NCBI GenBank assembly: GCA_022072055.1
Contig: JAJVIK010000012.1
Coordinates: 1-49,255, forward strand
Origin: a bacterium
GTDB taxonomy: Bacteria; Hinthialibacterota; Hinthialibacteria; OLB16
Reading direction: 5' to 3'
DNA: 49,255 bases
Shown here one piece after another: positions 1-49,255 of this stretch. The position numbers and the translations under genes were made by a program. Below the pieces are notes generated by a model, which worked only from the letters and a program-made list of their open reading frames with translations, did no database searches and was not told the origin of the DNA. The stretch's first letter is position 1; each line of letters opens with the position of its first letter.

Positions 1-7
1 TCCTTGA

Positions 8-190
8 CTACGGCATGTTCTGCCCTCTCATCACCACGTTGCGGATGTAGACCTTGTTGTCCCCCGAATCCAACAAACACCTGAACCACAGGCCGAAGTT
101 CGGATTATCATCCGTGGCGTCCTGTGCAAAGAAGTCAAGGGTGCCTCTCTGCACGCGCTGGAACGAGAATCCCTTCTCGTTCCTTCCCCG
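8..190 (-). pseudogene. possible 3' remnant of an unidentified gene
   Basis: On the minus strand the last 50-60 residues before a TAG stop look like real protein: aromatic and acidic residues are well spread, with segments such as LDFFAQDATDDNPNFGLWF and DSGDNKVYIRNVVMRG. Further upstream the same frame dissolves into low-complexity Arg/Pro/Gly sequence encoded by palindromic repeats, so no credible start exists. I read it as the tail of a gene whose 5' part was replaced or invaded by repeats. The family is not recognised, and it could also be a chance open frame. Confidence 0.3.
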
Positions 191-945
191 CCGGGGAATC
201 CTTTCCCCCTTGCGTTGCGCTGCATCGGAGCCGAGTGGGGATGGGAATCCCCGATTGGGGTAGGGCCGAGATGGGATTCTCGGCCCAGCAGTGGAATGAG
301 CGCGCAACACAGTGTGGCTCGACATGGTGGTGGCGTCGGTGGCGCGGAGTGGGCTGGCGGCGGGTCGGTAAGGCGCATCGGACAGCCTCCGGGCAATGGG
401 AGTGTCGAGGGCGGAGAACTCAACGAGGAGTATAGCAGAAATGGGGGAGATCGACAGGTAGTTTCCGATGCGGGCGGGGGTGACATCCCCCTCACCCCAA
501 CCCTCTCCCACAGCGGGGAGAGGGAGGAATGTGGATCCCCGCTTCCGGGGATGAAGGCGCCCGCTAATCCGTACCGCGACCGTGAGGGAGCGGGTGGGGG
601 TGGCGCGGAAAGGGGAGTTCAACTCCGCGATCAGGTCCCGCCCATGAGTGCAACTCATGGGCGAGCAGATCGGTTGACCCCGACGGAGTAGGGGATTCAT
701 CCCCATCGGGGTGCCGAAGGGCGAGGCTGAAGCCTCGACTCCGCGTCGCAACCAACCGGACCGCGACCGTGAGGAAGCGGTCCAGTTCACCACCCGCTTG
801 CTCACGCGCGCGGTACGGGTACGGACATTTCGCGCAGGAAGAACCGACCTCCGGCATTCGAGGAGGACCCGACTTCCGCAACCCCTAGCCTTCCCAAATC
901 GAGACGGTATTCTACAGAGCTTCCGGTTGCCTCCCTTCCGCCGGA
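191..945. repeat. palindrome-rich intergenic repeat mosaic
   Basis: No credible gene is seen here; long open frames on both strands are low-complexity and mutually overlapping. The region is packed with short inverted repeats: GGGCCGAGA at 263-271 with its complement at 278-286, GCCCATGAGT at 640-649 with its complement at 653-662, CGAGGCT/AGCCTCG at 722-737, and GGGGAT/ATCCCC at 691-704. A 21-bp unit beginning ACCGCGACCGTGAGG occurs twice (573-593 and 760-780) with one mismatch. The CTCACCCC..CTCTCCC stretch near 490-525 is another familiar intergenic repeat type. These resemble REP-like dispersed elements. Confidence 0.6.
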
Positions 946-966
946 CAGTCAAGGAGAGCCGCTTTC

Positions 967-1944
967 ATGGTTGAGTCGACCATTTTGGAGCAGGTGGATG
1001 TGGCCGCGGTCAAGGCGCGCGTGGAGACCGTGGTCGATTACCTCGACCGAGTCATCCTGGGGAAGACCGATGTCATCCGCCAGACCATTGTCGCCCTGCT
1101 CGCCAAGGGGCATGTGCTCATTGAGGATGTGCCCGGGGTCGGCAAGACCACGCTGGCCAAGAGCCTCTCCGATATCCTGGAGTGCCGCTTCCAGCGAATC
1201 TCCTTCACCAGCGACTTGATGCCGAGCGACATTCTTGGGATCACCATCTTCGACCGCGAGACCTCCCGCTTCGTGTTCCAAGAAGGGCCGGTGTTCACCA
1301 ACATCCTGCTCGCCGATGAGCTCAACCGGACCACCCCCAAGACCCAATCCGCGTTCCTGGAGGCGATGGAGGCGGGGCAGGTGACCATCGAGAAGACCAC
1401 CTATCCGCTCCCGGAGCCGTTCCTGGTGATGGCCACCCAGAACCCGCTCGAGTTTTCCGGGACCTTTCCGCTGCCGGTTTCCCAGCTCGACCGCTTCCTG
1501 ATGCGGATCGAAGTCGGGTATCCGGACCGGGACTATGAGGAGAAGATGCTGGTTCAATACCGCGACAAGCGCCCCAGCGATCTGGTCGAAGAGACCGTTC
1601 CGATCTCGGAGGTCCGGGTGTGGCAGAACGCGGTCCCCAAGATGCGGGTTGAAGCCACTCTGGTCTCTTATATCGCGCGCCTGGCGGAGAAGACCCGCGA
1701 ACACTCGAACATTCACCTGGGCGTGAGCCCGCGGGCATCGCTCGCGCTGCAGCGCGCGGCGCAGGCGCGGGCGCTGCTTTCGGGAAGGAGTTTTTGCATC
1801 CCGGATGACATCCAGTCGCTGGTCGGACCGGTGTGGGCGCATCGACTGATTCTCAAGAACCAGATCGGGATCGGGACCCAAGCGCACCACCAAGCGGTGG
1901 AGACCCTCCAGGAGATCGTCTCGGAAACCCCAGTGCCCGTGTGA
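967..1944 (+). CDS. MoxR-family AAA+ ATPase
   Basis: A 325-residue MoxR-type AAA+ ATPase, the usual length of the family, whose members act as chaperones for assembly or metal loading of partner proteins, often with VWA-domain proteins. Visible motifs are Walker A PGVGKTT (residues 56-62), Walker B ILLADE (113-118), sensor 1 ATQNP (156-160) and the conserved QLDRF arginine (173-177). The ATG at 967 follows an AGGAGA ribosome-binding site at 951-956. No DUF58 or VWA partner follows; the next gene, 63 bp on and co-directional, is a phosphofructokinase, so the client is unknown. Confidence 0.93.
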   Translation: MVESTILEQVDVAAVKARVETVVDYLDRVILGKTDVIRQTIVALLAKGHVLIEDVPGVGKTTLAKSLSDILECRFQRISFTSDLMPSDILGITIFDRETSRFVFQEGPVFTNILLADELNRTTPKTQSAFLEAMEAGQVTIEKTTYPLPEPFLVMATQNPLEFSGTFPLPVSQLDRFLMRIEVGYPDRDYEEKMLVQYRDKRPSDLVEETVPISEVRVWQNAVPKMRVEATLVSYIARLAEKTREHSNIHLGVSPRASLALQRAAQARALLSGRSFCIPDDIQSLVGPVWAHRLILKNQIGIGTQAHHQAVETLQEIVSETPVPV

Positions 1945-2007
1945 TAGAATCCGTCTTTCGCTTGCCTCTCGAGGCTGGCGGACCATCCTCAGAGGAGCCG
2001 AATCATC

Positions 2008-3228
2008 ATGTCGATTGTTCCGGGTAAAGTCTTGATCGCCCAAGGGGGCGGACCGACCGCCGTCATCAACCAGAGCCTGGTGGGGGCGGTGCTCGAGGCC
2101 CGCAAGTTCCCCCAAGTCAGCCGTATATATGGGGCCGAGCATGGGGTCCGTGGAATTGTCGGCGAGGAGTTCCTGGACCTCACCGAGGCCACCACCCACA
2201 ATCTGGAGGCGGTCGCGCGAACCCCCTCTTCCGGTTTGCTCTCCACGCGCGACAAGCCGGATTTGGAATACTGCCGCGAGGTTTTCAAGGTCTGCCAGGC
2301 GCATGACATCCGATACCTGTTCTACATCGGGGGGAACGACTCTGCCGACACTTGCCGAATCCTCCACGAGGAATCCGGGAAGACCGGGTACTCGCTGCGG
2401 GTGATCCACATTCCGAAGACCATTGATAACGACCTCAAGGTCACCGACCACTGTCCGGGCTATGGCTCGGCGGCCAAGTTTGTGGCGCAGTCGTTCGCCG
2501 GGGCGAATCTCGACAACCGTTCGCTGCCGGGTGTTTACATCGCGGTCGTGATGGGCCGTCACGCCGGTTTCCTCACCGCGGCCTCGTGCCTGGCGCGGAA
2601 GTACCCGGATGATGGACCCCATCTGATCTATCTCCCGGAGCGCGCCTTCACCAAGGATCAGTTCTTGGGGGATGTCAAGCGCGTGAGCGAGCAGTATGGG
2701 CGCTGTATCGTGGCGGTCTCCGAGGGGATTGTGGGGCCGAGCGGGAAACCGATCGCCGCGGAATTCACAGGCGGCGAGAAGGACTCGCATGGGAATGTGC
2801 AGCTTTCGGGAACCGGCGCGCTGGGAGACCTTCTGGGGGACTGGGTGAAGAAGGAGCTCGGGATCAAGCGGGTTCGCTCGGACACCTTCGGGTATCTCCA
2901 GCGCAGCTTCCTCGGGTGTGTGAGCGAGGTGGACCAGCGCGAGGCGCGCGAGGTCGGGGAGAAGGCCGCCCAGTATGGGATCGGACACAACCGGGATGGC
3001 TCGGTGGCGATTCGCCGTGTGGGTGATTACGCCGTGGAGTATTTTCTCGCGCGGCTTGAGGATGTGGCTCGCGAGGCTGTTGAAATGAAGGATGAGTTCA
3101 TCAACGCCGAGGGCAATCAGGTCACCGAGGCGTTCGCGCGGTATGTTCGGCCGCTGGTGGGGGATTTGCCGCCGATGGAGCGGATCAGCGCCCCGAGGGT
3201 GGCCAAGGTTCTTAAGAAGTCCGCCTGA
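2008..3228 (+). CDS. pfp: 6-phosphofructokinase, probably pyrophosphate-dependent
   Basis: A 406-residue cytoplasmic enzyme phosphorylating fructose 6-phosphate to fructose 1,6-bisphosphate in glycolysis. PFK signatures are clear: GGGPTAVIN near the N-terminus, IGGNDSADT (107-115), PKTIDND (136-142) and MGRHAGF (182-188). Lysine in PKTIDND, where ATP-dependent enzymes have glycine, is typical of PPi-using enzymes. The phosphate-donor loop reads GGND, not the GGDD of classical PPi enzymes or the GGDG of ATP enzymes, so donor choice is an inference. The ATG follows AGAGGAG at 1991-1997. It is co-directional with the MoxR gene. Confidence 0.9.
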   Translation: MSIVPGKVLIAQGGGPTAVINQSLVGAVLEARKFPQVSRIYGAEHGVRGIVGEEFLDLTEATTHNLEAVARTPSSGLLSTRDKPDLEYCREVFKVCQAHDIRYLFYIGGNDSADTCRILHEESGKTGYSLRVIHIPKTIDNDLKVTDHCPGYGSAAKFVAQSFAGANLDNRSLPGVYIAVVMGRHAGFLTAASCLARKYPDDGPHLIYLPERAFTKDQFLGDVKRVSEQYGRCIVAVSEGIVGPSGKPIAAEFTGGEKDSHGNVQLSGTGALGDLLGDWVKKELGIKRVRSDTFGYLQRSFLGCVSEVDQREAREVGEKAAQYGIGHNRDGSVAIRRVGDYAVEYFLARLEDVAREAVEMKDEFINAEGNQVTEAFARYVRPLVGDLPPMERISAPRVAKVLKKSA

Positions 3229-3302
3229 GAATCCGCGCGGCGACCACAGAGAATCCACTCGGCTTGCCTGGGGGGAGCGGCGCGGTATGATGAAGTTTCG
3301 GC

Positions 3303-3379
3303 GCGGGAGTAGCTCAGTTGGCCAGAGCATCAGCCTTCCAAGCTGAGGGTCGCGGGTTCGAGCCCCGTCTCCCGCTCCA
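3303..3379 (+). tRNA. tRNA-Gly (anticodon TCC), prophage target
   Basis: This 77-nt cloverleaf has acceptor stem GCGGGAG pairing with CTCCCGC, D-arm GCTC..GAGC, anticodon stem TCAGC/GCTGA around loop CTTCCAA (anticodon TCC), T-arm GCGGG TTCGAGC CCCGT, and encoded TCCA at the 3' end. The prophage lies immediately downstream and its attL core covers the 3' 48 nt, so integration keeps the tRNA intact. The integrase stop codon lies inside it, on the opposite strand. Confidence 0.97.
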
Positions 3380-4508
3380 CAACTGAAACCAGCCGCCTTA
3401 ATAGACTTACAACCTCCTCACTGCCAGCCAGTATAGCAGAGATTCCCTCGCCTGTGTGCGTTTTTGTATGCGCATCCTGGCCCTCGAAAACCTTCCCCAA
3501 GGCCTCCACGATGGCTCTCCGCTCGTCTTCCCCTGAGTGGGAGTAGTGGGAGGTCATCCGGAAATCCGAGTGGCCCAGATGGTCTCTCGCCGCAGTCATT
3601 CCCGCCGTCTGGGTGAGGATCGATCCAACTGTGTGCCGGATCGTGTGTGCGCTCACTCCGGGGAGGCCTGCCCGTTTGGCTGTCAGCCGGATCCCGATCT
3701 TGAGGTCCAGCATCCGCCGACCGTCCGCGTGCTCGAAGACCCAGACAGACCCATCGCGCTTCTCCCGGAGGATCGCCTCCATGAGCGCGGAGGGGATCGC
3801 CACGGTCCGATCCTTGCGGTTCTTGATCCGCTTCCCCTTGGCCGGGTCATGCCTGAAGGTCACGGTCGAGGCTTCCGGCTCGAGGTCTCGCCACTCCAAT
3901 CCGGTAATCTCCCGATGCCTGGCCCCCGTGGCCCAGGCGAGAAGCAGGAAGCGCCGGACGTGGGCATGGAGCGCCGATTGATACAGCCTCCCGAATTCCT
4001 CCTCGGTGAGCCGGCGGGTGCGCCTGCCGGTGTCATCCGGCAAGCGGTCTGCCAGTTTGATCGACCGACAGGGGTTGCGCTCGATCACCTCATGGGCGAC
4101 CGCCACTTCCAAGGCGCGAGACAGGGCGTGGAAGTAATGCCTTCGGGTGGAGTTCTTCAGGGGCAGGGCGCGGAGCACGGTGAGCCACTGCTCCACCTTG
4201 CCTTTGGTCAGCGCGTGAATCGGCGTGGTCGCCGGGAAGTGGGTGAAGATGGCCTTCCAGTACGTATCGAAATTCGCGCGATGCCCAGGGCTGTAATCAC
4301 GCGCTTGGAGCATCATCTCTTTCGCCTGCGCGAGGGTCCAGGTGGAGGCCTGGCCTGACTGTCGCTTGACCTGTTCGGTCCACACCTTGCACCACTTTTC
4401 CGCGAGGGCCCGCGTGGTCACCTCGGTGGGCATGGTCTTTGAGCAGACCCGGCCATCGAGGCGGTATTTGAAGCGGAACCGTCCTCGAGATTTTTCAATC
4501 CACCCCAC
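3330..4508 (-). CDS. int: tyrosine recombinase integrase
   Basis: Integrase catalysing site-specific recombination between attP and the tRNA-Gly attB. In the prophage it is 392 residues. An N-terminal arm-binding and SAM-like core-binding region precedes a catalytic domain with TGARHREI (Arg about 197), HTIRH (His288, Arg291), LGHSDFR (His313) and nucleophile Tyr322 in TSHYSH. The last 16 residues, ending GLEPATLSLEG, are antisense tRNA sequence and the stop is supplied by the bacterial half of the tRNA. In the circular phage this frame would continue 28 residues further (see 44722-44807). The 5' end overlaps xis by 14 bp. Confidence 0.95.
   Translation of the reverse strand: MGWIEKSRGRFRFKYRLDGRVCSKTMPTEVTTRALAEKWCKVWTEQVKRQSGQASTWTLAQAKEMMLQARDYSPGHRANFDTYWKAIFTHFPATTPIHALTKGKVEQWLTVLRALPLKNSTRRHYFHALSRALEVAVAHEVIERNPCRSIKLADRLPDDTGRRTRRLTEEEFGRLYQSALHAHVRRFLLLAWATGARHREITGLEWRDLEPEASTVTFRHDPAKGKRIKNRKDRTVAIPSALMEAILREKRDGSVWVFEHADGRRMLDLKIGIRLTAKRAGLPGVSAHTIRHTVGSILTQTAGMTAARDHLGHSDFRMTSHYSHSGEDERRAIVEALGKVFEGQDAHTKTHTGEGISAILAGSEEVVSLLRRLVSVVERETGLEPATLSLEG
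3332..3380 (+). other. attL core repeat
   Basis: The first copy of the 49-bp direct repeat bounding the prophage. It begins AGCCTTCCAAGCTG and covers the anticodon loop, T-arm, acceptor 3' strand and TCCA of tRNA-Gly. Sequence identity with 44808-44856 is complete; the flanks diverge at once on both sides. Strand exchange must occur inside it, most likely around the anticodon-loop palindrome as for other tRNA-targeting integrases. Confidence 0.95.
3457..3475 (+). promoter_or_regulatory. candidate integrase arm-type site (P' side)
   Basis: The 19-bp sequence TGCGTTTTTGTATGCGCAT is identical to 44676-44694 at the other end of the prophage. In the circular phage the two copies would flank the attachment core at about 76 and 113 bp, in the same orientation, as arm-type integrase sites do. 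It sits inside the int coding sequence. Integrase binding is an inference from position. Confidence 0.6.
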
Positions 4509-4734
4509 TGCTCGACCTCCGCAATTGGATCACGTTGGACTCCCTGGGTTGCCCGCGCCGCATGGACAACTCCTCCTCGAATGCCTGCACGTCCTCACGC
4601 CGGAACCTCCAGCGGTTGCCCACACGGTAGTACGGCAGTCCCTCAGGAATCAACCGGGCGCGCACCGTGGGCACCGAGCAGCGGAAGTGCGCGGCCACGT
4701 CCGCGATGGACATTGGCGGGGTGAGGTCGATCAT
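4495..4734 (-). CDS. xis: excisionase / MerR-like helix-turn-helix protein
   Basis: A 79-residue basic protein with the winged-helix DNA-binding layout of phage excisionases: MSIADVAAHFRCSVPTVRARL forms the helix-turn-helix, followed by YYRVGNRWRFRREDVQAF, the usual wing of the excise/HTH_17 family. It would bend attachment-site DNA and direct integrase toward excision. Its ATG overlaps the stop of the upstream methyltransferase (ATGA) and its end overlaps int by 14 bp, so the three are translationally coupled. Confidence 0.85.
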   Translation of the reverse strand: MIDLTPPMSIADVAAHFRCSVPTVRARLIPEGLPYYRVGNRWRFRREDVQAFEEELSMRRGQPRESNVIQLRRSSSGVD

Positions 4735-5276
4735 GCGGGCACCTCGAAGAGAGTCTCCTGCTCGCGCCAGAGGCGGATGGCTTCGGCCACTCCGCCGGAC
4801 CCAGGAAACAGATCATCAACCTCATCATCTCGGTTCGCGTTGAGCAGATCACGCAGAATCCACTGGATGAGGCCGACTGGTTTCGATCCTCTCCCGAAAC
4901 TGTCCCTGGATTTTCCGAGCCGCATCGGAGTGACCGTGTAATCCCGATGCGCGTGCAACCGTTCGCTGAATGGTCTCCCCCCTCGGTAGATGATCGGCTC
5001 CCACGCGAAGTGCGCAGTTTTCACGCCGGGGCGGAATGGTGCCCAAGGCTTACACCACGCCGCAACCCGAACATCCGCCGGGCCGAGGGTGAGGATGGTT
5101 CTCAGACTTGGTGTGTGGCAGCTCATCGCCCATCCGTCGGGGTACTCATTGCAGAGGCGCTCGATCAACACTCGGTGCGTTTCTGGGTCATCGTATTCCG
5201 CCGCTTGCGGGTGGACATCACCATAAGTCTTTTTGGCCAATCCGAGATAAGGCGGATCGGCGTAGGCGAATTTCAT
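4731..5276 (-). CDS. phage DNA methyltransferase
   Basis: About 181 residues when started at the internal ATG giving MKFAYADPPYLGLA; the frame is open further upstream but becomes low-complexity Arg/Ser there. DPPY (motif IV) lies near the N-terminus and the AdoMet-binding motif DDLFPGSGGV near the C-terminus, the order expected of an amino-methyltransferase with motif IV before motif I. It probably methylates adenine, or cytosine N4, in DNA, perhaps to protect phage DNA from restriction. No cognate restriction enzyme is nearby, so it looks like an orphan. Confidence 0.8.
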   Translation of the reverse strand: MKFAYADPPYLGLAKKTYGDVHPQAAEYDDPETHRVLIERLCNEYPDGWAMSCHTPSLRTILTLGPADVRVAAWCKPWAPFRPGVKTAHFAWEPIIYRGGRPFSERLHAHRDYTVTPMRLGKSRDSFGRGSKPVGLIQWILRDLLNANRDDEVDDLFPGSGGVAEAIRLWREQETLFEVPA

Positions 5277-5325
5277 GAGAGCATCCCGACCTTCCGGCAC
5301 AGCGCCTTGAGGATCGCGCGCAGGG

Positions 5326-5541
5326 TCACAGTTCCACCTCAAGTGGCGTTCTCCCAGGCGTGGGCGCGGCCTGGCGGAGAGACTCGTTCTCGGCGCGGAG
5401 CCGTTGATTCTCTGTCTGCAGCTCATGGATTTCAGCAACGAGCTGGTCTGCCCACCGTGGAGTCCACGTACGGTGATCCTCAACGCATTCGATCAGGTAC
5501 TCAATCGCGTTTGGTAGTGGCGGCCTGCCGATCATTCTCAT
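5326..5541 (-). CDS. small coiled-coil phage protein
   Basis: 71 residues. The start at 5541 is chosen because its ATG overlaps the stop of the upstream DUF5131 gene (ATGA). The C-terminal half, LVAEIHELQTENQRLRAEN, has clear heptad spacing of leucine and isoleucine and should form a coiled coil; the N-terminus is PPLPNAIEYLIECVEDH. Function is unknown. It lies between DUF5131 and the methyltransferase in a tightly packed early operon. Confidence 0.6.
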   Translation of the reverse strand: MRMIGRPPLPNAIEYLIECVEDHRTWTPRWADQLVAEIHELQTENQRLRAENESLRQAAPTPGRTPLEVEL

Positions 5542-6395
5542 CGCCGCACCTCTGGGAATTCCTTTCGCTTCCACAGCCTGTCCGGGATGCGCCCCTGCTT
5601 GCCTGGCCATCGGCCTGAGTCCTGCTTCACGAACACAGGTACGCCAACCGTGCTGCACTGATCCACGATGGATTCAAGCCACTCGATTTTCATTGGCCGG
5701 TAGTTCGGGCCGGACTCCCCGCCGATGATGACCCATCCGATTCCCCCCAACATCTCTGGCAGGTGGGCGACTTCCATTTCCATCAGTTGGAGCATTTGGC
5801 CAACGTTCTCGGCCTTCGGTCGAAAAGTAAGCGGTCCCAATAACGGCTCAATCGAAACAAACCTCACCGCCGCCGGAACTCGCAGCAGTAGCGGAATCCG
5901 TTCATCGGCGTATTTTTGATTTTCCACCGAGACCCCCAGCCAGAGATTCGGAAGGTAATCACCACCGCCCAACTCCCGACAAGGATTTGTCATTGTGACC
6001 CCGTAGAGCTTCTCTTCCATGAGGTCCGCGCGCTTGGTCAACACCTGATACGTGTGGTGTGGAGTTGCGGCCATAACCTCAAGGATAGTGTCGATCCATT
6101 CCGGTTTCACCCGCTCATGAAACATATCGCTCATGGAGTTGACGAAAATCCTCCTCGGATGTTTCCAATGAAGCGGCAACTCCAGGGCCGTTTCGTTCAA
6201 GCGCACCTCGCCACTCCATACTCGGCGGTCCTTGTAGGTCCTCGTGAGACCAGCGTATTGCGGGAGCAGGCGTAGCCTGCTGCTCCCCGCCAACGCCTCG
6301 GCATAACAGTTCTCACAGCCGGGTGACACCCGCGAACACCCGACAATCGGATTCCAGGTGCAGTCGGTCCACTCGATTCCCGTGCGGTTACTCAT
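5538..6395 (-). CDS. DUF5131 (phage Gp37/Gp68 family) protein
   Basis: 285 residues from MSNRTGIEWTDCTWNP. The opening segment IEWTDCTWNPIVGCSRVS and the cysteine cluster GCENCYAE are hallmarks of the phage Gp37/Gp68 family. It also has the family's MSDMFHE, VLTKRA, LWLGVSVENQ, SIEPLLGP and IGGESG blocks. The family resembles radical-SAM proteins, with cysteines suggesting an Fe-S cluster, but its reaction is not established. The frame is open 37 codons upstream, yet family similarity starts at this Met. It is common in early regions of temperate phages. Confidence 0.88.
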   Translation of the reverse strand: MSNRTGIEWTDCTWNPIVGCSRVSPGCENCYAEALAGSSRLRLLPQYAGLTRTYKDRRVWSGEVRLNETALELPLHWKHPRRIFVNSMSDMFHERVKPEWIDTILEVMAATPHHTYQVLTKRADLMEEKLYGVTMTNPCRELGGGDYLPNLWLGVSVENQKYADERIPLLLRVPAAVRFVSIEPLLGPLTFRPKAENVGQMLQLMEMEVAHLPEMLGGIGWVIIGGESGPNYRPMKIEWLESIVDQCSTVGVPVFVKQDSGRWPGKQGRIPDRLWKRKEFPEVRR

Positions 6396-6421
6396 TGGCA
6401 GCCTCGATTCTCGTTCCCGGC

Positions 6422-6739
6422 CTAGTTCACCTTCCGCTTCTGGCGCGCCTTGGGGGAGAAAAACGCATCCCACAAGTAATTCACCAGTTGGTTTATGTCG
6501 GTCCACATATCAAGCCACACCAGCGCGTCGCGGAAATGTTCGCCCGGATCGCCACACAGTGGCTCGATCAGCGCGTTGCGTACCGCCAAGTAAAATGTCC
6601 TGAAACATTCAGTCCCCATCACGGACACGAGGTCCGCTTCGTATTCCTCGTCGATCCGGTCACCACAGGCCCCTTCGGCCAAGATGAGGATGTAATCATG
6701 CAGCGCCTGTTTGTTTGGGAACGATTGTATATTTCTCAT
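6422..6739 (-). CDS. hypothetical early phage protein
   Basis: 105 residues starting MRNIQSFPNKQALHDYILIL. Its ATG overlaps the stop of a 20-residue frame that ends the preceding zinc-ribbon-like gene (ATGA at 6736-6739), which is why this start is preferred over the longer open frame reaching 6901. The sequence is acidic and mostly helical, with WLDMWTDINQLVNYLWDAFF near the C-terminus and a basic tail. The family is not recognised. Confidence 0.6.
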   Translation of the reverse strand: MRNIQSFPNKQALHDYILILAEGACGDRIDEEYEADLVSVMGTECFRTFYLAVRNALIEPLCGDPGEHFRDALVWLDMWTDINQLVNYLWDAFFSPKARQKRKVN

Positions 6740-6895
6740 TGCGCGGCCTCGATCTCTTCCCTCACCAGGTCCCGCAACACGGTTACACCTTGTGGCATTC
6801 CGCCACCTGTATTGCACCTGCACCTCCGCGCCATCCCACTTGTCAGCCGGAACCGTCTTGCCACACCTGTCACAAGTCACTGTTGTTGTATGCAT
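6736..6895 (-). pseudogene. small zinc-ribbon-like protein with apparent frameshift
   Basis: Starts MHTTTVTCDRCGKTVPADKW with a CxxC pair; an AGGAG six bases upstream supports this ATG over the one two codons earlier. After QVQY the reading frame becomes an unnatural Arg/Gly stretch, while the neighbouring frame gives a natural continuation, MPQGVTVLRDLVREEIEAAQ, stopping in an ATGA overlap with the next gene. One extra base near 6800-6806 would explain this. It could be a real mutation or a sequencing error; otherwise the long frame 6422-6895 is one fused protein. Confidence 0.4.
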
Positions 6896-6995
6896 GTTCA
6901 TCTCCTTTCATTTCACTCTGCTATTACTCCACGCCCCAATCCAAGAGACGGTGGGGCGGGTCGGAGCTACAAGACTCGGAGCTACAACACTCCTT

Positions 6996-7127
6996 CTATG
7001 AGCCTACGACCCGCCCCCCCTTGGAAAGTGCCCCATTGACAGGGGCGGTCATTTTGTGCGGGGCAGCCAGTCGCTTGCCGGGTGCTGCCGCTGCAAGTGC
7101 GGATTTCCCTCCAACTGGCTGCCCCAT
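6996..7127 (-). CDS. possible 43-residue small protein
   Basis: An open frame MGQPVGGKSALAAAAPGKRL and onward to TAG, lying across the second and part of the first stem-loop of the early region. It starts one base after the stop of another tiny frame (7129-7203), suggesting coupling. It is basic and Ala/Gly-rich with no recognisable family and only a weak ribosome-binding site, so it may be a chance frame through a structured RNA. Confidence 0.25.
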   Translation of the reverse strand: MGQPVGGKSALAAAAPGKRLAAPHKMTAPVNGALSKGGRVVGS

Positions 7128-7128
7128 C

Positions 7129-7203
7129 CTAACGCCTACGCACGGCGTTGTGGTTCTCTCGCTTGGCCAGGGTCGGAGCAGCAGGCACTACTGGTTTCAC
7201 CAT
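7129..7203 (-). CDS. possible 24-residue small basic protein
   Basis: Open frame MVKPVVPAAPTLAKRENHNA plus VRRR, preceded closely by GGAAGG. It lies in the third stem-loop and is followed by the 43-residue frame with one base between stop and start. No family is recognised and coding status is doubtful. Confidence 0.2.
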   Translation of the reverse strand: MVKPVVPAAPTLAKRENHNAVRRR

Positions 7204-7255
7204 TGCCTTCCGACCCGCCCCTTGCAAGGTGCCCCATCATCATTGCATTCTCGCT

Positions 7256-7624
7256 TCACACGTATGGCCGGAAGTCGGGGAGACCATCCTGCTGAAACAA
7301 CTCCGCCCATAGGTGCAGACAATTCGGGTGGAGATTCACGTGCTCGGAGCGGGGGGGAAATATCTGAATGGCTCTCACGTCCGGACCCAGAAAATCCTCC
7401 TTGGCTCGCACAAGATCATCGTAGGAGGGGAGCCGATCCGGGGCTGACAAGGATAGGTGAAGCCAATGCTGGGAGCCGATTGGATCGACCGACAAAATCG
7501 CCTTCAGGAATACCGTTTTATTGTGCGCGTACATCTGCCCCGTTGGCCCCCAGCGACCTAATGTCCGCCACATTGGGGGAGTGACGAACTCCGCCCAAAA
7601 CACGTCCGCTACCGAATCACTCAT
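7256..7624 (-). CDS. DUF7694-like phage protein
   Basis: 122 residues, preceded by GGAGGTGAAGCC before the ATG. The blocks MWRTLGRWG, HLSLSAPDRLPSYDDLVR, FLGPDVRAIQIFPPRSEHVN and HPNCLHLW match a small family common in phage early regions (DUF7694), typically next to recombination or replication genes. Biochemical function is unknown. Stem-loop repeats separate it from genes on both sides, unlike the ATGA-coupled genes around it. Confidence 0.7.
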   Translation of the reverse strand: MSDSVADVFWAEFVTPPMWRTLGRWGPTGQMYAHNKTVFLKAILSVDPIGSQHWLHLSLSAPDRLPSYDDLVRAKEDFLGPDVRAIQIFPPRSEHVNLHPNCLHLWAELFQQDGLPDFRPYV

Positions 7625-7647
7625 GGCTTCACCTCCGGGGTCTCATC

Positions 7648-7768
7648 GGGGGAGGAGGGCCGCACAGAAGTGGAGAGACCCAGCGTAACGCCTCTCCAAT
7701 AGTTGCCCTCCTCCCCCTTTCCAAGGTGCTGCTCGTGGCGAGAAATTCTCTCGCCTGGCCGGGGTCGG
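7648..7768. repeat. stem-loop repeat unit related to 6953-7216
   Basis: A perfect 13-bp inverted repeat, GGGGGAGGAGGGC (7648-7660) with 7705-7717, has a 44-nt loop and is followed by TTTCCAAGGTGC, matching the linkers after the upstream hairpins. Next come GGCGAGA/TCTCGCC (7737-7755) and a 23-bp stretch, TTCTCTCGCC..GGGGTCGG at 7746-7768, matching 7154-7176 at 21 of 23 positions. It sits between the ERCC4 nuclease and DUF7694 genes. Confidence 0.5.
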
Positions 7769-7770
7769 TG

Positions 7771-8304
7771 TTATTCAGAAGCACTGCCATGTTTTTGTTC
7801 TACCGCCCCGGCCTCGGCGATCTTGTTTCCAAACAATAGCCGATGGTCGCGGATGACCCCGCCCACGAAGGCCCGGACCAGGCGCTCGAACTGACGCGCC
7901 GCGGAGAGCTCAGCCAGTGACCAGATCATGTGAATCCCGCACCGCACCATCAGACAGTCCACCGACGCCATCACACTCTGCGGCGTCGCGTCACTGCGAT
8001 ATCGTTTCTCCCACACATCGGAGGGAAGCCCCTCCACCAACACCGCCGCGAAGCGGAACCGCCGCATCGTCTGCACCTCGGTCATGAACCTCCCGCGCTC
8101 GGTCGTCAGTGACACCACCAGGTCATCGAGGCTTTTCCGCTCAACGATGAAAGCGGGGTTGACCAGGTCGCTGAAACCGAGGATCCCGTAGTCGCCCACC
8201 ACCAGCTTTTGAACCACGACGGGGTACGCTGAGATTTTCAGCGGCGCCTGTTCCCGCGTGTCGCGCACCACCGTGATCGAGGGAGGCGTGAGTTGATCGC
8301 TCAT
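7771..8304 (-). CDS. ERCC4-domain nuclease
   Basis: 177 residues with the XPF/ERCC4 nuclease core: DTREQ (about 15-19), VGDYGI (36-41) and the catalytic IVERKSLDDL (about 53-62), followed by the helical half containing MTEVQTMRRFRFAAVLVEG. Such proteins cut branched or structured DNA; in phages they sit with recombination genes, as here beside SSB, a DnaQ-like exonuclease and an SMC-like ATPase. There is no helicase or HhH domain, so it is a nuclease module only. Its ATG overlaps the SSB stop (TGATG). Confidence 0.87.
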   Translation of the reverse strand: MSDQLTPPSITVVRDTREQAPLKISAYPVVVQKLVVGDYGILGFSDLVNPAFIVERKSLDDLVVSLTTERGRFMTEVQTMRRFRFAAVLVEGLPSDVWEKRYRSDATPQSVMASVDCLMVRCGIHMIWSLAELSAARQFERLVRAFVGGVIRDHRLLFGNKIAEAGAVEQKHGSASE

Positions 8305-8675
8305 CAGAAGGGCAGGCTCCCGTCGTCGGCGAAGTGATCAGTCTCCGGGATCGGCCCGCCCGGCACGAAGGCGCGCTGTTTGCGCGAACCGTGACCGACC
8401 TCGATCCACTCACCCGGAGGCGAGTCGTTGAGGCGGCGGACCTCATGAACCTTCAGCCGGAGATAACCGTTGTCACTCATCCCAAGGCGACCCGTCACCT
8501 CGACAACCTCACCGACCGTGAGGGGGCCACCTGGAGGGAAGCGGAAGAGGGCAATCGGCACCCGGTCGTCGGTGGCTTCGAGGGTGACCGCGTTCCATCT
8601 TCCGCCCCTCGTGGTGGGCTTGAGCTCGGAGGCGATGACGCGCCCCCTGAGAGTGAACTCGTTGAGCGGCTCCAT
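8304..8675 (-). CDS. ssb: single-stranded DNA-binding protein
   Basis: 123 residues from MEPLNEFTLRGRVI, chosen because this ATG overlaps the upstream stop. The N-terminal part has an OB-fold pattern, LRGRVIASELKPT..WNAVTLEATDD..EVVEVTGRLG, and the protein ends in an acidic tail, DDGSLPF, like the SSB C-terminal DDxxPF peptide that recruits repair and replication partners. It is shorter and more divergent than cellular SSB. It is coupled to the initiator-like gene upstream and the ERCC4 nuclease downstream. Confidence 0.82.
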   Translation of the reverse strand: MEPLNEFTLRGRVIASELKPTTRGGRWNAVTLEATDDRVPIALFRFPPGGPLTVGEVVEVTGRLGMSDNGYLRLKVHEVRRLNDSPPGEWIEVGHGSRKQRAFVPGGPIPETDHFADDGSLPF

Positions 8676-9601
8676 CACGCGGCCCCCTTCGAGGCCGGCT
8701 CCTGCCATGCAGGTTCCTCGTAATCCAGCATGATGGAGTCGATGAGGACTGCGACCGGATTGCGCGCTTGTCGCCGAGGCAACCAGTCGAGCTGGCGCTT
8801 GATCGCGGCGAGGGGTTTGGAGGCGGCAATGGTGAACGCTTGGTGGGAGGTCAACCCGGCGTGGACAAGGAGGCGGATAGCCTCGGCTCGGTCCTCCGAG
8901 TTGGGACTAGCGTGTCCCGTTTGTGAGGTAGCCCACGCCGGAGGCGTTGTAGGTTCCCCCGGCGCTCGCGCGCGCGTTCGCTCATCGCTCATCTGTCTTC
9001 TGTCCTCGCTTATCGCTCGTCGCTCATCTATGCTTCCGAAGGGTTTCGAAACACTTACCAAGGGTTCTGAAACCCTTCCGAAGCCCCCCCCCTCGGACCC
9101 TTCGGAAGGGTTTTGAAACCCTTCCGAAGCCTTTCCAAACCCTTGAGGAGTGTTTTCAAACCCTTCCGAAGGGTTTTCATTCACAGTCATCAACAGGCCG
9201 TACCTGTGGGCGTTTCGCCCCATGAACTCTTGATATAAGCGCGAATGCCGGTAGTGTTTGATCCACTTTGCAATTGAGACCGACTTGTTATCTCGCGGCT
9301 TCAGGTTGTCGCCGTAGGTCCACTCGATCATCGCAGGAACCCACACCACCTCGGTGTCCGCGTCGTAGTGTGCGAGGTCGAATTCAGACATCCGATCCAG
9401 CGCCCCGCGCACTGTCTCCACCGCGAGTCCGAGGCGGACCGAAATCTGATGCACCATGATGGTGTAGATGCCCGTGGAGTGGCTGTTCTCCCCTGTGGTG
9501 AGGTAACACCAGACCGAGATGGCCTCGGCCCCCAAGGCAATGAGCGCCTTCCCCTCGGAGCGCCCCCAAAACCCACAATCCACCTTGGCGTAATCCCTCA
9601 T
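8675..9601 (-). CDS. phage replication initiator / replisome organiser-like protein
   Basis: 308 residues from MRDYAKVDCGFWGRSEGKAL. The N-terminal part resembles phage replication initiators with a winged-helix domain (MVHQISVRLGLAVETVRGAL, then AMIEWTYGDN). The middle (about residues 143-185) is a repeated linker built on PSEGF, QNPSEG and PQGF, encoded by iteron-like DNA repeats. The C-terminal part, LLVHAGLTSHQAFTIA to DWLPRR, resembles the helical end of such proteins. This layout, an origin inside the initiator gene, recalls lambda O. The family call rests on context. Confidence 0.6.
   Translation of the reverse strand: MRDYAKVDCGFWGRSEGKALIALGAEAISVWCYLTTGENSHSTGIYTIMVHQISVRLGLAVETVRGALDRMSEFDLAHYDADTEVVWVPAMIEWTYGDNLKPRDNKSVSIAKWIKHYRHSRLYQEFMGRNAHRYGLLMTVNENPSEGFENTPQGFGKASEGFQNPSEGSEGGGFGRVSEPLVSVSKPFGSIDERRAISEDRRQMSDERTRARAPGEPTTPPAWATSQTGHASPNSEDRAEAIRLLVHAGLTSHQAFTIAASKPLAAIKRQLDWLPRRQARNPVAVLIDSIMLDYEEPAWQEPASKGAA
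9033..9176. repeat. iteron-like repeats, candidate replication origin
   Basis: The unit AACCCTTCCGAAG occurs at 9072-9084, 9117-9129 and 9159-9171, with inverted copies CTTCCGAAGGGTTT at 9033-9046, CTTCGGAAGGGTTTTG at 9100-9115 and a partial AAACCCTTGAGG at 9137-9148. Adjacent direct and inverted copies create long palindromes. They lie in the middle of the initiator-like gene, in frame, encoding its PSEGF linker. They could simply be an expanded protein repeat; origin function is inferred from the lambda O analogy. Confidence 0.5.
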
Positions 9602-9619
9602 CCCCGATCCCCTCATCAA

Positions 9620-9678
9620 GCCCCCGGAGGGGGCGACATTCGGAGAGGGCCGCCCGTGAGCACGGCCCCCCTCCTCCG
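9620..9678. other. intergenic hairpins between ATPase and initiator genes
   Basis: The gap holds a perfect palindrome, GCCCCCGGAGGGGGC (9620-9634), and an imperfect longer hairpin (9641-9678, CGGAG..GGCCG with CGGCC..CTCCG). No T-run follows on the minus strand, so this is not a standard terminator. The first palindrome shares CCCCCGGAGGGG with the dispersed double-hairpin repeats at 11356 and 18226. Confidence 0.4.
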
Positions 9679-9722
9679 ACCCTATCCTTCCTCACGGCGG
9701 GTCTCTTGGGATATCCACCTCA

Positions 9723-11342
9723 TCACGCCGCGACCTTGGCGACACCGCCCTCCATCATCACGCGAGTGCCGACCCCGTCCTCGCGGTCGGTGATCACCTC
9801 GGTGGCCAGGATTTGCACGCCGAACTCCTTGCAGGCCGCGTACAGCGCCTTGCGGTCGGCTTGGCCCATGCACTCCAACCGGTCCACACACACAAACCCC
9901 GCGTTGGGCGAGAGCGCCACCGCGACCTGAACGCCGATTCGAATCTGCTCGCTGTTGCCCTTCTGGTGAAGGGGAATTCCATTTATCGTCAGGGTTTCGC
10001 CCTCCAGTCCCAGCCCATCGATGGGGGCCTTCGCCCGCGCCAGGATGCGCTTGGGCAGCTCATCTCGGAAAAGTTCCACGATCTTCGTTAGGGCCTCCGA
10101 TTTCGCGTTCGCCACTTTCCACTGTGCGACCGCCGCCTCATGGCGATCCTGCTTCTCGCGCTTCTCGCGGTAGGCCTTGATCGAATCGAAGCGCGCTTTG
10201 GCCTCGTCCGGGTTCGCCACCGTCGATCCAAGGCTCGCCTCGATCCCCTCGATCTCCGCCGCGTCCGCCTCGATGGAGGCCCGCAGGCTGTCGCGCTCCT
10301 GCACCACGCGCATCTGGGTGGCCCGGTTCGCCTTGAGCACCACGGCGTGGCCCTCCTCGACACGAATGCCCTCCCTGTGATGGTCGATCTGCTTCTGCAA
10401 CTGCCGGATGGCCTCCTCGTGCTCCACAATTCGCGTTTGGCCGGCAAGCAGCTTGGTCTCAATCTCCTCCAGGTTCACCGGCTTGGCGTCCAACGTTGCC
10501 AGCAGCTCTCGCTTGGCCACCAATCCGCCCTTGAGCTTCGCGGCCCGGTCCACCGTCGCCTGCCTGGCTGAGACCGCCCCGAGCGCGTTGTGATAGGCCT
10601 GGAGGGCCTGGGCCTCGGCCTCCTCTATCTCCGCCAACGGCTCCGAGGGGACCTCCCCCTCGACCGGCGGAGTCCGCTTGACATCCTCCTCCCGCTCGGC
10701 GACCTCGCGGTTGACGAAGGTCCGAACCTCATAAGCTGTCTTTCCGAGCGTGTCGCAGACCACGAGCGCGTGATTCGAGAACAACTGCTCGGGCATGTTG
10801 ATCAACTCGGCGATGGACTTCGCATCCTCGCCGAGGTCCCGGATCGCCTGGACCACCTCCGCCGGCGAGAGCTCCATCGGCATCGCGCGCAGGAGCTCGT
10901 CGCGCTGGCGACGGCGGCGCTCGGTTTTGCCGTCCCCCTCACCCCCGCCGAGCTGGACCCACTTAATGGGGTCGAAGACCCCCTCCCCCGTGAGCGCCTT
11001 CACAAAGGCTTTCGCCTCCTGCGGTTTCAGCGCCAAGCCCCTTTGGGTCACCATCAGTTTGCCTTCGCCATCGTTGCGAATGACCCGCTCCAACTGAGTC
11101 CCGTCGTCAAAGGACAGGAACACGCTGGCCTCGTCCTTGCCCTTGGTGATGACCTCCGGGTCCGCCCCTCGGAACGCCGCCTGAAGGAGTTGCAGCACCG
11201 TTGATTTCCCCTGGCCCGACTCCCCTTGGATCACCGTGACATCCCCATCGGGCGCCAGGTCCAGCTCCCTAAGGAGTTTGAAATTCCGGGCGCTGATCCT
11301 CGTGATCCTAACCCTTTCGTTTTTCCTACCGTTGCTCGCCAC
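9723..11342 (-). CDS. SMC/SbcC-like AAA ATPase (recombination)
   Basis: 539 residues with a GTG start preceded by GGAGGAAA. N-terminal Walker A is GESGQGKST (about 40-48) after an ISARNFKLLRELDL start typical of RecF/SbcC-like proteins. Long helical coiled-coil segments (about 220-400) separate it from a C-terminal Walker B-like FVCVDRLE. The usual ABC signature is not obvious; KGNSEQIRIGVQVAVAL stands in that place. Such ATPases act in DNA end processing with a nuclease partner, here plausibly the DnaQ-like exonuclease immediately upstream. Confidence 0.85.
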   Translation of the reverse strand: MASNGRKNERVRITRISARNFKLLRELDLAPDGDVTVIQGESGQGKSTVLQLLQAAFRGADPEVITKGKDEASVFLSFDDGTQLERVIRNDGEGKLMVTQRGLALKPQEAKAFVKALTGEGVFDPIKWVQLGGGEGDGKTERRRRQRDELLRAMPMELSPAEVVQAIRDLGEDAKSIAELINMPEQLFSNHALVVCDTLGKTAYEVRTFVNREVAEREEDVKRTPPVEGEVPSEPLAEIEEAEAQALQAYHNALGAVSARQATVDRAAKLKGGLVAKRELLATLDAKPVNLEEIETKLLAGQTRIVEHEEAIRQLQKQIDHHREGIRVEEGHAVVLKANRATQMRVVQERDSLRASIEADAAEIEGIEASLGSTVANPDEAKARFDSIKAYREKREKQDRHEAAVAQWKVANAKSEALTKIVELFRDELPKRILARAKAPIDGLGLEGETLTINGIPLHQKGNSEQIRIGVQVAVALSPNAGFVCVDRLECMGQADRKALYAACKEFGVQILATEVITDREDGVGTRVMMEGGVAKVAA

Positions 11343-11355
11343 CGTCGTTTCCTCC

Positions 11356-11408
11356 TTCGGCCCCCGGAGGGGCCGGTAGTTTTTAGGTCCGGCCGTAAGC
11401 CCGGACCG
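11356..11408. repeat. dispersed double-hairpin repeat, copy A
   Basis: About 50 bp consisting of GGCCCCCGGAGGGGCC, a T-rich spacer, then GGTCCGGCCGTAAGCCCGGACC, two back-to-back hairpins. Copy C at 18226-18277 matches along nearly its full length with a few substitutions, and copy B at 13545-13566 has only the second hairpin. This copy fills the gap between the exonuclease and ATPase genes. Confidence 0.7.
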
Positions 11409-11412
11409 ATTG

Positions 11413-12294
11413 TCACGCCGCCTCTCGCGGCAACAGGTCCCGCGACACCATCCCCTTGGAAACCAGCGCGTTGAGGATCAAATGGCTCTTTGCCATCGCC
11501 GATTCCGCGCTGTCCCGAATCTCCAGGATCTCCGCGAGCTGCTCATCATCGGACGCCCAGCACTCGCGACGCCCGCCGAAGGTCTGGACTCGGTACAACT
11601 CGCGGGTTGAGTAGATGTCGCCCATGGCGTAGATCGCCAAGGCCTTGTACTCCCCACGCTCGAACGCGAGGCCCACCGTCGATCCAAGCAATGGAGTCCC
11701 GTCCTCCAACGCCACCTTCTGCTTGGAGCTGACAATGCCGTAAGCGAGGCAGGCATCATCGAGGCAGACCATTCCGAGACCGTTCGAGGAGGGGGTCCTG
11801 TCCATCGTGTCGAACACCCGGCCATCCCAGTACCGGCCGGTCCAGCTCGGAAACAGAACGGGCGGCTCGATCCGGAGAGCACGATAGCGATTGAGGAGGA
11901 CCGCCAAGTCAAATTTCTTCAGGTTATGCCCGACCCAGGTCGTGTTCGGCCCGCAACTGGTGTCCACCAGGTGCCGGAACGACTCCAGCGCCTCCACCTC
12001 GTTCGGCGCGGTCAGTTCCGGTCCCGGTCCGAACCCAAACACATTCGGCTCGTCATCATCGAGGGCGAAGGACACACAAAGCACTTCGGCGAACAGGGGA
12101 TCCACCGAGGTTTTCGCCAGCGCCTCAGAAATCCTCTCCTCCTGAGCCGCTGCGGTGTGCCAGTTCATCTTGTCCTCTTTGGCCGCGTTCCGGGCGGGCT
12201 GCCTCAGGCGCTGCTCCTTGGAGATCGCCTCGATCACCTGCGGGTTTCGCGTCCGGTAGGTTTCAATGTCGATGGTGAGGATTTTCGCACTCAC
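11413..12294 (-). CDS. DnaQ-like 3'-5' exonuclease
   Basis: 293 residues, GTG start overlapping the upstream stop (GTGA). The RNase H-like exonuclease motifs are visible: TIDIET (Exo I, near residue 7), WVGHNLKKFDLAVL (Exo II, about 124-137) and AIYAMGDIYSTRELY (Exo III region). The middle block GRVFDTMDRT and SKQKVALED match PolB-like predicted 3'-5' exonucleases of phages. It likely trims DNA ends for recombination or replication with the ATPase encoded just downstream. Confidence 0.85.
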   Translation of the reverse strand: MSAKILTIDIETYRTRNPQVIEAISKEQRLRQPARNAAKEDKMNWHTAAAQEERISEALAKTSVDPLFAEVLCVSFALDDDEPNVFGFGPGPELTAPNEVEALESFRHLVDTSCGPNTTWVGHNLKKFDLAVLLNRYRALRIEPPVLFPSWTGRYWDGRVFDTMDRTPSSNGLGMVCLDDACLAYGIVSSKQKVALEDGTPLLGSTVGLAFERGEYKALAIYAMGDIYSTRELYRVQTFGGRRECWASDDEQLAEILEIRDSAESAMAKSHLILNALVSKGMVSRDLLPREAA

Positions 12295-12911
12295 TGGGTG
12301 TTCCCTTTCTCGACCCGGTGGAACTCCACCAGGCGCCGTTGGATTTTTCCGTCGCGCTCGCTCTCGCGGTACGACACCTCAACCCCCCCAGCCAGAAACG
12401 GCAACGTCGCCGCTTCGATTCCCCCAAGGGCCCGCTCCACTTTCGCCGCGCACTTCTCATCGAGAGCCAAGGGCGTGAGCAGCTCTACTGCCTTCTGCTT
12501 GTTGTCGGCCCAGGTCTCCACCGTGAGCTGCTCGCCGTCGCGGTCCACAATCGCGCGGACCGTCGCCTTGTCCCCGCGGCCTTCCACCATCAGCATCAAC
12601 ACCGGCCCCCGTTTGAGCTCGCCGCGCTGCCCAAACTCACGGCGCAACTCGGTGTCGAACTCGATCCCGGGATCCACCGCGCGGAGCTGATCGGTCAGGC
12701 CGGCCAGGTCCACGCTCGGCCCGAATGCCAAGGTCATGACCGCCCCGGTGACCTTGACTCGCAGGGTCACCCCGGTGAGACCTCTCAACACGGGCGGAGG
12801 CCCCAGCGCCACCATCGTGGCCTGACTCACCTCCGCCTCCGGCAATCGGGCCGTGGCCGGCAACGCCACCGCCGATCCGTTTCCACCCATCAACTCACCC
12901 AAACTCGGCAT
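12291..12911 (-). CDS. hypothetical early phage protein
   Basis: 206 residues from MPSLGELMGGNG; this ATG follows a strong AGGAGG with 8-base spacing and is preferred to the overlapping GTG upstream. The sequence is mixed alpha/beta with LTGVTLRVKVTGAVMTLAFG and LKRGPVLMLMVEGRGDKATV, and no motif is recognised. It is coupled to the exonuclease (GTGA overlap), suggesting a partner role in the recombination module, for example as an accessory or annealing factor, but nothing in the sequence proves that. Confidence 0.7.
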   Translation of the reverse strand: MPSLGELMGGNGSAVALPATARLPEAEVSQATMVALGPPPVLRGLTGVTLRVKVTGAVMTLAFGPSVDLAGLTDQLRAVDPGIEFDTELRREFGQRGELKRGPVLMLMVEGRGDKATVRAIVDRDGEQLTVETWADNKQKAVELLTPLALDEKCAAKVERALGGIEAATLPFLAGGVEVSYRESERDGKIQRRLVEFHRVEKGNTQ

Positions 12912-12941
12912 CGTTATCACCTCCTACTGCTGGATTTTTCC

Positions 12942-13625
12942 TCAGGGCACATACCCGAGTTCAACGGGGGCCTTCCGCGAGGTCCGCTTCCTCGGCGGCC
13001 GCGGTTCTCGCGGCGGGTCCTCCTCGAAGAATGTGACCTTCGAGCCTTCTTGCTTCATCTGGAGAACCCCACCTTCCGACTCTTCCGATTTCTCCGATTC
13101 GTTCCGTGGTTCAACAGCCCCATCCCCCGCCCCGGCCTCGGCGTCCCCACTCTTCCCCTTGCGCCCCCTCCGTTTCTTGCCGTCGCCCTCGGAGGCCTCC
13201 TTGTTGTGCAGCAACGGGTGGCGGCGACGCTCCTCGTTCCAGGCTTCCCGCGCCTCGCGTGCCTCCCTCGACACCGTGTCCACCAGGATCGTTTCGATTG
13301 AGCGGTAGGCCAGGAGTTGAAGCTGCGCCGCTTTCAGGTCGCCTGGCTTCGAGTCCGGATCGAGCCACTTGAATTCGCACTCGTCCATTTTCTCCTTGAG
13401 GATTTCCGAGAACTTCCGCCAAGTCGGGGACTCTCGACAGAACTCCCGGACTTCCCGCTCGAAGCGCTCCAACTCGATGATGTGCGACAGCTCCGGGACT
13501 GCTTTCGGCTCCGCCCCAGCGGGCGCAGCCTCCGAAACATCTTCAAGTCCGGCCGTAAGCCCGGACCCATCCCCCTTCACCTCACCCGTCTCCGGGTTCA
13601 CAACCTCATCCTCGACCTCAGTCAT
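12942..13625 (-). CDS. hypothetical highly charged phage protein
   Basis: 227 residues. Acidic N-terminus (MTEVEDEVVNPETGEVKGDG), a central helical part around LERFEREVREFCRESPTWRK, then a long lysine/arginine- and glutamate-rich disordered tail with KKRRGRKGKSG. The family is not recognised. Codons for residues about 20-28 coincide with the hairpin of dispersed repeat copy B, so the repeat has entered coding sequence in frame. Its start overlaps the preceding gene by 8 bp. Confidence 0.65.
   Translation of the reverse strand: MTEVEDEVVNPETGEVKGDGSGLTAGLEDVSEAAPAGAEPKAVPELSHIIELERFEREVREFCRESPTWRKFSEILKEKMDECEFKWLDPDSKPGDLKAAQLQLLAYRSIETILVDTVSREAREAREAWNEERRRHPLLHNKEASEGDGKKRRGRKGKSGDAEAGAGDGAVEPRNESEKSEESEGGVLQMKQEGSKVTFFEEDPPREPRPPRKRTSRKAPVELGYVP
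13545..13566. repeat. dispersed hairpin repeat, copy B (partial)
   Basis: AGTCCGGCCGTAAGCCCGG and its adjoining ACC repeat the second hairpin of copies A and C. Unlike those copies, it lies in frame inside the charged protein gene at 12942-13625, encoding the GSGLTAGLED segment. Confidence 0.6.
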
Positions 13626-13905
13626 CCGCTCCCTCCCTCTGCTCGAATTTCACCCGCGACATCGCGTCACCAATTGCATGCTCAAGCCTCGGCCATCGGT
13701 CGAGGGTCTGCCCCGTCACCAAGTCGGTCAGCAACCACCGACCCCACACCGGGGAGACCAGAATGTTTCCGATGATCGTGTCCACCGCCGCCTCCGCTTC
13801 ATCCCCCTTCAGGGCCAGGTGACCCGTCGCCACCCGGCCCCTTAGGGGATGAGACCTGCTGAGCTGGTACAGGTCTCTGGGGGAGAACCTTCCAACCGGA
13901 TGCAC
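13618..13905 (-). CDS. hypothetical small phage protein
   Basis: 95 residues as drawn from the ATG at 13905. The N-terminal 25 residues are arginine-rich and may be untranslated, while the part from LKGDEAEAAVDTIIGNILVS onward looks like a folded helical domain with VSPVWGRWLLTDLVTGQTLD. A GTG about 24 codons in could be the true start. Function is unknown. Its end overlaps the next gene by 8 bp, indicating coupling. Confidence 0.5.
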   Translation of the reverse strand: MHPVGRFSPRDLYQLSRSHPLRGRVATGHLALKGDEAEAAVDTIIGNILVSPVWGRWLLTDLVTGQTLDRWPRLEHAIGDAMSRVKFEQREGADD

Positions 13906-13925
13906 TGCCGATGTCGGGCAAGCCC

Positions 13926-13954
13926 GTCCGGGGTCTCCTGGAGATGCCCCGGAC
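13926..13954. other. intergenic hairpin
   Basis: GTCCGGGG (13926-13933) pairs perfectly with 13947-13954 around a 13-nt loop, in the 84-bp gap downstream of the HTH gene. There is no T-run. It resembles the hairpins of the dispersed repeats in composition only. Confidence 0.35.
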
Positions 13955-13989
13955 TACGGTGGTCAGTGCACCCGGTCGGACATTCCTCC

Positions 13990-14460
13990 TCAATCCCTTA
14001 CGGCGGCCAGCCCGCCGCACAACGTTGCCGCCTTGACCGCCACGTTGGCCGCGATCCGATCCAGCTCGATCCGTCGCCGCTCCTCGCGGGTGAGGTTGCC
14101 ATCCTCCAGGCTCTCGACAATCGTGGTCTGGAGCCGCCCGATCGCGCCCGTGGCGCCGCCGAAGGTCCGGGTTTTGTTTCGCCGATACTCCTCGCGGTAG
14201 ACCTCGCAGCCGTCAGGGAGGAAGAACGCCATCCATTGCTCAAAGGCGGTCGGGTTGAGCTGCAGGAATCCCGCCGCGAGCTTTTTCACGTTCGCCGGGT
14301 GGAGGTTGTACCTGTCGTCCAGACAGTCCCGGATCACCGACCGCGAGACCCCGGAGACCTCGGCCAGCTCTTCCTGGCTGATCGAGTGCTCGGCCAGGAT
14401 CGCCCGCAGGTGCTCGCCGCATACGTCAGTCAATTCGATTGTTGGCGTAGCCACCGACAT
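13990..14460 (-). CDS. XRE-family helix-turn-helix protein
   Basis: 156 residues from MSVATPTIELTDVCG; this ATG follows an AGGAG, and the longer open frame upstream is cysteine/glycine-rich and improbable. The helix-turn-helix is ILAEHSISQEELAEVSGVSR followed by SVIRDCLDDRYNLHPANVKK. The C-terminal half is helical, with FEQWMAFFLPDG and LTREERRRIELDRIAANVAV. Its position early in the operon suggests a phage regulator, comparable in place to lambda CII, though the sequence does not show activation or repression. Confidence 0.75.
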   Translation of the reverse strand: MSVATPTIELTDVCGEHLRAILAEHSISQEELAEVSGVSRSVIRDCLDDRYNLHPANVKKLAAGFLQLNPTAFEQWMAFFLPDGCEVYREEYRRNKTRTFGGATGAIGRLQTTIVESLEDGNLTREERRRIELDRIAANVAVKAATLCGGLAAVRD

Positions 14461-14489
14461 GCTCTCGCTCCTATCCTCTGCCCATGACC

Positions 14490-14675
14490 TCAGGCCGCAT
14501 CCACAACCGCCCGCGCCACATCCGGGTGCATCCACCACCGGCGCCTGAACCCGTCGTAGTCGGCGGGATCCCGCTCCGCGTAGTCGCTCTCCATCTCGGC
14601 CACCACCTCCGGGAGGTCCAGCCGCGCCCGCTCCAACACACCGAGGGCCCGCTCACGAATCTCGTCGCCACTCAT
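14490..14675 (-). CDS. hypothetical small phage protein
   Basis: 61 residues, acidic and helical: MSGDEIRERALGVLERARLD, then a tryptophan pair in FRRRWWMHPDVA. Its ATG overlaps the stop of the upstream gene (14672-14675). No family is recognised; it is accepted as real because of the coupling and natural composition. Confidence 0.6.
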   Translation of the reverse strand: MSGDEIRERALGVLERARLDLPEVVAEMESDYAERDPADYDGFRRRWWMHPDVARAVVDAA

Positions 14676-14872
14676 GAGGACCGCTCCCGGCTGGTCAGCG
14701 CCAACGAGTTGGCCCGTGCGAACACCAGGCGACCGAGGCTCGTCAGAACCCGAATCTGCCCGTCTGGAAGGAGGTCCTCCACCTGCCCGAAGCGCCCCGA
14801 GGCCACGCCTGTAAGCACCAGGACACCGTCGCCCAACCGGAACTGCATGGGTTTGAAGTGGGTCACTTGCAT
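14672..14872 (-). CDS. hypothetical small beta-rich phage protein
   Basis: 66 residues, with alternating strands FRLGDGVLVLTGVASGRFGQ and DGQIRVLTSLGRLVFARANS suggesting a small KOW- or SH3-like barrel. It starts one base after the XRE regulator's stop and ends in an ATGA overlap. Function is unknown; a KOW-like fold would suit a transcription or translation accessory role, but that is only suggestive. Confidence 0.6.
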   Translation of the reverse strand: MQVTHFKPMQFRLGDGVLVLTGVASGRFGQVEDLLPDGQIRVLTSLGRLVFARANSLALTSRERSS

Positions 14873-14873
14873 T

Positions 14874-15104
14874 TCACGCCACCGCCTTTCGTGGGGGGTC
14901 CGGATAACTCTCCGCCCGAATTACCAGCTCCGAGGCCGACACACCCAGCACTTCCGCCCATTCGGTCAGGCGGGCCGATGGATCGGCTTGGCCGTTGCGG
15001 ACATCGCTGATGTATGCAGGGGACCAACTGGTCTCTTGGACCACGTCATTCCTGGAGAGGTCCTTCTCTTCCATCAAAACCCGAATCGCTTTCGAGAGGT
15101 CCAT
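14874..15104 (-). CDS. XRE-family regulator, first gene of the early operon
   Basis: 76 residues from MDLSKAIRVLMEEKDLSRND, with a compact helix-turn-helix, DVVQETSWSPAYISDVRNGQ, then LTEWAEVLGVSASELVIRAE, typical of Cro/C1-type single-domain regulators. A sigma70-like promoter lies directly upstream (15135-15163) and GAGGA precedes the ATG. Being first in the early operon and divergent from the gene at 15213, it holds the place of a Cro-like protein. Confidence 0.8.
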   Translation of the reverse strand: MDLSKAIRVLMEEKDLSRNDVVQETSWSPAYISDVRNGQADPSARLTEWAEVLGVSASELVIRAESYPDPPRKAVA

Positions 15105-15134
15105 CGTACGTCCTCGGTTGGTGGTATGATGGAA

Positions 15135-15163
15135 AGCGTAAGCGGTAGGCGGTAGGATGTCAA
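15135..15163 (-). promoter_or_regulatory. early-operon promoter
   Basis: On the minus strand, TTGACA (15158-15163) is separated by exactly 17 bp from TACGCT (15135-15140), placing transcription start about 25 bp before the XRE ATG. The spacer holds the tandem GCGGTAG repeat, a natural operator position. Confidence 0.65.
15142..15155. promoter_or_regulatory. tandem GCGGTAG operator-like repeat
   Basis: Two head-to-tail copies of GCGGTAG (15142-15148, 15149-15155) lie between the -35 and -10 of the early promoter and upstream of the divergent promoter. A repressor bound here could control both directions. Confidence 0.45.
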
Positions 15164-15176
15164 TACTAAAAACGCC

Positions 15177-15205
15177 TTGCGGCCACAAAAACCGTGTGCT
15201 AGTTT
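15177..15205 (+). promoter_or_regulatory. divergent promoter for the gene at 15213
   Basis: TTGCGG (15177-15182), 17-bp spacer, TAGTTT (15200-15205). The expected transcription start falls at about 15211-15214, on the ATG at 15213, implying a leaderless mRNA like lambda cI from PRM. Confidence 0.45.
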
Positions 15206-15212
15206 CTAAACC

Positions 15213-15521
15213 ATGACAGATGAAGCCCTTAGAAAGGTGACCCTTGGCCTCACCGATGACATCCTGAGCCACCTAAAGCAAACTCACGGTGAGTACTGGA
15301 CCGACCGAAAAGGCAAAGACGCAAAGCGCTGGTTACTCCTCGGGTTTGCCCTGCGGCGGATGACCGCCATCCCGGATGAGGACATGGCTGACCTGCTCCT
15401 CGGGGTGACCGCTCTGGACGAACCGCGAATACAGATACTCAAGCGCCTGATTGCCGAGCGGGTAACCGAACTGAAGCGGGCGGATTCCCCCGCCAAGAGG
15501 AAGGTCGTGGCGCGGGGGTAA
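15213..15521 (+). CDS. hypothetical protein in the lysogenic-repressor position
   Basis: 102 residues, starting MTDEALRKVTLGLTDDILSH, helical and charged, with DRKGKDAKRWLLLGFALRRM and a basic C-terminus KRADSPAKRKVVARG. No ribosome-binding site precedes the ATG, and the predicted transcript start falls on it. It is divergent from the early operon with the shared control region between, where temperate phages encode their repressor. No standard helix-turn-helix is recognised; the first 35 residues could be a ribbon-helix-helix-like or divergent DNA-binding domain. The repressor role is inferred from context only. Confidence 0.65.
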   Translation: MTDEALRKVTLGLTDDILSHLKQTHGEYWTDRKGKDAKRWLLLGFALRRMTAIPDEDMADLLLGVTALDEPRIQILKRLIAERVTELKRADSPAKRKVVARG

Positions 15522-15659
15522 CTCAATCACCTCCGCCAACCCGGTTTCCGGCCCCGCTGAGAGGTTCTCCGGTGGGGTGCCGGGCGAAGACGGCGGGGGC
15601 AGCACGCGACCGCACAGCGGGCAGCGACGCCCCGGAAAGGGTATGATCTGAGCCGACAT
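15333..15659 (-). CDS. small CxxC protein, antisense to the 15213 gene
   Basis: 108 residues beginning MSAQIIPFPGRRCPLCGRVL. The strong GGAGG nine bases before the ATG and the promoter-like sequence at 15738-15765 argue that the 5' part is expressed. A CxxC pair suggests half of a zinc site. The last 63 codons overlap the plus-strand gene on the opposite strand and look less natural, so the 3' part may be tolerated read-through. The family is not recognised. Confidence 0.45.
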   Translation of the reverse strand: MSAQIIPFPGRRCPLCGRVLPPPSSPGTPPENLSAGPETGLAEVIELPPRHDLPLGGGIRPLQFGYPLGNQALEYLYSRFVQSGHPEEQVSHVLIRDGGHPPQGKPEE

Positions 15660-15713
15660 GAGGACAAACCTCCGAGGGATGGAGGCAGGGGACCGGTTGG
15701 CAGCGATGCTGGT

Positions 15714-15742
15714 TTGCAGTCCTCAGTTTCAGTGCACATATT
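15714..15742 (+). promoter_or_regulatory. promoter for plus-strand cargo genes
   Basis: TTGCAG (15714-15719), 17-bp spacer, CATATT (15737-15742), about 50 bp before the GGGAGG and ATG of the exported protein at 15795. Its -10 overlaps that of the minus-strand promoter at 15738-15765. Confidence 0.45.
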
Positions 15743-15765
15743 ATCAACCACCATGCATAGGTCAA
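15738..15765 (-). promoter_or_regulatory. minus-strand promoter sharing its -10 with the cargo promoter
   Basis: On the minus strand, TTGACC (15760-15765), 16-bp spacer, TAATAT (15738-15743), reading toward the CxxC protein gene at 15659. The overlapping -10 hexamers mean only one polymerase can occupy the site at a time. Confidence 0.4.
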
Positions 15766-15794
15766 GCTCGATTTCCCCACGGGAGGTTAACCAG

Positions 15795-16547
15795 ATGCCA
15801 GTCCGGCCCCTTTTTTTTGTCCTAAATGGTCTATTTTTATTCGGTTCCTTCGCCTCCCTTGCCGAGGATTCTCAACCTACCTCCACCTGGAGAGCCTTCC
15901 GAGGGAAGCAGGTCCTCGAATTCAACAATCTCCTCGGGGTCCTGCATGAACCAGACGGCCTCCGGATCGCCTACAAGGCGGCCAGCGGGGAGATTGTCGA
16001 GACCACGGGGTACAAGAGGCTGCTGTTCGTCGAACCGCCGCAGGCCACGCCCACCTGGACACCCTGGCCCACGCCTACTCCTACCCGGACTTCGACGTTT
16101 GGGCCAAGCCCGACCGCGACAGAAACACGCACTCCCACACGGACGCGCACACCGACAGCGACGAGCACCCCGGCACCCGCCACCCTCCTCGTCTTTGATC
16201 CGGTCTTCTTTTTCGACGATCAGGAGTTCATAGGAAAGGTCCCCAGAATCCGCTTCGCATATAGGAATACGTTGGGCGTTGCCATCTCCCGAGTCGCCTT
16301 TCGCGCACGACTTCTGAGCATCGGGAGGTCTGTCCCCTGGGTGGACACATCGGTTGACTGGAAGATTCCTGGAGGAATTGAGCCTGGAGAGGCGGGCACG
16401 GTGACACTCGACATGAACATCTTCAGCGAGTGGAGCAAGATTCCCGATCGGGGGGACTATTTCCTCGATCTGTTTGCCATTCTGATTTTGGACTCGTATG
16501 GCGAGGAGGTCCCCATCGACCTCCAATTTGCAGAGGGGAGGTTGTGA
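15795..16547 (+). CDS. exported Pro/Thr-linker protein (cargo)
   Basis: 250 residues from MPVRPLFFVLNGLFLFGSFA, a signal peptide with probable cleavage after SLA. The ATG follows GGGAGG. A first domain of about 75 residues is joined through a 40-residue Thr/Pro/Arg-rich linker to a beta-rich C-terminal domain (LLVFDPVFFFDDQEFIGKVP, later ISRVAFRARLLSIGRSVPW), plausibly immunoglobulin-like. It probably sits in the envelope and alters the lysogen's surface, for instance excluding other phages, but no family is recognised. It leads three plus-strand cargo genes. Confidence 0.75.
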   Translation: MPVRPLFFVLNGLFLFGSFASLAEDSQPTSTWRAFRGKQVLEFNNLLGVLHEPDGLRIAYKAASGEIVETTGYKRLLFVEPPQATPTWTPWPTPTPTRTSTFGPSPTATETRTPTRTRTPTATSTPAPATLLVFDPVFFFDDQEFIGKVPRIRFAYRNTLGVAISRVAFRARLLSIGRSVPWVDTSVDWKIPGGIEPGEAGTVTLDMNIFSEWSKIPDRGDYFLDLFAILILDSYGEEVPIDLQFAEGRL

Positions 16548-16552
16548 TCGAA

Positions 16553-16852
16553 ATGGCGCTGGTAAGTTGTCCGGAGTGTCAGCGGGAAGTATCCAACGTC
16601 GCCACTGCGTGCCCCCACTGCGGTTACCCGCTCGACTTGAAACCCGAGGTCACCCCCATCGAATTGACCGGGAAGAAGTGGAAACTCTTCCAGGCTTGGG
16701 GGTGCGGTCTGATCTGCTTGGCTCTCATCGTCGGCATCCCCATGGCCGCGTCTGGAGAATCAGCAGGAGAGGGACTCGCCATCCTTGGCACCCTCCTCGG
16801 GTTTTCCTTCTTCATCGTGGGAAGACTCGGCGGCTGGTGGCATCACGGATAA
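16553..16852 (+). CDS. zinc-ribbon membrane protein (cargo)
   Basis: 99 residues: an N-terminal zinc ribbon with SCPECQREV and CPHCGYP (four cysteines), then a spacer and two hydrophobic segments, WGCGLICLALIVGIPMAA and LAILGTLLGFSFFIVG. GGGAGG precedes the ATG and overlaps the end of the upstream gene. Such zinc-ribbon membrane proteins are widespread with no fixed role. It is co-transcribed with the exported proteins on both sides. Confidence 0.7.
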   Translation: MALVSCPECQREVSNVATACPHCGYPLDLKPEVTPIELTGKKWKLFQAWGCGLICLALIVGIPMAASGESAGEGLAILGTLLGFSFFIVGRLGGWWHHG

Positions 16853-16857
16853 GACCA

Positions 16858-17319
16858 ATGGGATTGAATCAGAAACTAACCGGAACCCAAGTTCTCTGGT
16901 ACTTGTTCCTCACCGGAACTTTCACTTACCTCTTCTTCATCCGTCCTGAGGTTAATAAATGGACGTCGAAGCCCGTGCCACCTCCTCGCAGTCCAATGAC
17001 CGAGGTTCGGCAACCGACCCCGACACTAACGAGGATGGCATACCCCACACCCACCGCCTCTCCAAGACCTTCCCCGATAGCCTTTCCGACACGCCCAGGG
17101 TTACCTTCTCCCGCCCTGGCTGCTCCCCCACGGCCGCAGGAAAGGTCAAGCAACGACGTTCGCTCTCACTCCGTCATTGGCAACAAGTCAAGTCGCGTCT
17201 ACCACTCCGCCTCTTGCCGTCACGTCGAGAGAATCCGACGCGAGAACGTGGTTCAATTCCCCTCACCAACGAGCGCTCAGGCTGCCGGGTATCGCCCTTG
17301 CAAGGTGTGTGGTGGGTGA
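16858..17319 (+). CDS. membrane-anchored protein with Ada-type metal-binding domain (cargo)
   Basis: 153 residues. One N-terminal membrane segment (VLWYLFLTGTFTYLFFI) is followed by a Pro/Thr/Arg-rich linker of about 65 residues and a C-terminal domain reading VIGNKSSRVYHSASCRHVER, NVVQFPSPTSAQAAGYRPC and KVCGG. That pattern matches the Ada-like metal-binding domain (Y-H, C, GYRPCxxC) often attached to surface nucleases or other exported proteins. The domain would be on the outer face. No nuclease domain is attached here. It ends 15 bp from the convergent NYN gene. Confidence 0.75.
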   Translation: MGLNQKLTGTQVLWYLFLTGTFTYLFFIRPEVNKWTSKPVPPPRSPMTEVRQPTPTLTRMAYPTPTASPRPSPIAFPTRPGLPSPALAAPPRPQERSSNDVRSHSVIGNKSSRVYHSASCRHVERIRRENVVQFPSPTSAQAAGYRPCKVCGG

Positions 17320-17334
17320 GGATATCTGCGCCTC

Positions 17335-17979
17335 TCAAATGAGTACTTTGGGGCTGTCCCATCCCGGAGGCATATGGATCGCCCTACCGGCTTGGTCGAT
17401 CACAGGGTTTGGCAGGAGGCACTTCTTGTAGACAGATCCCCAAATCCTTCGGTACTGGGTGGCGACACTGCGAAGATCACAACATTCCTTTCCAGCAGGC
17501 CTTGGATCGAAGATATAGATGGGCTTTCCGAAACTCTTCGCTACCATGTTCACCGGCATCGCAAGATCTGAGTCCGCCGAGATTACTGCCCCATCGTCAA
17601 AGCTATCCTCGAAGGCGTCCATCAGAAGATGCGATGCCAAGTTCACATCTGATCCCTTCTCCTCCGACCTCAAAACTCTGACGACAGTGTTTGGCGGCTT
17701 CTCCAGCGGAAGTGAGATTGGCTTCACCTGGAACCGACCCTCGATGATTTCCACCTTCTTGAGAGTCCGGAGCGCGCGTAAGAAAATCTCCTGCCTTTGC
17801 GGGGCAGAAGGGTCCTTCGGAAAGGGGAGAACTCGAGCAGTGAAGTACTTGACACTGAGCACATCGCGATTCGGAAGGATGGATTCGGCCAACCTCTGGA
17901 GGTTTAACCAACGGTAGGATGTCTTCCTGATCCCGTAGTACAGGTTGAAGCCATCAATGTAGACGATCAGGCGTCTCAT
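17335..17979 (-). CDS. NYN-domain (PIN-like) ribonuclease, LabA/DUF88-like
   Basis: 214 residues from MRRLIVYIDGFNLYYGIRKT; the open frame extends upstream but crosses the leader hairpin, so this ATG is used. NYN/PIN-like acidic residues are in place: YIDGFNLYYG at the N-terminus, EEKGSDVNLASHLLMDAF mid-protein and AVISADSDLAMPV after it. Such proteins are metal-dependent RNases and some act in toxin or phage-defence settings. It stands apart from the late operon, with its own promoter, palindromic operator and leader terminator, as an independently controlled cargo gene. Confidence 0.88.
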   Translation of the reverse strand: MRRLIVYIDGFNLYYGIRKTSYRWLNLQRLAESILPNRDVLSVKYFTARVLPFPKDPSAPQRQEIFLRALRTLKKVEIIEGRFQVKPISLPLEKPPNTVVRVLRSEEKGSDVNLASHLLMDAFEDSFDDGAVISADSDLAMPVNMVAKSFGKPIYIFDPRPAGKECCDLRSVATQYRRIWGSVYKKCLLPNPVIDQAGRAIHMPPGWDSPKVLI

Positions 17980-17987
17980 TTTCTGGC

Positions 17988-18018
17988 AAAAAAGCAGAGG
18001 CCGCCCCGAAGGACGGCC
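17988..18018 (-). terminator. intrinsic terminator in the leader of the NYN gene
   Basis: Read on the minus strand: an 8-bp stem GGCCGTCC/GGGCGGCC with one G-T pair and loop TTCG, then TCTGC and TTTTTT. It lies only 8 bp before the NYN start codon and downstream of the promoter at 18060-18088, so it could work as an attenuator as well as a barrier to late transcripts. Confidence 0.7.
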
Positions 18019-18059
18019 CCGATCCGGTTCGCCGAAGCTACCGGGCGAAATCTGGTCAG

Positions 18060-18088
18060 AGTATCGGCGAAATGTGCGCACATGTCAA
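18060..18088 (-). promoter_or_regulatory. NYN gene promoter
   Basis: On the minus strand, TTGACA (18083-18088), 17-bp spacer, GATACT (18060-18065); start of transcription about 75 bp before the NYN ATG. The spacer contains a perfect palindrome (18073-18084). Confidence 0.65.
18073..18084. promoter_or_regulatory. palindromic operator in NYN promoter spacer
   Basis: ATGTGCGCACAT is a perfect 12-bp palindrome overlapping the -35 by two bases and filling most of the spacer. A dimeric repressor bound here would block the promoter. Confidence 0.55.
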
Positions 18089-18167
18089 CATTTTTGATGA
18101 CATCCACCCATAAGTCTAGCCTCATGAGCTCGTTGCCAGTTGCGGACACCCCCTCGCAACCCCCAAC

Positions 18168-18192
18168 AAAAAAGCCCCCTTGGGCAGGGGGC
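18168..18192 (-). terminator. late-operon intrinsic terminator
   Basis: On the minus strand: GCCCCC, 7-nt loop TGCCCAA, GGGGGC, then TTTTTT. It lies about 80 bp beyond the last lysis gene (ends 18275) and is the natural end of the long late transcript. Confidence 0.85.
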
Positions 18193-18225
18193 CATGCCAC
18201 AGCAGAGGTGGTGGGTGAAACTCTT

Positions 18226-18277
18226 TCAGCCCCCGGAGGGGCCGGTATTTTTCAGGTCCGGCCGCCAGCCCGGACTA
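18226..18277. repeat. dispersed double-hairpin repeat, copy C
   Basis: AGCCCCCGGAGGGGCCGGTA, T-rich spacer, then AGGTCCGGCCGCCAGCCCGG: nearly the whole of copy A (11356-11408) with a few changes. It lies directly after the last late gene and before the terminator. Confidence 0.7.
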
Positions 18278-18499
18278 CTTCCCGTTCGCCACCGCCGAGC
18301 GCAGCGCGACCAGGCCAAACCCGAGCAGGCCGTTGACCAGGACCTGAGTCTTGTCGGCCAGGTCGGCCACCTGATCCACTGTCGCGTGCGCGGTTTCTCG
18401 ATCCAGACCGCCGAGCGCCATGGACACAAACAGCAACGCGGACAGGATCACGATGCCCCAGCCCGCGATGTAGGTCTTGTAACCCGACAACCAGTTCAT
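18275..18499 (-). CDS. holin-like small membrane protein
   Basis: 74 residues from MNWLSGYKTYIAGWGIVILS; the ATG overlaps the upstream stop (ATGA). Two hydrophobic segments (AGWGIVILSALLFVSMALGG and VLVNGLLGFGLVALR) flank a short acidic loop. The MNWLxxYKTYIxG start and LxxLGLVALR end are common in small phage membrane proteins near endolysins. A holin role is inferred from size, topology and position at the end of the lysis cluster. Confidence 0.65.
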   Translation of the reverse strand: MNWLSGYKTYIAGWGIVILSALLFVSMALGGLDRETAHATVDQVADLADKTQVLVNGLLGFGLVALRSAVANGK

Positions 18500-18831
18500 G
18501 ATTTCGACGCCTCCTTTCTCGCGCTTCGGATCTCCTCGATCCACGCGCGGACTTCCTGCCAGTACTCCTCACCCAGAGTCCCCTCCGATCCCTCCGAGTG
18601 CGCATCCGCGAAGCGCTTGAGCAGGGGCACCCCGACCGCCACGATTTGCCCCCACGGCGGAGGCGCGCCCGCCGCCAACGGCGCGAGCTCGGCGACAATG
18701 CCGAGGACCACCTCGACATGCCTCCGCCAGGAAGTGCCCTGTTCCGCGAGCGCTTCGAGTTCCGCGAAGCGCTCATCCGACAGAATCAACTCCGGGGGTT
18801 CGGGTGCCTGCAAGTGTTTCAGCGGGTCCAT
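18496..18831 (-). CDS. hypothetical protein of the lysis cluster
   Basis: 111 residues. An acidic N-terminus (ELILSDERFAELEALAEQGT) is followed by a moderately hydrophobic stretch VVLGIVAELAPLAAGAPPPW and IVAVGVPLLKRF, then a helical tail. The hydrophobic part is weak for a membrane span. It is coupled at both ends (13-bp and 4-bp overlaps) with lysis-cluster genes. Function is not recognised. Confidence 0.6.
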   Translation of the reverse strand: MDPLKHLQAPEPPELILSDERFAELEALAEQGTSWRRHVEVVLGIVAELAPLAAGAPPPWGQIVAVGVPLLKRFADAHSEGSEGTLGEEYWQEVRAWIEEIRSARKEASKS

Positions 18832-19271
18832 GATTGGTTCACCTCCTCAGCTGCGATTTCAACCTGATCCTTCGCGCGGCGCAAACCGCTGAGCGGTTTC
18901 GCGGTCTTCCCTTGTTCGGCCTGGACGCCCGCGATTCCATCCCGGATATCGTCGGGTCCGAATTTCGCGCCGGACTGAATGTACTTGTAAAGATCAATCT
19001 GTCTCTTGCTCGACGTTTCAATCCAGGCCTCCAGGTAATCTGCGCTTTGCTCGATCTGGGCAGAGGCTGAGGTCAATCGCTTCTGCGTCGCCGGGTTCGC
19101 GCAGCCCATGAAACACGCCAACGCGAGGATCCCCAGGAACACCCCCAGCGCGGCCCACAGCGCGCGCTTCGCCCGGACTACCGCGCACTGATCGCACAGC
19201 GCCCAACTCTGCCCCTCATCCGCGAGAGTGCCTCTCCCGCAGGCCGAACACCTCATCATTCTCTGGTGCAT
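18819..19271 (-). CDS. zinc-ribbon membrane protein, spanin-like candidate
   Basis: 150 residues; GGGAGG precedes the ATG. The N-terminus is a zinc ribbon (RCSACGRG, CDQCAVV), then one membrane segment ALWAALGVFLGILALACFMG and a long helical domain, TSASAQIEQSADYLEAWIET onward. The membrane-anchored helical layout next to endolysin resembles an inner-membrane spanin, but the zinc ribbon on the cytoplasmic side is unusual for that. The FMGC cysteine is too far in to be a normal lipobox. Confidence 0.55.
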   Translation of the reverse strand: MHQRMMRCSACGRGTLADEGQSWALCDQCAVVRAKRALWAALGVFLGILALACFMGCANPATQKRLTSASAQIEQSADYLEAWIETSSKRQIDLYKYIQSGAKFGPDDIRDGIAGVQAEQGKTAKPLSGLRRAKDQVEIAAEEVNQSWTR

Positions 19272-19319
19272 CTCGCACCTCCCTTCCGATTCTTCCGGCT
19301 CCTCCGCCCCTTCCGTGGT

Positions 19320-20216
19320 TCAACCCCTCCGATCCTCCCGATACCTCTCACCTCGCGTGTCCACGTGGACCCCCCACGGGTAAAGGATGACTCCCCCCTC
19401 TGGGTTCGCCTCATCCCAGACATCCGCGAATACCGGGTACGGCACCCCGCGCGGCGTGGCCAGGTCCAGCGCTTGCCCGGTGAGGTGATACGAGTTCCGC
19501 GCGGAGTTCGGCAACGAGGCGTTATACTCCACCGAGCGCGCCCCAGAGTTCACCGTGATCGGCACCTCCTGTCCGATCCTTGCGGCAAGGATCGCGCGCC
19601 CCCGCTCGAACAGTTCCCCCGTGGCCGGCGTGACCGTCCCGAATCCCGTGTCCGGAGAGACCACCTCATAGAGTTTGAGGTGCCCCTCGCGCGTGACCGG
19701 AATCTGACCAAGTTTGGTCCGCCGCAACTGCTGTCGTTTGTCGGGCATCGGCTCCTCCCCCTGATTCAGCGCGGCCCTAAACTTCGCCGCGTAGGGCAAC
19801 GTGGCCGCCTCCAGGTGGCCGTCCGGACCCCCGTTGTGGATTCGCGCACAGGTCTCCCAATCGCCTGTCCTGACAGCCTCCGGACACCAGATCAGCCAAT
19901 AGAGCAAGATGATCTGCTCGGCCTTCTCCGGGTCGTCTGCATCCGCCCAGGTGTAGTCGGTCCCGAATCTTCGGTTCACATCCTCAATGTTTCCGCGACC
20001 GATCCGGTACGGCCCCCTTGTTCTGCCTCCATCGCTCATCGCGCTGGAGACCTCGCGGCCCGGATGCCCCTGCTCAATTCGGCGGAGGGCCGTGAACACC
20101 TGTTCCAGGTTCGCGCTCATTGGGATGAGCCTCCTCGTCTGCATCGGTCGCTTGATCGAGGCCTCCACCCCACAACACAGCAACAGCGCCAGGACCGCAC
20201 AGCTCGCCCTCCTCAT
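19320..20216 (-). CDS. exported modular endolysin (glycosidase-like plus M15 peptidase)
   Basis: 298 residues from MRRASCAVLALLLCCGVEA, a signal peptide; this ATG overlaps the preceding stop (ATGA). An N-terminal lysozyme-like domain contains RIEQGHPGREV, GPYRIGRGNIEDVNRRFGTD and ARIHNGGPDG, similar to invertebrate-type/destabilase-like phage lysozymes. A C-terminal D-Ala-D-Ala carboxypeptidase-type M15 domain shows NSYHLTGQALDLATP and WGVHVDTRGER (SxHxxGxAxD and HxD zinc motifs). It would cut both glycan and peptide bonds. The signal peptide implies Sec export, independent of holin holes. Confidence 0.85.
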   Translation of the reverse strand: MRRASCAVLALLLCCGVEASIKRPMQTRRLIPMSANLEQVFTALRRIEQGHPGREVSSAMSDGGRTRGPYRIGRGNIEDVNRRFGTDYTWADADDPEKAEQIILLYWLIWCPEAVRTGDWETCARIHNGGPDGHLEAATLPYAAKFRAALNQGEEPMPDKRQQLRRTKLGQIPVTREGHLKLYEVVSPDTGFGTVTPATGELFERGRAILAARIGQEVPITVNSGARSVEYNASLPNSARNSYHLTGQALDLATPRGVPYPVFADVWDEANPEGGVILYPWGVHVDTRGERYREDRRG

Positions 20217-20749
20217 GTTCCATCCGGCCACGATTTCATTGCCTCAGTCGCCTCGCCCATGAAGCGCTCAATGTTGGTCAACCTTACCGCGTTCCCCTCC
20301 AACTCCTCCTGCAATTTCCGGCGACCGGCGAAGGCCTCCCGGATATCCTCGCGGATCTCCTGGAGCACCTGGCCCTGGACCGCGATGGCCGTGTCGATTC
20401 CGCCCAAGCGTTTGAAGGTCTCCTCGATATGGCGCTTGGATTCCTCCTTCCACTCGCGGAGGCCTCCGAGTTTTGCGTCCACAATCTCGCCGACATCCCC
20501 GCGCGACACCGAGGTCCGCCACATTCGCACCCACCCGGTCGCAATCACCACCATGGCGGAGGCCAGCACGAGGGCCACGTTTTGCCAGATCGCGGGGACC
20601 TGGGTGGAGGCCCCGCTCGGCGCGACCCCCAGGGATTGCGCAAGCCCGATGCGCGGTGTGACCAGCGCGGCCAGGCCCGCGAGGACACCGAGCATGAGGA
20701 GCAGGACCCCCGCGTCAACCAAGAGGAGTTTCCGTTTCGCCGTCACCAA
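20213..20749 (-). CDS. two-span membrane protein with coiled coil (lysis cluster)
   Basis: 178 residues: a first membrane helix LLLVDAGVLLLMLGVLAGLA, a short exposed loop, a second helix IWQNVALVLASAMVVIATGW, then a charged C-terminal coiled coil from REWKEESKRHIEETFKRLGG to LQEIREDIREAFAGRRKLQE. Placed directly before the endolysin, it could be a holin or antiholin with an unusually long cytoplasmic tail, or a scaffold for the lysis apparatus. The GTG/ATG start and overlaps fit the operon. Confidence 0.65.
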   Translation of the reverse strand: MVTAKRKLLLVDAGVLLLMLGVLAGLAALVTPRIGLAQSLGVAPSGASTQVPAIWQNVALVLASAMVVIATGWVRMWRTSVSRGDVGEIVDAKLGGLREWKEESKRHIEETFKRLGGIDTAIAVQGQVLQEIREDIREAFAGRRKLQEELEGNAVRLTNIERFMGEATEAMKSWPDGT

Positions 20750-20750
20750 C

Positions 20751-21164
20751 CTACTCCCCGTACTCGATTTCCTTGATCACATACCGCGCGGGCTTCGCCG
20801 GTGGAGGCGGCGGCAGCCGGAAAATGTAAGAGGTCACACCTCCGCGCTCGCCCTGATCCGACACCGCCTCCAGGGAGACCGCCGAGTCTCCCACCGGAAA
20901 CGTCAAGACCCTGCCAAGGTTCAGCCGGAATCCGCACGCCCCGTCCCCGCTTGAAATCGGCACGTTGAAGGAACTCTCCGCCTGCCCTTCCACCTGGACC
21001 CGGAAATCGAAATACGCCGGGACCACGCACTGGTCGACCGCTCGGTCGGGGACCGCGTAGATCAACACCCCGTTTCCCTGCTTGAGCACCTTGACTTCCG
21101 TCTCCGCCGAGGCTGCCACCTCAAGGACAAACAGAACGAATAGCAACACCGCGATTCGCTTCAT
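20751..21164 (-). CDS. exported hypothetical protein
   Basis: 137 residues with signal peptide MKRIAVLLFVLFVLEVAASA and a beta-rich mature domain with two cysteines (DQCVVPAYFDFRVQVEG and DGACGFRLNLGRVLTFPVG) that may form a disulphide, then a PPPPPAKPARYVIKEIEYGE tail. It starts just after the PKD-domain protein and ends one base before the membrane-protein gene. Exported proteins in a late operon are unusual; the role is unknown. Confidence 0.65.
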   Translation of the reverse strand: MKRIAVLLFVLFVLEVAASAETEVKVLKQGNGVLIYAVPDRAVDQCVVPAYFDFRVQVEGQAESSFNVPISSGDGACGFRLNLGRVLTFPVGDSAVSLEAVSDQGERGGVTSYIFRLPPPPPAKPARYVIKEIEYGE

Positions 21165-21208
21165 AACCCTACCCCCCTCTTGTTATTTGGTCCGACGCGC
21201 CGCGCCGG

Positions 21209-22042
21209 TCAGTTCAGCGTGAATACGTTCAGTGTCGATCCCCCGCCGCTGCCCGCGCCGTTCACCTCCACCGTCGCGTCCTCCACTAGAACCGAGTCCA
21301 CGGCGTGAGTCCCCGAGGCGTCGAGGATCCTTACAGGCATGAAGCGCGCCTCACTTGTGGGTGGATTGACGCCAGCCCCATTCAGGAGGTCCGCGCCGTG
21401 CCTGTCGCGGATGTAGATGTCGTACCCGTCCGAGGCCGTGCCCGGCGTGGTTTGAATCAAATAGATTCTTCCTGGTCGAACGCCACCCCGAATCGGAATG
21501 GCCAGCACACCGTTCGAGGCCGCGCCCCAGGCCAGTTCGAGCATCGAGTAGCCGTCATAATGGCGCTGCCTCGGTTTCAGGAAGGGGGTTGTCGTCGCCG
21601 TTACCGTGGGGGTCCGCGTCGGCGTGAATGTCGCCGTGTTCGTGACTGTCGGGGTCGGCGTCGCTGTGGGTGTCGAAGTCCGAGTTGATGTCGGTGTCGG
21701 CGTGGGCGCGAGAACCGTGATCGTGCCCGTGGCACTGGTCGAGCCACCCGCGTCATAAGCGGTGAAGGTCCATGTGTAGACGCCCGGAACCGTGTAAGTG
21801 TGCGAGGTCGTCACCACCACGGTGGTGCCTGAGATTGCGGCGCTTGCGTCCACCACCTCCGGTGCCTCGAACGCAAATTCCCAAGTCGCCAGCGCCACGT
21901 CATCCGTAGCCGCGGCAACAAAGTCCACCACCAGGGGCGCGCCTCCATTCCTCGGGTCCGCGTTCACCGACACCTCCGGCAATGCGCCCCATGCACCGCT
22001 CGTAGCGAGCAGAATTCCCAAGACCAGAATCAGATGTTTCAT
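21209..22042 (-). CDS. exported PKD-like protein with Pro/Thr linker
   Basis: 277 residues: signal peptide (MKHLILVLGILLATSGAWG), a PKD/immunoglobulin-like domain with PEVSVNADPRNGGAPLVVDF and SHTYTVPGVYTWTFTAYDAG, a Thr/Pro-rich linker of about 45 residues, and a C-terminal beta domain, HYDGYSMLELAWGAASNGVL onward. PKD domains bind surfaces or polysaccharide. Lying between tail hub and lysis genes, it may be an exported product altering the host surface or a late virion-associated adhesin; the signal peptide favours the first. Confidence 0.7.
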   Translation of the reverse strand: MKHLILVLGILLATSGAWGALPEVSVNADPRNGGAPLVVDFVAAATDDVALATWEFAFEAPEVVDASAAISGTTVVVTTSHTYTVPGVYTWTFTAYDAGGSTSATGTITVLAPTPTPTSTRTSTPTATPTPTVTNTATFTPTRTPTVTATTTPFLKPRQRHYDGYSMLELAWGAASNGVLAIPIRGGVRPGRIYLIQTTPGTASDGYDIYIRDRHGADLLNGAGVNPPTSEARFMPVRILDASGTHAVDSVLVEDATVEVNGAGSGGGSTLNVFTLN

Positions 22043-22053
22043 GGCTGCCTCCC

Positions 22054-23406
22054 CTATACCGCTGATTGCTGCACACGCTGGACGTAACTCACGAGCCTCG
22101 CGAGCGCGTCCAGGAGATCCGTCTTCGGCTTGAAGCTCACTCCATAGCCCAGGCCGCCGGCCACGTCGCCGACCTCCATCTGCACCTTCATGGGGTCGGC
22201 TAAGTCACGGGTCACCTGCCACACCTTCGCGGTGATGTTCGTGCCCGACTCCTTCGAGACCAACCGGATGAGAGAGCCAGGCTCGAGCGCCAGCGCCTCG
22301 AACGAGTAGTCGAACTGATCCGTGTGCGAGAGGTCGATCATCCCGATCTGAAACTCCTCTCGCGGACGGTTCCGTCGCGCCAACTCGTTCTCCGCGAGAG
22401 TCTGGAGTTGCGATTCAACATCGACATCCGGCGCGTGGTAATAGCCCGTCCGAATTCCGTAGAGCGCTTGCGCCGCGGTGTCGTCTACAATCACCGTGAG
22501 CGTTTCTCCCGCGATGGTCTTGCCGGTGGCGATCAGTCGGGTCTCGATTGCCCGATAATCCAGGGCGTGATTGATTCGCGTGGCGTTTTTCGCGAAGCCG
22601 ATGACATGCCCCTCCTGGTACCCGATGTCATAGTCCCACACCAACCGACGCCGAGGGCTGACATACATGTACCCGCCGAGCATCTCGATCAGCTCTTTCA
22701 GCGCGGCGAGGATGGACTTGTCGTGCGCCCCGAGGGTCAGCTGGGTTTGCGCAATTCCCGGATGCAGGCGCCCGACAGAGATCGCTGGAGACTGCCCCTG
22801 ATATGTGTTCAGCCAGTCGGCCAGGATGTTTGCCACCGACCGCGCGCCCCCCGTGGTGTAATTCCGGATGTAGTCCTTGGCGAAGCGCGCCAGCAATCCC
22901 TCACAGCTGACTTTCAGGACCCGCTCGTCCTCTTCCTCCTCCTCGGTGGCCTGGATGACAAACACCCGCCTTGGCGTCGTCTCCCGTCCGCGGAGGAGCC
23001 AGACCTCGTTCGGATGCGAGAGAAAGAGCGCTGGGTCCTCCGCGGCGAAATACGTGAACTCCAACGAGCCGGGTTGGTTCACCGCGTCCACCCAGCGCGC
23101 GGTCAACCACTTGGGCAGGTGCGACAAGAAGCGTCCTTCCCTCGTTCTCAGTTCGAGTCGATACTCCCCGGTGGTGGAAATCGAGGGTTGGTCCTGGAAG
23201 ACCGCATTGAGGAGTAGTCCCCCGACCGCGCCCTCTCCAACGCCGACCGCGTCCGCGCCCTCCGACGCGACTTCTCCCGACCCCGCGAACATGGAGAGAA
23301 GGCGCTCGTCGAGGCCGTTTACCACGACCCCGTTGAACGTGCCCTCGTTGAACCCGGTCGGCCGGCCCCACAAAGGGCCCACACGCCTGTCAGTTGCTTG
23401 GACCAT
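22054..23406 (-). CDS. tail hub / tail-associated protein
   Basis: 450 residues. The region from EYRLELRTREGRFLSHLPKW to WDYDIGYQEGHV resembles siphovirus tail-tip proteins (gp27/Tal-like hub), with FVIQATEEEEEDERVLKVSC, VANILADWLNTY, SILAALKELIEMLGGYMYVS and GSLIRLVSKESG. It would form the ring or cone below Dit at the tail tip. Its place after Dit and fibre genes and its mixed beta content support this. No clear endopeptidase motif is seen, so a structural hub is the safer call. Confidence 0.78.
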   Translation of the reverse strand: MVQATDRRVGPLWGRPTGFNEGTFNGVVVNGLDERLLSMFAGSGEVASEGADAVGVGEGAVGGLLLNAVFQDQPSISTTGEYRLELRTREGRFLSHLPKWLTARWVDAVNQPGSLEFTYFAAEDPALFLSHPNEVWLLRGRETTPRRVFVIQATEEEEEDERVLKVSCEGLLARFAKDYIRNYTTGGARSVANILADWLNTYQGQSPAISVGRLHPGIAQTQLTLGAHDKSILAALKELIEMLGGYMYVSPRRRLVWDYDIGYQEGHVIGFAKNATRINHALDYRAIETRLIATGKTIAGETLTVIVDDTAAQALYGIRTGYYHAPDVDVESQLQTLAENELARRNRPREEFQIGMIDLSHTDQFDYSFEALALEPGSLIRLVSKESGTNITAKVWQVTRDLADPMKVQMEVGDVAGGLGYGVSFKPKTDLLDALARLVSYVQRVQQSAV

Positions 23407-23581
23407 CTTCCACCACCTGGACCATTCGGTGTTGTCCGTTCGCGCCCATGCGGGGACTGTGCGACGCGATGAATTCGGTCAGGACTCTCACGCTTTCTTG
23501 AAGCACGATGTGCTGCTGGCGAGTCAGCTGAATCGTAGCGACTATCGCGTCCAGGTTTTGCAGTGCTTGTTCAGGATTCAC
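23390..23581 (-). CDS. hypothetical small phage protein
   Basis: 63 residues, mostly helical: ALQNLDAIVATIQLTRQQHI and VRVLTEFIASH. Its last codons overlap the tail hub gene by 17 bp and it begins 13 bp after the fibre gene. It could be a small tail or chaperone factor; no family is recognised. Confidence 0.55.
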   Translation of the reverse strand: MNPEQALQNLDAIVATIQLTRQQHIVLQESVRVLTEFIASHSPRMGANGQHRMVQVVEDGPSN

Positions 23582-23593
23582 GCTCGTCTCCTC

Positions 23594-24646
23594 TTAGCTG
23601 TACAGGGGGAGCCACACTTCATAGTCGTTGCCCCCATATGTCACCTTGCACCGGATCTTTCCGAAATACGATCCGAGCGCCCCTGTGTGAAATGCATAGG
23701 TCACTTGGCTGTGCTTAAACCACACAACAGGATTTGTATCATTGGTCATCTTTTCGATTCGTAGTGTTCCGTTTGCGCTGCCTCCGTCGACATGCAGAAT
23801 GCCTTCCGGACCGGAGTTGGTTCCAACCCGTAGCGTTGGTGGGTATCCCCAGGCGGCGCTTCCCTCCGTTGCTCCTGCCGTCAAGACCTTTCCGTTATTT
23901 GTGGTTCCAGTCTTGATCGCCGCCGTCAACAGATACCCGCCGATGTCGGTCAGCGTCACTGGAGTCGTTCCGGCGCTCACAAGACCCTTCAGCAGCGTCG
24001 CGCCTTCGACCGTCAATTGCTTGGTGTGATCGATTCGAGCCGCCAGCGCTGGCGTTGTCGAATCATCGGGCGTCGTCCAGAACTCCCACGCGCCCGGCAT
24101 GTCACTGGCCCCTGGGGTCGTCCCCACCTTCGCCACGAGCTTTGCCGCATCTCGGTATGTCGAGCCGTCGTAACCAGTGACCAGCAGGGTGAACAACGTG
24201 TCTCCGGATTCCACGACTGTGGGCGAGCCCACTGAGTTCCGGCACGATTGCTGGATTACCGAGTTCTGCGCAATGGTGTTTCGCAGCCACGTGCCCGAGA
24301 GAATTGTCGTGCCGTTCTCGATCCCATTGATCGCCGAGTGGAGGTCGTCCACGGACCCCTTCGTCCAGAGGAGTTGCACCTTTGTTCCTGTCACCCACGC
24401 ACTCGCCAGCGTGCCCTGTTGCCCGCGAGCCAACGAGCTGAATGTGTCGCCGCTCCGCGTATAGACCAAGACGATTTCAAATCCATCGTCCACCGAGTTC
24501 GTGAATAGCGTCACCCAGAATTGGCCCGATGCGGGGAAGGCCGAGCCTTGGCCCGCGCTTAAGGACATCGCGCCCGCGCCGCTCGAAATGTCCGCCGCGA
24601 GCGTCCCGACCGCGTTATTGGCCACCGCTTTGAAAGTCGTCGCCAT
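23594..24646 (-). CDS. tail fibre / receptor-binding protein candidate
   Basis: 350 residues from MATTFKAVANNAVGTLAADI; the reported longer frame lacks the paralogous start. The first about 110 residues (ISSGAGAMSLSAGQGSAFPA, ARGQQGTLASAW) are paralogous to the protein at 26376-26927, implying a shared virion attachment domain. The rest is Thr/Gly-rich beta structure with WTTPDDSTTPALAARIDHTK and LRVGTNSGPEGILHVDGGSA, typical of fibre shafts. It probably contacts the host surface. Confidence 0.75.
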   Translation of the reverse strand: MATTFKAVANNAVGTLAADISSGAGAMSLSAGQGSAFPASGQFWVTLFTNSVDDGFEIVLVYTRSGDTFSSLARGQQGTLASAWVTGTKVQLLWTKGSVDDLHSAINGIENGTTILSGTWLRNTIAQNSVIQQSCRNSVGSPTVVESGDTLFTLLVTGYDGSTYRDAAKLVAKVGTTPGASDMPGAWEFWTTPDDSTTPALAARIDHTKQLTVEGATLLKGLVSAGTTPVTLTDIGGYLLTAAIKTGTTNNGKVLTAGATEGSAAWGYPPTLRVGTNSGPEGILHVDGGSANGTLRIEKMTNDTNPVVWFKHSQVTYAFHTGALGSYFGKIRCKVTYGGNDYEVWLPLYS

Positions 24647-24647
24647 A

Positions 24648-25139
24648 TCAGTACTCGATCTGCTCTTCGAGCGATCCAAGTCTCGCAATGTCCAAGAGGA
24701 ATTTTTGACGCCTCGTTCCGTTTGGAACCCAGGCATCCGCGTAGCGGATTCCCATCGCCAGAACGTGTGATCGGAGAACCAGTCGCCCCTTCGAGCGAAC
24801 ACCGGACCGGATTATTCCCATGTGGGCCCTCGACAGGAACGATCCGCTATCCACTGGGTTGAACCAGCGGTTATGTTGGGCTGTGTTGATCATCTCTGGA
24901 GTGGCATCCCCGAGGGCTCCCCCCGTGACTGTGGCGTACAGCAAGCGGAGGAATGCTTCACGGTCTGCCTCCCACAGGTCGATAACTGTCCGCTGAAACT
25001 CAGCCTGCTCCGTGACCGTGACCGTGAGGTCGGCCACCCAGATTGGCGTTGCCGTGGGTTGCGGCGTCTGCCCGTGACACTGGCGGCACTGACATCCCAA
25101 AAGAAACAACGCTGTCAGAATGACCGTGAATTGGCGCAT
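24648..25139 (-). CDS. predicted lipoprotein in the tail module
   Basis: 163 residues with a lipoprotein signal peptide MRQFTVILTALFLLGCQ (lipobox LLGC), a short PQPTATP linker and a helical domain, FQRTVIDLWEADREAFLRLL to RQKFLLDIARLGSLEEQIEY. A membrane lipoprotein expressed with tail genes recalls phage lipoproteins that block receptors against superinfection or self-inactivation; that role is inferred. It lies between two fibre-like genes and ends one base before the next start. Confidence 0.7.
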   Translation of the reverse strand: MRQFTVILTALFLLGCQCRQCHGQTPQPTATPIWVADLTVTVTEQAEFQRTVIDLWEADREAFLRLLYATVTGGALGDATPEMINTAQHNRWFNPVDSGSFLSRAHMGIIRSGVRSKGRLVLRSHVLAMGIRYADAWVPNGTRRQKFLLDIARLGSLEEQIEY

Positions 25140-25149
25140 GATGGGCTCC

Positions 25150-26367
25150 TTAGTATTTCATCTCATTGAAGGTCCACTCGATGCCCAGGCATCTGGACTG
25201 GCTCGCCCCGTCAGGGTCTTCGAGCTCCACAGTGACCCACACCTTCTCGTTGGAGGCAATCGGGTACGGTAGGTCGGCATCCGTCCCGCTGTTTTCGAGG
25301 CGGTAATAGTAGGTCGTGGCAATGTTGTTAAGTCCCGATCCGGTCGTGAAATCAGTTCCGGCTGGTCCGACAAAATTCGTGACGGTTCCGGGCGAGGTCG
25401 TGGTGCTCTTTGACATGGTGACGTTGAAGGACTCGTCGCCATCACCGGCGTAAAGCATGACCTTGATGGATGCGATCACGGTTCCTGGCATTTGGTTTGG
25501 ACAATCGAATGCGATGTTCCATTCCGTCGTTATTCCATTGTCCGTCCAGTAGTCGCCGGACTGGTATGCCGGTCCGACGCCAATGAGTAGGCCGACATTT
25601 CTGCCCTCGGACGCTGGCTGATAGATCGTCCTGGGGCTTCCACTGCTTCCAACGGTCAGCTCCTTGTCTATGTCCGCGCCCCCCGTGTAGGTCAGTCCCG
25701 CAGCGGGGGCATCCGTGTCCACCGAAAACACGTTAGCGCCGTCGGTACCGAACCCAATGGTGTTATCGCCCGTGCTCCAATTCATAAACAATCCGGCATC
25801 GGACCCGAATCGCGCCTTCCCTCCCGACGCAAAGAATCGAATCCGCTCGCTCCCTCCAAGTGAGTGGCCGACGGAGCCCGTGCGAATCACCGCATCCAGT
25901 GGCACGTTACCGGCGCTTACCGAGCCTCCGACCTCGACCGTATATCCGGCGACTGTCTCCTGCATGGTTGTCCCATCATGCGCCGACGCCCCGAAGAACA
26001 TTACAAAGTCCGTATTCTGCACTGCCCCGCCGGAACGACTCTTCCTAAAGACGATACGTTGAGCAGCTTGCGAGCTGGCGGTGTTGTCAAGGTAAATGCC
26101 GCGCGGAGTGGAGGACGCAGTTGTGAGATACAACTGCGACAGCGAGTCTGGCGTCGCGCCGATCCCGACCTTCTGGTTCGCAATCGTGCATGCAATGTCG
26201 CCGTCAGTTTCGACTGCCAATGCCGTTGCTCCGCCATCCTCCTTAATTGAAAATACGCTTCCACTCGGTGGCTGAACACCATCGATGACGTAGGTGACGC
26301 CCATCAACAGGAATCCCCACCCAATGGCGGCTCCCCCACATATAAAGAGCTTCGCCCGATGCGTCAT
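25150..26367 (-). CDS. fibre-like surface protein with N-terminal membrane segment
   Basis: 405 residues from MTHRAKLFICGGAAIGWGFL; GAGGTG precedes this ATG, though a GTG four codons earlier overlaps the upstream stop. A hydrophobic N-terminus is followed by fibre-type sequence, VFSIKEDGGATALAVETDGD, KVGIGATPDSLSQLYLTTAS and FGTDGANVFSVDTD, and a beta-rich C-terminal domain. The VGIG-T-P pattern is common in tail fibres. A membrane-like N-terminus is odd for a virion fibre; it may be anchored on the cell or cleaved. Confidence 0.65.
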   Translation of the reverse strand: MTHRAKLFICGGAAIGWGFLLMGVTYVIDGVQPPSGSVFSIKEDGGATALAVETDGDIACTIANQKVGIGATPDSLSQLYLTTASSTPRGIYLDNTASSQAAQRIVFRKSRSGGAVQNTDFVMFFGASAHDGTTMQETVAGYTVEVGGSVSAGNVPLDAVIRTGSVGHSLGGSERIRFFASGGKARFGSDAGLFMNWSTGDNTIGFGTDGANVFSVDTDAPAAGLTYTGGADIDKELTVGSSGSPRTIYQPASEGRNVGLLIGVGPAYQSGDYWTDNGITTEWNIAFDCPNQMPGTVIASIKVMLYAGDGDESFNVTMSKSTTTSPGTVTNFVGPAGTDFTTGSGLNNIATTYYYRLENSGTDADLPYPIASNEKVWVTVELEDPDGASQSRCLGIEWTFNEMKY

Positions 26368-26375
26368 TTCACACC

Positions 26376-26927
26376 TCACACTGGGTCCAGCGCGATTCGG
26401 TACTGGACACCGTTTATCCAGATTTTCAGGGAAACCTCCGGCGCGAACGTCGTCAGCGCCTCAACCTCTTCATCCGTGCGGAGGGCCAGCGTGGCCTTCC
26501 CGCCAGAGGCGTCCTTGGAAAAGATTTGAATCTTGTCCACTAGGTCCTCGATCGGGTCATCGTTCGGACTGATCAGGTTCAGAACTTCCACCAAATTACC
26601 CACCGCGAAGGCGTTGACCGCGTCCTGGATTTCCTGTGCGTGGCCCGCCGTCCACAGGATTTGAACGTTCGCCCCCGCGCTCCAAGCCTGCGCTGTGGTT
26701 CCCTGCTGCGCCCGCGCAATGGAGCTCAGCACATCCCCTGTCCTCGATGCGACCAGAACGATCTCGTTCGCCGACTCCACAGTTCCGCTGAATATCGTCG
26801 CCCAGAAGTTTGACGTGGGAAACTTCGCGCCCTGCCCGCTCTGCAACGTCAGGGAGGTCGCGCCCGATGAGATGTTCGCGTTGAGGATCCCCGCTGCGTT
26901 GTTGGTGACCCCTTTGAAAGTCGGCAT
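26376..26927 (-). CDS. fibre-base protein, paralogue of the 23594 gene
   Basis: 183 residues. The N-terminal 110 residues, MPTFKGVTNNAAGILNANIS, SGQGAKFPTSNFWATIFSGT and IARAQQGTTAQAW, align with the N-terminus of the fibre candidate at 23594-24646. The rest is short, ending FAPEVSLKIWINGVQYRIAL. It may be the tail-proximal part of a fibre, with distal segments encoded by neighbours. Start and stop are contiguous with Dit (shared base at 26927). Confidence 0.7.
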   Translation of the reverse strand: MPTFKGVTNNAAGILNANISSGATSLTLQSGQGAKFPTSNFWATIFSGTVESANEIVLVASRTGDVLSSIARAQQGTTAQAWSAGANVQILWTAGHAQEIQDAVNAFAVGNLVEVLNLISPNDDPIEDLVDKIQIFSKDASGGKATLALRTDEEVEALTTFAPEVSLKIWINGVQYRIALDPV

Positions 26928-27706
26928 CAGAGATACCTGTCGTAGTAAGTCACGGTCCAGGAATACGTTCCGGCCAAGCCGGTCAGCGTGAATGTGTTCA
27001 GGACCGCTGGAGTCAAGCGCGCGAACTCATGGGCATAGTTGTCCACCGACTTCATGATCGCCGCCCATGTGACCCCATCGTGGGAGACCTCGGCGATCTG
27101 TCGCTCTCCGTCCAACCGGATGCGCTCGTTCGCGGCGAGCGGGTAAGTCGTCTTGAAGACCGCCTGCGACGGCGAATGGATCACCTCAATCGCCGCGGCC
27201 GCCGAGGCGTTCCCGTTCACTCCCGTGATGATGCATCGGGTCTCCTCATTGCCCCCCGGCGTGAAGGAGAGCGAGGTTGTCGCCGTGTTCTGAGTGCGCT
27301 GGGTGACATCGTAGGTTGTGGGATCCGGACAGAAGAACTGGAGGGTCGTCCCGACCGCACGCTGACCACCAGCCGGAGCTGCCGACAACCCCTCCTGCAA
27401 ACGTCCCACATAGAACCGGTCGCTCTGGTAATCCAGAACGATCTTCTTCTCCCCCTTGCTCGGTCGCAGCAGAGAGCGAATGTTCTGCCAATTGGCCAGC
27501 AGATCGTTGAAGTCCTGCCCCTTGACCACCACGGGCACCGACAAAACCCGTGGCTCGAGGAACTTCCCCCGCACGATTGCTCCATGCTCCCGCGACCGCT
27601 GCGCTGTCGAAAGTCGTGGTTTGCTCAGAAATTGAATCGGGCCGTCCACCACGGTTACCCCGTAGGCCGACAAGTCCACCCCATCAAACGACAGTGAGTC
27701 AGCCAT
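26927..27706 (-). CDS. distal tail protein (Dit)
   Basis: 259 residues with siphovirus distal-tail features: SFDGVDLSAYGVTVVDGPIQ, KGQDFNDLLANWQNIRSLLR, KIVLDYQSDRFYVGRLQEGL and TTLQFFCPDPTTYD, the galectin-like/ring layout of Dit proteins. A ring of Dit joins the tail tube to the tip and fibres. It directly follows the tape measure gene, the canonical order, and precedes fibre and hub genes. Confidence 0.85.
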   Translation of the reverse strand: MADSLSFDGVDLSAYGVTVVDGPIQFLSKPRLSTAQRSREHGAIVRGKFLEPRVLSVPVVVKGQDFNDLLANWQNIRSLLRPSKGEKKIVLDYQSDRFYVGRLQEGLSAAPAGGQRAVGTTLQFFCPDPTTYDVTQRTQNTATTSLSFTPGGNEETRCIITGVNGNASAAAAIEVIHSPSQAVFKTTYPLAANERIRLDGERQIAEVSHDGVTWAAIMKSVDNYAHEFARLTPAVLNTFTLTGLAGTYSWTVTYYDRYL

Positions 27707-30700
27707 CAGGCCACCCCCACATTGACCGACAGCCCCGCTTGTGACAGTCGCTGGAGGAATACATCGGAGATCCGCCCGAGCAGCATGTCCACGTCAGCCG
27801 GGTTCGAGGCGTCCACGTGCTCGACATGCACGAGGGGTCCACTGATCGTGACATTTCCCTGCGCACCGGAGCCGCCCGATCCCGATGATCCCGGCATTGG
27901 ACTGAGCGCCGACAGCATGGCCGAGAATCCGGAATCCAGCATGCCGAAGCCGGACGATGGCACATACAGCGATCCATCCGAAGTCGTTCCACCACCCCCG
28001 GTCGTTGTTCCCCCACCGGAGGTCGGCAAACCGAGTGCCGCAATTCGCCTCTGCGCCTCCGCCTGGACCTGCGCCTGACGCACAATGGCGCGGATCTCCG
28101 CCTCCATCTGATTCCTCAGTTGGACCGCGTTCGCCCATTCGATCCCAGCCACCCACGCGCGAGCCTCCGCCCGTCGCTCCTCGCGGGTCTGACCAAAGTG
28201 GATGCCCTGAAACGTGTCCTGCATCGCCCGGAACTGATCCGTCATCCGCTGGCTCCGGACGATGTCCTGGAGTCCGACTATCCCGCCTGACGCAAACCCA
28301 CGGACCGCCGCCATCATGTCCGCATGCGACATCACTCTGGACCCTGCGGGCAGGGCCACCAGCTCCGGTCCGCGCTCGCCCACCTTCACAATCGGATGGG
28401 AGGTCACTCCACCTCCGGCGCGCGCCTCCCCCGCAAGGCCGACGGTCACCAGGCCTCCGGGCAACCCACGGACACTCTCAATCGCGCGAGACACCTCCTC
28501 ACGGATGCTTTCCGCCGACCGAGCGACAGCCCCAGCCGACACAACCGCCGTGGCCGAGATCGAATCGAGGGCCTCACGCGAGCGCCTCGCCATCCCCTCC
28601 ATCGCCACCGTGATCAGGTCGCCACCGTCCGACGTGGTGTCCACCAGGTTCCCCATCATGCTGGACCAGGTGGAGGTCATTCCCGATTGCAGGTGTTGTG
28701 TGAGCGCCAAGAGGTCCTCGGAGAGGGCCCGCTGTTGCTCCTCGATCTGACCAGCCGCAAAGCCGTTCTGCTCGGCCAGGTCCGCGAGGAACTCCCCGAA
28801 GGTCTGGAGATAGATCGCACTGCCAAACTCACCCCAAGTGATGACCCCAGCTCGGAGGGTCCGCGTCATGTCGGCAAGGTGCTGTTGAAGGAGTTCGTCT
28901 TGGGTCATGCCCAAGCGCTCTTGGAGGTACGCCAACTGCGCCGCGTAGTCCGAGAGGTTGGTCACTCCCGCGACTCCCGCCCGGCGAAGCGCTTCGCTGT
29001 TCTCTTCAAAGAGGGATGTAACTTGGCTTGCCCTTTCTCCCGCCTCCGTCGCCGCATCGCCGATCCGACCCCAGTCACTCGTGAGTTGTTCCGCAAATCC
29101 ACGACTCGTCTGCGCCGCCTCCGCCATCGCTTCATTTTGGGCTTGGATCGACGCGAGCACGTCCCTGAGCGCGGGACTGATGCCTTGTGATACCGCTGCC
29201 TCAATCTCGGACCCGGCAACCCGGAAGCTCTTTCCACCGGAAAGGGCGAACTCCCCGCCCTTCTCCATCGCTACTCCTGCCTCAAGGAACTGTTGGCCTC
29301 CGACGACCGCGCGGATGCCACCCTTTTCGAGCTGCTCTCCTGCTCCAAACATTTGCGTTGCAGCAAGAACTATGAGCGGAGTCGCCTGACGCAAGACAGG
29401 CATCACCGCACCAAGCGATGCAACGATTGCGTCTTTGAATTCCCCAAAGTACAAATTGGCCGACTTTGAAAGATTCTCGAAGGCATCGATCCAGGTCGAG
29501 TGCCCGAACCACCCCTTAATGCTCTGCCAGAACTCTTCCATCTTACCCTTCACAGTATCGATAGGACCGGTGACCGCATCCTTGAATTGGCTCCAATACT
29601 CAGACGCTTTTTCGGCTAGGTTCTTGAATGCGTCGATAATCTTCCATGAGACCCAGTCAATAAAATTGAGAAATCCAAAGAGCCCATTCATCAATGCGTC
29701 CAGAGTTGTGTTCCAAGCTCCGCTTATGAATAGGCCAAAAGCTTCACTGATCACCGACCGAAGACCGTCAAAGAATTCACCCATAGAGCGCCGAAACAGA
29801 TCCAGGACTGAGAGGCTTCCATCAGTTCCTTGCTTGAAAGAATCGAGTATTCCTTCCCACATCGCCTGCGCAGCAGTCGTCGAAATCTCCTTGATGGCGG
29901 TCCACGCTATGGCCGATCCTTCCTTTAGAAGGGAGAGCGCTTCTTCCGAGTCTCTTTTCCCCTTGCTGAAATAGCCCTTGATGCCCTCCCACATCAGGAG
30001 GACCCCCTCCTTCAGCCGATGGAACGCCTCCCCGAATTGCGATGCCCGTGAAGAGAATGCGGTGGCGAAGTTCCGCCAGAGGAGCGCGAAGGCGTCCCCT
30101 AGTGTTCCGAAGGACTTCATAATGTTGGCCGACCCCGCGTCCCAAGCCCGCTTTATCCCGGCCCACATGGAATGAGCAGCCTCCCCTATACCCTTCCAGT
30201 TATCGACGATCAAATACCCCGCGGCCCCAATTGCCGCTGCTCCCGCAATGAAGGGGCCCATGAAGACAAGGAACGACGCACCCATCGCGGCAAGCGATGT
30301 CCCGATGGAAGCGACGGCAGCCAGCATCCCCCACACAGCGGAGCCCACCCCAGCGACGGCAGAGACCATGGCAGGGAATACACCGATGGCGGCTTTGATA
30401 CCTGCAAGCATTAATGGCACGACACCAGTGACCGCCGAGATCGCGCCGGAGAAGAGTCCGAATCCGGAAACCAGCGACGGCAGGATGACCAGGACTGGCC
30501 CCGTGACCGCCATGAAGGCCGCAATGCCAGCGGTGACCGTGGTCAACGTTTGGAAGAGCTCGGGATTCTCCTTGATCCATTCCTGAATCCTGCTCGTCAG
30601 CCCGCTCACAATAATCGTCAGGCCGCCCAGGACCGGAGCAAGCGCGTCTGTCACCTCCGTGGCAAGGACCTTCACCGCCTGCCAGATCTGCTGAAAGGCA

Positions 30701-31689
30701 AACGATGGATTGTCCGCAATGATCTGGTTAAAGGCCGCGTCCGTGGCGGAGACCCCCGAGCGCATCTCCTCAAGTGCCGACCGGAACGCACCCGCCTGTG
30801 AACCACTGAGCGCGAGGACCGTGTTCAGTCCCTCAACTGAGGAGAACAGCACGGACATCTGCTCGACATTTCCCCCGGTGGCTTCCTTCACCCTTTCCAG
30901 AAAGCCCCCGAATCCTTGCGCCGCCAGCGCCGTGGAACTGAAGTCCAGCCCCAGCTCTTTCGCCAACTCCTTTGCCTCTGCGGTCGGCTTGATGATGTTG
31001 GAAATCGCCGCCTTCAACCCGGTCACTGTCTCTGACGTTCCGATTCCAGCCTTGGTCACAGCCGTAATCGAGGCGAACATTTCGTCCGATCCCAGCTTGG
31101 CGGCGGCAAAGACGGGAGAGAGCTGCCCAACACTCGCCGCAAGCTCAGGGAATGTCGTCACCCCGTTCTTCACCGCGATGAATGCCTCATCGAAGATGCC
31201 CCCAATATCGTCAACCGAGCGACCCCAAGCATTCATCACGCCCGTTCCGAGTGTGACCGCGCTGGTTACATCAGAAACGCCCGCAACCGCAGCTTTGGTC
31301 GCTTGTTCCAGAAGGGAGACCGCCTCCGCGCCATCGAAACCAGTCGCCGAGATGGCTTGGTACGCACCCTTGGAAACTTCAACGAGGTCCTTACCGAATC
31401 GAACGGAAAGCCGTTTGACACCTTCCTCGATCGTGGAAAGGTCCTTTACTCCCAGTGAAGCGATCTCACGAATGGATGCCTTGAAGTCCCCACCGAACTT
31501 GACCATCCCGGCGAAGGAGGCTGTGACTGCGGTGCCCGCGGCGGTGAAGCCTGTTCCGATTGTGCGTGAGATCTGCCCCACGCTTTTCGCCATGGACGTG
31601 ACTTGGCCACGGGCGCCCAGGAGCGCCTTACGGAGGTTCGAGGTGTCCCCTCCGATGATCCAGACCGCATCCCCCGCCTTGACCGGCAT
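27706..31689 (-). CDS. tail tape measure protein
   Basis: 1327 residues of TP901-type tape measure. The N-terminal domain IGGDTSNLRKALLGARGQVT to SLLEQATKAAVAGVSDVTSA is typical, with VSKGAYQAISATGF. A hydrophobic block (about residues 390-500, LMLAGIKAAIGVFPAMVSAV) probably inserts into the host membrane. The C-terminal half is alternating helix with GERGPELVALPAGSRV, a common tape-measure motif. By family rule its length implies a tail of roughly 200 nm. The DNA around 29400-30050 reads noticeably less GC-rich than its flanks. Confidence 0.93.
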   Translation of the reverse strand: MPVKAGDAVWIIGGDTSNLRKALLGARGQVTSMAKSVGQISRTIGTGFTAAGTAVTASFAGMVKFGGDFKASIREIASLGVKDLSTIEEGVKRLSVRFGKDLVEVSKGAYQAISATGFDGAEAVSLLEQATKAAVAGVSDVTSAVTLGTGVMNAWGRSVDDIGGIFDEAFIAVKNGVTTFPELAASVGQLSPVFAAAKLGSDEMFASITAVTKAGIGTSETVTGLKAAISNIIKPTAEAKELAKELGLDFSSTALAAQGFGGFLERVKEATGGNVEQMSVLFSSVEGLNTVLALSGSQAGAFRSALEEMRSGVSATDAAFNQIIADNPSFAFQQIWQAVKVLATEVTDALAPVLGGLTIIVSGLTSRIQEWIKENPELFQTLTTVTAGIAAFMAVTGPVLVILPSLVSGFGLFSGAISAVTGVVPLMLAGIKAAIGVFPAMVSAVAGVGSAVWGMLAAVASIGTSLAAMGASFLVFMGPFIAGAAAIGAAGYLIVDNWKGIGEAAHSMWAGIKRAWDAGSANIMKSFGTLGDAFALLWRNFATAFSSRASQFGEAFHRLKEGVLLMWEGIKGYFSKGKRDSEEALSLLKEGSAIAWTAIKEISTTAAQAMWEGILDSFKQGTDGSLSVLDLFRRSMGEFFDGLRSVISEAFGLFISGAWNTTLDALMNGLFGFLNFIDWVSWKIIDAFKNLAEKASEYWSQFKDAVTGPIDTVKGKMEEFWQSIKGWFGHSTWIDAFENLSKSANLYFGEFKDAIVASLGAVMPVLRQATPLIVLAATQMFGAGEQLEKGGIRAVVGGQQFLEAGVAMEKGGEFALSGGKSFRVAGSEIEAAVSQGISPALRDVLASIQAQNEAMAEAAQTSRGFAEQLTSDWGRIGDAATEAGERASQVTSLFEENSEALRRAGVAGVTNLSDYAAQLAYLQERLGMTQDELLQQHLADMTRTLRAGVITWGEFGSAIYLQTFGEFLADLAEQNGFAAGQIEEQQRALSEDLLALTQHLQSGMTSTWSSMMGNLVDTTSDGGDLITVAMEGMARRSREALDSISATAVVSAGAVARSAESIREEVSRAIESVRGLPGGLVTVGLAGEARAGGGVTSHPIVKVGERGPELVALPAGSRVMSHADMMAAVRGFASGGIVGLQDIVRSQRMTDQFRAMQDTFQGIHFGQTREERRAEARAWVAGIEWANAVQLRNQMEAEIRAIVRQAQVQAEAQRRIAALGLPTSGGGTTTGGGGTTSDGSLYVPSSGFGMLDSGFSAMLSALSPMPGSSGSGGSGAQGNVTISGPLVHVEHVDASNPADVDMLLGRISDVFLQRLSQAGLSVNVGVA

Positions 31690-31902
31690 TTAGGAGGTCC
31701 TCCCCAACAGCCCGTCCATGAACCTCGCGAAGCGCGACTTCCCACCCCTCGGCTCCTCGAAATCGCGTCCGCGTCCACGCTTCCCTTTCATGGCTCGGGC
31801 CTCTCGCTCCTTGCGTTCAACCAGCATTTCGTGGAAGAGGTAGAACTGCCTGTTTGTCCACTCCTCCATCTCCCGCCAGCTCAGATGCCATTCCGCCATC
31901 AT
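31690..31902 (-). CDS. tail assembly chaperone, frameshift extension (T part)
   Basis: 70 residues as a separate frame, MMAEWHLSWREMEEWTNRQF onward, basic at the end. It lies in the -1 frame relative to the preceding chaperone gene and that frame stays open back to the slippery site at 31992-31998. The fused product would be about 213 residues. The fused region reads EPEHEARILEWMMAEWHLSW, continuous and natural. Position directly before the tape measure gene matches lambda G/GT logic. Confidence 0.8.
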   Translation of the reverse strand: MMAEWHLSWREMEEWTNRQFYLFHEMLVERKEREARAMKGKRGRGRDFEEPRGGKSRFARFMDGLLGRTS

Positions 31903-32330
31903 CCATTCGAGGATTCTGGCTTCGTGCTCTGGTTCGCTGGGTGTTCCGGTTCCATATCGGCCTTCTTCCGAGCCAAGACCTGGTCCCTCTCGAAAGGGCC
32001 ATTCAACAACCTTTGCACCTCCACCAATGCCGTCATTACCTCACTGTTGGTTGCGTTGTCGTCCAATTCCTTCTTGTCCGCGCGCATCCTCGGATGGAAC
32101 TCATAGAAGAAGTCGAGTGCGGTATCGATGCAACGCAGCGCTCGCGCCGGATCGGATTCAGCTACCATTCCGTCCTCTAAGATGGGGATCAGCTTCTTCA
32201 GCATCTCGCGCGCGGCGCGGCGTCCACACTCCTTCCACGTGTACGTCTTGCCGGCCAGGGTGATTTGCACCTCACCCCACTTCCCGTTTGCTCCCAGAAT
32301 TTCACTCACCGTGCCCATCTGCTGATCCAT
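31899..32330 (-). CDS. tail assembly chaperone (G-like)
   Basis: 143 residues: VQITLAGKTYTWKECGRRAA, KLIPILEDGMVAESDPARAL and CIDTALDFFYEFHPRM, then a divergent tail after codon 113. It is the short chaperone binding the tape measure during tail assembly. Codons 111-113 read GGC CCT TTC, making the heptamer C CCT TTC for a -1 frameshift that would replace the last 30 residues with a 100-residue extension. Confidence 0.8.
   Translation of the reverse strand: MDQQMGTVSEILGANGKWGEVQITLAGKTYTWKECGRRAAREMLKKLIPILEDGMVAESDPARALRCIDTALDFFYEFHPRMRADKKELDDNATNSEVMTALVEVQRLLNGPFERDQVLARKKADMEPEHPANQSTKPESSNG
31992..31998 (-). promoter_or_regulatory. -1 programmed frameshift slippery heptamer
   Basis: On the minus strand, CCCTTTC in the pattern X XXY YYZ, aligned with the zero frame of the 31899-32330 gene (codons Pro112 and Phe113). 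After slippage the -1 frame is open for 100 codons through to the 31690 stop. The heptamer class and gene position fit phage tail chaperone frameshifts. Confidence 0.75.
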
Positions 32331-32399
32331 TTCAATACCTCCTCATGCTGGAAAAGGGGGCAGGCGCTCGGCTCAAAGCGCCCACCCCCCATGTTGCGG

Positions 32400-32930
32400 T
32401 TACGCCGGTTGGTACTGGTGCCACTGGTAGCCCGCGGGGATCGCGTCCGTGCCAAACACGTCGATCATTCCGCGCTGCGTCGCCAGCTTCCAAATGCCGC
32501 CGACGGGCGGGTCAAAGGAAATCTCCACGCTGGGGAAGTACAGAATCCCGATCTTCCCGACCTCGATGATCAGCGAGGCCCGCGTGTGAATGTTCGAGAA
32601 CGTGAACACCCCGCCCGCCTCGGACCCGTTTGTGGCCCACCCGTAGACCTTCGCGCCGACCTCGTAGGCGGTGATCTCGATGGACTCGATCCCGACCGCG
32701 TTGCGGATCTTCTCGGTCTTCACCTGTCGCGCGGGCGGCTTCACGATCAGCGCGTTCTCATCCACGTTCGTGAAGGAGAAATCGTCCTCCGCGAACTCGA
32801 ATGGGCAGACCACCCAGGGGGCTTTGTCTGACCAGTCCATGAGCGCTCCGAAAGCCGGTAACGTCGGAACCGCCTGCGCCGCGCTCGGGGCCCGGGCGAC
32901 CGATGCGAATCTGTAGGTGTCAATCGACAT
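32400..32930 (-). CDS. major tail (tube) protein
   Basis: 176 residues, placed between the tail terminator and tail chaperone genes, the usual slot of the tube protein. Beta-rich sequence includes DDFSFTNVDENALIVKPPAR, IESIEITAYEVGAKVYGWAT and ASLIIEVGKIGILYFPSVEI. It would polymerise into the tail tube around the tape measure. Family assignment is by position and fold character. Confidence 0.75.
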   Translation of the reverse strand: MSIDTYRFASVARAPSAAQAVPTLPAFGALMDWSDKAPWVVCPFEFAEDDFSFTNVDENALIVKPPARQVKTEKIRNAVGIESIEITAYEVGAKVYGWATNGSEAGGVFTFSNIHTRASLIIEVGKIGILYFPSVEISFDPPVGGIWKLATQRGMIDVFGTDAIPAGYQWHQYQPA

Positions 32931-32939
32931 GTTCCTCTC

Positions 32940-33335
32940 CTACTCCGTGAGGATTTGATACGTGGCCAGATAACACGGCCAACCCGTTTCTTTGTCGCGG
33001 ATGCCCGGCGCCATGCTCAGACACCGCGAGTACTTCAGCTCTCCACTCGCAACTGCTTCCGTCGCGCCATGCAGGCGGTCCAAGAGCAGCATCGCCACGG
33101 CCCGCGCGGAGGTGACCAAGCTGTCCCCGCCCATGCACTTGAACAGGTATCGCCCGCCCATCACCGCCTCGGCCGGCTCGACTTCCTCGGTCAGCGGTTC
33201 AACCCTCACCGCCTTCTGGGTGTTGTCGAACCCAGCCGGGACCTCGTACCCGTACACCCGGTCGCCCACCGCATCCGCGAATGGGTTTCCAGGCGCCCGC
33301 AGGAACTCAACGATCACCTGCACGCTGTCCGACAT
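32940..33335 (-). CDS. tail terminator-like protein
   Basis: 131 residues: VIVEFLRAPGNPFADAVGDR, RYLFKCMGGDSLVTSARAVA and LLLDRLHGATEAVASGELKY. Size, order (after the gp10-like gene, before the tube gene) and the DRLHG helix resemble DUF3168-type tail terminators, which cap the tail at the head side. Its start abuts the gp10-like gene (shared base). Confidence 0.7.
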   Translation of the reverse strand: MSDSVQVIVEFLRAPGNPFADAVGDRVYGYEVPAGFDNTQKAVRVEPLTEEVEPAEAVMGGRYLFKCMGGDSLVTSARAVAMLLLDRLHGATEAVASGELKYSRCLSMAPGIRDKETGWPCYLATYQILTE

Positions 33336-33688
33336 CAGGCCCAGTCCCTGGCATTGAAGTCGCGCCGCGCGTCCTCAAACGCGGTCGAGAGGTATGGCCT
33401 CGCGGGCATCTTCACCGTCCCGAATTCGAGGTACGCGCCGTAACCGGATTCCGTCGCTACCCGGAACGACATCTTTCCCACCGGATGCACCGCAATCGAG
33501 TCACGATTATGACCTCCAACGTAACCAGTCCTGTGATCTGGTGTCTTCAGTACTGGAGACCCAATCGGTGGAGGGCGCTTCGAGAGCTCGGCCATCGTCT
33601 CGGCGAACTCCTGCAACTTCGCCCGACTCTGCCTCGACATCTCGCGGAGCGCCGCGTTGAACCGATCCGAGATGCGAACGTCAGCCAT
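33335..33688 (-). CDS. HK97 gp10-like neck protein
   Basis: 117 residues; RFNAALREMSRQSRAKLQEF helical start, then ATESGYGAYLEFGTVKMPAR and PYLSTAFEDARRD, the signature ending of the HK97 gp10 family. It acts in joining tail and head. It overlaps the upstream stop by one base (TGATG). Confidence 0.85.
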   Translation of the reverse strand: MADVRISDRFNAALREMSRQSRAKLQEFAETMAELSKRPPPIGSPVLKTPDHRTGYVGGHNRDSIAVHPVGKMSFRVATESGYGAYLEFGTVKMPARPYLSTAFEDARRDFNARDWA

Positions 33689-34182
33689 CAGCCGAACACC
33701 ATCTCCAGCCGAAGTTTCTGGCTGCCCGTTCCGGTGAGATCGATGTTCTTCGCCGAGGCCCCCACGTCGGGAGCCTGCTCGTTCCCGAAGTAGAGCGAGG
33801 CCTGGCCCGGCTTGATCTCATCGCTCCAGGCCGCGCCCTTGAACGCATAGCCGTTCGTGGCCCCGGTCTTGATGATGATCGGGTTCGCGTTCGCGGGGTC
33901 GGGCCGCGCAAACAGCATCTGCAACTTCAGGCCATTCATGCTTCGGGTCGCGCCATTCGTCGCGGTCAACGCCGTGAGGTCGAGGGTCAGAGCTCCAGCA
34001 ACAAGCGTGGCCTCCACCGACACGACCTCCGTGCAGGGCAGCGACGGATCGACCGGGAATGTCTGGGTCAGATTCCACTGATCGTGGGTGACCACCTTCT
34101 TGCTGGCCGCCGACGCTGGGGCGTTACCCGGCAGCGTCTCGTTCACGGTCAGCTTCATTTCGAGAGTTCCGGCAACCGACAT
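33688..34182 (-). CDS. hypothetical virion protein
   Basis: 164 residues, preceded by AAAGGAGG. Thr/Ala/Asn-rich beta sequence such as EVVSVEATLVAGALTLDLTA and IDLTGTGSQKLRLEMVFG. It lies within the neck gene block, which would fit a minor neck or decoration protein. No family is recognised. Confidence 0.6.
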   Translation of the reverse strand: MSVAGTLEMKLTVNETLPGNAPASAASKKVVTHDQWNLTQTFPVDPSLPCTEVVSVEATLVAGALTLDLTALTATNGATRSMNGLKLQMLFARPDPANANPIIIKTGATNGYAFKGAAWSDEIKPGQASLYFGNEQAPDVGASAKNIDLTGTGSQKLRLEMVFG

Positions 34183-34197
34183 TGATTTGCCTCCTTT

Positions 34198-34581
34198 TCA
34201 GTTTTTCGAGCCGCCCGTGATTCGACGGCAGTTGACGACCAAGCACCCTGGCTCTTGTCTCGGCTCCCCCAAAATCGCGTAGATGATTGGAGACCCGAGG
34301 TCCGCCTCGAAAAGCTTGGTCACCTTCAATCGGTCTCTTCCGCTGACAACCGTCGCCAGCGGGAGGAGAATGGTTCGGTCTTCCAGGGTCACCTGCGACC
34401 CGTCCTGCGCCTCGCGGACACCCGCCTTGAGCGCCTCGGATATCTGCACGCCGCAGCGCGTGGGAGTCCCGCTCGCCGCGTAGGTGATCGAGGGTTCAGC
34501 CGCTTCCGTGTTTACCGTTGCCGGCAACACCTCGCAGGTGTCCCTCATCATCCGTTCTTGCAGCGCTTGGCCACTGATCAT
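34198..34581 (-). CDS. head closure / neck protein
   Basis: 127 residues from MISGQALQERMMRDTCEVLP; this ATG overlaps the stop of the connector gene (ATGA). Beta-rich with TRCGVQISEAL, VTLEDRTILLPLATVVSGRD and RLKVTKLFEADLGSPIIYAI, as in small head-tail adaptors that plug the portal after packaging. The call is supported by gene order. Confidence 0.7.
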   Translation of the reverse strand: MISGQALQERMMRDTCEVLPATVNTEAAEPSITYAASGTPTRCGVQISEALKAGVREAQDGSQVTLEDRTILLPLATVVSGRDRLKVTKLFEADLGSPIIYAILGEPRQEPGCLVVNCRRITGGSKN

Positions 34582-34907
34582 CGCCACAGCCTCCGGCGCC
34601 CTCGCAGAATCTCGCGCGCCCTCGGGTCGATCTCCGCCTCGGTGAAGGCCACCCCGTGCGGCAACGTCGCGCTCGCCAATCCCTCGACTCCACGCTTCGC
34701 CGCCATCGCCTCAACGAGAATCACCGCCGCGTCCTCCAACTCCTGAACCGCATCCGGATACTCCGGGAAACTGCTCAGGTTGCAGTACGTGACGACGAAA
34801 CTCATCGCCCGCGTCACCAGGTCCTCGATGTACGCGGCGTTTGTCTGGCCGATCTCAGGGTTGGCCTGCACACGCTCAAGGATTCGACCCTGGGCGTACG
34901 GACTCAC
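34578..34907 (-). CDS. head-tail connector (adaptor) protein
   Basis: 109 residues. The helical core AYIEDLVTRAMSFVVTYCNL and YPDAVQELEDAAVILVEAMA matches the gp6/gp15-type adaptor pattern, and the GLASATLPHGVAFTEAEIDP segment follows it. It binds the portal ring. It overlaps the preceding gene by ATGA. Confidence 0.78.
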   Translation of the reverse strand: MSPYAQGRILERVQANPEIGQTNAAYIEDLVTRAMSFVVTYCNLSSFPEYPDAVQELEDAAVILVEAMAAKRGVEGLASATLPHGVAFTEAEIDPRAREILRGRRRLWR

Positions 34908-35233
34908 CCCTTCTTACCCTTCACATCGGGGTCGGCGACCCCTTGTGCCTGCTGGTCGTCGGTCTGGTCACCCTCGGCTTTGGCCTTTCCCACCCCGAAG
35001 ACCTTGATCTTCTTTTCGTGGTAAAGGGCCTTGATCTGTTCCGCCCTTGGGTGACTCGCGTCCACCACAACGATGTCGAAAGGCTCGGTCTCGTTCGGCA
35101 AGAACAGGTCGGGATTCCGATAGAGCAGGTGTCCGCCCGCAATCGCCTCGTTGAGCTTCCGAACCGCCTCGACCGGAACGCGCGTGGCCAGGGCGTACAC
35201 GCCAACCCGCGCAACTTTCGGTGCTAGTGCCAT
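34904..35233 (-). CDS. hypothetical protein between capsid and connector genes
   Basis: 109 residues. A folded N-terminal part has VARVGVYALATRVPVEAVRK and FDIVVVDASHPRAEQIKALY, followed by a charged tail, KAEGDQTDDQQAQGVADPDV. Such small proteins are common after capsid genes but vary in role. It is coupled to the connector gene. Confidence 0.6.
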   Translation of the reverse strand: MALAPKVARVGVYALATRVPVEAVRKLNEAIAGGHLLYRNPDLFLPNETEPFDIVVVDASHPRAEQIKALYHEKKIKVFGVGKAKAEGDQTDDQQAQGVADPDVKGKKG

Positions 35234-35260
35234 AATCTCTCCTTTCCCGTCTGCCCGAGG

Positions 35261-36235
35261 TCACTGGGTCTGTACGACGATGCCGCCAAGGTCCTTGACG
35301 GACGTCGCCTTCTTGTCCCAGTTGCTGCCCGTGCCGATCGCGCCCGCGGTCGGATTCGCGCCGCCATTGGTGACATCCCAGGTGAACCCCTTGAGGCCGA
35401 GGTTGATGGCGTATTCGGCCTGCACGCGCCCGACGAGGTTCTCAAGGCCAGTGACAACCTCGGCCGCGACGGATTCGGCCTCGCTCTCGACGACCTCCGC
35501 CGCGCCGACCGTGAGACCCAGGGTCCGGTAGGTCGTGGGCGATCCGGCCACCACGAGGGAGGGGGAATCGATCACCACCACGGGCTTGCCGAGGGTGCCG
35601 GGACTGCCACCGTAGACCACGGTGTTGGCAATGCCGTACACCTTGTCGGTGATCGCCTGCTGAATCAGGTCGAAGAAGGGCTTGGAGTGCATGACCAAGC
35701 AGGCCACGCGCTGGGCCGCGTCGCCGAGCTTCGACATGCCGCTCACGATGGCCGAGTGCTTCATCGTGGCCGCCGTGCCGTCGAACACCAGCGCGCTGCC
35801 CGAGACACCCTCCAGGGCGGCGACCAGCGCGGCAAGAACGATGTCGATGTGGTCCTGGATTTTGGCCACCCCGACCTGCTTGCCGAAAACAAACGACATC
35901 AGCTCGGGGGTGGCTCCCATCTTTTTCCAGGCGTCGAGGGTTTGCGCGACGGGCCCCATCTTGCGATTGAGCTTAACGGTGGCGATCTCCGCCTGAGTGA
36001 GCGCGATGTCGGTCACGCCGGACACCGATGTGGTGTCGCGTCGCGTGACCAGACCCGAGGTCATCGGGAAGAACGCCGACTTGCTGTAATTGCCGGGAAG
36101 TTTTTCGGACCGCAGCACGATGGCCCCATTGCTGGCCGCGTTGAAGAGGTTCAGATTCTGCGCCAGAACCTCCACTTGGCCGCTCTGGAACTGCTCATCG
36201 TAGATGACGAAGTCCGAGGCTTTGCCGATTGCCAT
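35261..36235 (-). CDS. major capsid protein (HK97 fold)
   Basis: 324 residues. Follows scaffold and portal genes, with capsid-type sequence: FQSGQVEVLAQNLNLFNAAS, KMGPVAQTLDAWKKMGATPE, VACLVMHSKPFFDLIQQAIT, GKPVVVIDSPSLVVAGSPTT and QAEYAINLGLKGFTWDVTNG, the pattern of gp13-like HK97-fold coat proteins. No protease gene is seen, so no proteolytic maturation is implied. Confidence 0.88.
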   Translation of the reverse strand: MAIGKASDFVIYDEQFQSGQVEVLAQNLNLFNAASNGAIVLRSEKLPGNYSKSAFFPMTSGLVTRRDTTSVSGVTDIALTQAEIATVKLNRKMGPVAQTLDAWKKMGATPELMSFVFGKQVGVAKIQDHIDIVLAALVAALEGVSGSALVFDGTAATMKHSAIVSGMSKLGDAAQRVACLVMHSKPFFDLIQQAITDKVYGIANTVVYGGSPGTLGKPVVVIDSPSLVVAGSPTTYRTLGLTVGAAEVVESEAESVAAEVVTGLENLVGRVQAEYAINLGLKGFTWDVTNGGANPTAGAIGTGSNWDKKATSVKDLGGIVVQTQ

Positions 36236-36238
36236 GAG

Positions 36239-36853
36239 TTACTCTCCTTGCAAGAGCAGACGCGTGTACTCCTCTTGGCCGTGTTCCTTGATGAACGCGG
36301 CCTTATCCGCGTCGCTCTTCAGGTCCTTGAATGAGGCAGCGCCTTTCGCGCCGCCCGAAGGTCGCTTGCCCGTGTCCAATCTCTTCAACACCTCGGCTTC
36401 CACCGCGGCGTCAAAGGAGGCCTTCAACACTTTCCCAACCTTGCGGATGTCCTCGACAGATTCGCGTGGCGAAAGAAGCACCTCGGAGAAGGGCGCCAAC
36501 TCCAACTCCGAGAGGGCCGCGTGGGCTTCCTCGCGGAACTGCTTGGCCTTGAGCTCCGATTGGAGGCGCGCCAGTTCCTGCTCGCGCTTCTCATAGAGCT
36601 CCTGATATTTCCCTTGCTCTTCGAGCCGCTTCTTCTCCGCCTCTCGTTGCGCGACTTCGAGCTCCTCCTGGTGCTTGCGCGCCCAGGCCTCATGGGCCTT
36701 GCTGATGGCTCGGTCCAGGTCGCTTTGGGAGAACTTCGCCTCTTCTTTTGACTGCTCGGAACCCGACGAATCACCGCCCTCTCCACCGACCTTCTTTTGG
36801 TCAGCGGATTGGTCAGCGCTCTTGTCAGTTTCCTTCGGCTTCTGATCGGGCAC
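36239..36853 (-). CDS. capsid scaffold protein
   Basis: 204 residues, GTG start after AGGAGG. A charged disordered N-terminus is followed by a long coiled coil, AISKAHEAWARKHQEELEVA to ELARLQSELKAKQFREEAHA, and a C-terminal capsid-binding helix region ending EEYTRLLLQGE, typical of DUF4355-type scaffolds. It begins just below the tandem palindromes at 36915-36961 and ends 3 bp before the capsid gene. Confidence 0.85.
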   Translation of the reverse strand: MPDQKPKETDKSADQSADQKKVGGEGGDSSGSEQSKEEAKFSQSDLDRAISKAHEAWARKHQEELEVAQREAEKKRLEEQGKYQELYEKREQELARLQSELKAKQFREEAHAALSELELAPFSEVLLSPRESVEDIRKVGKVLKASFDAAVEAEVLKRLDTGKRPSGGAKGAASFKDLKSDADKAAFIKEHGQEEYTRLLLQGE

Positions 36854-36914
36854 AGAACAACCTCCTGGTCATGAGTTTGACCGCGAGGAGAATCTACACC
36901 CGATTTTGGGGGGA

Positions 36915-36961
36915 CCGCTGTATATAGCGGTTGAGGGGGTCCAAAACGCGATATATAGCGG
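36915..36961. promoter_or_regulatory. tandem NrdR-box-like palindromes
   Basis: Two 16-bp sites, CCGCTGTATATAGCGG (36915-36930) and ACGCGATATATAGCGG (36946-36961), start exactly 31 bp apart. Against the NrdR box ACACWATATNTWGTGT they match 10 and 11 of 15 informative positions. NrdR boxes classically occur as pairs separated by 15-16 bp, as here. They lie between the NrdR-like gene and the scaffold gene, and both contain TATATA that could double as a -10. Binding is inferred. Confidence 0.6.
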
Positions 36962-37198
36962 TTACATAGGTTGGGAAAGAGCCAATTTGGCCTTGGCTTG
37001 GTCCAAAATGTGAAGGGCTTCCTGTATCCGAAACGCGGCGTCCAGGTCCGGGAGGTCCTGGGTTTCAAAGGTCGTCCAGCGATGGCGACATCGGCGACAT
37101 TCGCGCCGTCGCGAGATGTACTCCTCTCCCTCGTGAGTCGCCTTGTCTTCCGCTCTCAGGACTCGACTGAATGGGTGACCACAGTCAGGGCATCGCAT
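36962..37198 (-). CDS. NrdR-like zinc-ribbon regulator lacking the ATP cone
   Basis: 78 residues from MRCPDCGHPFSRVLRAEDKA, ATG preceded by GAGGAG inside the end of the upstream gene. Four cysteines (3, 6, 34, 37) and the block SRRRECRRCRHRWTTFET reproduce the NrdR DNA-binding zinc ribbon (RRRECxxCxxRFTTYE). NrdR proteins are about 150 residues with an ATP-cone sensing nucleotides; here the ribbon is followed only by one helix, FRIQEALHILDQAKAKLALS. It is thus probably nucleotide-insensitive. NrdR-box-like sites follow immediately. Confidence 0.75.
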   Translation of the reverse strand: MRCPDCGHPFSRVLRAEDKATHEGEEYISRRRECRRCRHRWTTFETQDLPDLDAAFRIQEALHILDQAKAKLALSQPM

Positions 37199-37202
37199 GC
37201 GA

Positions 37203-38015
37203 TCACTCCTCCTCGGGGTAAGCACCACGGGCCTTCGCGGTCGCCGCCGTGCGCTCGTTGGCGCGGCGCTCCATTCCGGTCTTCTGGCTGTCGCTCGTCC
37301 CATAGGCCAAGGTGCAGCGACAGCGCGGGTGGAAGGGCGGCATGCGGTGTCCGGATGGAAATTCCTCGTCGATCCCAATCACTCCAGCCGCTTCATTCGC
37401 GGCACAGATGTCCGACACTCGCGAGTCTCCCACCGTGATGGAGGCCTTCCAACGATTCCCGCGCGCCTTGGCTTCGGCCTCCCTGGCCGCCGCCGTGGCA
37501 AACCTGGCTTCGGTCGCCGCGATGACCTCGCGTCGGTCCCGCAGGAGCTTCTGGAATTCGCGGTCCAAGCGCCGCTCCACTTGTGCATCGGGAAGATCCA
37601 ACGACTCCAGGTATTCCCGCAGCCTCTCGTACTGGGCTACGCGCTGCGCGTCCAACCCCTTCACCACGTCCATCCGCCTGGCGATCTCCCGAGGCCCCCA
37701 GCCGTGTTCCAAACCGTCTGCAATCAATTGACCCAGCTTCTCCAGTTCTGTGTCGAAGAGGTTCGTGGCCAACGTTCGGGCCTGCCTTCGAGCCTGGTCC
37801 GTGGCCAGTTTGACAGCCTTCTCGTAAGCGACGGGTGAAAGGTCCGCCGAGATAGATCGAATTGCCGCCGTTCGCAAGACCAGGAAGAGGGTGTCGTTCA
37901 ATCCCTCCTTCGTCTTCTGAAAGCCCTCCTCCATAACCTTCCGGAGTTCTGGCCCGAAGGCCGCGTATACCCCATGCCCCTCGAGGGCTGCGACGAGTGC
38001 CTGCAGCTCAGTCAT
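37203..38015 (-). CDS. minor head / head morphogenesis protein (Mu gpF-like)
   Basis: 270 residues. Helical N-terminal part, then the Mu F-like C-terminal domain: SITVGDSRVSDICAANEAAG, VIGIDEEFPSGHRMPPFHPR and CRCTLAYG. The DSRV..C..N and PPFHPRCRC features are characteristic. It associates with the portal inside the head and may be ejected. It follows the portal gene by one base. Confidence 0.88.
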   Translation of the reverse strand: MTELQALVAALEGHGVYAAFGPELRKVMEEGFQKTKEGLNDTLFLVLRTAAIRSISADLSPVAYEKAVKLATDQARRQARTLATNLFDTELEKLGQLIADGLEHGWGPREIARRMDVVKGLDAQRVAQYERLREYLESLDLPDAQVERRLDREFQKLLRDRREVIAATEARFATAAAREAEAKARGNRWKASITVGDSRVSDICAANEAAGVIGIDEEFPSGHRMPPFHPRCRCTLAYGTSDSQKTGMERRANERTAATAKARGAYPEEE

Positions 38016-38016
38016 C

Positions 38017-39462
38017 TTAGTTCTGCCTTGCCGCCGTTAACCGCTCAAGGGCGCCCGTGTTCACGAGCGAATCGAGGATGCCATCCGCCGCCACTTGAAT
38101 CGCCTCCTGCGCCACGGCCCCAATGTCCACCGCCGCCCGGTTGGCCAACGCATCGGACTGCGCGATCTGATCCTCCTCGGTCACGGGAGGCCGCTCCTTG
38201 CGCACCTCTTCGAGCTCGCGTTCCGGATCATCAATATCCGAGAGGAGTTCAAGCTGTGTGCGGTGCGAGACAACCCCCTTCAGCGATCCGATGGCCTGCC
38301 ATTCCTCGGTTCGATTCGTCGGAAGAACGAATTGGATCGTAACCGTGAACCCCTCAATGACCTCGTTTCTGGCCTTGCGGAGCATGGCGTTGATCAGGGC
38401 GATTCGATCCTCCACGCCCGCTTTCAGCCAGTTAATCATTGACGACGCTCGGTGCATCATTGGCTGGAACTTGAGCCTCAGCGCGATCCCGCTGGCCGCG
38501 CCCGTGGCTCCCAGGATCGCCTGGATATCCGGCACCTTGAACATCGTGTGAACGTGATCACGTGTTCTTTGCAAGCGGTCCCGCACCCGCTCTACGTCAT
38601 TGCCTTTGGTCAGGTATTCCGCGCTGGCACCCTCTGGAAGGGGCAGCATGTTCAGCTTGTTGATCTTCTCGGCGTTGTCCATCAGCCAATTCGCATCGCA
38701 ACCGCAGATGGTCAGCTTGGAGTTGGTGTTGTTGCGAATGTCGTCGCCCGTGATCGTATCGATGTCGTTGTACTCATCCATCTGGCCGATCAGGGCATCC
38801 GTGATGATTGAGGTGCGGCTGCGATTCACCCTCCAAACCACCACGGGAGGCCTTCCATACGCGTGTTGTCGTGGCTCATTGGCTGCAACCCAATCCTGTC
38901 CCTTGTTGACCCAATCCTCGATCCGATCTTCCAGGTAGACCGTCATGAGCTCCACCTTGGTTTCGAGCACCTGATCCTCAAACACGGTCCCCACGGGGAG
39001 AGCCACACGGCGCACGGCGGCGACCAGACTGTCATCTGCATCCCACAAGAGGAGCCATTGGAGGGGATCGTGGCTGGTGATGATAACCTTGCCCCCCACA
39101 AATTCGTGAGTCTCAACTCCAAACCCGCACACCAGGGCGTTACGAAGGTTTTCGACGTCCGCGGCGGCGAGCTGATTCTCCTTGGCGATCTCGGCATACA
39201 TCTCCACGCCGGATTTCGACCCGTCTTCCCCATCGACGGTGACCTGGTAGGGGGTGGAGGTCAGAGCGCCGACATAGGAGTCGATGGCGTACTCAGCCCA
39301 ATTTGTCACGATCTCGGAGGCTGTCACCCCATCCGCGTACGTGGCGTTGCGTCCCACGATGGCATGCTTCCCCTCATAATACTTCCGCCGCGTCTCCATC
39401 TTCGAGCGAGTGGCGGCCTGGCGTGACCAGAGTTCTTCGATTTGTTTGATCGTGATTTCCAT
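38017..39462 (-). CDS. portal protein (SPP1 gp6-like)
   Basis: 481 residues; preceded by GGGGAGGGG. MEITIKQIEELWSRQAATRS, RKYYEGKHAI, VTNWAEYAIDSYVGALTSTP and IISTP-like features match SPP1-type portals; VWRVNRSRTSIITDALIGQM, NTNSKLTICGC and FKVPDIQAILGATGAASGIA cover the crown and stem. A ring of 12 forms the DNA channel at one capsid vertex and binds terminase. Confidence 0.92.
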   Translation of the reverse strand: MEITIKQIEELWSRQAATRSKMETRRKYYEGKHAIVGRNATYADGVTASEIVTNWAEYAIDSYVGALTSTPYQVTVDGEDGSKSGVEMYAEIAKENQLAAADVENLRNALVCGFGVETHEFVGGKVIITSHDPLQWLLLWDADDSLVAAVRRVALPVGTVFEDQVLETKVELMTVYLEDRIEDWVNKGQDWVAANEPRQHAYGRPPVVVWRVNRSRTSIITDALIGQMDEYNDIDTITGDDIRNNTNSKLTICGCDANWLMDNAEKINKLNMLPLPEGASAEYLTKGNDVERVRDRLQRTRDHVHTMFKVPDIQAILGATGAASGIALRLKFQPMMHRASSMINWLKAGVEDRIALINAMLRKARNEVIEGFTVTIQFVLPTNRTEEWQAIGSLKGVVSHRTQLELLSDIDDPERELEEVRKERPPVTEEDQIAQSDALANRAAVDIGAVAQEAIQVAADGILDSLVNTGALERLTAARQN

Positions 39463-39473
39463 GATCCCCTCCC

Positions 39474-40730
39474 CTATATCCCCAGCTTCGTCCGGTCAAA
39501 GAAGGCCGGTTGTGGGCTTCCCAGATGAGTGTAGATGCCATAGCGCATGGCGTCCATCGCGTGGTCCGCAAACTTCACGGGTCGGTCCATGTACTGACCA
39601 TCCTTGCTCTTCTCCCAGGAGTACGTCTCGAACTCCTTGTTCAGATTGACATTCTCCGGATTAGAGTGCAGCCGTAGACCTTGGCACAGGCTGATGCCGG
39701 CGCGGACCGACCCCTCCCCCTTGTCGGCAGGCTTGCAGTTGAACCCATGGAGACCTAATTCCTTGATCCTATCAGGCTCCGCTGGATCGCCGTAAATTGG
39801 AACATTCCTCGGCACCCCCACCGCCTTCATCCTGGCCGCCAAGTCGGGGGTGGTCAGCCCGCTCTCGTAGATGAGCTCGCGGAGATAGACGTCCCCGCGA
39901 TGCTCTCGCCTGTTCAGGTCCTTTGTGCCGACCCACACCAGGGCGGTCGGATTGTTGAACCCGAAGTCCAACCCATAGAACTCGTCATCGAATGTCGCGG
40001 GGTAGGCGTCCACCATTGGCGGTTGATAGACGAGACCTTCGAGAACTCCCCACTCGCCCTCTCCGTAAATGGTGTGGAGACCTGGGTTCTGTTCTCGGAG
40101 AACCTCGATCTTGCGAATGTACTCGCGGTCGAGGAATCGGTTGTCACGCCACGTGGAGCGGTGCGTGGTGGTCATGCCGTGCTGCCGTTCCACGAAAAAC
40201 CTCTTGCGCAGCCAGTGCATTCGTGAGATTGGGTTGAGGCTGAGCAGTATCTGCTTGTAGCTCGGTGTTTCGCCACGCAAGCGGAGATCGACCTGTTCGA
40301 AGTCCTCCTGGCTGAATTCTGTAGCCTCCTCCGCCCAGAACGAAGTCACGCCAGCCAGAGACTTCAACTTCTCGGCGTCATCCAAACCGAGAGAGATGAT
40401 CGAGGCGCCCGTTGGAGCGAATGTCAGCGTCAGGTCGGTCCTGTTTGTCGCAAAGTATTTGGACCACCCCCATTGAGCGATGATCTGCCGCAGGAGAGCA
40501 AAGCAGGAGTGGCGGATGGTCTTGTGAACCTTCCGCAGGATGCAGAGACAGTGGCCTGGTTCGGCGACCAAACGGATGAGGAATTTCTGAGCGCAAAAGA
40601 CCGACTTCCCGCTCCCCGCGCCCCCCACCAACACCAGGTAGCGCGACTCGTTCCAGAAGAGCGGGTAAAAAACTTCGTTGGTCACTGCTCTAAGATTCCT
40701 CAGGTCGATCTCCACCCTGGCCCCAGTCAT
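39474..40730 (-). CDS. terL: terminase large subunit
   Basis: 418 residues, PBSX-type. ATPase: Walker A GGAGSGKS (36-43) and Walker B FWAEEATE (131-138). Nuclease: GLDFGFNNPTALVWVG, GDPAEPDRIKE and FADHAMDAMRYG supply the acidic residues. It packages concatemeric DNA into proheads and cuts it. It overlaps the small subunit by 41 bp, an overlap typical for this pair. Confidence 0.95.
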   Translation of the reverse strand: MTGARVEIDLRNLRAVTNEVFYPLFWNESRYLVLVGGAGSGKSVFCAQKFLIRLVAEPGHCLCILRKVHKTIRHSCFALLRQIIAQWGWSKYFATNRTDLTLTFAPTGASIISLGLDDAEKLKSLAGVTSFWAEEATEFSQEDFEQVDLRLRGETPSYKQILLSLNPISRMHWLRKRFFVERQHGMTTTHRSTWRDNRFLDREYIRKIEVLREQNPGLHTIYGEGEWGVLEGLVYQPPMVDAYPATFDDEFYGLDFGFNNPTALVWVGTKDLNRREHRGDVYLRELIYESGLTTPDLAARMKAVGVPRNVPIYGDPAEPDRIKELGLHGFNCKPADKGEGSVRAGISLCQGLRLHSNPENVNLNKEFETYSWEKSKDGQYMDRPVKFADHAMDAMRYGIYTHLGSPQPAFFDRTKLGI

Positions 40731-41088
40731 GCGGAAGTTTCACCTCAAGTTTGATCGGCTCCCCGTTCTCGCCTCCCAACTCAAGCCGCTGGTTCAGACC
40801 GAAGGACTTGGGGTAGCGGCGTTCCAGCTTCCACGCCGCCGCGGTCCAGTTACCGCTTAGGGCGGCGTGCTCGATCTGTGCCAGCCAGTCGACGGCGGCT
40901 CGGGCCTCCGCCGCTTTTACAGCGTTGAAAAACTGGCGAAACCTCTTGGACTTACCCTTCATCCACCGGTTGAACGTCTCGTAGCATACGCCGCCGTAGG
41001 CTGCCGCGAGTTCATAGGTGGCGCCCAGTGAAATGGCCTTGCAGATGCGGTCCTGCACCCCCTTGGTCAGCTTGCAGGGCCTGGCCAT
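40690..41088 (-). CDS. terS: terminase small subunit
   Basis: 132 residues with an N-terminal helix-turn-helix, LGATYELAAAYGGVCYETFN then RWMKGKSKRF, and a helical oligomerisation part, AEARAAVDWLAQIEHAALSG, NWTAAAWKLERRYPKSFG. It recognises the packaging site and recruits TerL. It shares a base with the HNH gene upstream. Confidence 0.9.
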   Translation of the reverse strand: MARPCKLTKGVQDRICKAISLGATYELAAAYGGVCYETFNRWMKGKSKRFRQFFNAVKAAEARAAVDWLAQIEHAALSGNWTAAAWKLERRYPKSFGLNQRLELGGENGEPIKLEVKLPHDWGQGGDRPEES

Positions 41089-41555
41089 CAGAACACCCCC
41101 AGGTGTTGCTGTGCGGGGATCCGCCGTGGCTTCACTCCCTGGGGGAGGAACTCTCCGGCCTCGATCCTCAAGAGAATGTCCGTGGCTCGGTCCGATGGCA
41201 GCCTTTCAGGGAGAGCGTCATAGAGGAAGATCGTTCGGAAGGTCTGGAAGTCCCTTTCGAGGAAGGGGGCGAATCGGTTACCGCTGGCCACACACTCAGC
41301 GTAAGCGTGGAACCGCTGTGGGAAACTCCACCGAACGTGGACCATCATGTGGCAGGCGAAGCACAGGCCGAAGCGCCCGATGTGGTCTCCGAAAGCCTCG
41401 CGGTAGTCCTCACTGTGCGCGTCAATGATCCCCTCGGTCTGCCCGCAGGAATCGCAAATGACGGGAGGCCTGCGCGCCCCGGACTGGTATTCCCCCTTCA
41501 GCCAAGCGAGCGCCTTGAGTCGCTGAGATGGACTGAACCCGTTGTAGGATTTCAT
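41088..41555 (-). CDS. HNH-like zinc protein next to terminase
   Basis: 155 residues from MKSYNGFSPSQRLKALAWLK; the upstream TTG start is less likely. Zinc-binding pairs CDSCGQTEG and CFACHMM, with IIDAHSEDYREAFGDHIGRF and MMVHVRW between and after, match a widespread phage HNH-type family. HNH proteins beside terminase assist DNA cleavage in packaging of several phages; the classic HNH histidines are only partly recognisable, so activity is uncertain. Confidence 0.7.
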   Translation of the reverse strand: MKSYNGFSPSQRLKALAWLKGEYQSGARRPPVICDSCGQTEGIIDAHSEDYREAFGDHIGRFGLCFACHMMVHVRWSFPQRFHAYAECVASGNRFAPFLERDFQTFRTIFLYDALPERLPSDRATDILLRIEAGEFLPQGVKPRRIPAQQHLGVF

Positions 41556-41567
41556 CGCTCCCAACCT

Positions 41568-42023
41568 TTAGCCTATGCTAACATACTCACGACGTGACAC
41601 AAGTTTTTCCACCGGAATCGATTTCCAGACCGTCCAATACTTCTTGCCGCGCGGTCGCTTTCCATCCCAGCCGAGGCGGTTCAAGTAGAAGTCCGGATTG
41701 GCGGTGATCGCTTCCAGGCGCTCCGCGCCGATTTTGATGGCATGGTAATGAAGGGACGCCGTCATTGAGGCTCCAAATCCCTTTCCTCGGTGTTCCGGAA
41801 GGACGTATATCCCCTTGAGGCGGAAGACTTTGTAGGTTCCCTCGAACAGACCACAGATGCCCACCGGTTCTCCTGACACGGAGGCAAGGCCGACAAACCA
41901 CCTCGTGCGGTTCCGCGTTGGCTTGAGGCAGACCCCCTCCTTCGCGGCTCGGGACGCCAAGGGGGCAATGTCGGTGGCGTGGTCCGCAGATCGCAGGAAA
42001 ACAGTCTGCGTCGGTGAGTTCAT
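41568..42023 (-). CDS. GNAT-family acetyltransferase-like protein
   Basis: 151 residues from MNSPTQTVFLRSADHATDIA; this ATG overlaps the stop of the ParB-domain gene (ATGA). Acetyl-CoA binding motif A is GIYVLPEHRGKGFGASM, with FVGLASVSGEPVGICGLFEG and YLNRLGWDG around it. Substrate is unknown. Late-cluster GNATs in phages sit in the IbrA/ParB block; a role in modifying a nucleoside or the DNA modification made there is possible but unproven. Confidence 0.8.
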   Translation of the reverse strand: MNSPTQTVFLRSADHATDIAPLASRAAKEGVCLKPTRNRTRWFVGLASVSGEPVGICGLFEGTYKVFRLKGIYVLPEHRGKGFGASMTASLHYHAIKIGAERLEAITANPDFYLNRLGWDGKRPRGKKYWTVWKSIPVEKLVSRREYVSIG

Positions 42024-42562
42024 CCGTTTGGCTCTCCTTGCACGGGATACCAGGCCTTTGAGTAGCGGTATTTGTCGAGGTTCTTGGCCTTGAAGATGCT
42101 GTTCTGATAGAGCAAGTGGACCTCCTGAATGGGCGCGCCGATCCCCGTGGCAATCTGTTGAGGATCGAGGCCATGGGTGTCGATCAGTTCCTGCACGATC
42201 TCCGCCATCCGGACGGCGACATGGCTTCCCTTTGCCCGGTTCATCCGGATCGTCATCATCATCGCTTCCCAGTCCGGCACAGTCAGAACGGCGACGGGAA
42301 CCCACCTGTTATATCTGCGGACCAGCTCGCGGTTCTCCTGGGCCAGGCGCCAGCGGTGGAATCCGTCGATGATTCGATTGGTGGCGTTGACGAGGATTGG
42401 CTGGACCCAACCCGTCTTGATGATCGAGAGCGCCAGGAGGTCCAGCTCGGCGTCAAAGACCACGTTCGGGTTGTAGGAGTTCGGGTTCAACTGGCCGGCA
42501 TCAACCCAACTGATTCGGGCAATGGGATCGTGCTGGAACGTTTCCTTGGTTTCGTGCTGCAC
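42020..42562 (-). CDS. ParB/Srx-domain protein (IbrB-like)
   Basis: 180 residues, GTG start after AGAGGAGG. The ParB N-terminal fold is visible in LNPNSYNPNVVFDAELDLLA, SIIKTGWVQPILVNATNRII and DGFHRWRLAQENREL (the GxHR nucleotide-binding motif as GFHR). Phage proteins of this type pair with PAPS-reductase-like IbrA; here its start lies 76 bp inside the IbrA gene. It lacks ParB's partition domains. Likely CTP/ATP-dependent accessory of the neighbouring enzyme. Confidence 0.82.
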   Translation of the reverse strand: MQHETKETFQHDPIARISWVDAGQLNPNSYNPNVVFDAELDLLALSIIKTGWVQPILVNATNRIIDGFHRWRLAQENRELVRRYNRWVPVAVLTVPDWEAMMMTIRMNRAKGSHVAVRMAEIVQELIDTHGLDPQQIATGIGAPIQEVHLLYQNSIFKAKNLDKYRYSKAWYPVQGEPNG

Positions 42563-43590
42563 GGCAAAATCCTCCTCTTAAAGGCTCCCGCCAAAAAGTA
42601 ATCCAGAATGTGAATCACCGGGTAGGCTTCGGGGTTGTTGTGGTGCTTCCGGGAGGCGTCCTCGAAGCGCTCCTCGGCCAGCTCCCGCTCCTCTCCGTCA
42701 AACATGTCATCGAGCATCTGTTGAACGGTCTGTAGGGTCTCGCCATACCTCGACCGGAAATAGTTGAGGTCCATCTCCTGGTAGTAGCGTTCCTGAACGC
42801 GCATGTCCGGGAAAATCCTGACCACGTTCTGGTAGAGCTCAGGATCGACCGCGCGTAAACGGTCGAAGCGTTTGGCCGCTTCGGCGTGGATCGGCGTTGA
42901 GACCCTCAGATTGTGGCCGGCCAGGTGCTCGGCATCATAGATCGGGCAGTAAGGAATTTCGGAGTCGTGGAGGAATTTGAAGACGTCGTTCTCGGTCCAG
43001 TCGTAGATGGGCTTGACCAGGTTCACATTCCTGGCGCCCTTCGTGGAGCAGATGTAGTTCTCGTTGAGTTTCGCCATGCAGGAGGCCAATCGGATGAGCG
43101 ATTCATCCGCGCGCATGCCGTTGAGCAGGGCCACCTTGCCTCGAAAGTTCTCCGCCACGAAGGCGTCCATCGTGTACTGATCGAAGACCCGATCATCTCC
43201 AGGTGGGAGAGTAATCGCCCACGCTGGCTTGTCCCGAACCCACTCTCGACCCGGGTCCCACTGCACATACTGCTCAGTCCTCCCGAGGACGTACTTGTGG
43301 GAGCGAAGGGGGACCGCGTACCAGAGCATCTTCACCCACGGCTGGCGGCGGTAGGAATCCACGAAGTCCACGACCGCCCTGGGAATCAGCTCCTCATCCC
43401 GGAAGATCACGTGGACCGAGGAGATGCCGCGCTCGGCGGAGATCTCACGAACTAAGTGGAGTACGACCAGGGAGTCCTTCCCACCTGAGAAGCAGACCGC
43501 CACCGAGTCGAAGATGTCGAAAATGTGCCGGATGCGATTCCTCGCCTCGGTCAGCACGTCCACATCGATGTACTTACGGCTCCGGGCCAT
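42487..43590 (-). CDS. PAPS reductase/PP-loop enzyme (IbrA-like)
   Basis: 367 residues. PP-loop SGGKDS (35-40) for ATP pyrophosphatase activity, followed by VIFRDEELIPRAVVDFVDSY, GMRADESLIRLA and LVKPIYDWTENDVFKFLHDS, CPIYDAEHLAGHNLRVSTP, as in DUF3440/IbrA proteins related to sulfur-transfer enzymes such as DndC. The C-terminal tail after DYFLAGAF overlaps the IbrB-like gene. Substrate is unknown; IbrA/IbrB pairs are reported as regulators of prophage gene expression, and a DNA or nucleotide modification role is plausible. Confidence 0.85.
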   Translation of the reverse strand: MARSRKYIDVDVLTEARNRIRHIFDIFDSVAVCFSGGKDSLVVLHLVREISAERGISSVHVIFRDEELIPRAVVDFVDSYRRQPWVKMLWYAVPLRSHKYVLGRTEQYVQWDPGREWVRDKPAWAITLPPGDDRVFDQYTMDAFVAENFRGKVALLNGMRADESLIRLASCMAKLNENYICSTKGARNVNLVKPIYDWTENDVFKFLHDSEIPYCPIYDAEHLAGHNLRVSTPIHAEAAKRFDRLRAVDPELYQNVVRIFPDMRVQERYYQEMDLNYFRSRYGETLQTVQQMLDDMFDGEERELAEERFEDASRKHHNNPEAYPVIHILDYFLAGAFKRRILPCSTKPRKRSSTIPLPESVGLMPAS

Positions 43591-44227
43591 CGTACCCTTC
43601 TCGAATCATGTGGTCACGGATGTAAGAGGCAAGACGTTCCCCGATAGTCTCAGCCGTTGGGAACTCACCCTTGAGCCATTTCAGGAACTCGAACCACAAG
43701 TCCTGCTGGCCAGTCGTGTCGAAGATGATGTTATAGGCGATCACTGGCTGGGGCGCGTCCTTGGCGCGCTGAGCACCGTTTTTCCTGGCCGTGGCCTCAG
43801 TGACGGATGCCTCCTTCTTCGCCTGCAACGACGCAAGGAGGTCCTTCATCGCCGCCTTCTTGGTCGAGATGCCAGAGAGAATCTCTGCGAGAAGCTTTTC
43901 GTTCCGGTTGGCCAGGGAGGCGATTGGATCGAGCGTCGCAAGGAGGTACTCGGCCTCCCTGTCGGTCACGTCGAGGACGGCGACCCGCATCTCCTGATCG
44001 GGGAGGAGATCACCCCACAGGTGACCGTCGATCCAGGTCAGATTTCCCTCGTGCTCGTAGACCAGGGGCACGCGCGCACTGCCCACCTCTTGGAGTGAGG
44101 CGGCCAAAGCCGCCCGTTGGCTCTCGGGATGGACCCTCCAATTTTTCGGGTGAGGGCGGATATCGCCCACCCGCACCGTGCGAATCTCACGGACACGGTC
44201 ACGGGTTCGGATTGACTTCCGCTTCAT
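43574..44227 (-). CDS. second ParB-domain protein
   Basis: 217 residues. IRTVRVGDIRPHPKNWRVHP, RAALAASLQEVGSARVPLVY and LTWIDGHLWGDLLP give the ParB-like fold, with GHLW replacing the usual GHRR of the nuclease/CTP motif. The C-terminal part, AYNIIFDTTGQQDLWFEFLK, is separate. It overlaps IbrA by 17 bp, so IbrA is flanked by two ParB-domain proteins. A modification-site methylase or nuclease seen in some relatives is absent. Confidence 0.78.
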   Translation of the reverse strand: MKRKSIRTRDRVREIRTVRVGDIRPHPKNWRVHPESQRAALAASLQEVGSARVPLVYEHEGNLTWIDGHLWGDLLPDQEMRVAVLDVTDREAEYLLATLDPIASLANRNEKLLAEILSGISTKKAAMKDLLASLQAKKEASVTEATARKNGAQRAKDAPQPVIAYNIIFDTTGQQDLWFEFLKWLKGEFPTAETIGERLASYIRDHMIREGYDGPEP

Positions 44228-44694
44228 GATTTCTTCCCCCTTTTCCGAATACGCTTAACGAGCTTCCACTTCCTCGCTTGGCTCGGATGCCATGGCGCGA
44301 GAACCTCACAGAAGGCGAGGGTGATTGCGCGGAGGTAATAGGCAAATGGCTCCTGGTTTTCTGGCGTATACCGAATACCCCGGTCCTCAAGAACGCGCAT
44401 GACTAGGTGGAAGAGCTCATGCGTCAGGGTGGCAATCTGCTCGTTGTACCACTCGAACCGGGGAAGCCAGACGAGTCGGACGATGAGGCCTTCCTCTGGG
44501 TTTTCGAGCGTTGTGAAGAAACCGGTATGGAACGGGGTAGCTCCAATATCGGCCCCAAACTTACGCTTCACCCAGCGACGGACCTGGGGGAGATCGGAGT
44601 CCACACACAGATAGATCACCTCTCCGTACATTGGGTCCTTGACCAGGACGGGGCGGAAGGGCGGTTTCCGCTGTATGCGTTTTTGTATGCGCAT
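44224..44694 (-). CDS. zincin-like metalloprotease-type protein
   Basis: 156 residues from MRIQKRIQRKPPFRPVLVKD; GCGAGGAAA precedes this ATG, which is favoured over the GTG six codons before. The HExxH-type motif THELFHLVMRVLEDRG suggests a zinc-dependent protease fold, with EWYNEQIATL before it and EPFAYYLRAITLAFCEVL after it. Small phage zincins like this have no established substrate. Its 5' end contains the right arm-type repeat. It is the first gene after attR. Confidence 0.68.
   Translation of the reverse strand: MRIQKRIQRKPPFRPVLVKDPMYGEVIYLCVDSDLPQVRRWVKRKFGADIGATPFHTGFFTTLENPEEGLIVRLVWLPRFEWYNEQIATLTHELFHLVMRVLEDRGIRYTPENQEPFAYYLRAITLAFCEVLAPWHPSQARKWKLVKRIRKRGKKS
44676..44694 (+). 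promoter_or_regulatory. candidate integrase arm-type site (P side)
   Basis: Identical 19 bp to 3457-3475 (TGCGTTTTTGTATGCGCAT). It overlaps the first codons of the zincin gene. Together with the left copy it brackets the core in the circular phage. Confidence 0.6.
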
Positions 44695-44721
44695 TTTCCT
44701 CGCCTGGTTCACTTTCCTTGC

Positions 44722-44807
44722 CTAAGCGACCCTTTCAGACCGCTCGGATTTCTCAATGTTTTCCAGTATTTTCAGGAGGTTGACGGTTGTTGCCGAACCA
44801 CTGTCGA
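44722..44807 (-). other. phage-form C-terminal coding extension of integrase
   Basis: In the circular phage, the int frame leaves the core here as FDSGSATTVNLLKILENIEK then SERSERVA and TAG, 28 residues beyond the prophage version, giving a 420-residue integrase. In the prophage this segment is attached to host sequence and disconnected from int. A leucine/isoleucine helix is predicted (VNLLKILENIEK). Confidence 0.75.
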
Positions 44808-44856
44808 AGCCTTCCAAGCTGAGGGTCGCGGGTTCGAGCCCCGTCTCCCGCTCCAC
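44808..44856 (+). other. attR core repeat (tRNA-Gly 3' remnant)
   Basis: Second 49-bp copy of the attachment core, identical to 3332-3380. It is a 3' tRNA fragment with T-arm and acceptor strand but no 5' half, so not a functional tRNA. Confidence 0.95.
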
Positions 44857-44940
44857 TCCACCCCCTGGAATTCGCGACTTTTCGAGTTCAGACCCCCCAG
44901 GCATTGAGAATGGAGGCTGGACGACTGGGAAGACTCCAAC

Positions 44941-46833
44941 TCACCCCCCCGCCAGCCACACATACTTCATGTGCCGCCGGTCCAGGCCGTTCATCGGGAA
45001 GCCGCGCACGTTCGGGGCGAGCAAGCGGAAATCCCGCCGGAAATAAAGGAACAACCAGGCCGCATCCTCCACCGCGACCCTTTCGGCCTCGCGGAAAAGC
45101 CGATTCTGCTCCGCCGGATCCACCGAAGCGAGCGCGGCCTCATACAGGCGGTCGAATTCCGGGTTGGAGTAGCGCGCGTAATTCTCCCCATCCGGGGGGA
45201 TGCCGCTGGTGGCCAGCAGCATCATGGAGTTCTCAGGGCTGGGATAATCGTTCAACCATCCCATGCGGTAGAAGGGGACTTTGCCGTCCCGGACCGTGTC
45301 CAGGTGCATCCGCCATTCCGCCACCTGCAGGGTGACCTTGACTCCAATCGCTGAGAGGTAACCCTGGAGCACCTCGGCGATTTTTATATTCTCCTTTCCC
45401 ATCGCATTGAGCTGAAGCGTAAGTTCCGGGAGTCCCTCCCCGTTGGGGTAGCCGGCTTCCTTGAGAAGGAGCGCCGCCTTCAAGGGATCGTATTTATACG
45501 GCCCTTCTTCAACCGGGTATCCCGGCATCGAGGGGGGCACCACGGCGCCGTTGTTGGGCGTGGCGCGGAAGCGAAGGATGGTTGAGGCGACCTCATCCCG
45601 GTTGACCGCATAGTTCAGCGCTTGACGCAGCTTCACATTCTTGAAGAGCGGATCGGTGGTGAGCATCCCCACATACTCGATCCGCATGAAATTGGAGCTC
45701 TGCGCTTGGAAACGCGAGTACTGGGGTTTGAGGCTGAGGTCCTCATTGAAAATGTTTTCCCACTGATCAATCGGCACGGGATATTGCAGGTGGAGGTTGC
45801 CGTTCAGGAATTCGAAGTGCTCGCTGTTGGCATCCGCGATCTGTGAGATCTCGATCCGGTCGAGGTAAGGCAGCGGCCTGCCCGCCGAGTCCTTTCCCCA
45901 GTATTTCGGGTTCTTCTCAAGCACAATCCGCTGCGCGGGGACCCACTCCACGAATCGAAACGGCCCGGTTCCGACCGGGTTCTTGAAAAAGTCATCGCCG
46001 TACTTTTCGACCGCCTCACGTGGAACCGGCCAGGCGAAAGAATGTCCCATGCGGTAGAGGAACGGCGAAAACGGGCGAACCAGGGTGACCACGAAGGTCC
46101 GCCGGTCGGGCGCGGCCAAGCCCTCCACGCCATGTGAGGCCTTGGCCAGCTCTTCGAGCCGGTTGTCCTCCGCGCGGCGGAAGCGATCCGGTGAGGTCTC
46201 GTCTCGCGCGTTCCCTTTGGCGCGACGGTCGAGCTCGGTTCTGGCCGAGACTCCATCTCGATACTCCTGCGCGCCCTTCACAAACCCCAGGAACATCCAG
46301 GCCCCCGGAGAGGCCACTCGCGGGTCGCATACCCGCTGGAAGGAGTACACGAAATCCTCGGCGGTGACCTCCCGGCCCACTCCACCGGGAAAGCAGGGGT
46401 TGTCGTGGAAAAAGACTCCCTCTCGGAGATGGAAGGTGTACACCAGTCCATCAGGGGAGATCTCCCATGACTTGGCAAGAAGGGGCACGACCTCCAAAGT
46501 GATCGGGTGAAACTCCACAAGGCCATCGTGCAGGGATGTGGCCGCCTCGCTGGAGGCGGTGTCTCGAATCCAGGCCGGGTCCAGGCTGTTGGGGGTTTCC
46601 AGGATGTTGAACCGGAAGGTTCCGCCGGTGGGGCCTGTCGGGAGCTCCAGCTTGTCGGCGGGACAGGCAAGCTTCTGAAGCAGGGAATCGATTTCGGGTT
46701 GGGAGAGGATTGAGGTTCTCCCCAATTGAGCGGACCCAGCTGAACCTGGCGGTGTAGAAACGGGATCCTTCCCGCAGCCCCCCCAAAGGAGCGCGGTCAG
46801 GAGGATAAGGATTGGGAGCCGAGTCTTCTTCAA
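44941..46833 (-). CDS. oligopeptide ABC-transporter substrate-binding lipoprotein
   Basis: About 630 residues from the TTG at 46833 (start LKKTRLPILILLTALLWGGC), preferred to the ATG at 46863 because it gives a standard lipoprotein signal peptide with lipobox WGGC. SBP_bac_5 features: GTFRFNILETPNSLDPAWI, LLAKSWEISPDGLVYTFHLR, GVFFHDNPCF, AEDFVYSFQRV, GTGPFRFVEWVP, IVLEKNPKYWGKD, LRQALNYAVNRD and YMGWLNDYPSPENSM-like end. It would bind peptides or similar solutes outside the membrane for import. No permease or ATPase genes are next to it, so those subunits must be elsewhere. Confidence 0.9.
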   Translation of the reverse strand: MKKTRLPILILLTALLWGGCGKDPVSTPPGSAGSAQLGRTSILSQPEIDSLLQKLACPADKLELPTGPTGGTFRFNILETPNSLDPAWIRDTASSEAATSLHDGLVEFHPITLEVVPLLAKSWEISPDGLVYTFHLREGVFFHDNPCFPGGVGREVTAEDFVYSFQRVCDPRVASPGAWMFLGFVKGAQEYRDGVSARTELDRRAKGNARDETSPDRFRRAEDNRLEELAKASHGVEGLAAPDRRTFVVTLVRPFSPFLYRMGHSFAWPVPREAVEKYGDDFFKNPVGTGPFRFVEWVPAQRIVLEKNPKYWGKDSAGRPLPYLDRIEISQIADANSEHFEFLNGNLHLQYPVPIDQWENIFNEDLSLKPQYSRFQAQSSNFMRIEYVGMLTTDPLFKNVKLRQALNYAVNRDEVASTILRFRATPNNGAVVPPSMPGYPVEEGPYKYDPLKAALLLKEAGYPNGEGLPELTLQLNAMGKENIKIAEVLQGYLSAIGVKVTLQVAEWRMHLDTVRDGKVPFYRMGWLNDYPSPENSMMLLATSGIPPDGENYARYSNPEFDRLYEAALASVDPAEQNRLFREAERVAVEDAAWLFLYFRRDFRLLAPNVRGFPMNGLDRRHMKYVWLAGG

Positions 46834-46840
46834 ATCCGTG

Positions 46841-47098
46841 TCAGTCCTCTTGCATGACGGCAATTTCGTGAGGGGTCAAGGCAAAGATGTAATTGATTCG
46901 CCGTTGATCTTTCGGCGAAAGGTGTTCGCGAATCCGAGACCAGATGGCTGCCTGGCGGTCCGGGAGGTCCAACTCCTCAAAGCCCTCCCACACCAAGAAA
47001 CCACCGATCCGGTCTTCACTGCGTGGCTCCAATTCCAACTCGCTTCCTGGAAACGCCTCATGAAGAACTGACCTTAAGTTGTTTGGAAATTCTTCCAT
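46841..47098 (-). CDS. small BolA-like protein paired with HEPN-like gene
   Basis: 85 residues: LRSVLHEAFPGSELELEPRS, IGGFLVWEGFEELDLPDRQA and INYIFALTPHEIAVM. The order of strand, F-W-E-G-F turn, D-R-Q helix and closing ITPxE segment resembles BolA/class II KH-type proteins, though not closely. It overlaps the HEPN-like gene by 25 bp, a pairing that suggests a two-protein unit such as toxin-antitoxin, but neither partner has confirmed catalytic residues. Confidence 0.6.
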   Translation of the reverse strand: MEEFPNNLRSVLHEAFPGSELELEPRSEDRIGGFLVWEGFEELDLPDRQAAIWSRIREHLSPKDQRRINYIFALTPHEIAVMQED

Positions 47099-47538
47099 CT
47101 CTTGACTCCCTGTCCAACAACCACCTCAGCGGCCATCAGCATTCGGCGGGAATGCTCTCGAAGGAGATCCCCTTTCCGAATCTTCAGGTATAGTTTGGCC
47201 CGCACCAGTTCGGTTCTCAACCCCTCCGAGGTCTGGAACCGGTGGTTGTTCCTCCAGTGGAGCTGGACATATGTGAGCGCCGAGGCGAGCTCCTCCCTCC
47301 TTGCCGAGGGAAAGAGGCGGTCATAGCGCGCGGCCTTCATCAGTCGAAAGAGGTCGTGTCTTTCCTCAAACTGGCTTGGGTCCACGGCGATCCGCAGCCG
47401 GTACGCGCGGAGAATGCATTCCACCGCCAAGCCCGCAAGGAAATGAGCCATCAGATAGGCTCCACCAACATGGAGCTCACCGGCTTCGAGAAGCCGCTCC
47501 TCCGCGGCGTCCCTATAAACCTCCGCGGTAAAACGCAT
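47074..47538 (-). CDS. HEPN-like domain protein
   Basis: 154 residues, helical: GELHVGGAYLMAHFLAGLAV, ECILRAYRLRI, EERHDLFRLMKAARYDRLFP and LTYVQLHWRNNHRF. The AYLMAHFLAGLAVECILRA helix and RHDL segment are typical of HEPN proteins. The RNase motif RX4-6H of toxic HEPNs is not clear. It starts 12 bp after the transketolase gene and overlaps the small BolA-like gene. Confidence 0.65.
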   Translation of the reverse strand: MRFTAEVYRDAAEERLLEAGELHVGGAYLMAHFLAGLAVECILRAYRLRIAVDPSQFEERHDLFRLMKAARYDRLFPSARREELASALTYVQLHWRNNHRFQTSEGLRTELVRAKLYLKIRKGDLLREHSRRMLMAAEVVVGQGVKRWKNFQTT

Positions 47539-47550
47539 GCGGCGCCCCCC

Positions 47551-48390
47551 TCATGCCGCCTCCAGTTCCGCGATGGCCTTTTCCATCTCCTCCTTCTTCG
47601 GGGCTTTGCCGTGCCAGTCGATCCCCCCCTCCATGAACGAGACCCCCTTGCCTTTGATCGTGTCGGCGCGGATGAACACCGGCCGGCCTTGGACTGTCCG
47701 CGCCTCATCGAGGGCCGAGAGGATTTGATCGTAGTCGTGCCCGTTGATGTCGATCACATGCCAATTGAAGGCGCGGATCTTGTCGAGGATCGGCTCCAGC
47801 GGCATGACCTCGGCCACCGGGCCATCGATCTGCCCCTTGTTGTTGTCCAGTATCACCACCAGGTTGTCGAGTTTGAATTTCGCGGCGGAGAGGAGCGCCT
47901 CCCAGACTTGGCCTTCCTGGATTTCGCCATCGCCGACCATGCAGTAGACCCGATAGTCCCGTTTGGCGACACGGGCCGCGAGGGCGATGCCGATGGCGAT
48001 GGAAAGTCCCTGGCCGAGCGAGCCGGTGCAGGCCTCGATGCTGTCGAGGACCGTGCAATCCGGGTGCCCTTGAAGTGGCGAGCCGAGCCGGCGGAGGTTC
48101 ATGAGTTCGGATTCGGGGAAATACCCGGCGTCGGCGAGCAGGCAGTACCACGCCGGGATGCAGTGCCCCTTGGAGAGGACGAAGCGGTCGCGGTCCTCCC
48201 AGCGGGGGTTCTTGGGGTCATGGCGCATTTCCCGGAAGAGTAGGGTGGTCATGAGGTCGGTGGCCGAGAGCGAGCCGCCTGGGTGGCCCGATCCGGCGGC
48301 GGTGATCATCTTGATGGAGTTGATCCGGGCTTTCCGGGCGATCTCCTTGAGGGTGGCGACATCGGTGGTGGGGGAAGCGGCCGTGGGCAT
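47551..48390 (-). CDS. transketolase, N-terminal subunit
   Basis: 279 residues, complete for a split transketolase N-terminal half: ITAAGSGHPGGSLSATDLM, DRFVLSKGHCIPAWYCLLAD, LQGHPDCTVLDSIEACTGSL, GQGLSIAIGIALAARVAKRD and thiamine-diphosphate motif MVGDGEIQEGQVWEALLSAA with DNNKGQIDG. It transfers two-carbon units in the pentose phosphate pathway, together with a C-terminal subunit. That subunit normally follows directly; here HEPN and BolA-like genes follow, so the partner must lie elsewhere. Confidence 0.93.
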   Translation of the reverse strand: MPTAASPTTDVATLKEIARKARINSIKMITAAGSGHPGGSLSATDLMTTLLFREMRHDPKNPRWEDRDRFVLSKGHCIPAWYCLLADAGYFPESELMNLRRLGSPLQGHPDCTVLDSIEACTGSLGQGLSIAIGIALAARVAKRDYRVYCMVGDGEIQEGQVWEALLSAAKFKLDNLVVILDNNKGQIDGPVAEVMPLEPILDKIRAFNWHVIDINGHDYDQILSALDEARTVQGRPVFIRADTIKGKGVSFMEGGIDWHGKAPKKEEMEKAIAELEAA

Positions 48391-48586
48391 GGAAACAATT
48401 CTCCTTACGGTTGGGTCTGGACCCGATGGGCGGGGGAGACACCCCCTCGCGCCGGGAAGGGGGAAGTATAAGGGGGGGGAGACAGGGGGGCAACCGGCGA
48501 GTGGAATCGACTCATGGGACGCCTACCAGGTTTTCAAACGGAGGAAGCCTCATCCTTTAGAGAATTTCTAATTGAAAAGAATGTTG
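48391..48586. other. intergenic region between divergent genes
   Basis: No gene is seen. The half near transketolase is rich in G and C runs (GTATAAGGGGGGGG around 48467); a promoter for transketolase is not evident. The half to the right is AT-richer and leads into the promoter at 48587. I see no riboswitch-like structure. Confidence 0.4.
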
Positions 48587-48615
48587 TTGACACATGGACA
48601 TCGACTCAATACTAT
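48587..48615 (+). promoter_or_regulatory. promoter of the exported repeat-type protein gene
   Basis: TTGACA (48587-48592), 17-bp spacer, TACTAT (48610-48615). Predicted leader of about 80 nt to the ATG at 48703, which follows AGAGGAG (48687-48693). Confidence 0.6.
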
Positions 48616-48702
48616 CCTATCCCCCTGTCCGTAAGCCGTGGACTGGCTTGAATGCGTGGCTGTACAGTTGAACACATACTGGCTAAAGAGGAGACGCGTT
48701 TA

Positions 48703-49255
48703 ATGGTCTGGACCATGACAACAGTCTTAATCTCGATTTGGACCCTTAACATGGCGTGGATAGCTGCAACCCCTGAACAAGGAGCAGCCGTCCGGGAAGC
48801 GATGCTCACTGATTACGCACGTGCCGAAGCCGTTATCGGCCAGGGCGAGCTGGTCAGCGCGCTCCCCGAAAGCGGGCGGGTCCTCTATGTGTGGCGGGAG
48901 AGCGGCGACTTCCTGGACCTGCTTCGTAAGGTTGAGGAAGCCTATGCCTCCCAGACCGAGCAGGCGAGCCGGGAGGGGCTGCGACAGCGAAGCCAGGAGA
49001 TTCAATCGGGAACAGCCGAAGGGATCATGCTCCTCGACGCGGCGATCCTGAACCGAGCGCTGGGCAACCTGGTCGGGGCCGAGGAGTGCCTGCGCAAGGC
49101 GGTTGAAGACCCGCTCTACGTCGAGAATCCGGGTGTTGGAGTTCTGCTGGGTCGAACCTTGCTCGACGCCGGGCGGCTCGCCGACGCCACCCCCGAATAC
49201 GAACTCGCCGTTCTTCTCGCCGAGCAGCTCGGCGATCCCTCCGCCGTGTTCGCCG
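48703..49255 (+). CDS. exported TPR-like protein, partial (3' end outside window)
   Basis: At least 184 residues, open to the window edge. MVWTMTTVLISIWTLNMAWI is a signal peptide or membrane anchor; cleavage is probably after IAA. The mature part is helical, with AVREAMLTDYARAEAVIGQG, LDAAILNRALGNLVGAEECL, VGVLLGRTLLDAGRLADATP and EYELAVLLAEQLGDPS, i.e. tetratricopeptide-like repeats for protein binding in the periplasm. The function is unknown. Confidence 0.7.
   Translation, partial: MVWTMTTVLISIWTLNMAWIAATPEQGAAVREAMLTDYARAEAVIGQGELVSALPESGRVLYVWRESGDFLDLLRKVEEAYASQTEQASREGLRQRSQEIQSGTAEGIMLLDAAILNRALGNLVGAEECLRKAVEDPLYVENPGVGVLLGRTLLDAGRLADATPEYELAVLLAEQLGDPSAVFA

Follow-up and report, generated by a model that had tools for sequence, protein, structure and literature searches.

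Does the integration of a temperate phage change its integrase when the attachment site lies inside the integrase gene, and is such a change of any consequence to the phage? This question is raised by a prophage of about 41.5 kb found in a 49,255-nucleotide stretch of bacterial DNA (the window, meaning that whole stretch at its full length), which is contig C22 of a 5.86-Mb genome; the phylum was sampled through 14 genomes. The prophage is temperate and siphophage-like, and it carries genes for terminase, portal, head, tape measure, excisionase-like and integrase proteins between two exact 49-bp repeats. The maximal identity between its ends covers 49 of 49 positions (3332-3380 equals 44808-44856), the distance from core to core is 41,476 bp, and the repeated core is the 3' portion of a tRNA-Gly(TCC) gene. 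The ends are described by the following features:

3303 to 3379, plus strand: host tRNA-Gly(TCC) gene rebuilt at attL, its 5' part being host DNA and its 3' part core (ARAGORN; neighbourhood in sister genome G001)
3332 to 3380, plus strand: attL copy of the 49-bp identity core (exact repeat)
44808 to 44856, plus strand: attR copy of the 49-bp core (exact repeat)

Upstream of the terminase gene there are, besides, PAPS-reductase-like and ParB/methyltransferase-like genes (42487-44227) and a GNAT-like gene (41568-42305), all of which may be part of a DNA modification or moron cassette.

According to ARAGORN, there is one intact tRNA-Gly(TCC), at 3303-3379, which is completed by the left repeat. 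Genome-wide, the exact core occurs in these two copies only, together with a tRNA-Gly(CCC) paralogue with three mismatches on another contig, and no copy of the exact core was present in the viral contigs searched. The search for an empty site starting from the right-hand host gene yielded relatives with no tRNA beside that gene, while the search starting from the left-hand gene succeeded for one relative, the sister genome G001. In G001, the same phosphofructokinase (pfk) gene is followed by tRNA-Gly(TCC), and a second copy of the core is absent from the flank examined. This shared neighbourhood supports the view that tRNA-Gly(TCC) is host DNA.

The integrase gene and its putative continuation are located as follows:

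3330 to 4508, minus strand: tyrosine integrase, prophage form, 392 aa (PF00589, 4.2e-19; PHROG integrase, 2e-51, residues 6-351)
44722 to 44808, minus strand: phage-only extension of int, 28 codons plus TAG, contiguous with int in the circle only (in-silico attP)
4495 to 4734, minus strand: excisionase-like HTH protein whose gene overlaps the int start by 14 bp (PHROG excisionase, 1.8e-8; PF12728)

A sequence-only reading of this DNA had proposed that the core lies within the int frame, and this is borne out by the exact repeat: the frame of 392 codons runs from phage DNA into the core. In the prophage, as was also proposed, int ends at a TGA (3332-3330) supplied by the tRNA gene, or more exactly with a T that belongs to the core and a GA that belongs to the host portion of the tRNA. 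In G001, the tRNA reads TGT where the present one gives TGA; the stop used in the prophage thus depends on the present host allele and is not fixed at the site. The circular phage and its attP were reconstructed by joining the prophage ends and are, in that sense, inferred; since both cores are identical, the resulting attP sequence is independent of the position of the crossover within the core. In this in-silico attP, int stays open for 28 residues past the core (FDSGSATTVNLLKILENIEKSERSERVA, 44808-44725, the first base belonging to the core) and stops at a TAG (44724-44722), giving a product of 420 aa that ends in ...SERSERVA. The coordinates, the stops and the two lengths of the earlier reading, 420 residues in the circle and 392 in the prophage, were all reproduced. 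If int is translated in both states, integration must then replace the C-terminus of the integrase, from 420 to 392 residues.

An arrangement of this kind is not without precedent. In Mx8, a phage of Myxococcus xanthus with the integrase forms IntP and IntX, attP lies within the int coding sequence, and integration is reported to create a new int 3' end and a different C-terminus, which does not inactivate int, its behaviour being changed (PMC6070905, with the title of Tojo et al. 1996 among its references). Islander takes such integrases into account: its authors speak of those that "extend across attP" and give Mx8 and SSV as examples (PMC4383910). As in Mx8, the present attP core is inside the int frame, and integration in silico changes the C-terminus (420 to 392) while leaving the catalytic domain whole. 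By its anatomy, read from the DNA, the present phage is of the Mx8 kind; the arrangement is already known, and Mx8 is its true precedent. The likeness has one limit: functional consequences were measured for Mx8, whereas the present case is known from sequence. The archaeal "suicidal" integrases of the SSV type also have the attachment site inside the integrase gene (PMC8371274). Unlike those, which are split and inactivated, the present gene has only the last 28 of its 420 residues separated.

The sequence-only reading had looked elsewhere, namely to the integration-dependent switches of mycobacteriophages, and had suggested that the ERVA tail, weakly similar to an ssrA-type end, could make the two forms differ in stability. 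In mycobacteriophage BPs, attP lies in the repressor gene, the repressor is shortened on integration, and it is the longer repressor that bears an ssrA-like tag (PMC4557955). The resemblance holds inasmuch as both sites lie in a coding frame and the prophage protein is the shorter one (by 33 residues in BPs and 28 here). Nevertheless, the present attP is located in int and at the beginning of a next gene of unknown function in PHROG, and the protein shortened here is the integrase, not a repressor, so the parallel drawn with those switches does not hold. Nor does the supposed tag: the tmRNA (ssrA) tag of the host is ADYDMALAA, which has only the last Ala in common with ERVA or SERSERVA. The corresponding explanation, that the phage-only C-terminus sends Int-420 to proteolysis and only the prophage form is stable, can point to the terminal VA as a small hydrophobic end. 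Yet [AV]A endings occur in 4 of the 38 other minus-strand ORFs of the phage, including the tape measure protein (NVGVA), and an unstable Int-420 would hinder the very integration step for which it is needed. We give this explanation hardly any credence.

As for the enzyme itself, it belongs to the tyrosine recombinases with an R...HxxR...Y catalytic domain (PF00589, 69.4 bits against a cut-off of 27.1), and the HTIRH motif and the SHY tyrosine are conserved in a three-sequence alignment. The match to the integrase PHROG profile covers residues 6-351. In the predicted model, a low-confidence one (mean pLDDT 69.6, three sequences), the last catalytic helix spans residues 327-340 and is followed by a disordered linker (344-355) and a helix (364-381). 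The nearest relative, L003, encodes on a 6-kb contig an integrase that is 39-42% identical (41% in the alignment), and the identity is strong only up to residue 345 or so; neither a tRNA nor a further copy of the repeat was found on that contig. The swap point, residue 392, is located some 50 residues beyond the end of the catalytic fold and, since it falls outside this fold, both Int-392 and Int-420 are expected to be catalytically competent.

Competent forms could still differ in behaviour. Int-420 might be the form suited to integration, and the Int-392 of the lysogen might be altered in activity or specificity, in such a way that integration itself would regulate the enzyme. C-terminal tails modulate tyrosine recombinases (lambda Int, for instance), which counts in favour of such regulation, and the extension consists of 28 residues of plausible helix. 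The geometry is, in addition, that of Mx8, for which the new int 3' end is reported to go with changed integrase behaviour (PMC6070905). Against this stand the distance of the swap from the catalytic fold, an extension length that is ordinary by chance, and the lack of a conserved extension in the viral, genome, phage and plasmid collections searched, which contained no close relatives for testing its conservation. Taken together, regulation through the tail seems unlikely; if true, it would amount to a simple self-recording switch.

How ordinary the extension is can be judged in two ways. First, when the DNA downstream of the core is shuffled with its dinucleotides preserved, 29-34% of the shuffles stay open for at least 28 codons, and the present core is open in each of its three antisense frames; the length of the extension is, therefore, not significant in itself. 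Over the final 49 nt of 35 tRNAs taken from these genomes, any given antisense frame is open in 19 to 29 of them. With a core in frame, integration necessarily changes the C-terminus unless a stop follows immediately. Second, a tRNA overlaps, or lies no more than 500 bp from, 13 of the 122 integrase-like ORFs of the phylum, and in 6 of these 13 (the window, L100, L109, L117, L129 and L131) the 3' end of int overlaps the tRNA in antisense. The tails of the five others differ, and no attR partner was found for them in the stretches examined. Integrases that overlap a tRNA often end in the antisense T-loop peptide G(L/I)EPxT: where the overlap reaches at least 35 bp (L100, L109, L117, L129), all use the same antisense T-loop frame with G(L/I)EPxT at the C-terminus, the other frames being mostly open too. 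In Rhizobium phage RHph_TM34, too, an integrase gene points into a similar tRNA-Gly 3' core that closely follows it; unlike the present int, that of RHph_TM34 stops 42 bp before the core and its protein is unchanged by integration, which means that overlap between int and core is not required. On either side of the RHph_TM34 core lie the two halves of an inverted repeat, ATTGAAATCATT / AATGATTTCAAT (L161:2440-2640). Judging from these loci, the int-tRNA overlap appears common in the phylum, neither fixed nor required.

The attachment site itself can be described beyond what the earlier reading contained, that is, as a complete in-silico attP with core, overlap and both pairs of arm repeats. 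Its elements, and the gene reached by one of its arms, are:

3335 to 3341, plus strand: candidate 7-bp overlap (crossover), the anticodon loop CTTCCAA (inferred from the sequence and the anticodon-loop habit)
3453 to 3472, plus strand: P-arm repeat pair TGTGTGCG / TGTATGCG, 12-bp period, within int codons (DAHTKTHTGEG) (repeat search)
44672 to 44691, plus strand: P'-arm repeat pair, TGTATGCG twice, 12-bp period, within the 5' end of the next gene (repeat search)
44224 to 44712, minus strand: next phage gene in the circle, 162 aa, HELFH motif, PHROG 1365 of unknown function (ORF and PHROG match)

Tyrosine integrases that target tRNA genes habitually use the anticodon loop as their overlap. Here the stem arms TCAGC and GCTGA enclose the anticodon loop CTTCCAA, and the 49-bp identity begins three bases ahead of this loop. 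The direct repeats TGTRTGCG start at 3453 and 3465 and at 44672 and 44684, that is, +115/+127 and -142/-130 relative to the overlap. Both pairs have the same orientation and lie on the phage side, almost symmetrically about the overlap, and the pattern has only two further occurrences on that strand of the window. These paired repeats are likely to be arm-type Int sites. The P-arm pair falls in int codons just beyond the catalytic domain and, with one pair inside int and the other inside the next gene, the attP is embedded in coding DNA.

Similar repeats are seen elsewhere in the phylum. L003 has a different pair, ACTCGTGCCCAAAC twice, also with a 12-bp period, in the corresponding place of int (L003:1932-1955), and a repeated stretch with 11-12 bp spacing occurs within, or close to, the 3' coding end of int in L117, L124, L129, L134 and L109. 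As background, an exact 8-mer at a spacing of 12 occurs in 1 of 145 windows of the phage, under a criterion not identical to that applied to these loci. The direct repeats with 11-12 bp spacing probably represent arm-type sites contained in the int tail, and a P arm embedded in this tail may be a general habit in the phylum.

In the in-silico circle, the gene at 44224-44712 starts 9 nt past the stop of the 420-residue form, and 25 of the 36 gaps between phage genes measure at most 20 bp. This closeness bears on another explanation, in which the relevant effect of integration would be on transcription: in the circle, int would be read through attP into the packaging and structural cluster, whereas integration would cut this read-through and point int antisense of tRNA-Gly. 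Lambda sib retroregulation, where integration parts int from a downstream RNA sequence, provides a precedent. In agreement with it, int and the leftward cluster that begins at 44712 (terminase, portal, head, tape measure) are on the same strand and adjacent in the circle only, and a scan of the minus strand between 44500 and 45056, covering one sigma factor type, found no promoter-like or terminator-like site at the junction. The late cluster may, nevertheless, have its own activator-dependent promoter, and we regard read-through of this kind as decidedly improbable. Highly improbable is the combination of both effects, by which integration would at the same time remove a phage-only helical Int tail and cut the read-through of int into the packaging and structural operon; if true, a single recombination event would reset both integrase activity and late transcription.

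The explanation we favour, and consider rather likely, is that int and attP form one compact module in which the tail swap is a tolerated by-product, with a modest effect on activity at most. The last 45 or so codons of int contain the putative Int-binding sites of the P arm together with the tRNA-Gly core, and the P' arm would fall in the extension of int and the beginning of the gene that follows. The infecting circle would make Int-420 for integration at tRNA-Gly, and the prophage would make Int-392 for excision together with the excisionase-like protein, both forms retaining the whole catalytic domain. Support for this explanation comes from (i) the exact core, frame and stops, and the arm-type repeats placed almost symmetrically about the overlap; (ii) the end of the PHROG match at residue 351, the last catalytic helix of the model and the limit of strong identity to L003; (iii) the ordinary length of the extension; (iv) the open antisense frames of the core; (v) the other integrases that overlap tRNAs; and (vi) the TGT of G001 and the early int stop of RHph_TM34. 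Three points count against it: (i) a 28-codon tail whose stop is 9 nt from the next start fits the tight gene packing of the phage, so the extension may be under selection; (ii) the extension weakly resembles the helix of the int tail (AGSEEVVSLLRRLVSV / SGSATTVNLLKILENI; permutation p 0.012, post hoc); and (iii) Mx8 shows that such swaps can alter function.

This locus provides a new case of an integrase running across attP, in a sparsely sampled phylum far from Myxococcus. Integrase frames that run into tRNA attachment cores look common there (6 of the 13 with a tRNA within 500 bp) and, in consequence, the integrase lengths annotated in prophages may often differ from those of the phages, a difference that matters when integrases are cloned as tools. 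Two other integrase loci are worth recording. Another integrase of the same genome (G000:C2:370489-371169) is situated 46 bp from a weak, below-threshold match to a tmRNA model, and ARAGORN returned neither tRNA nor tmRNA at that site. Finally, four tyrosine-recombinase domains are arranged in tandem on one strand within 3.6 kb at G003:C46:6547-10138.
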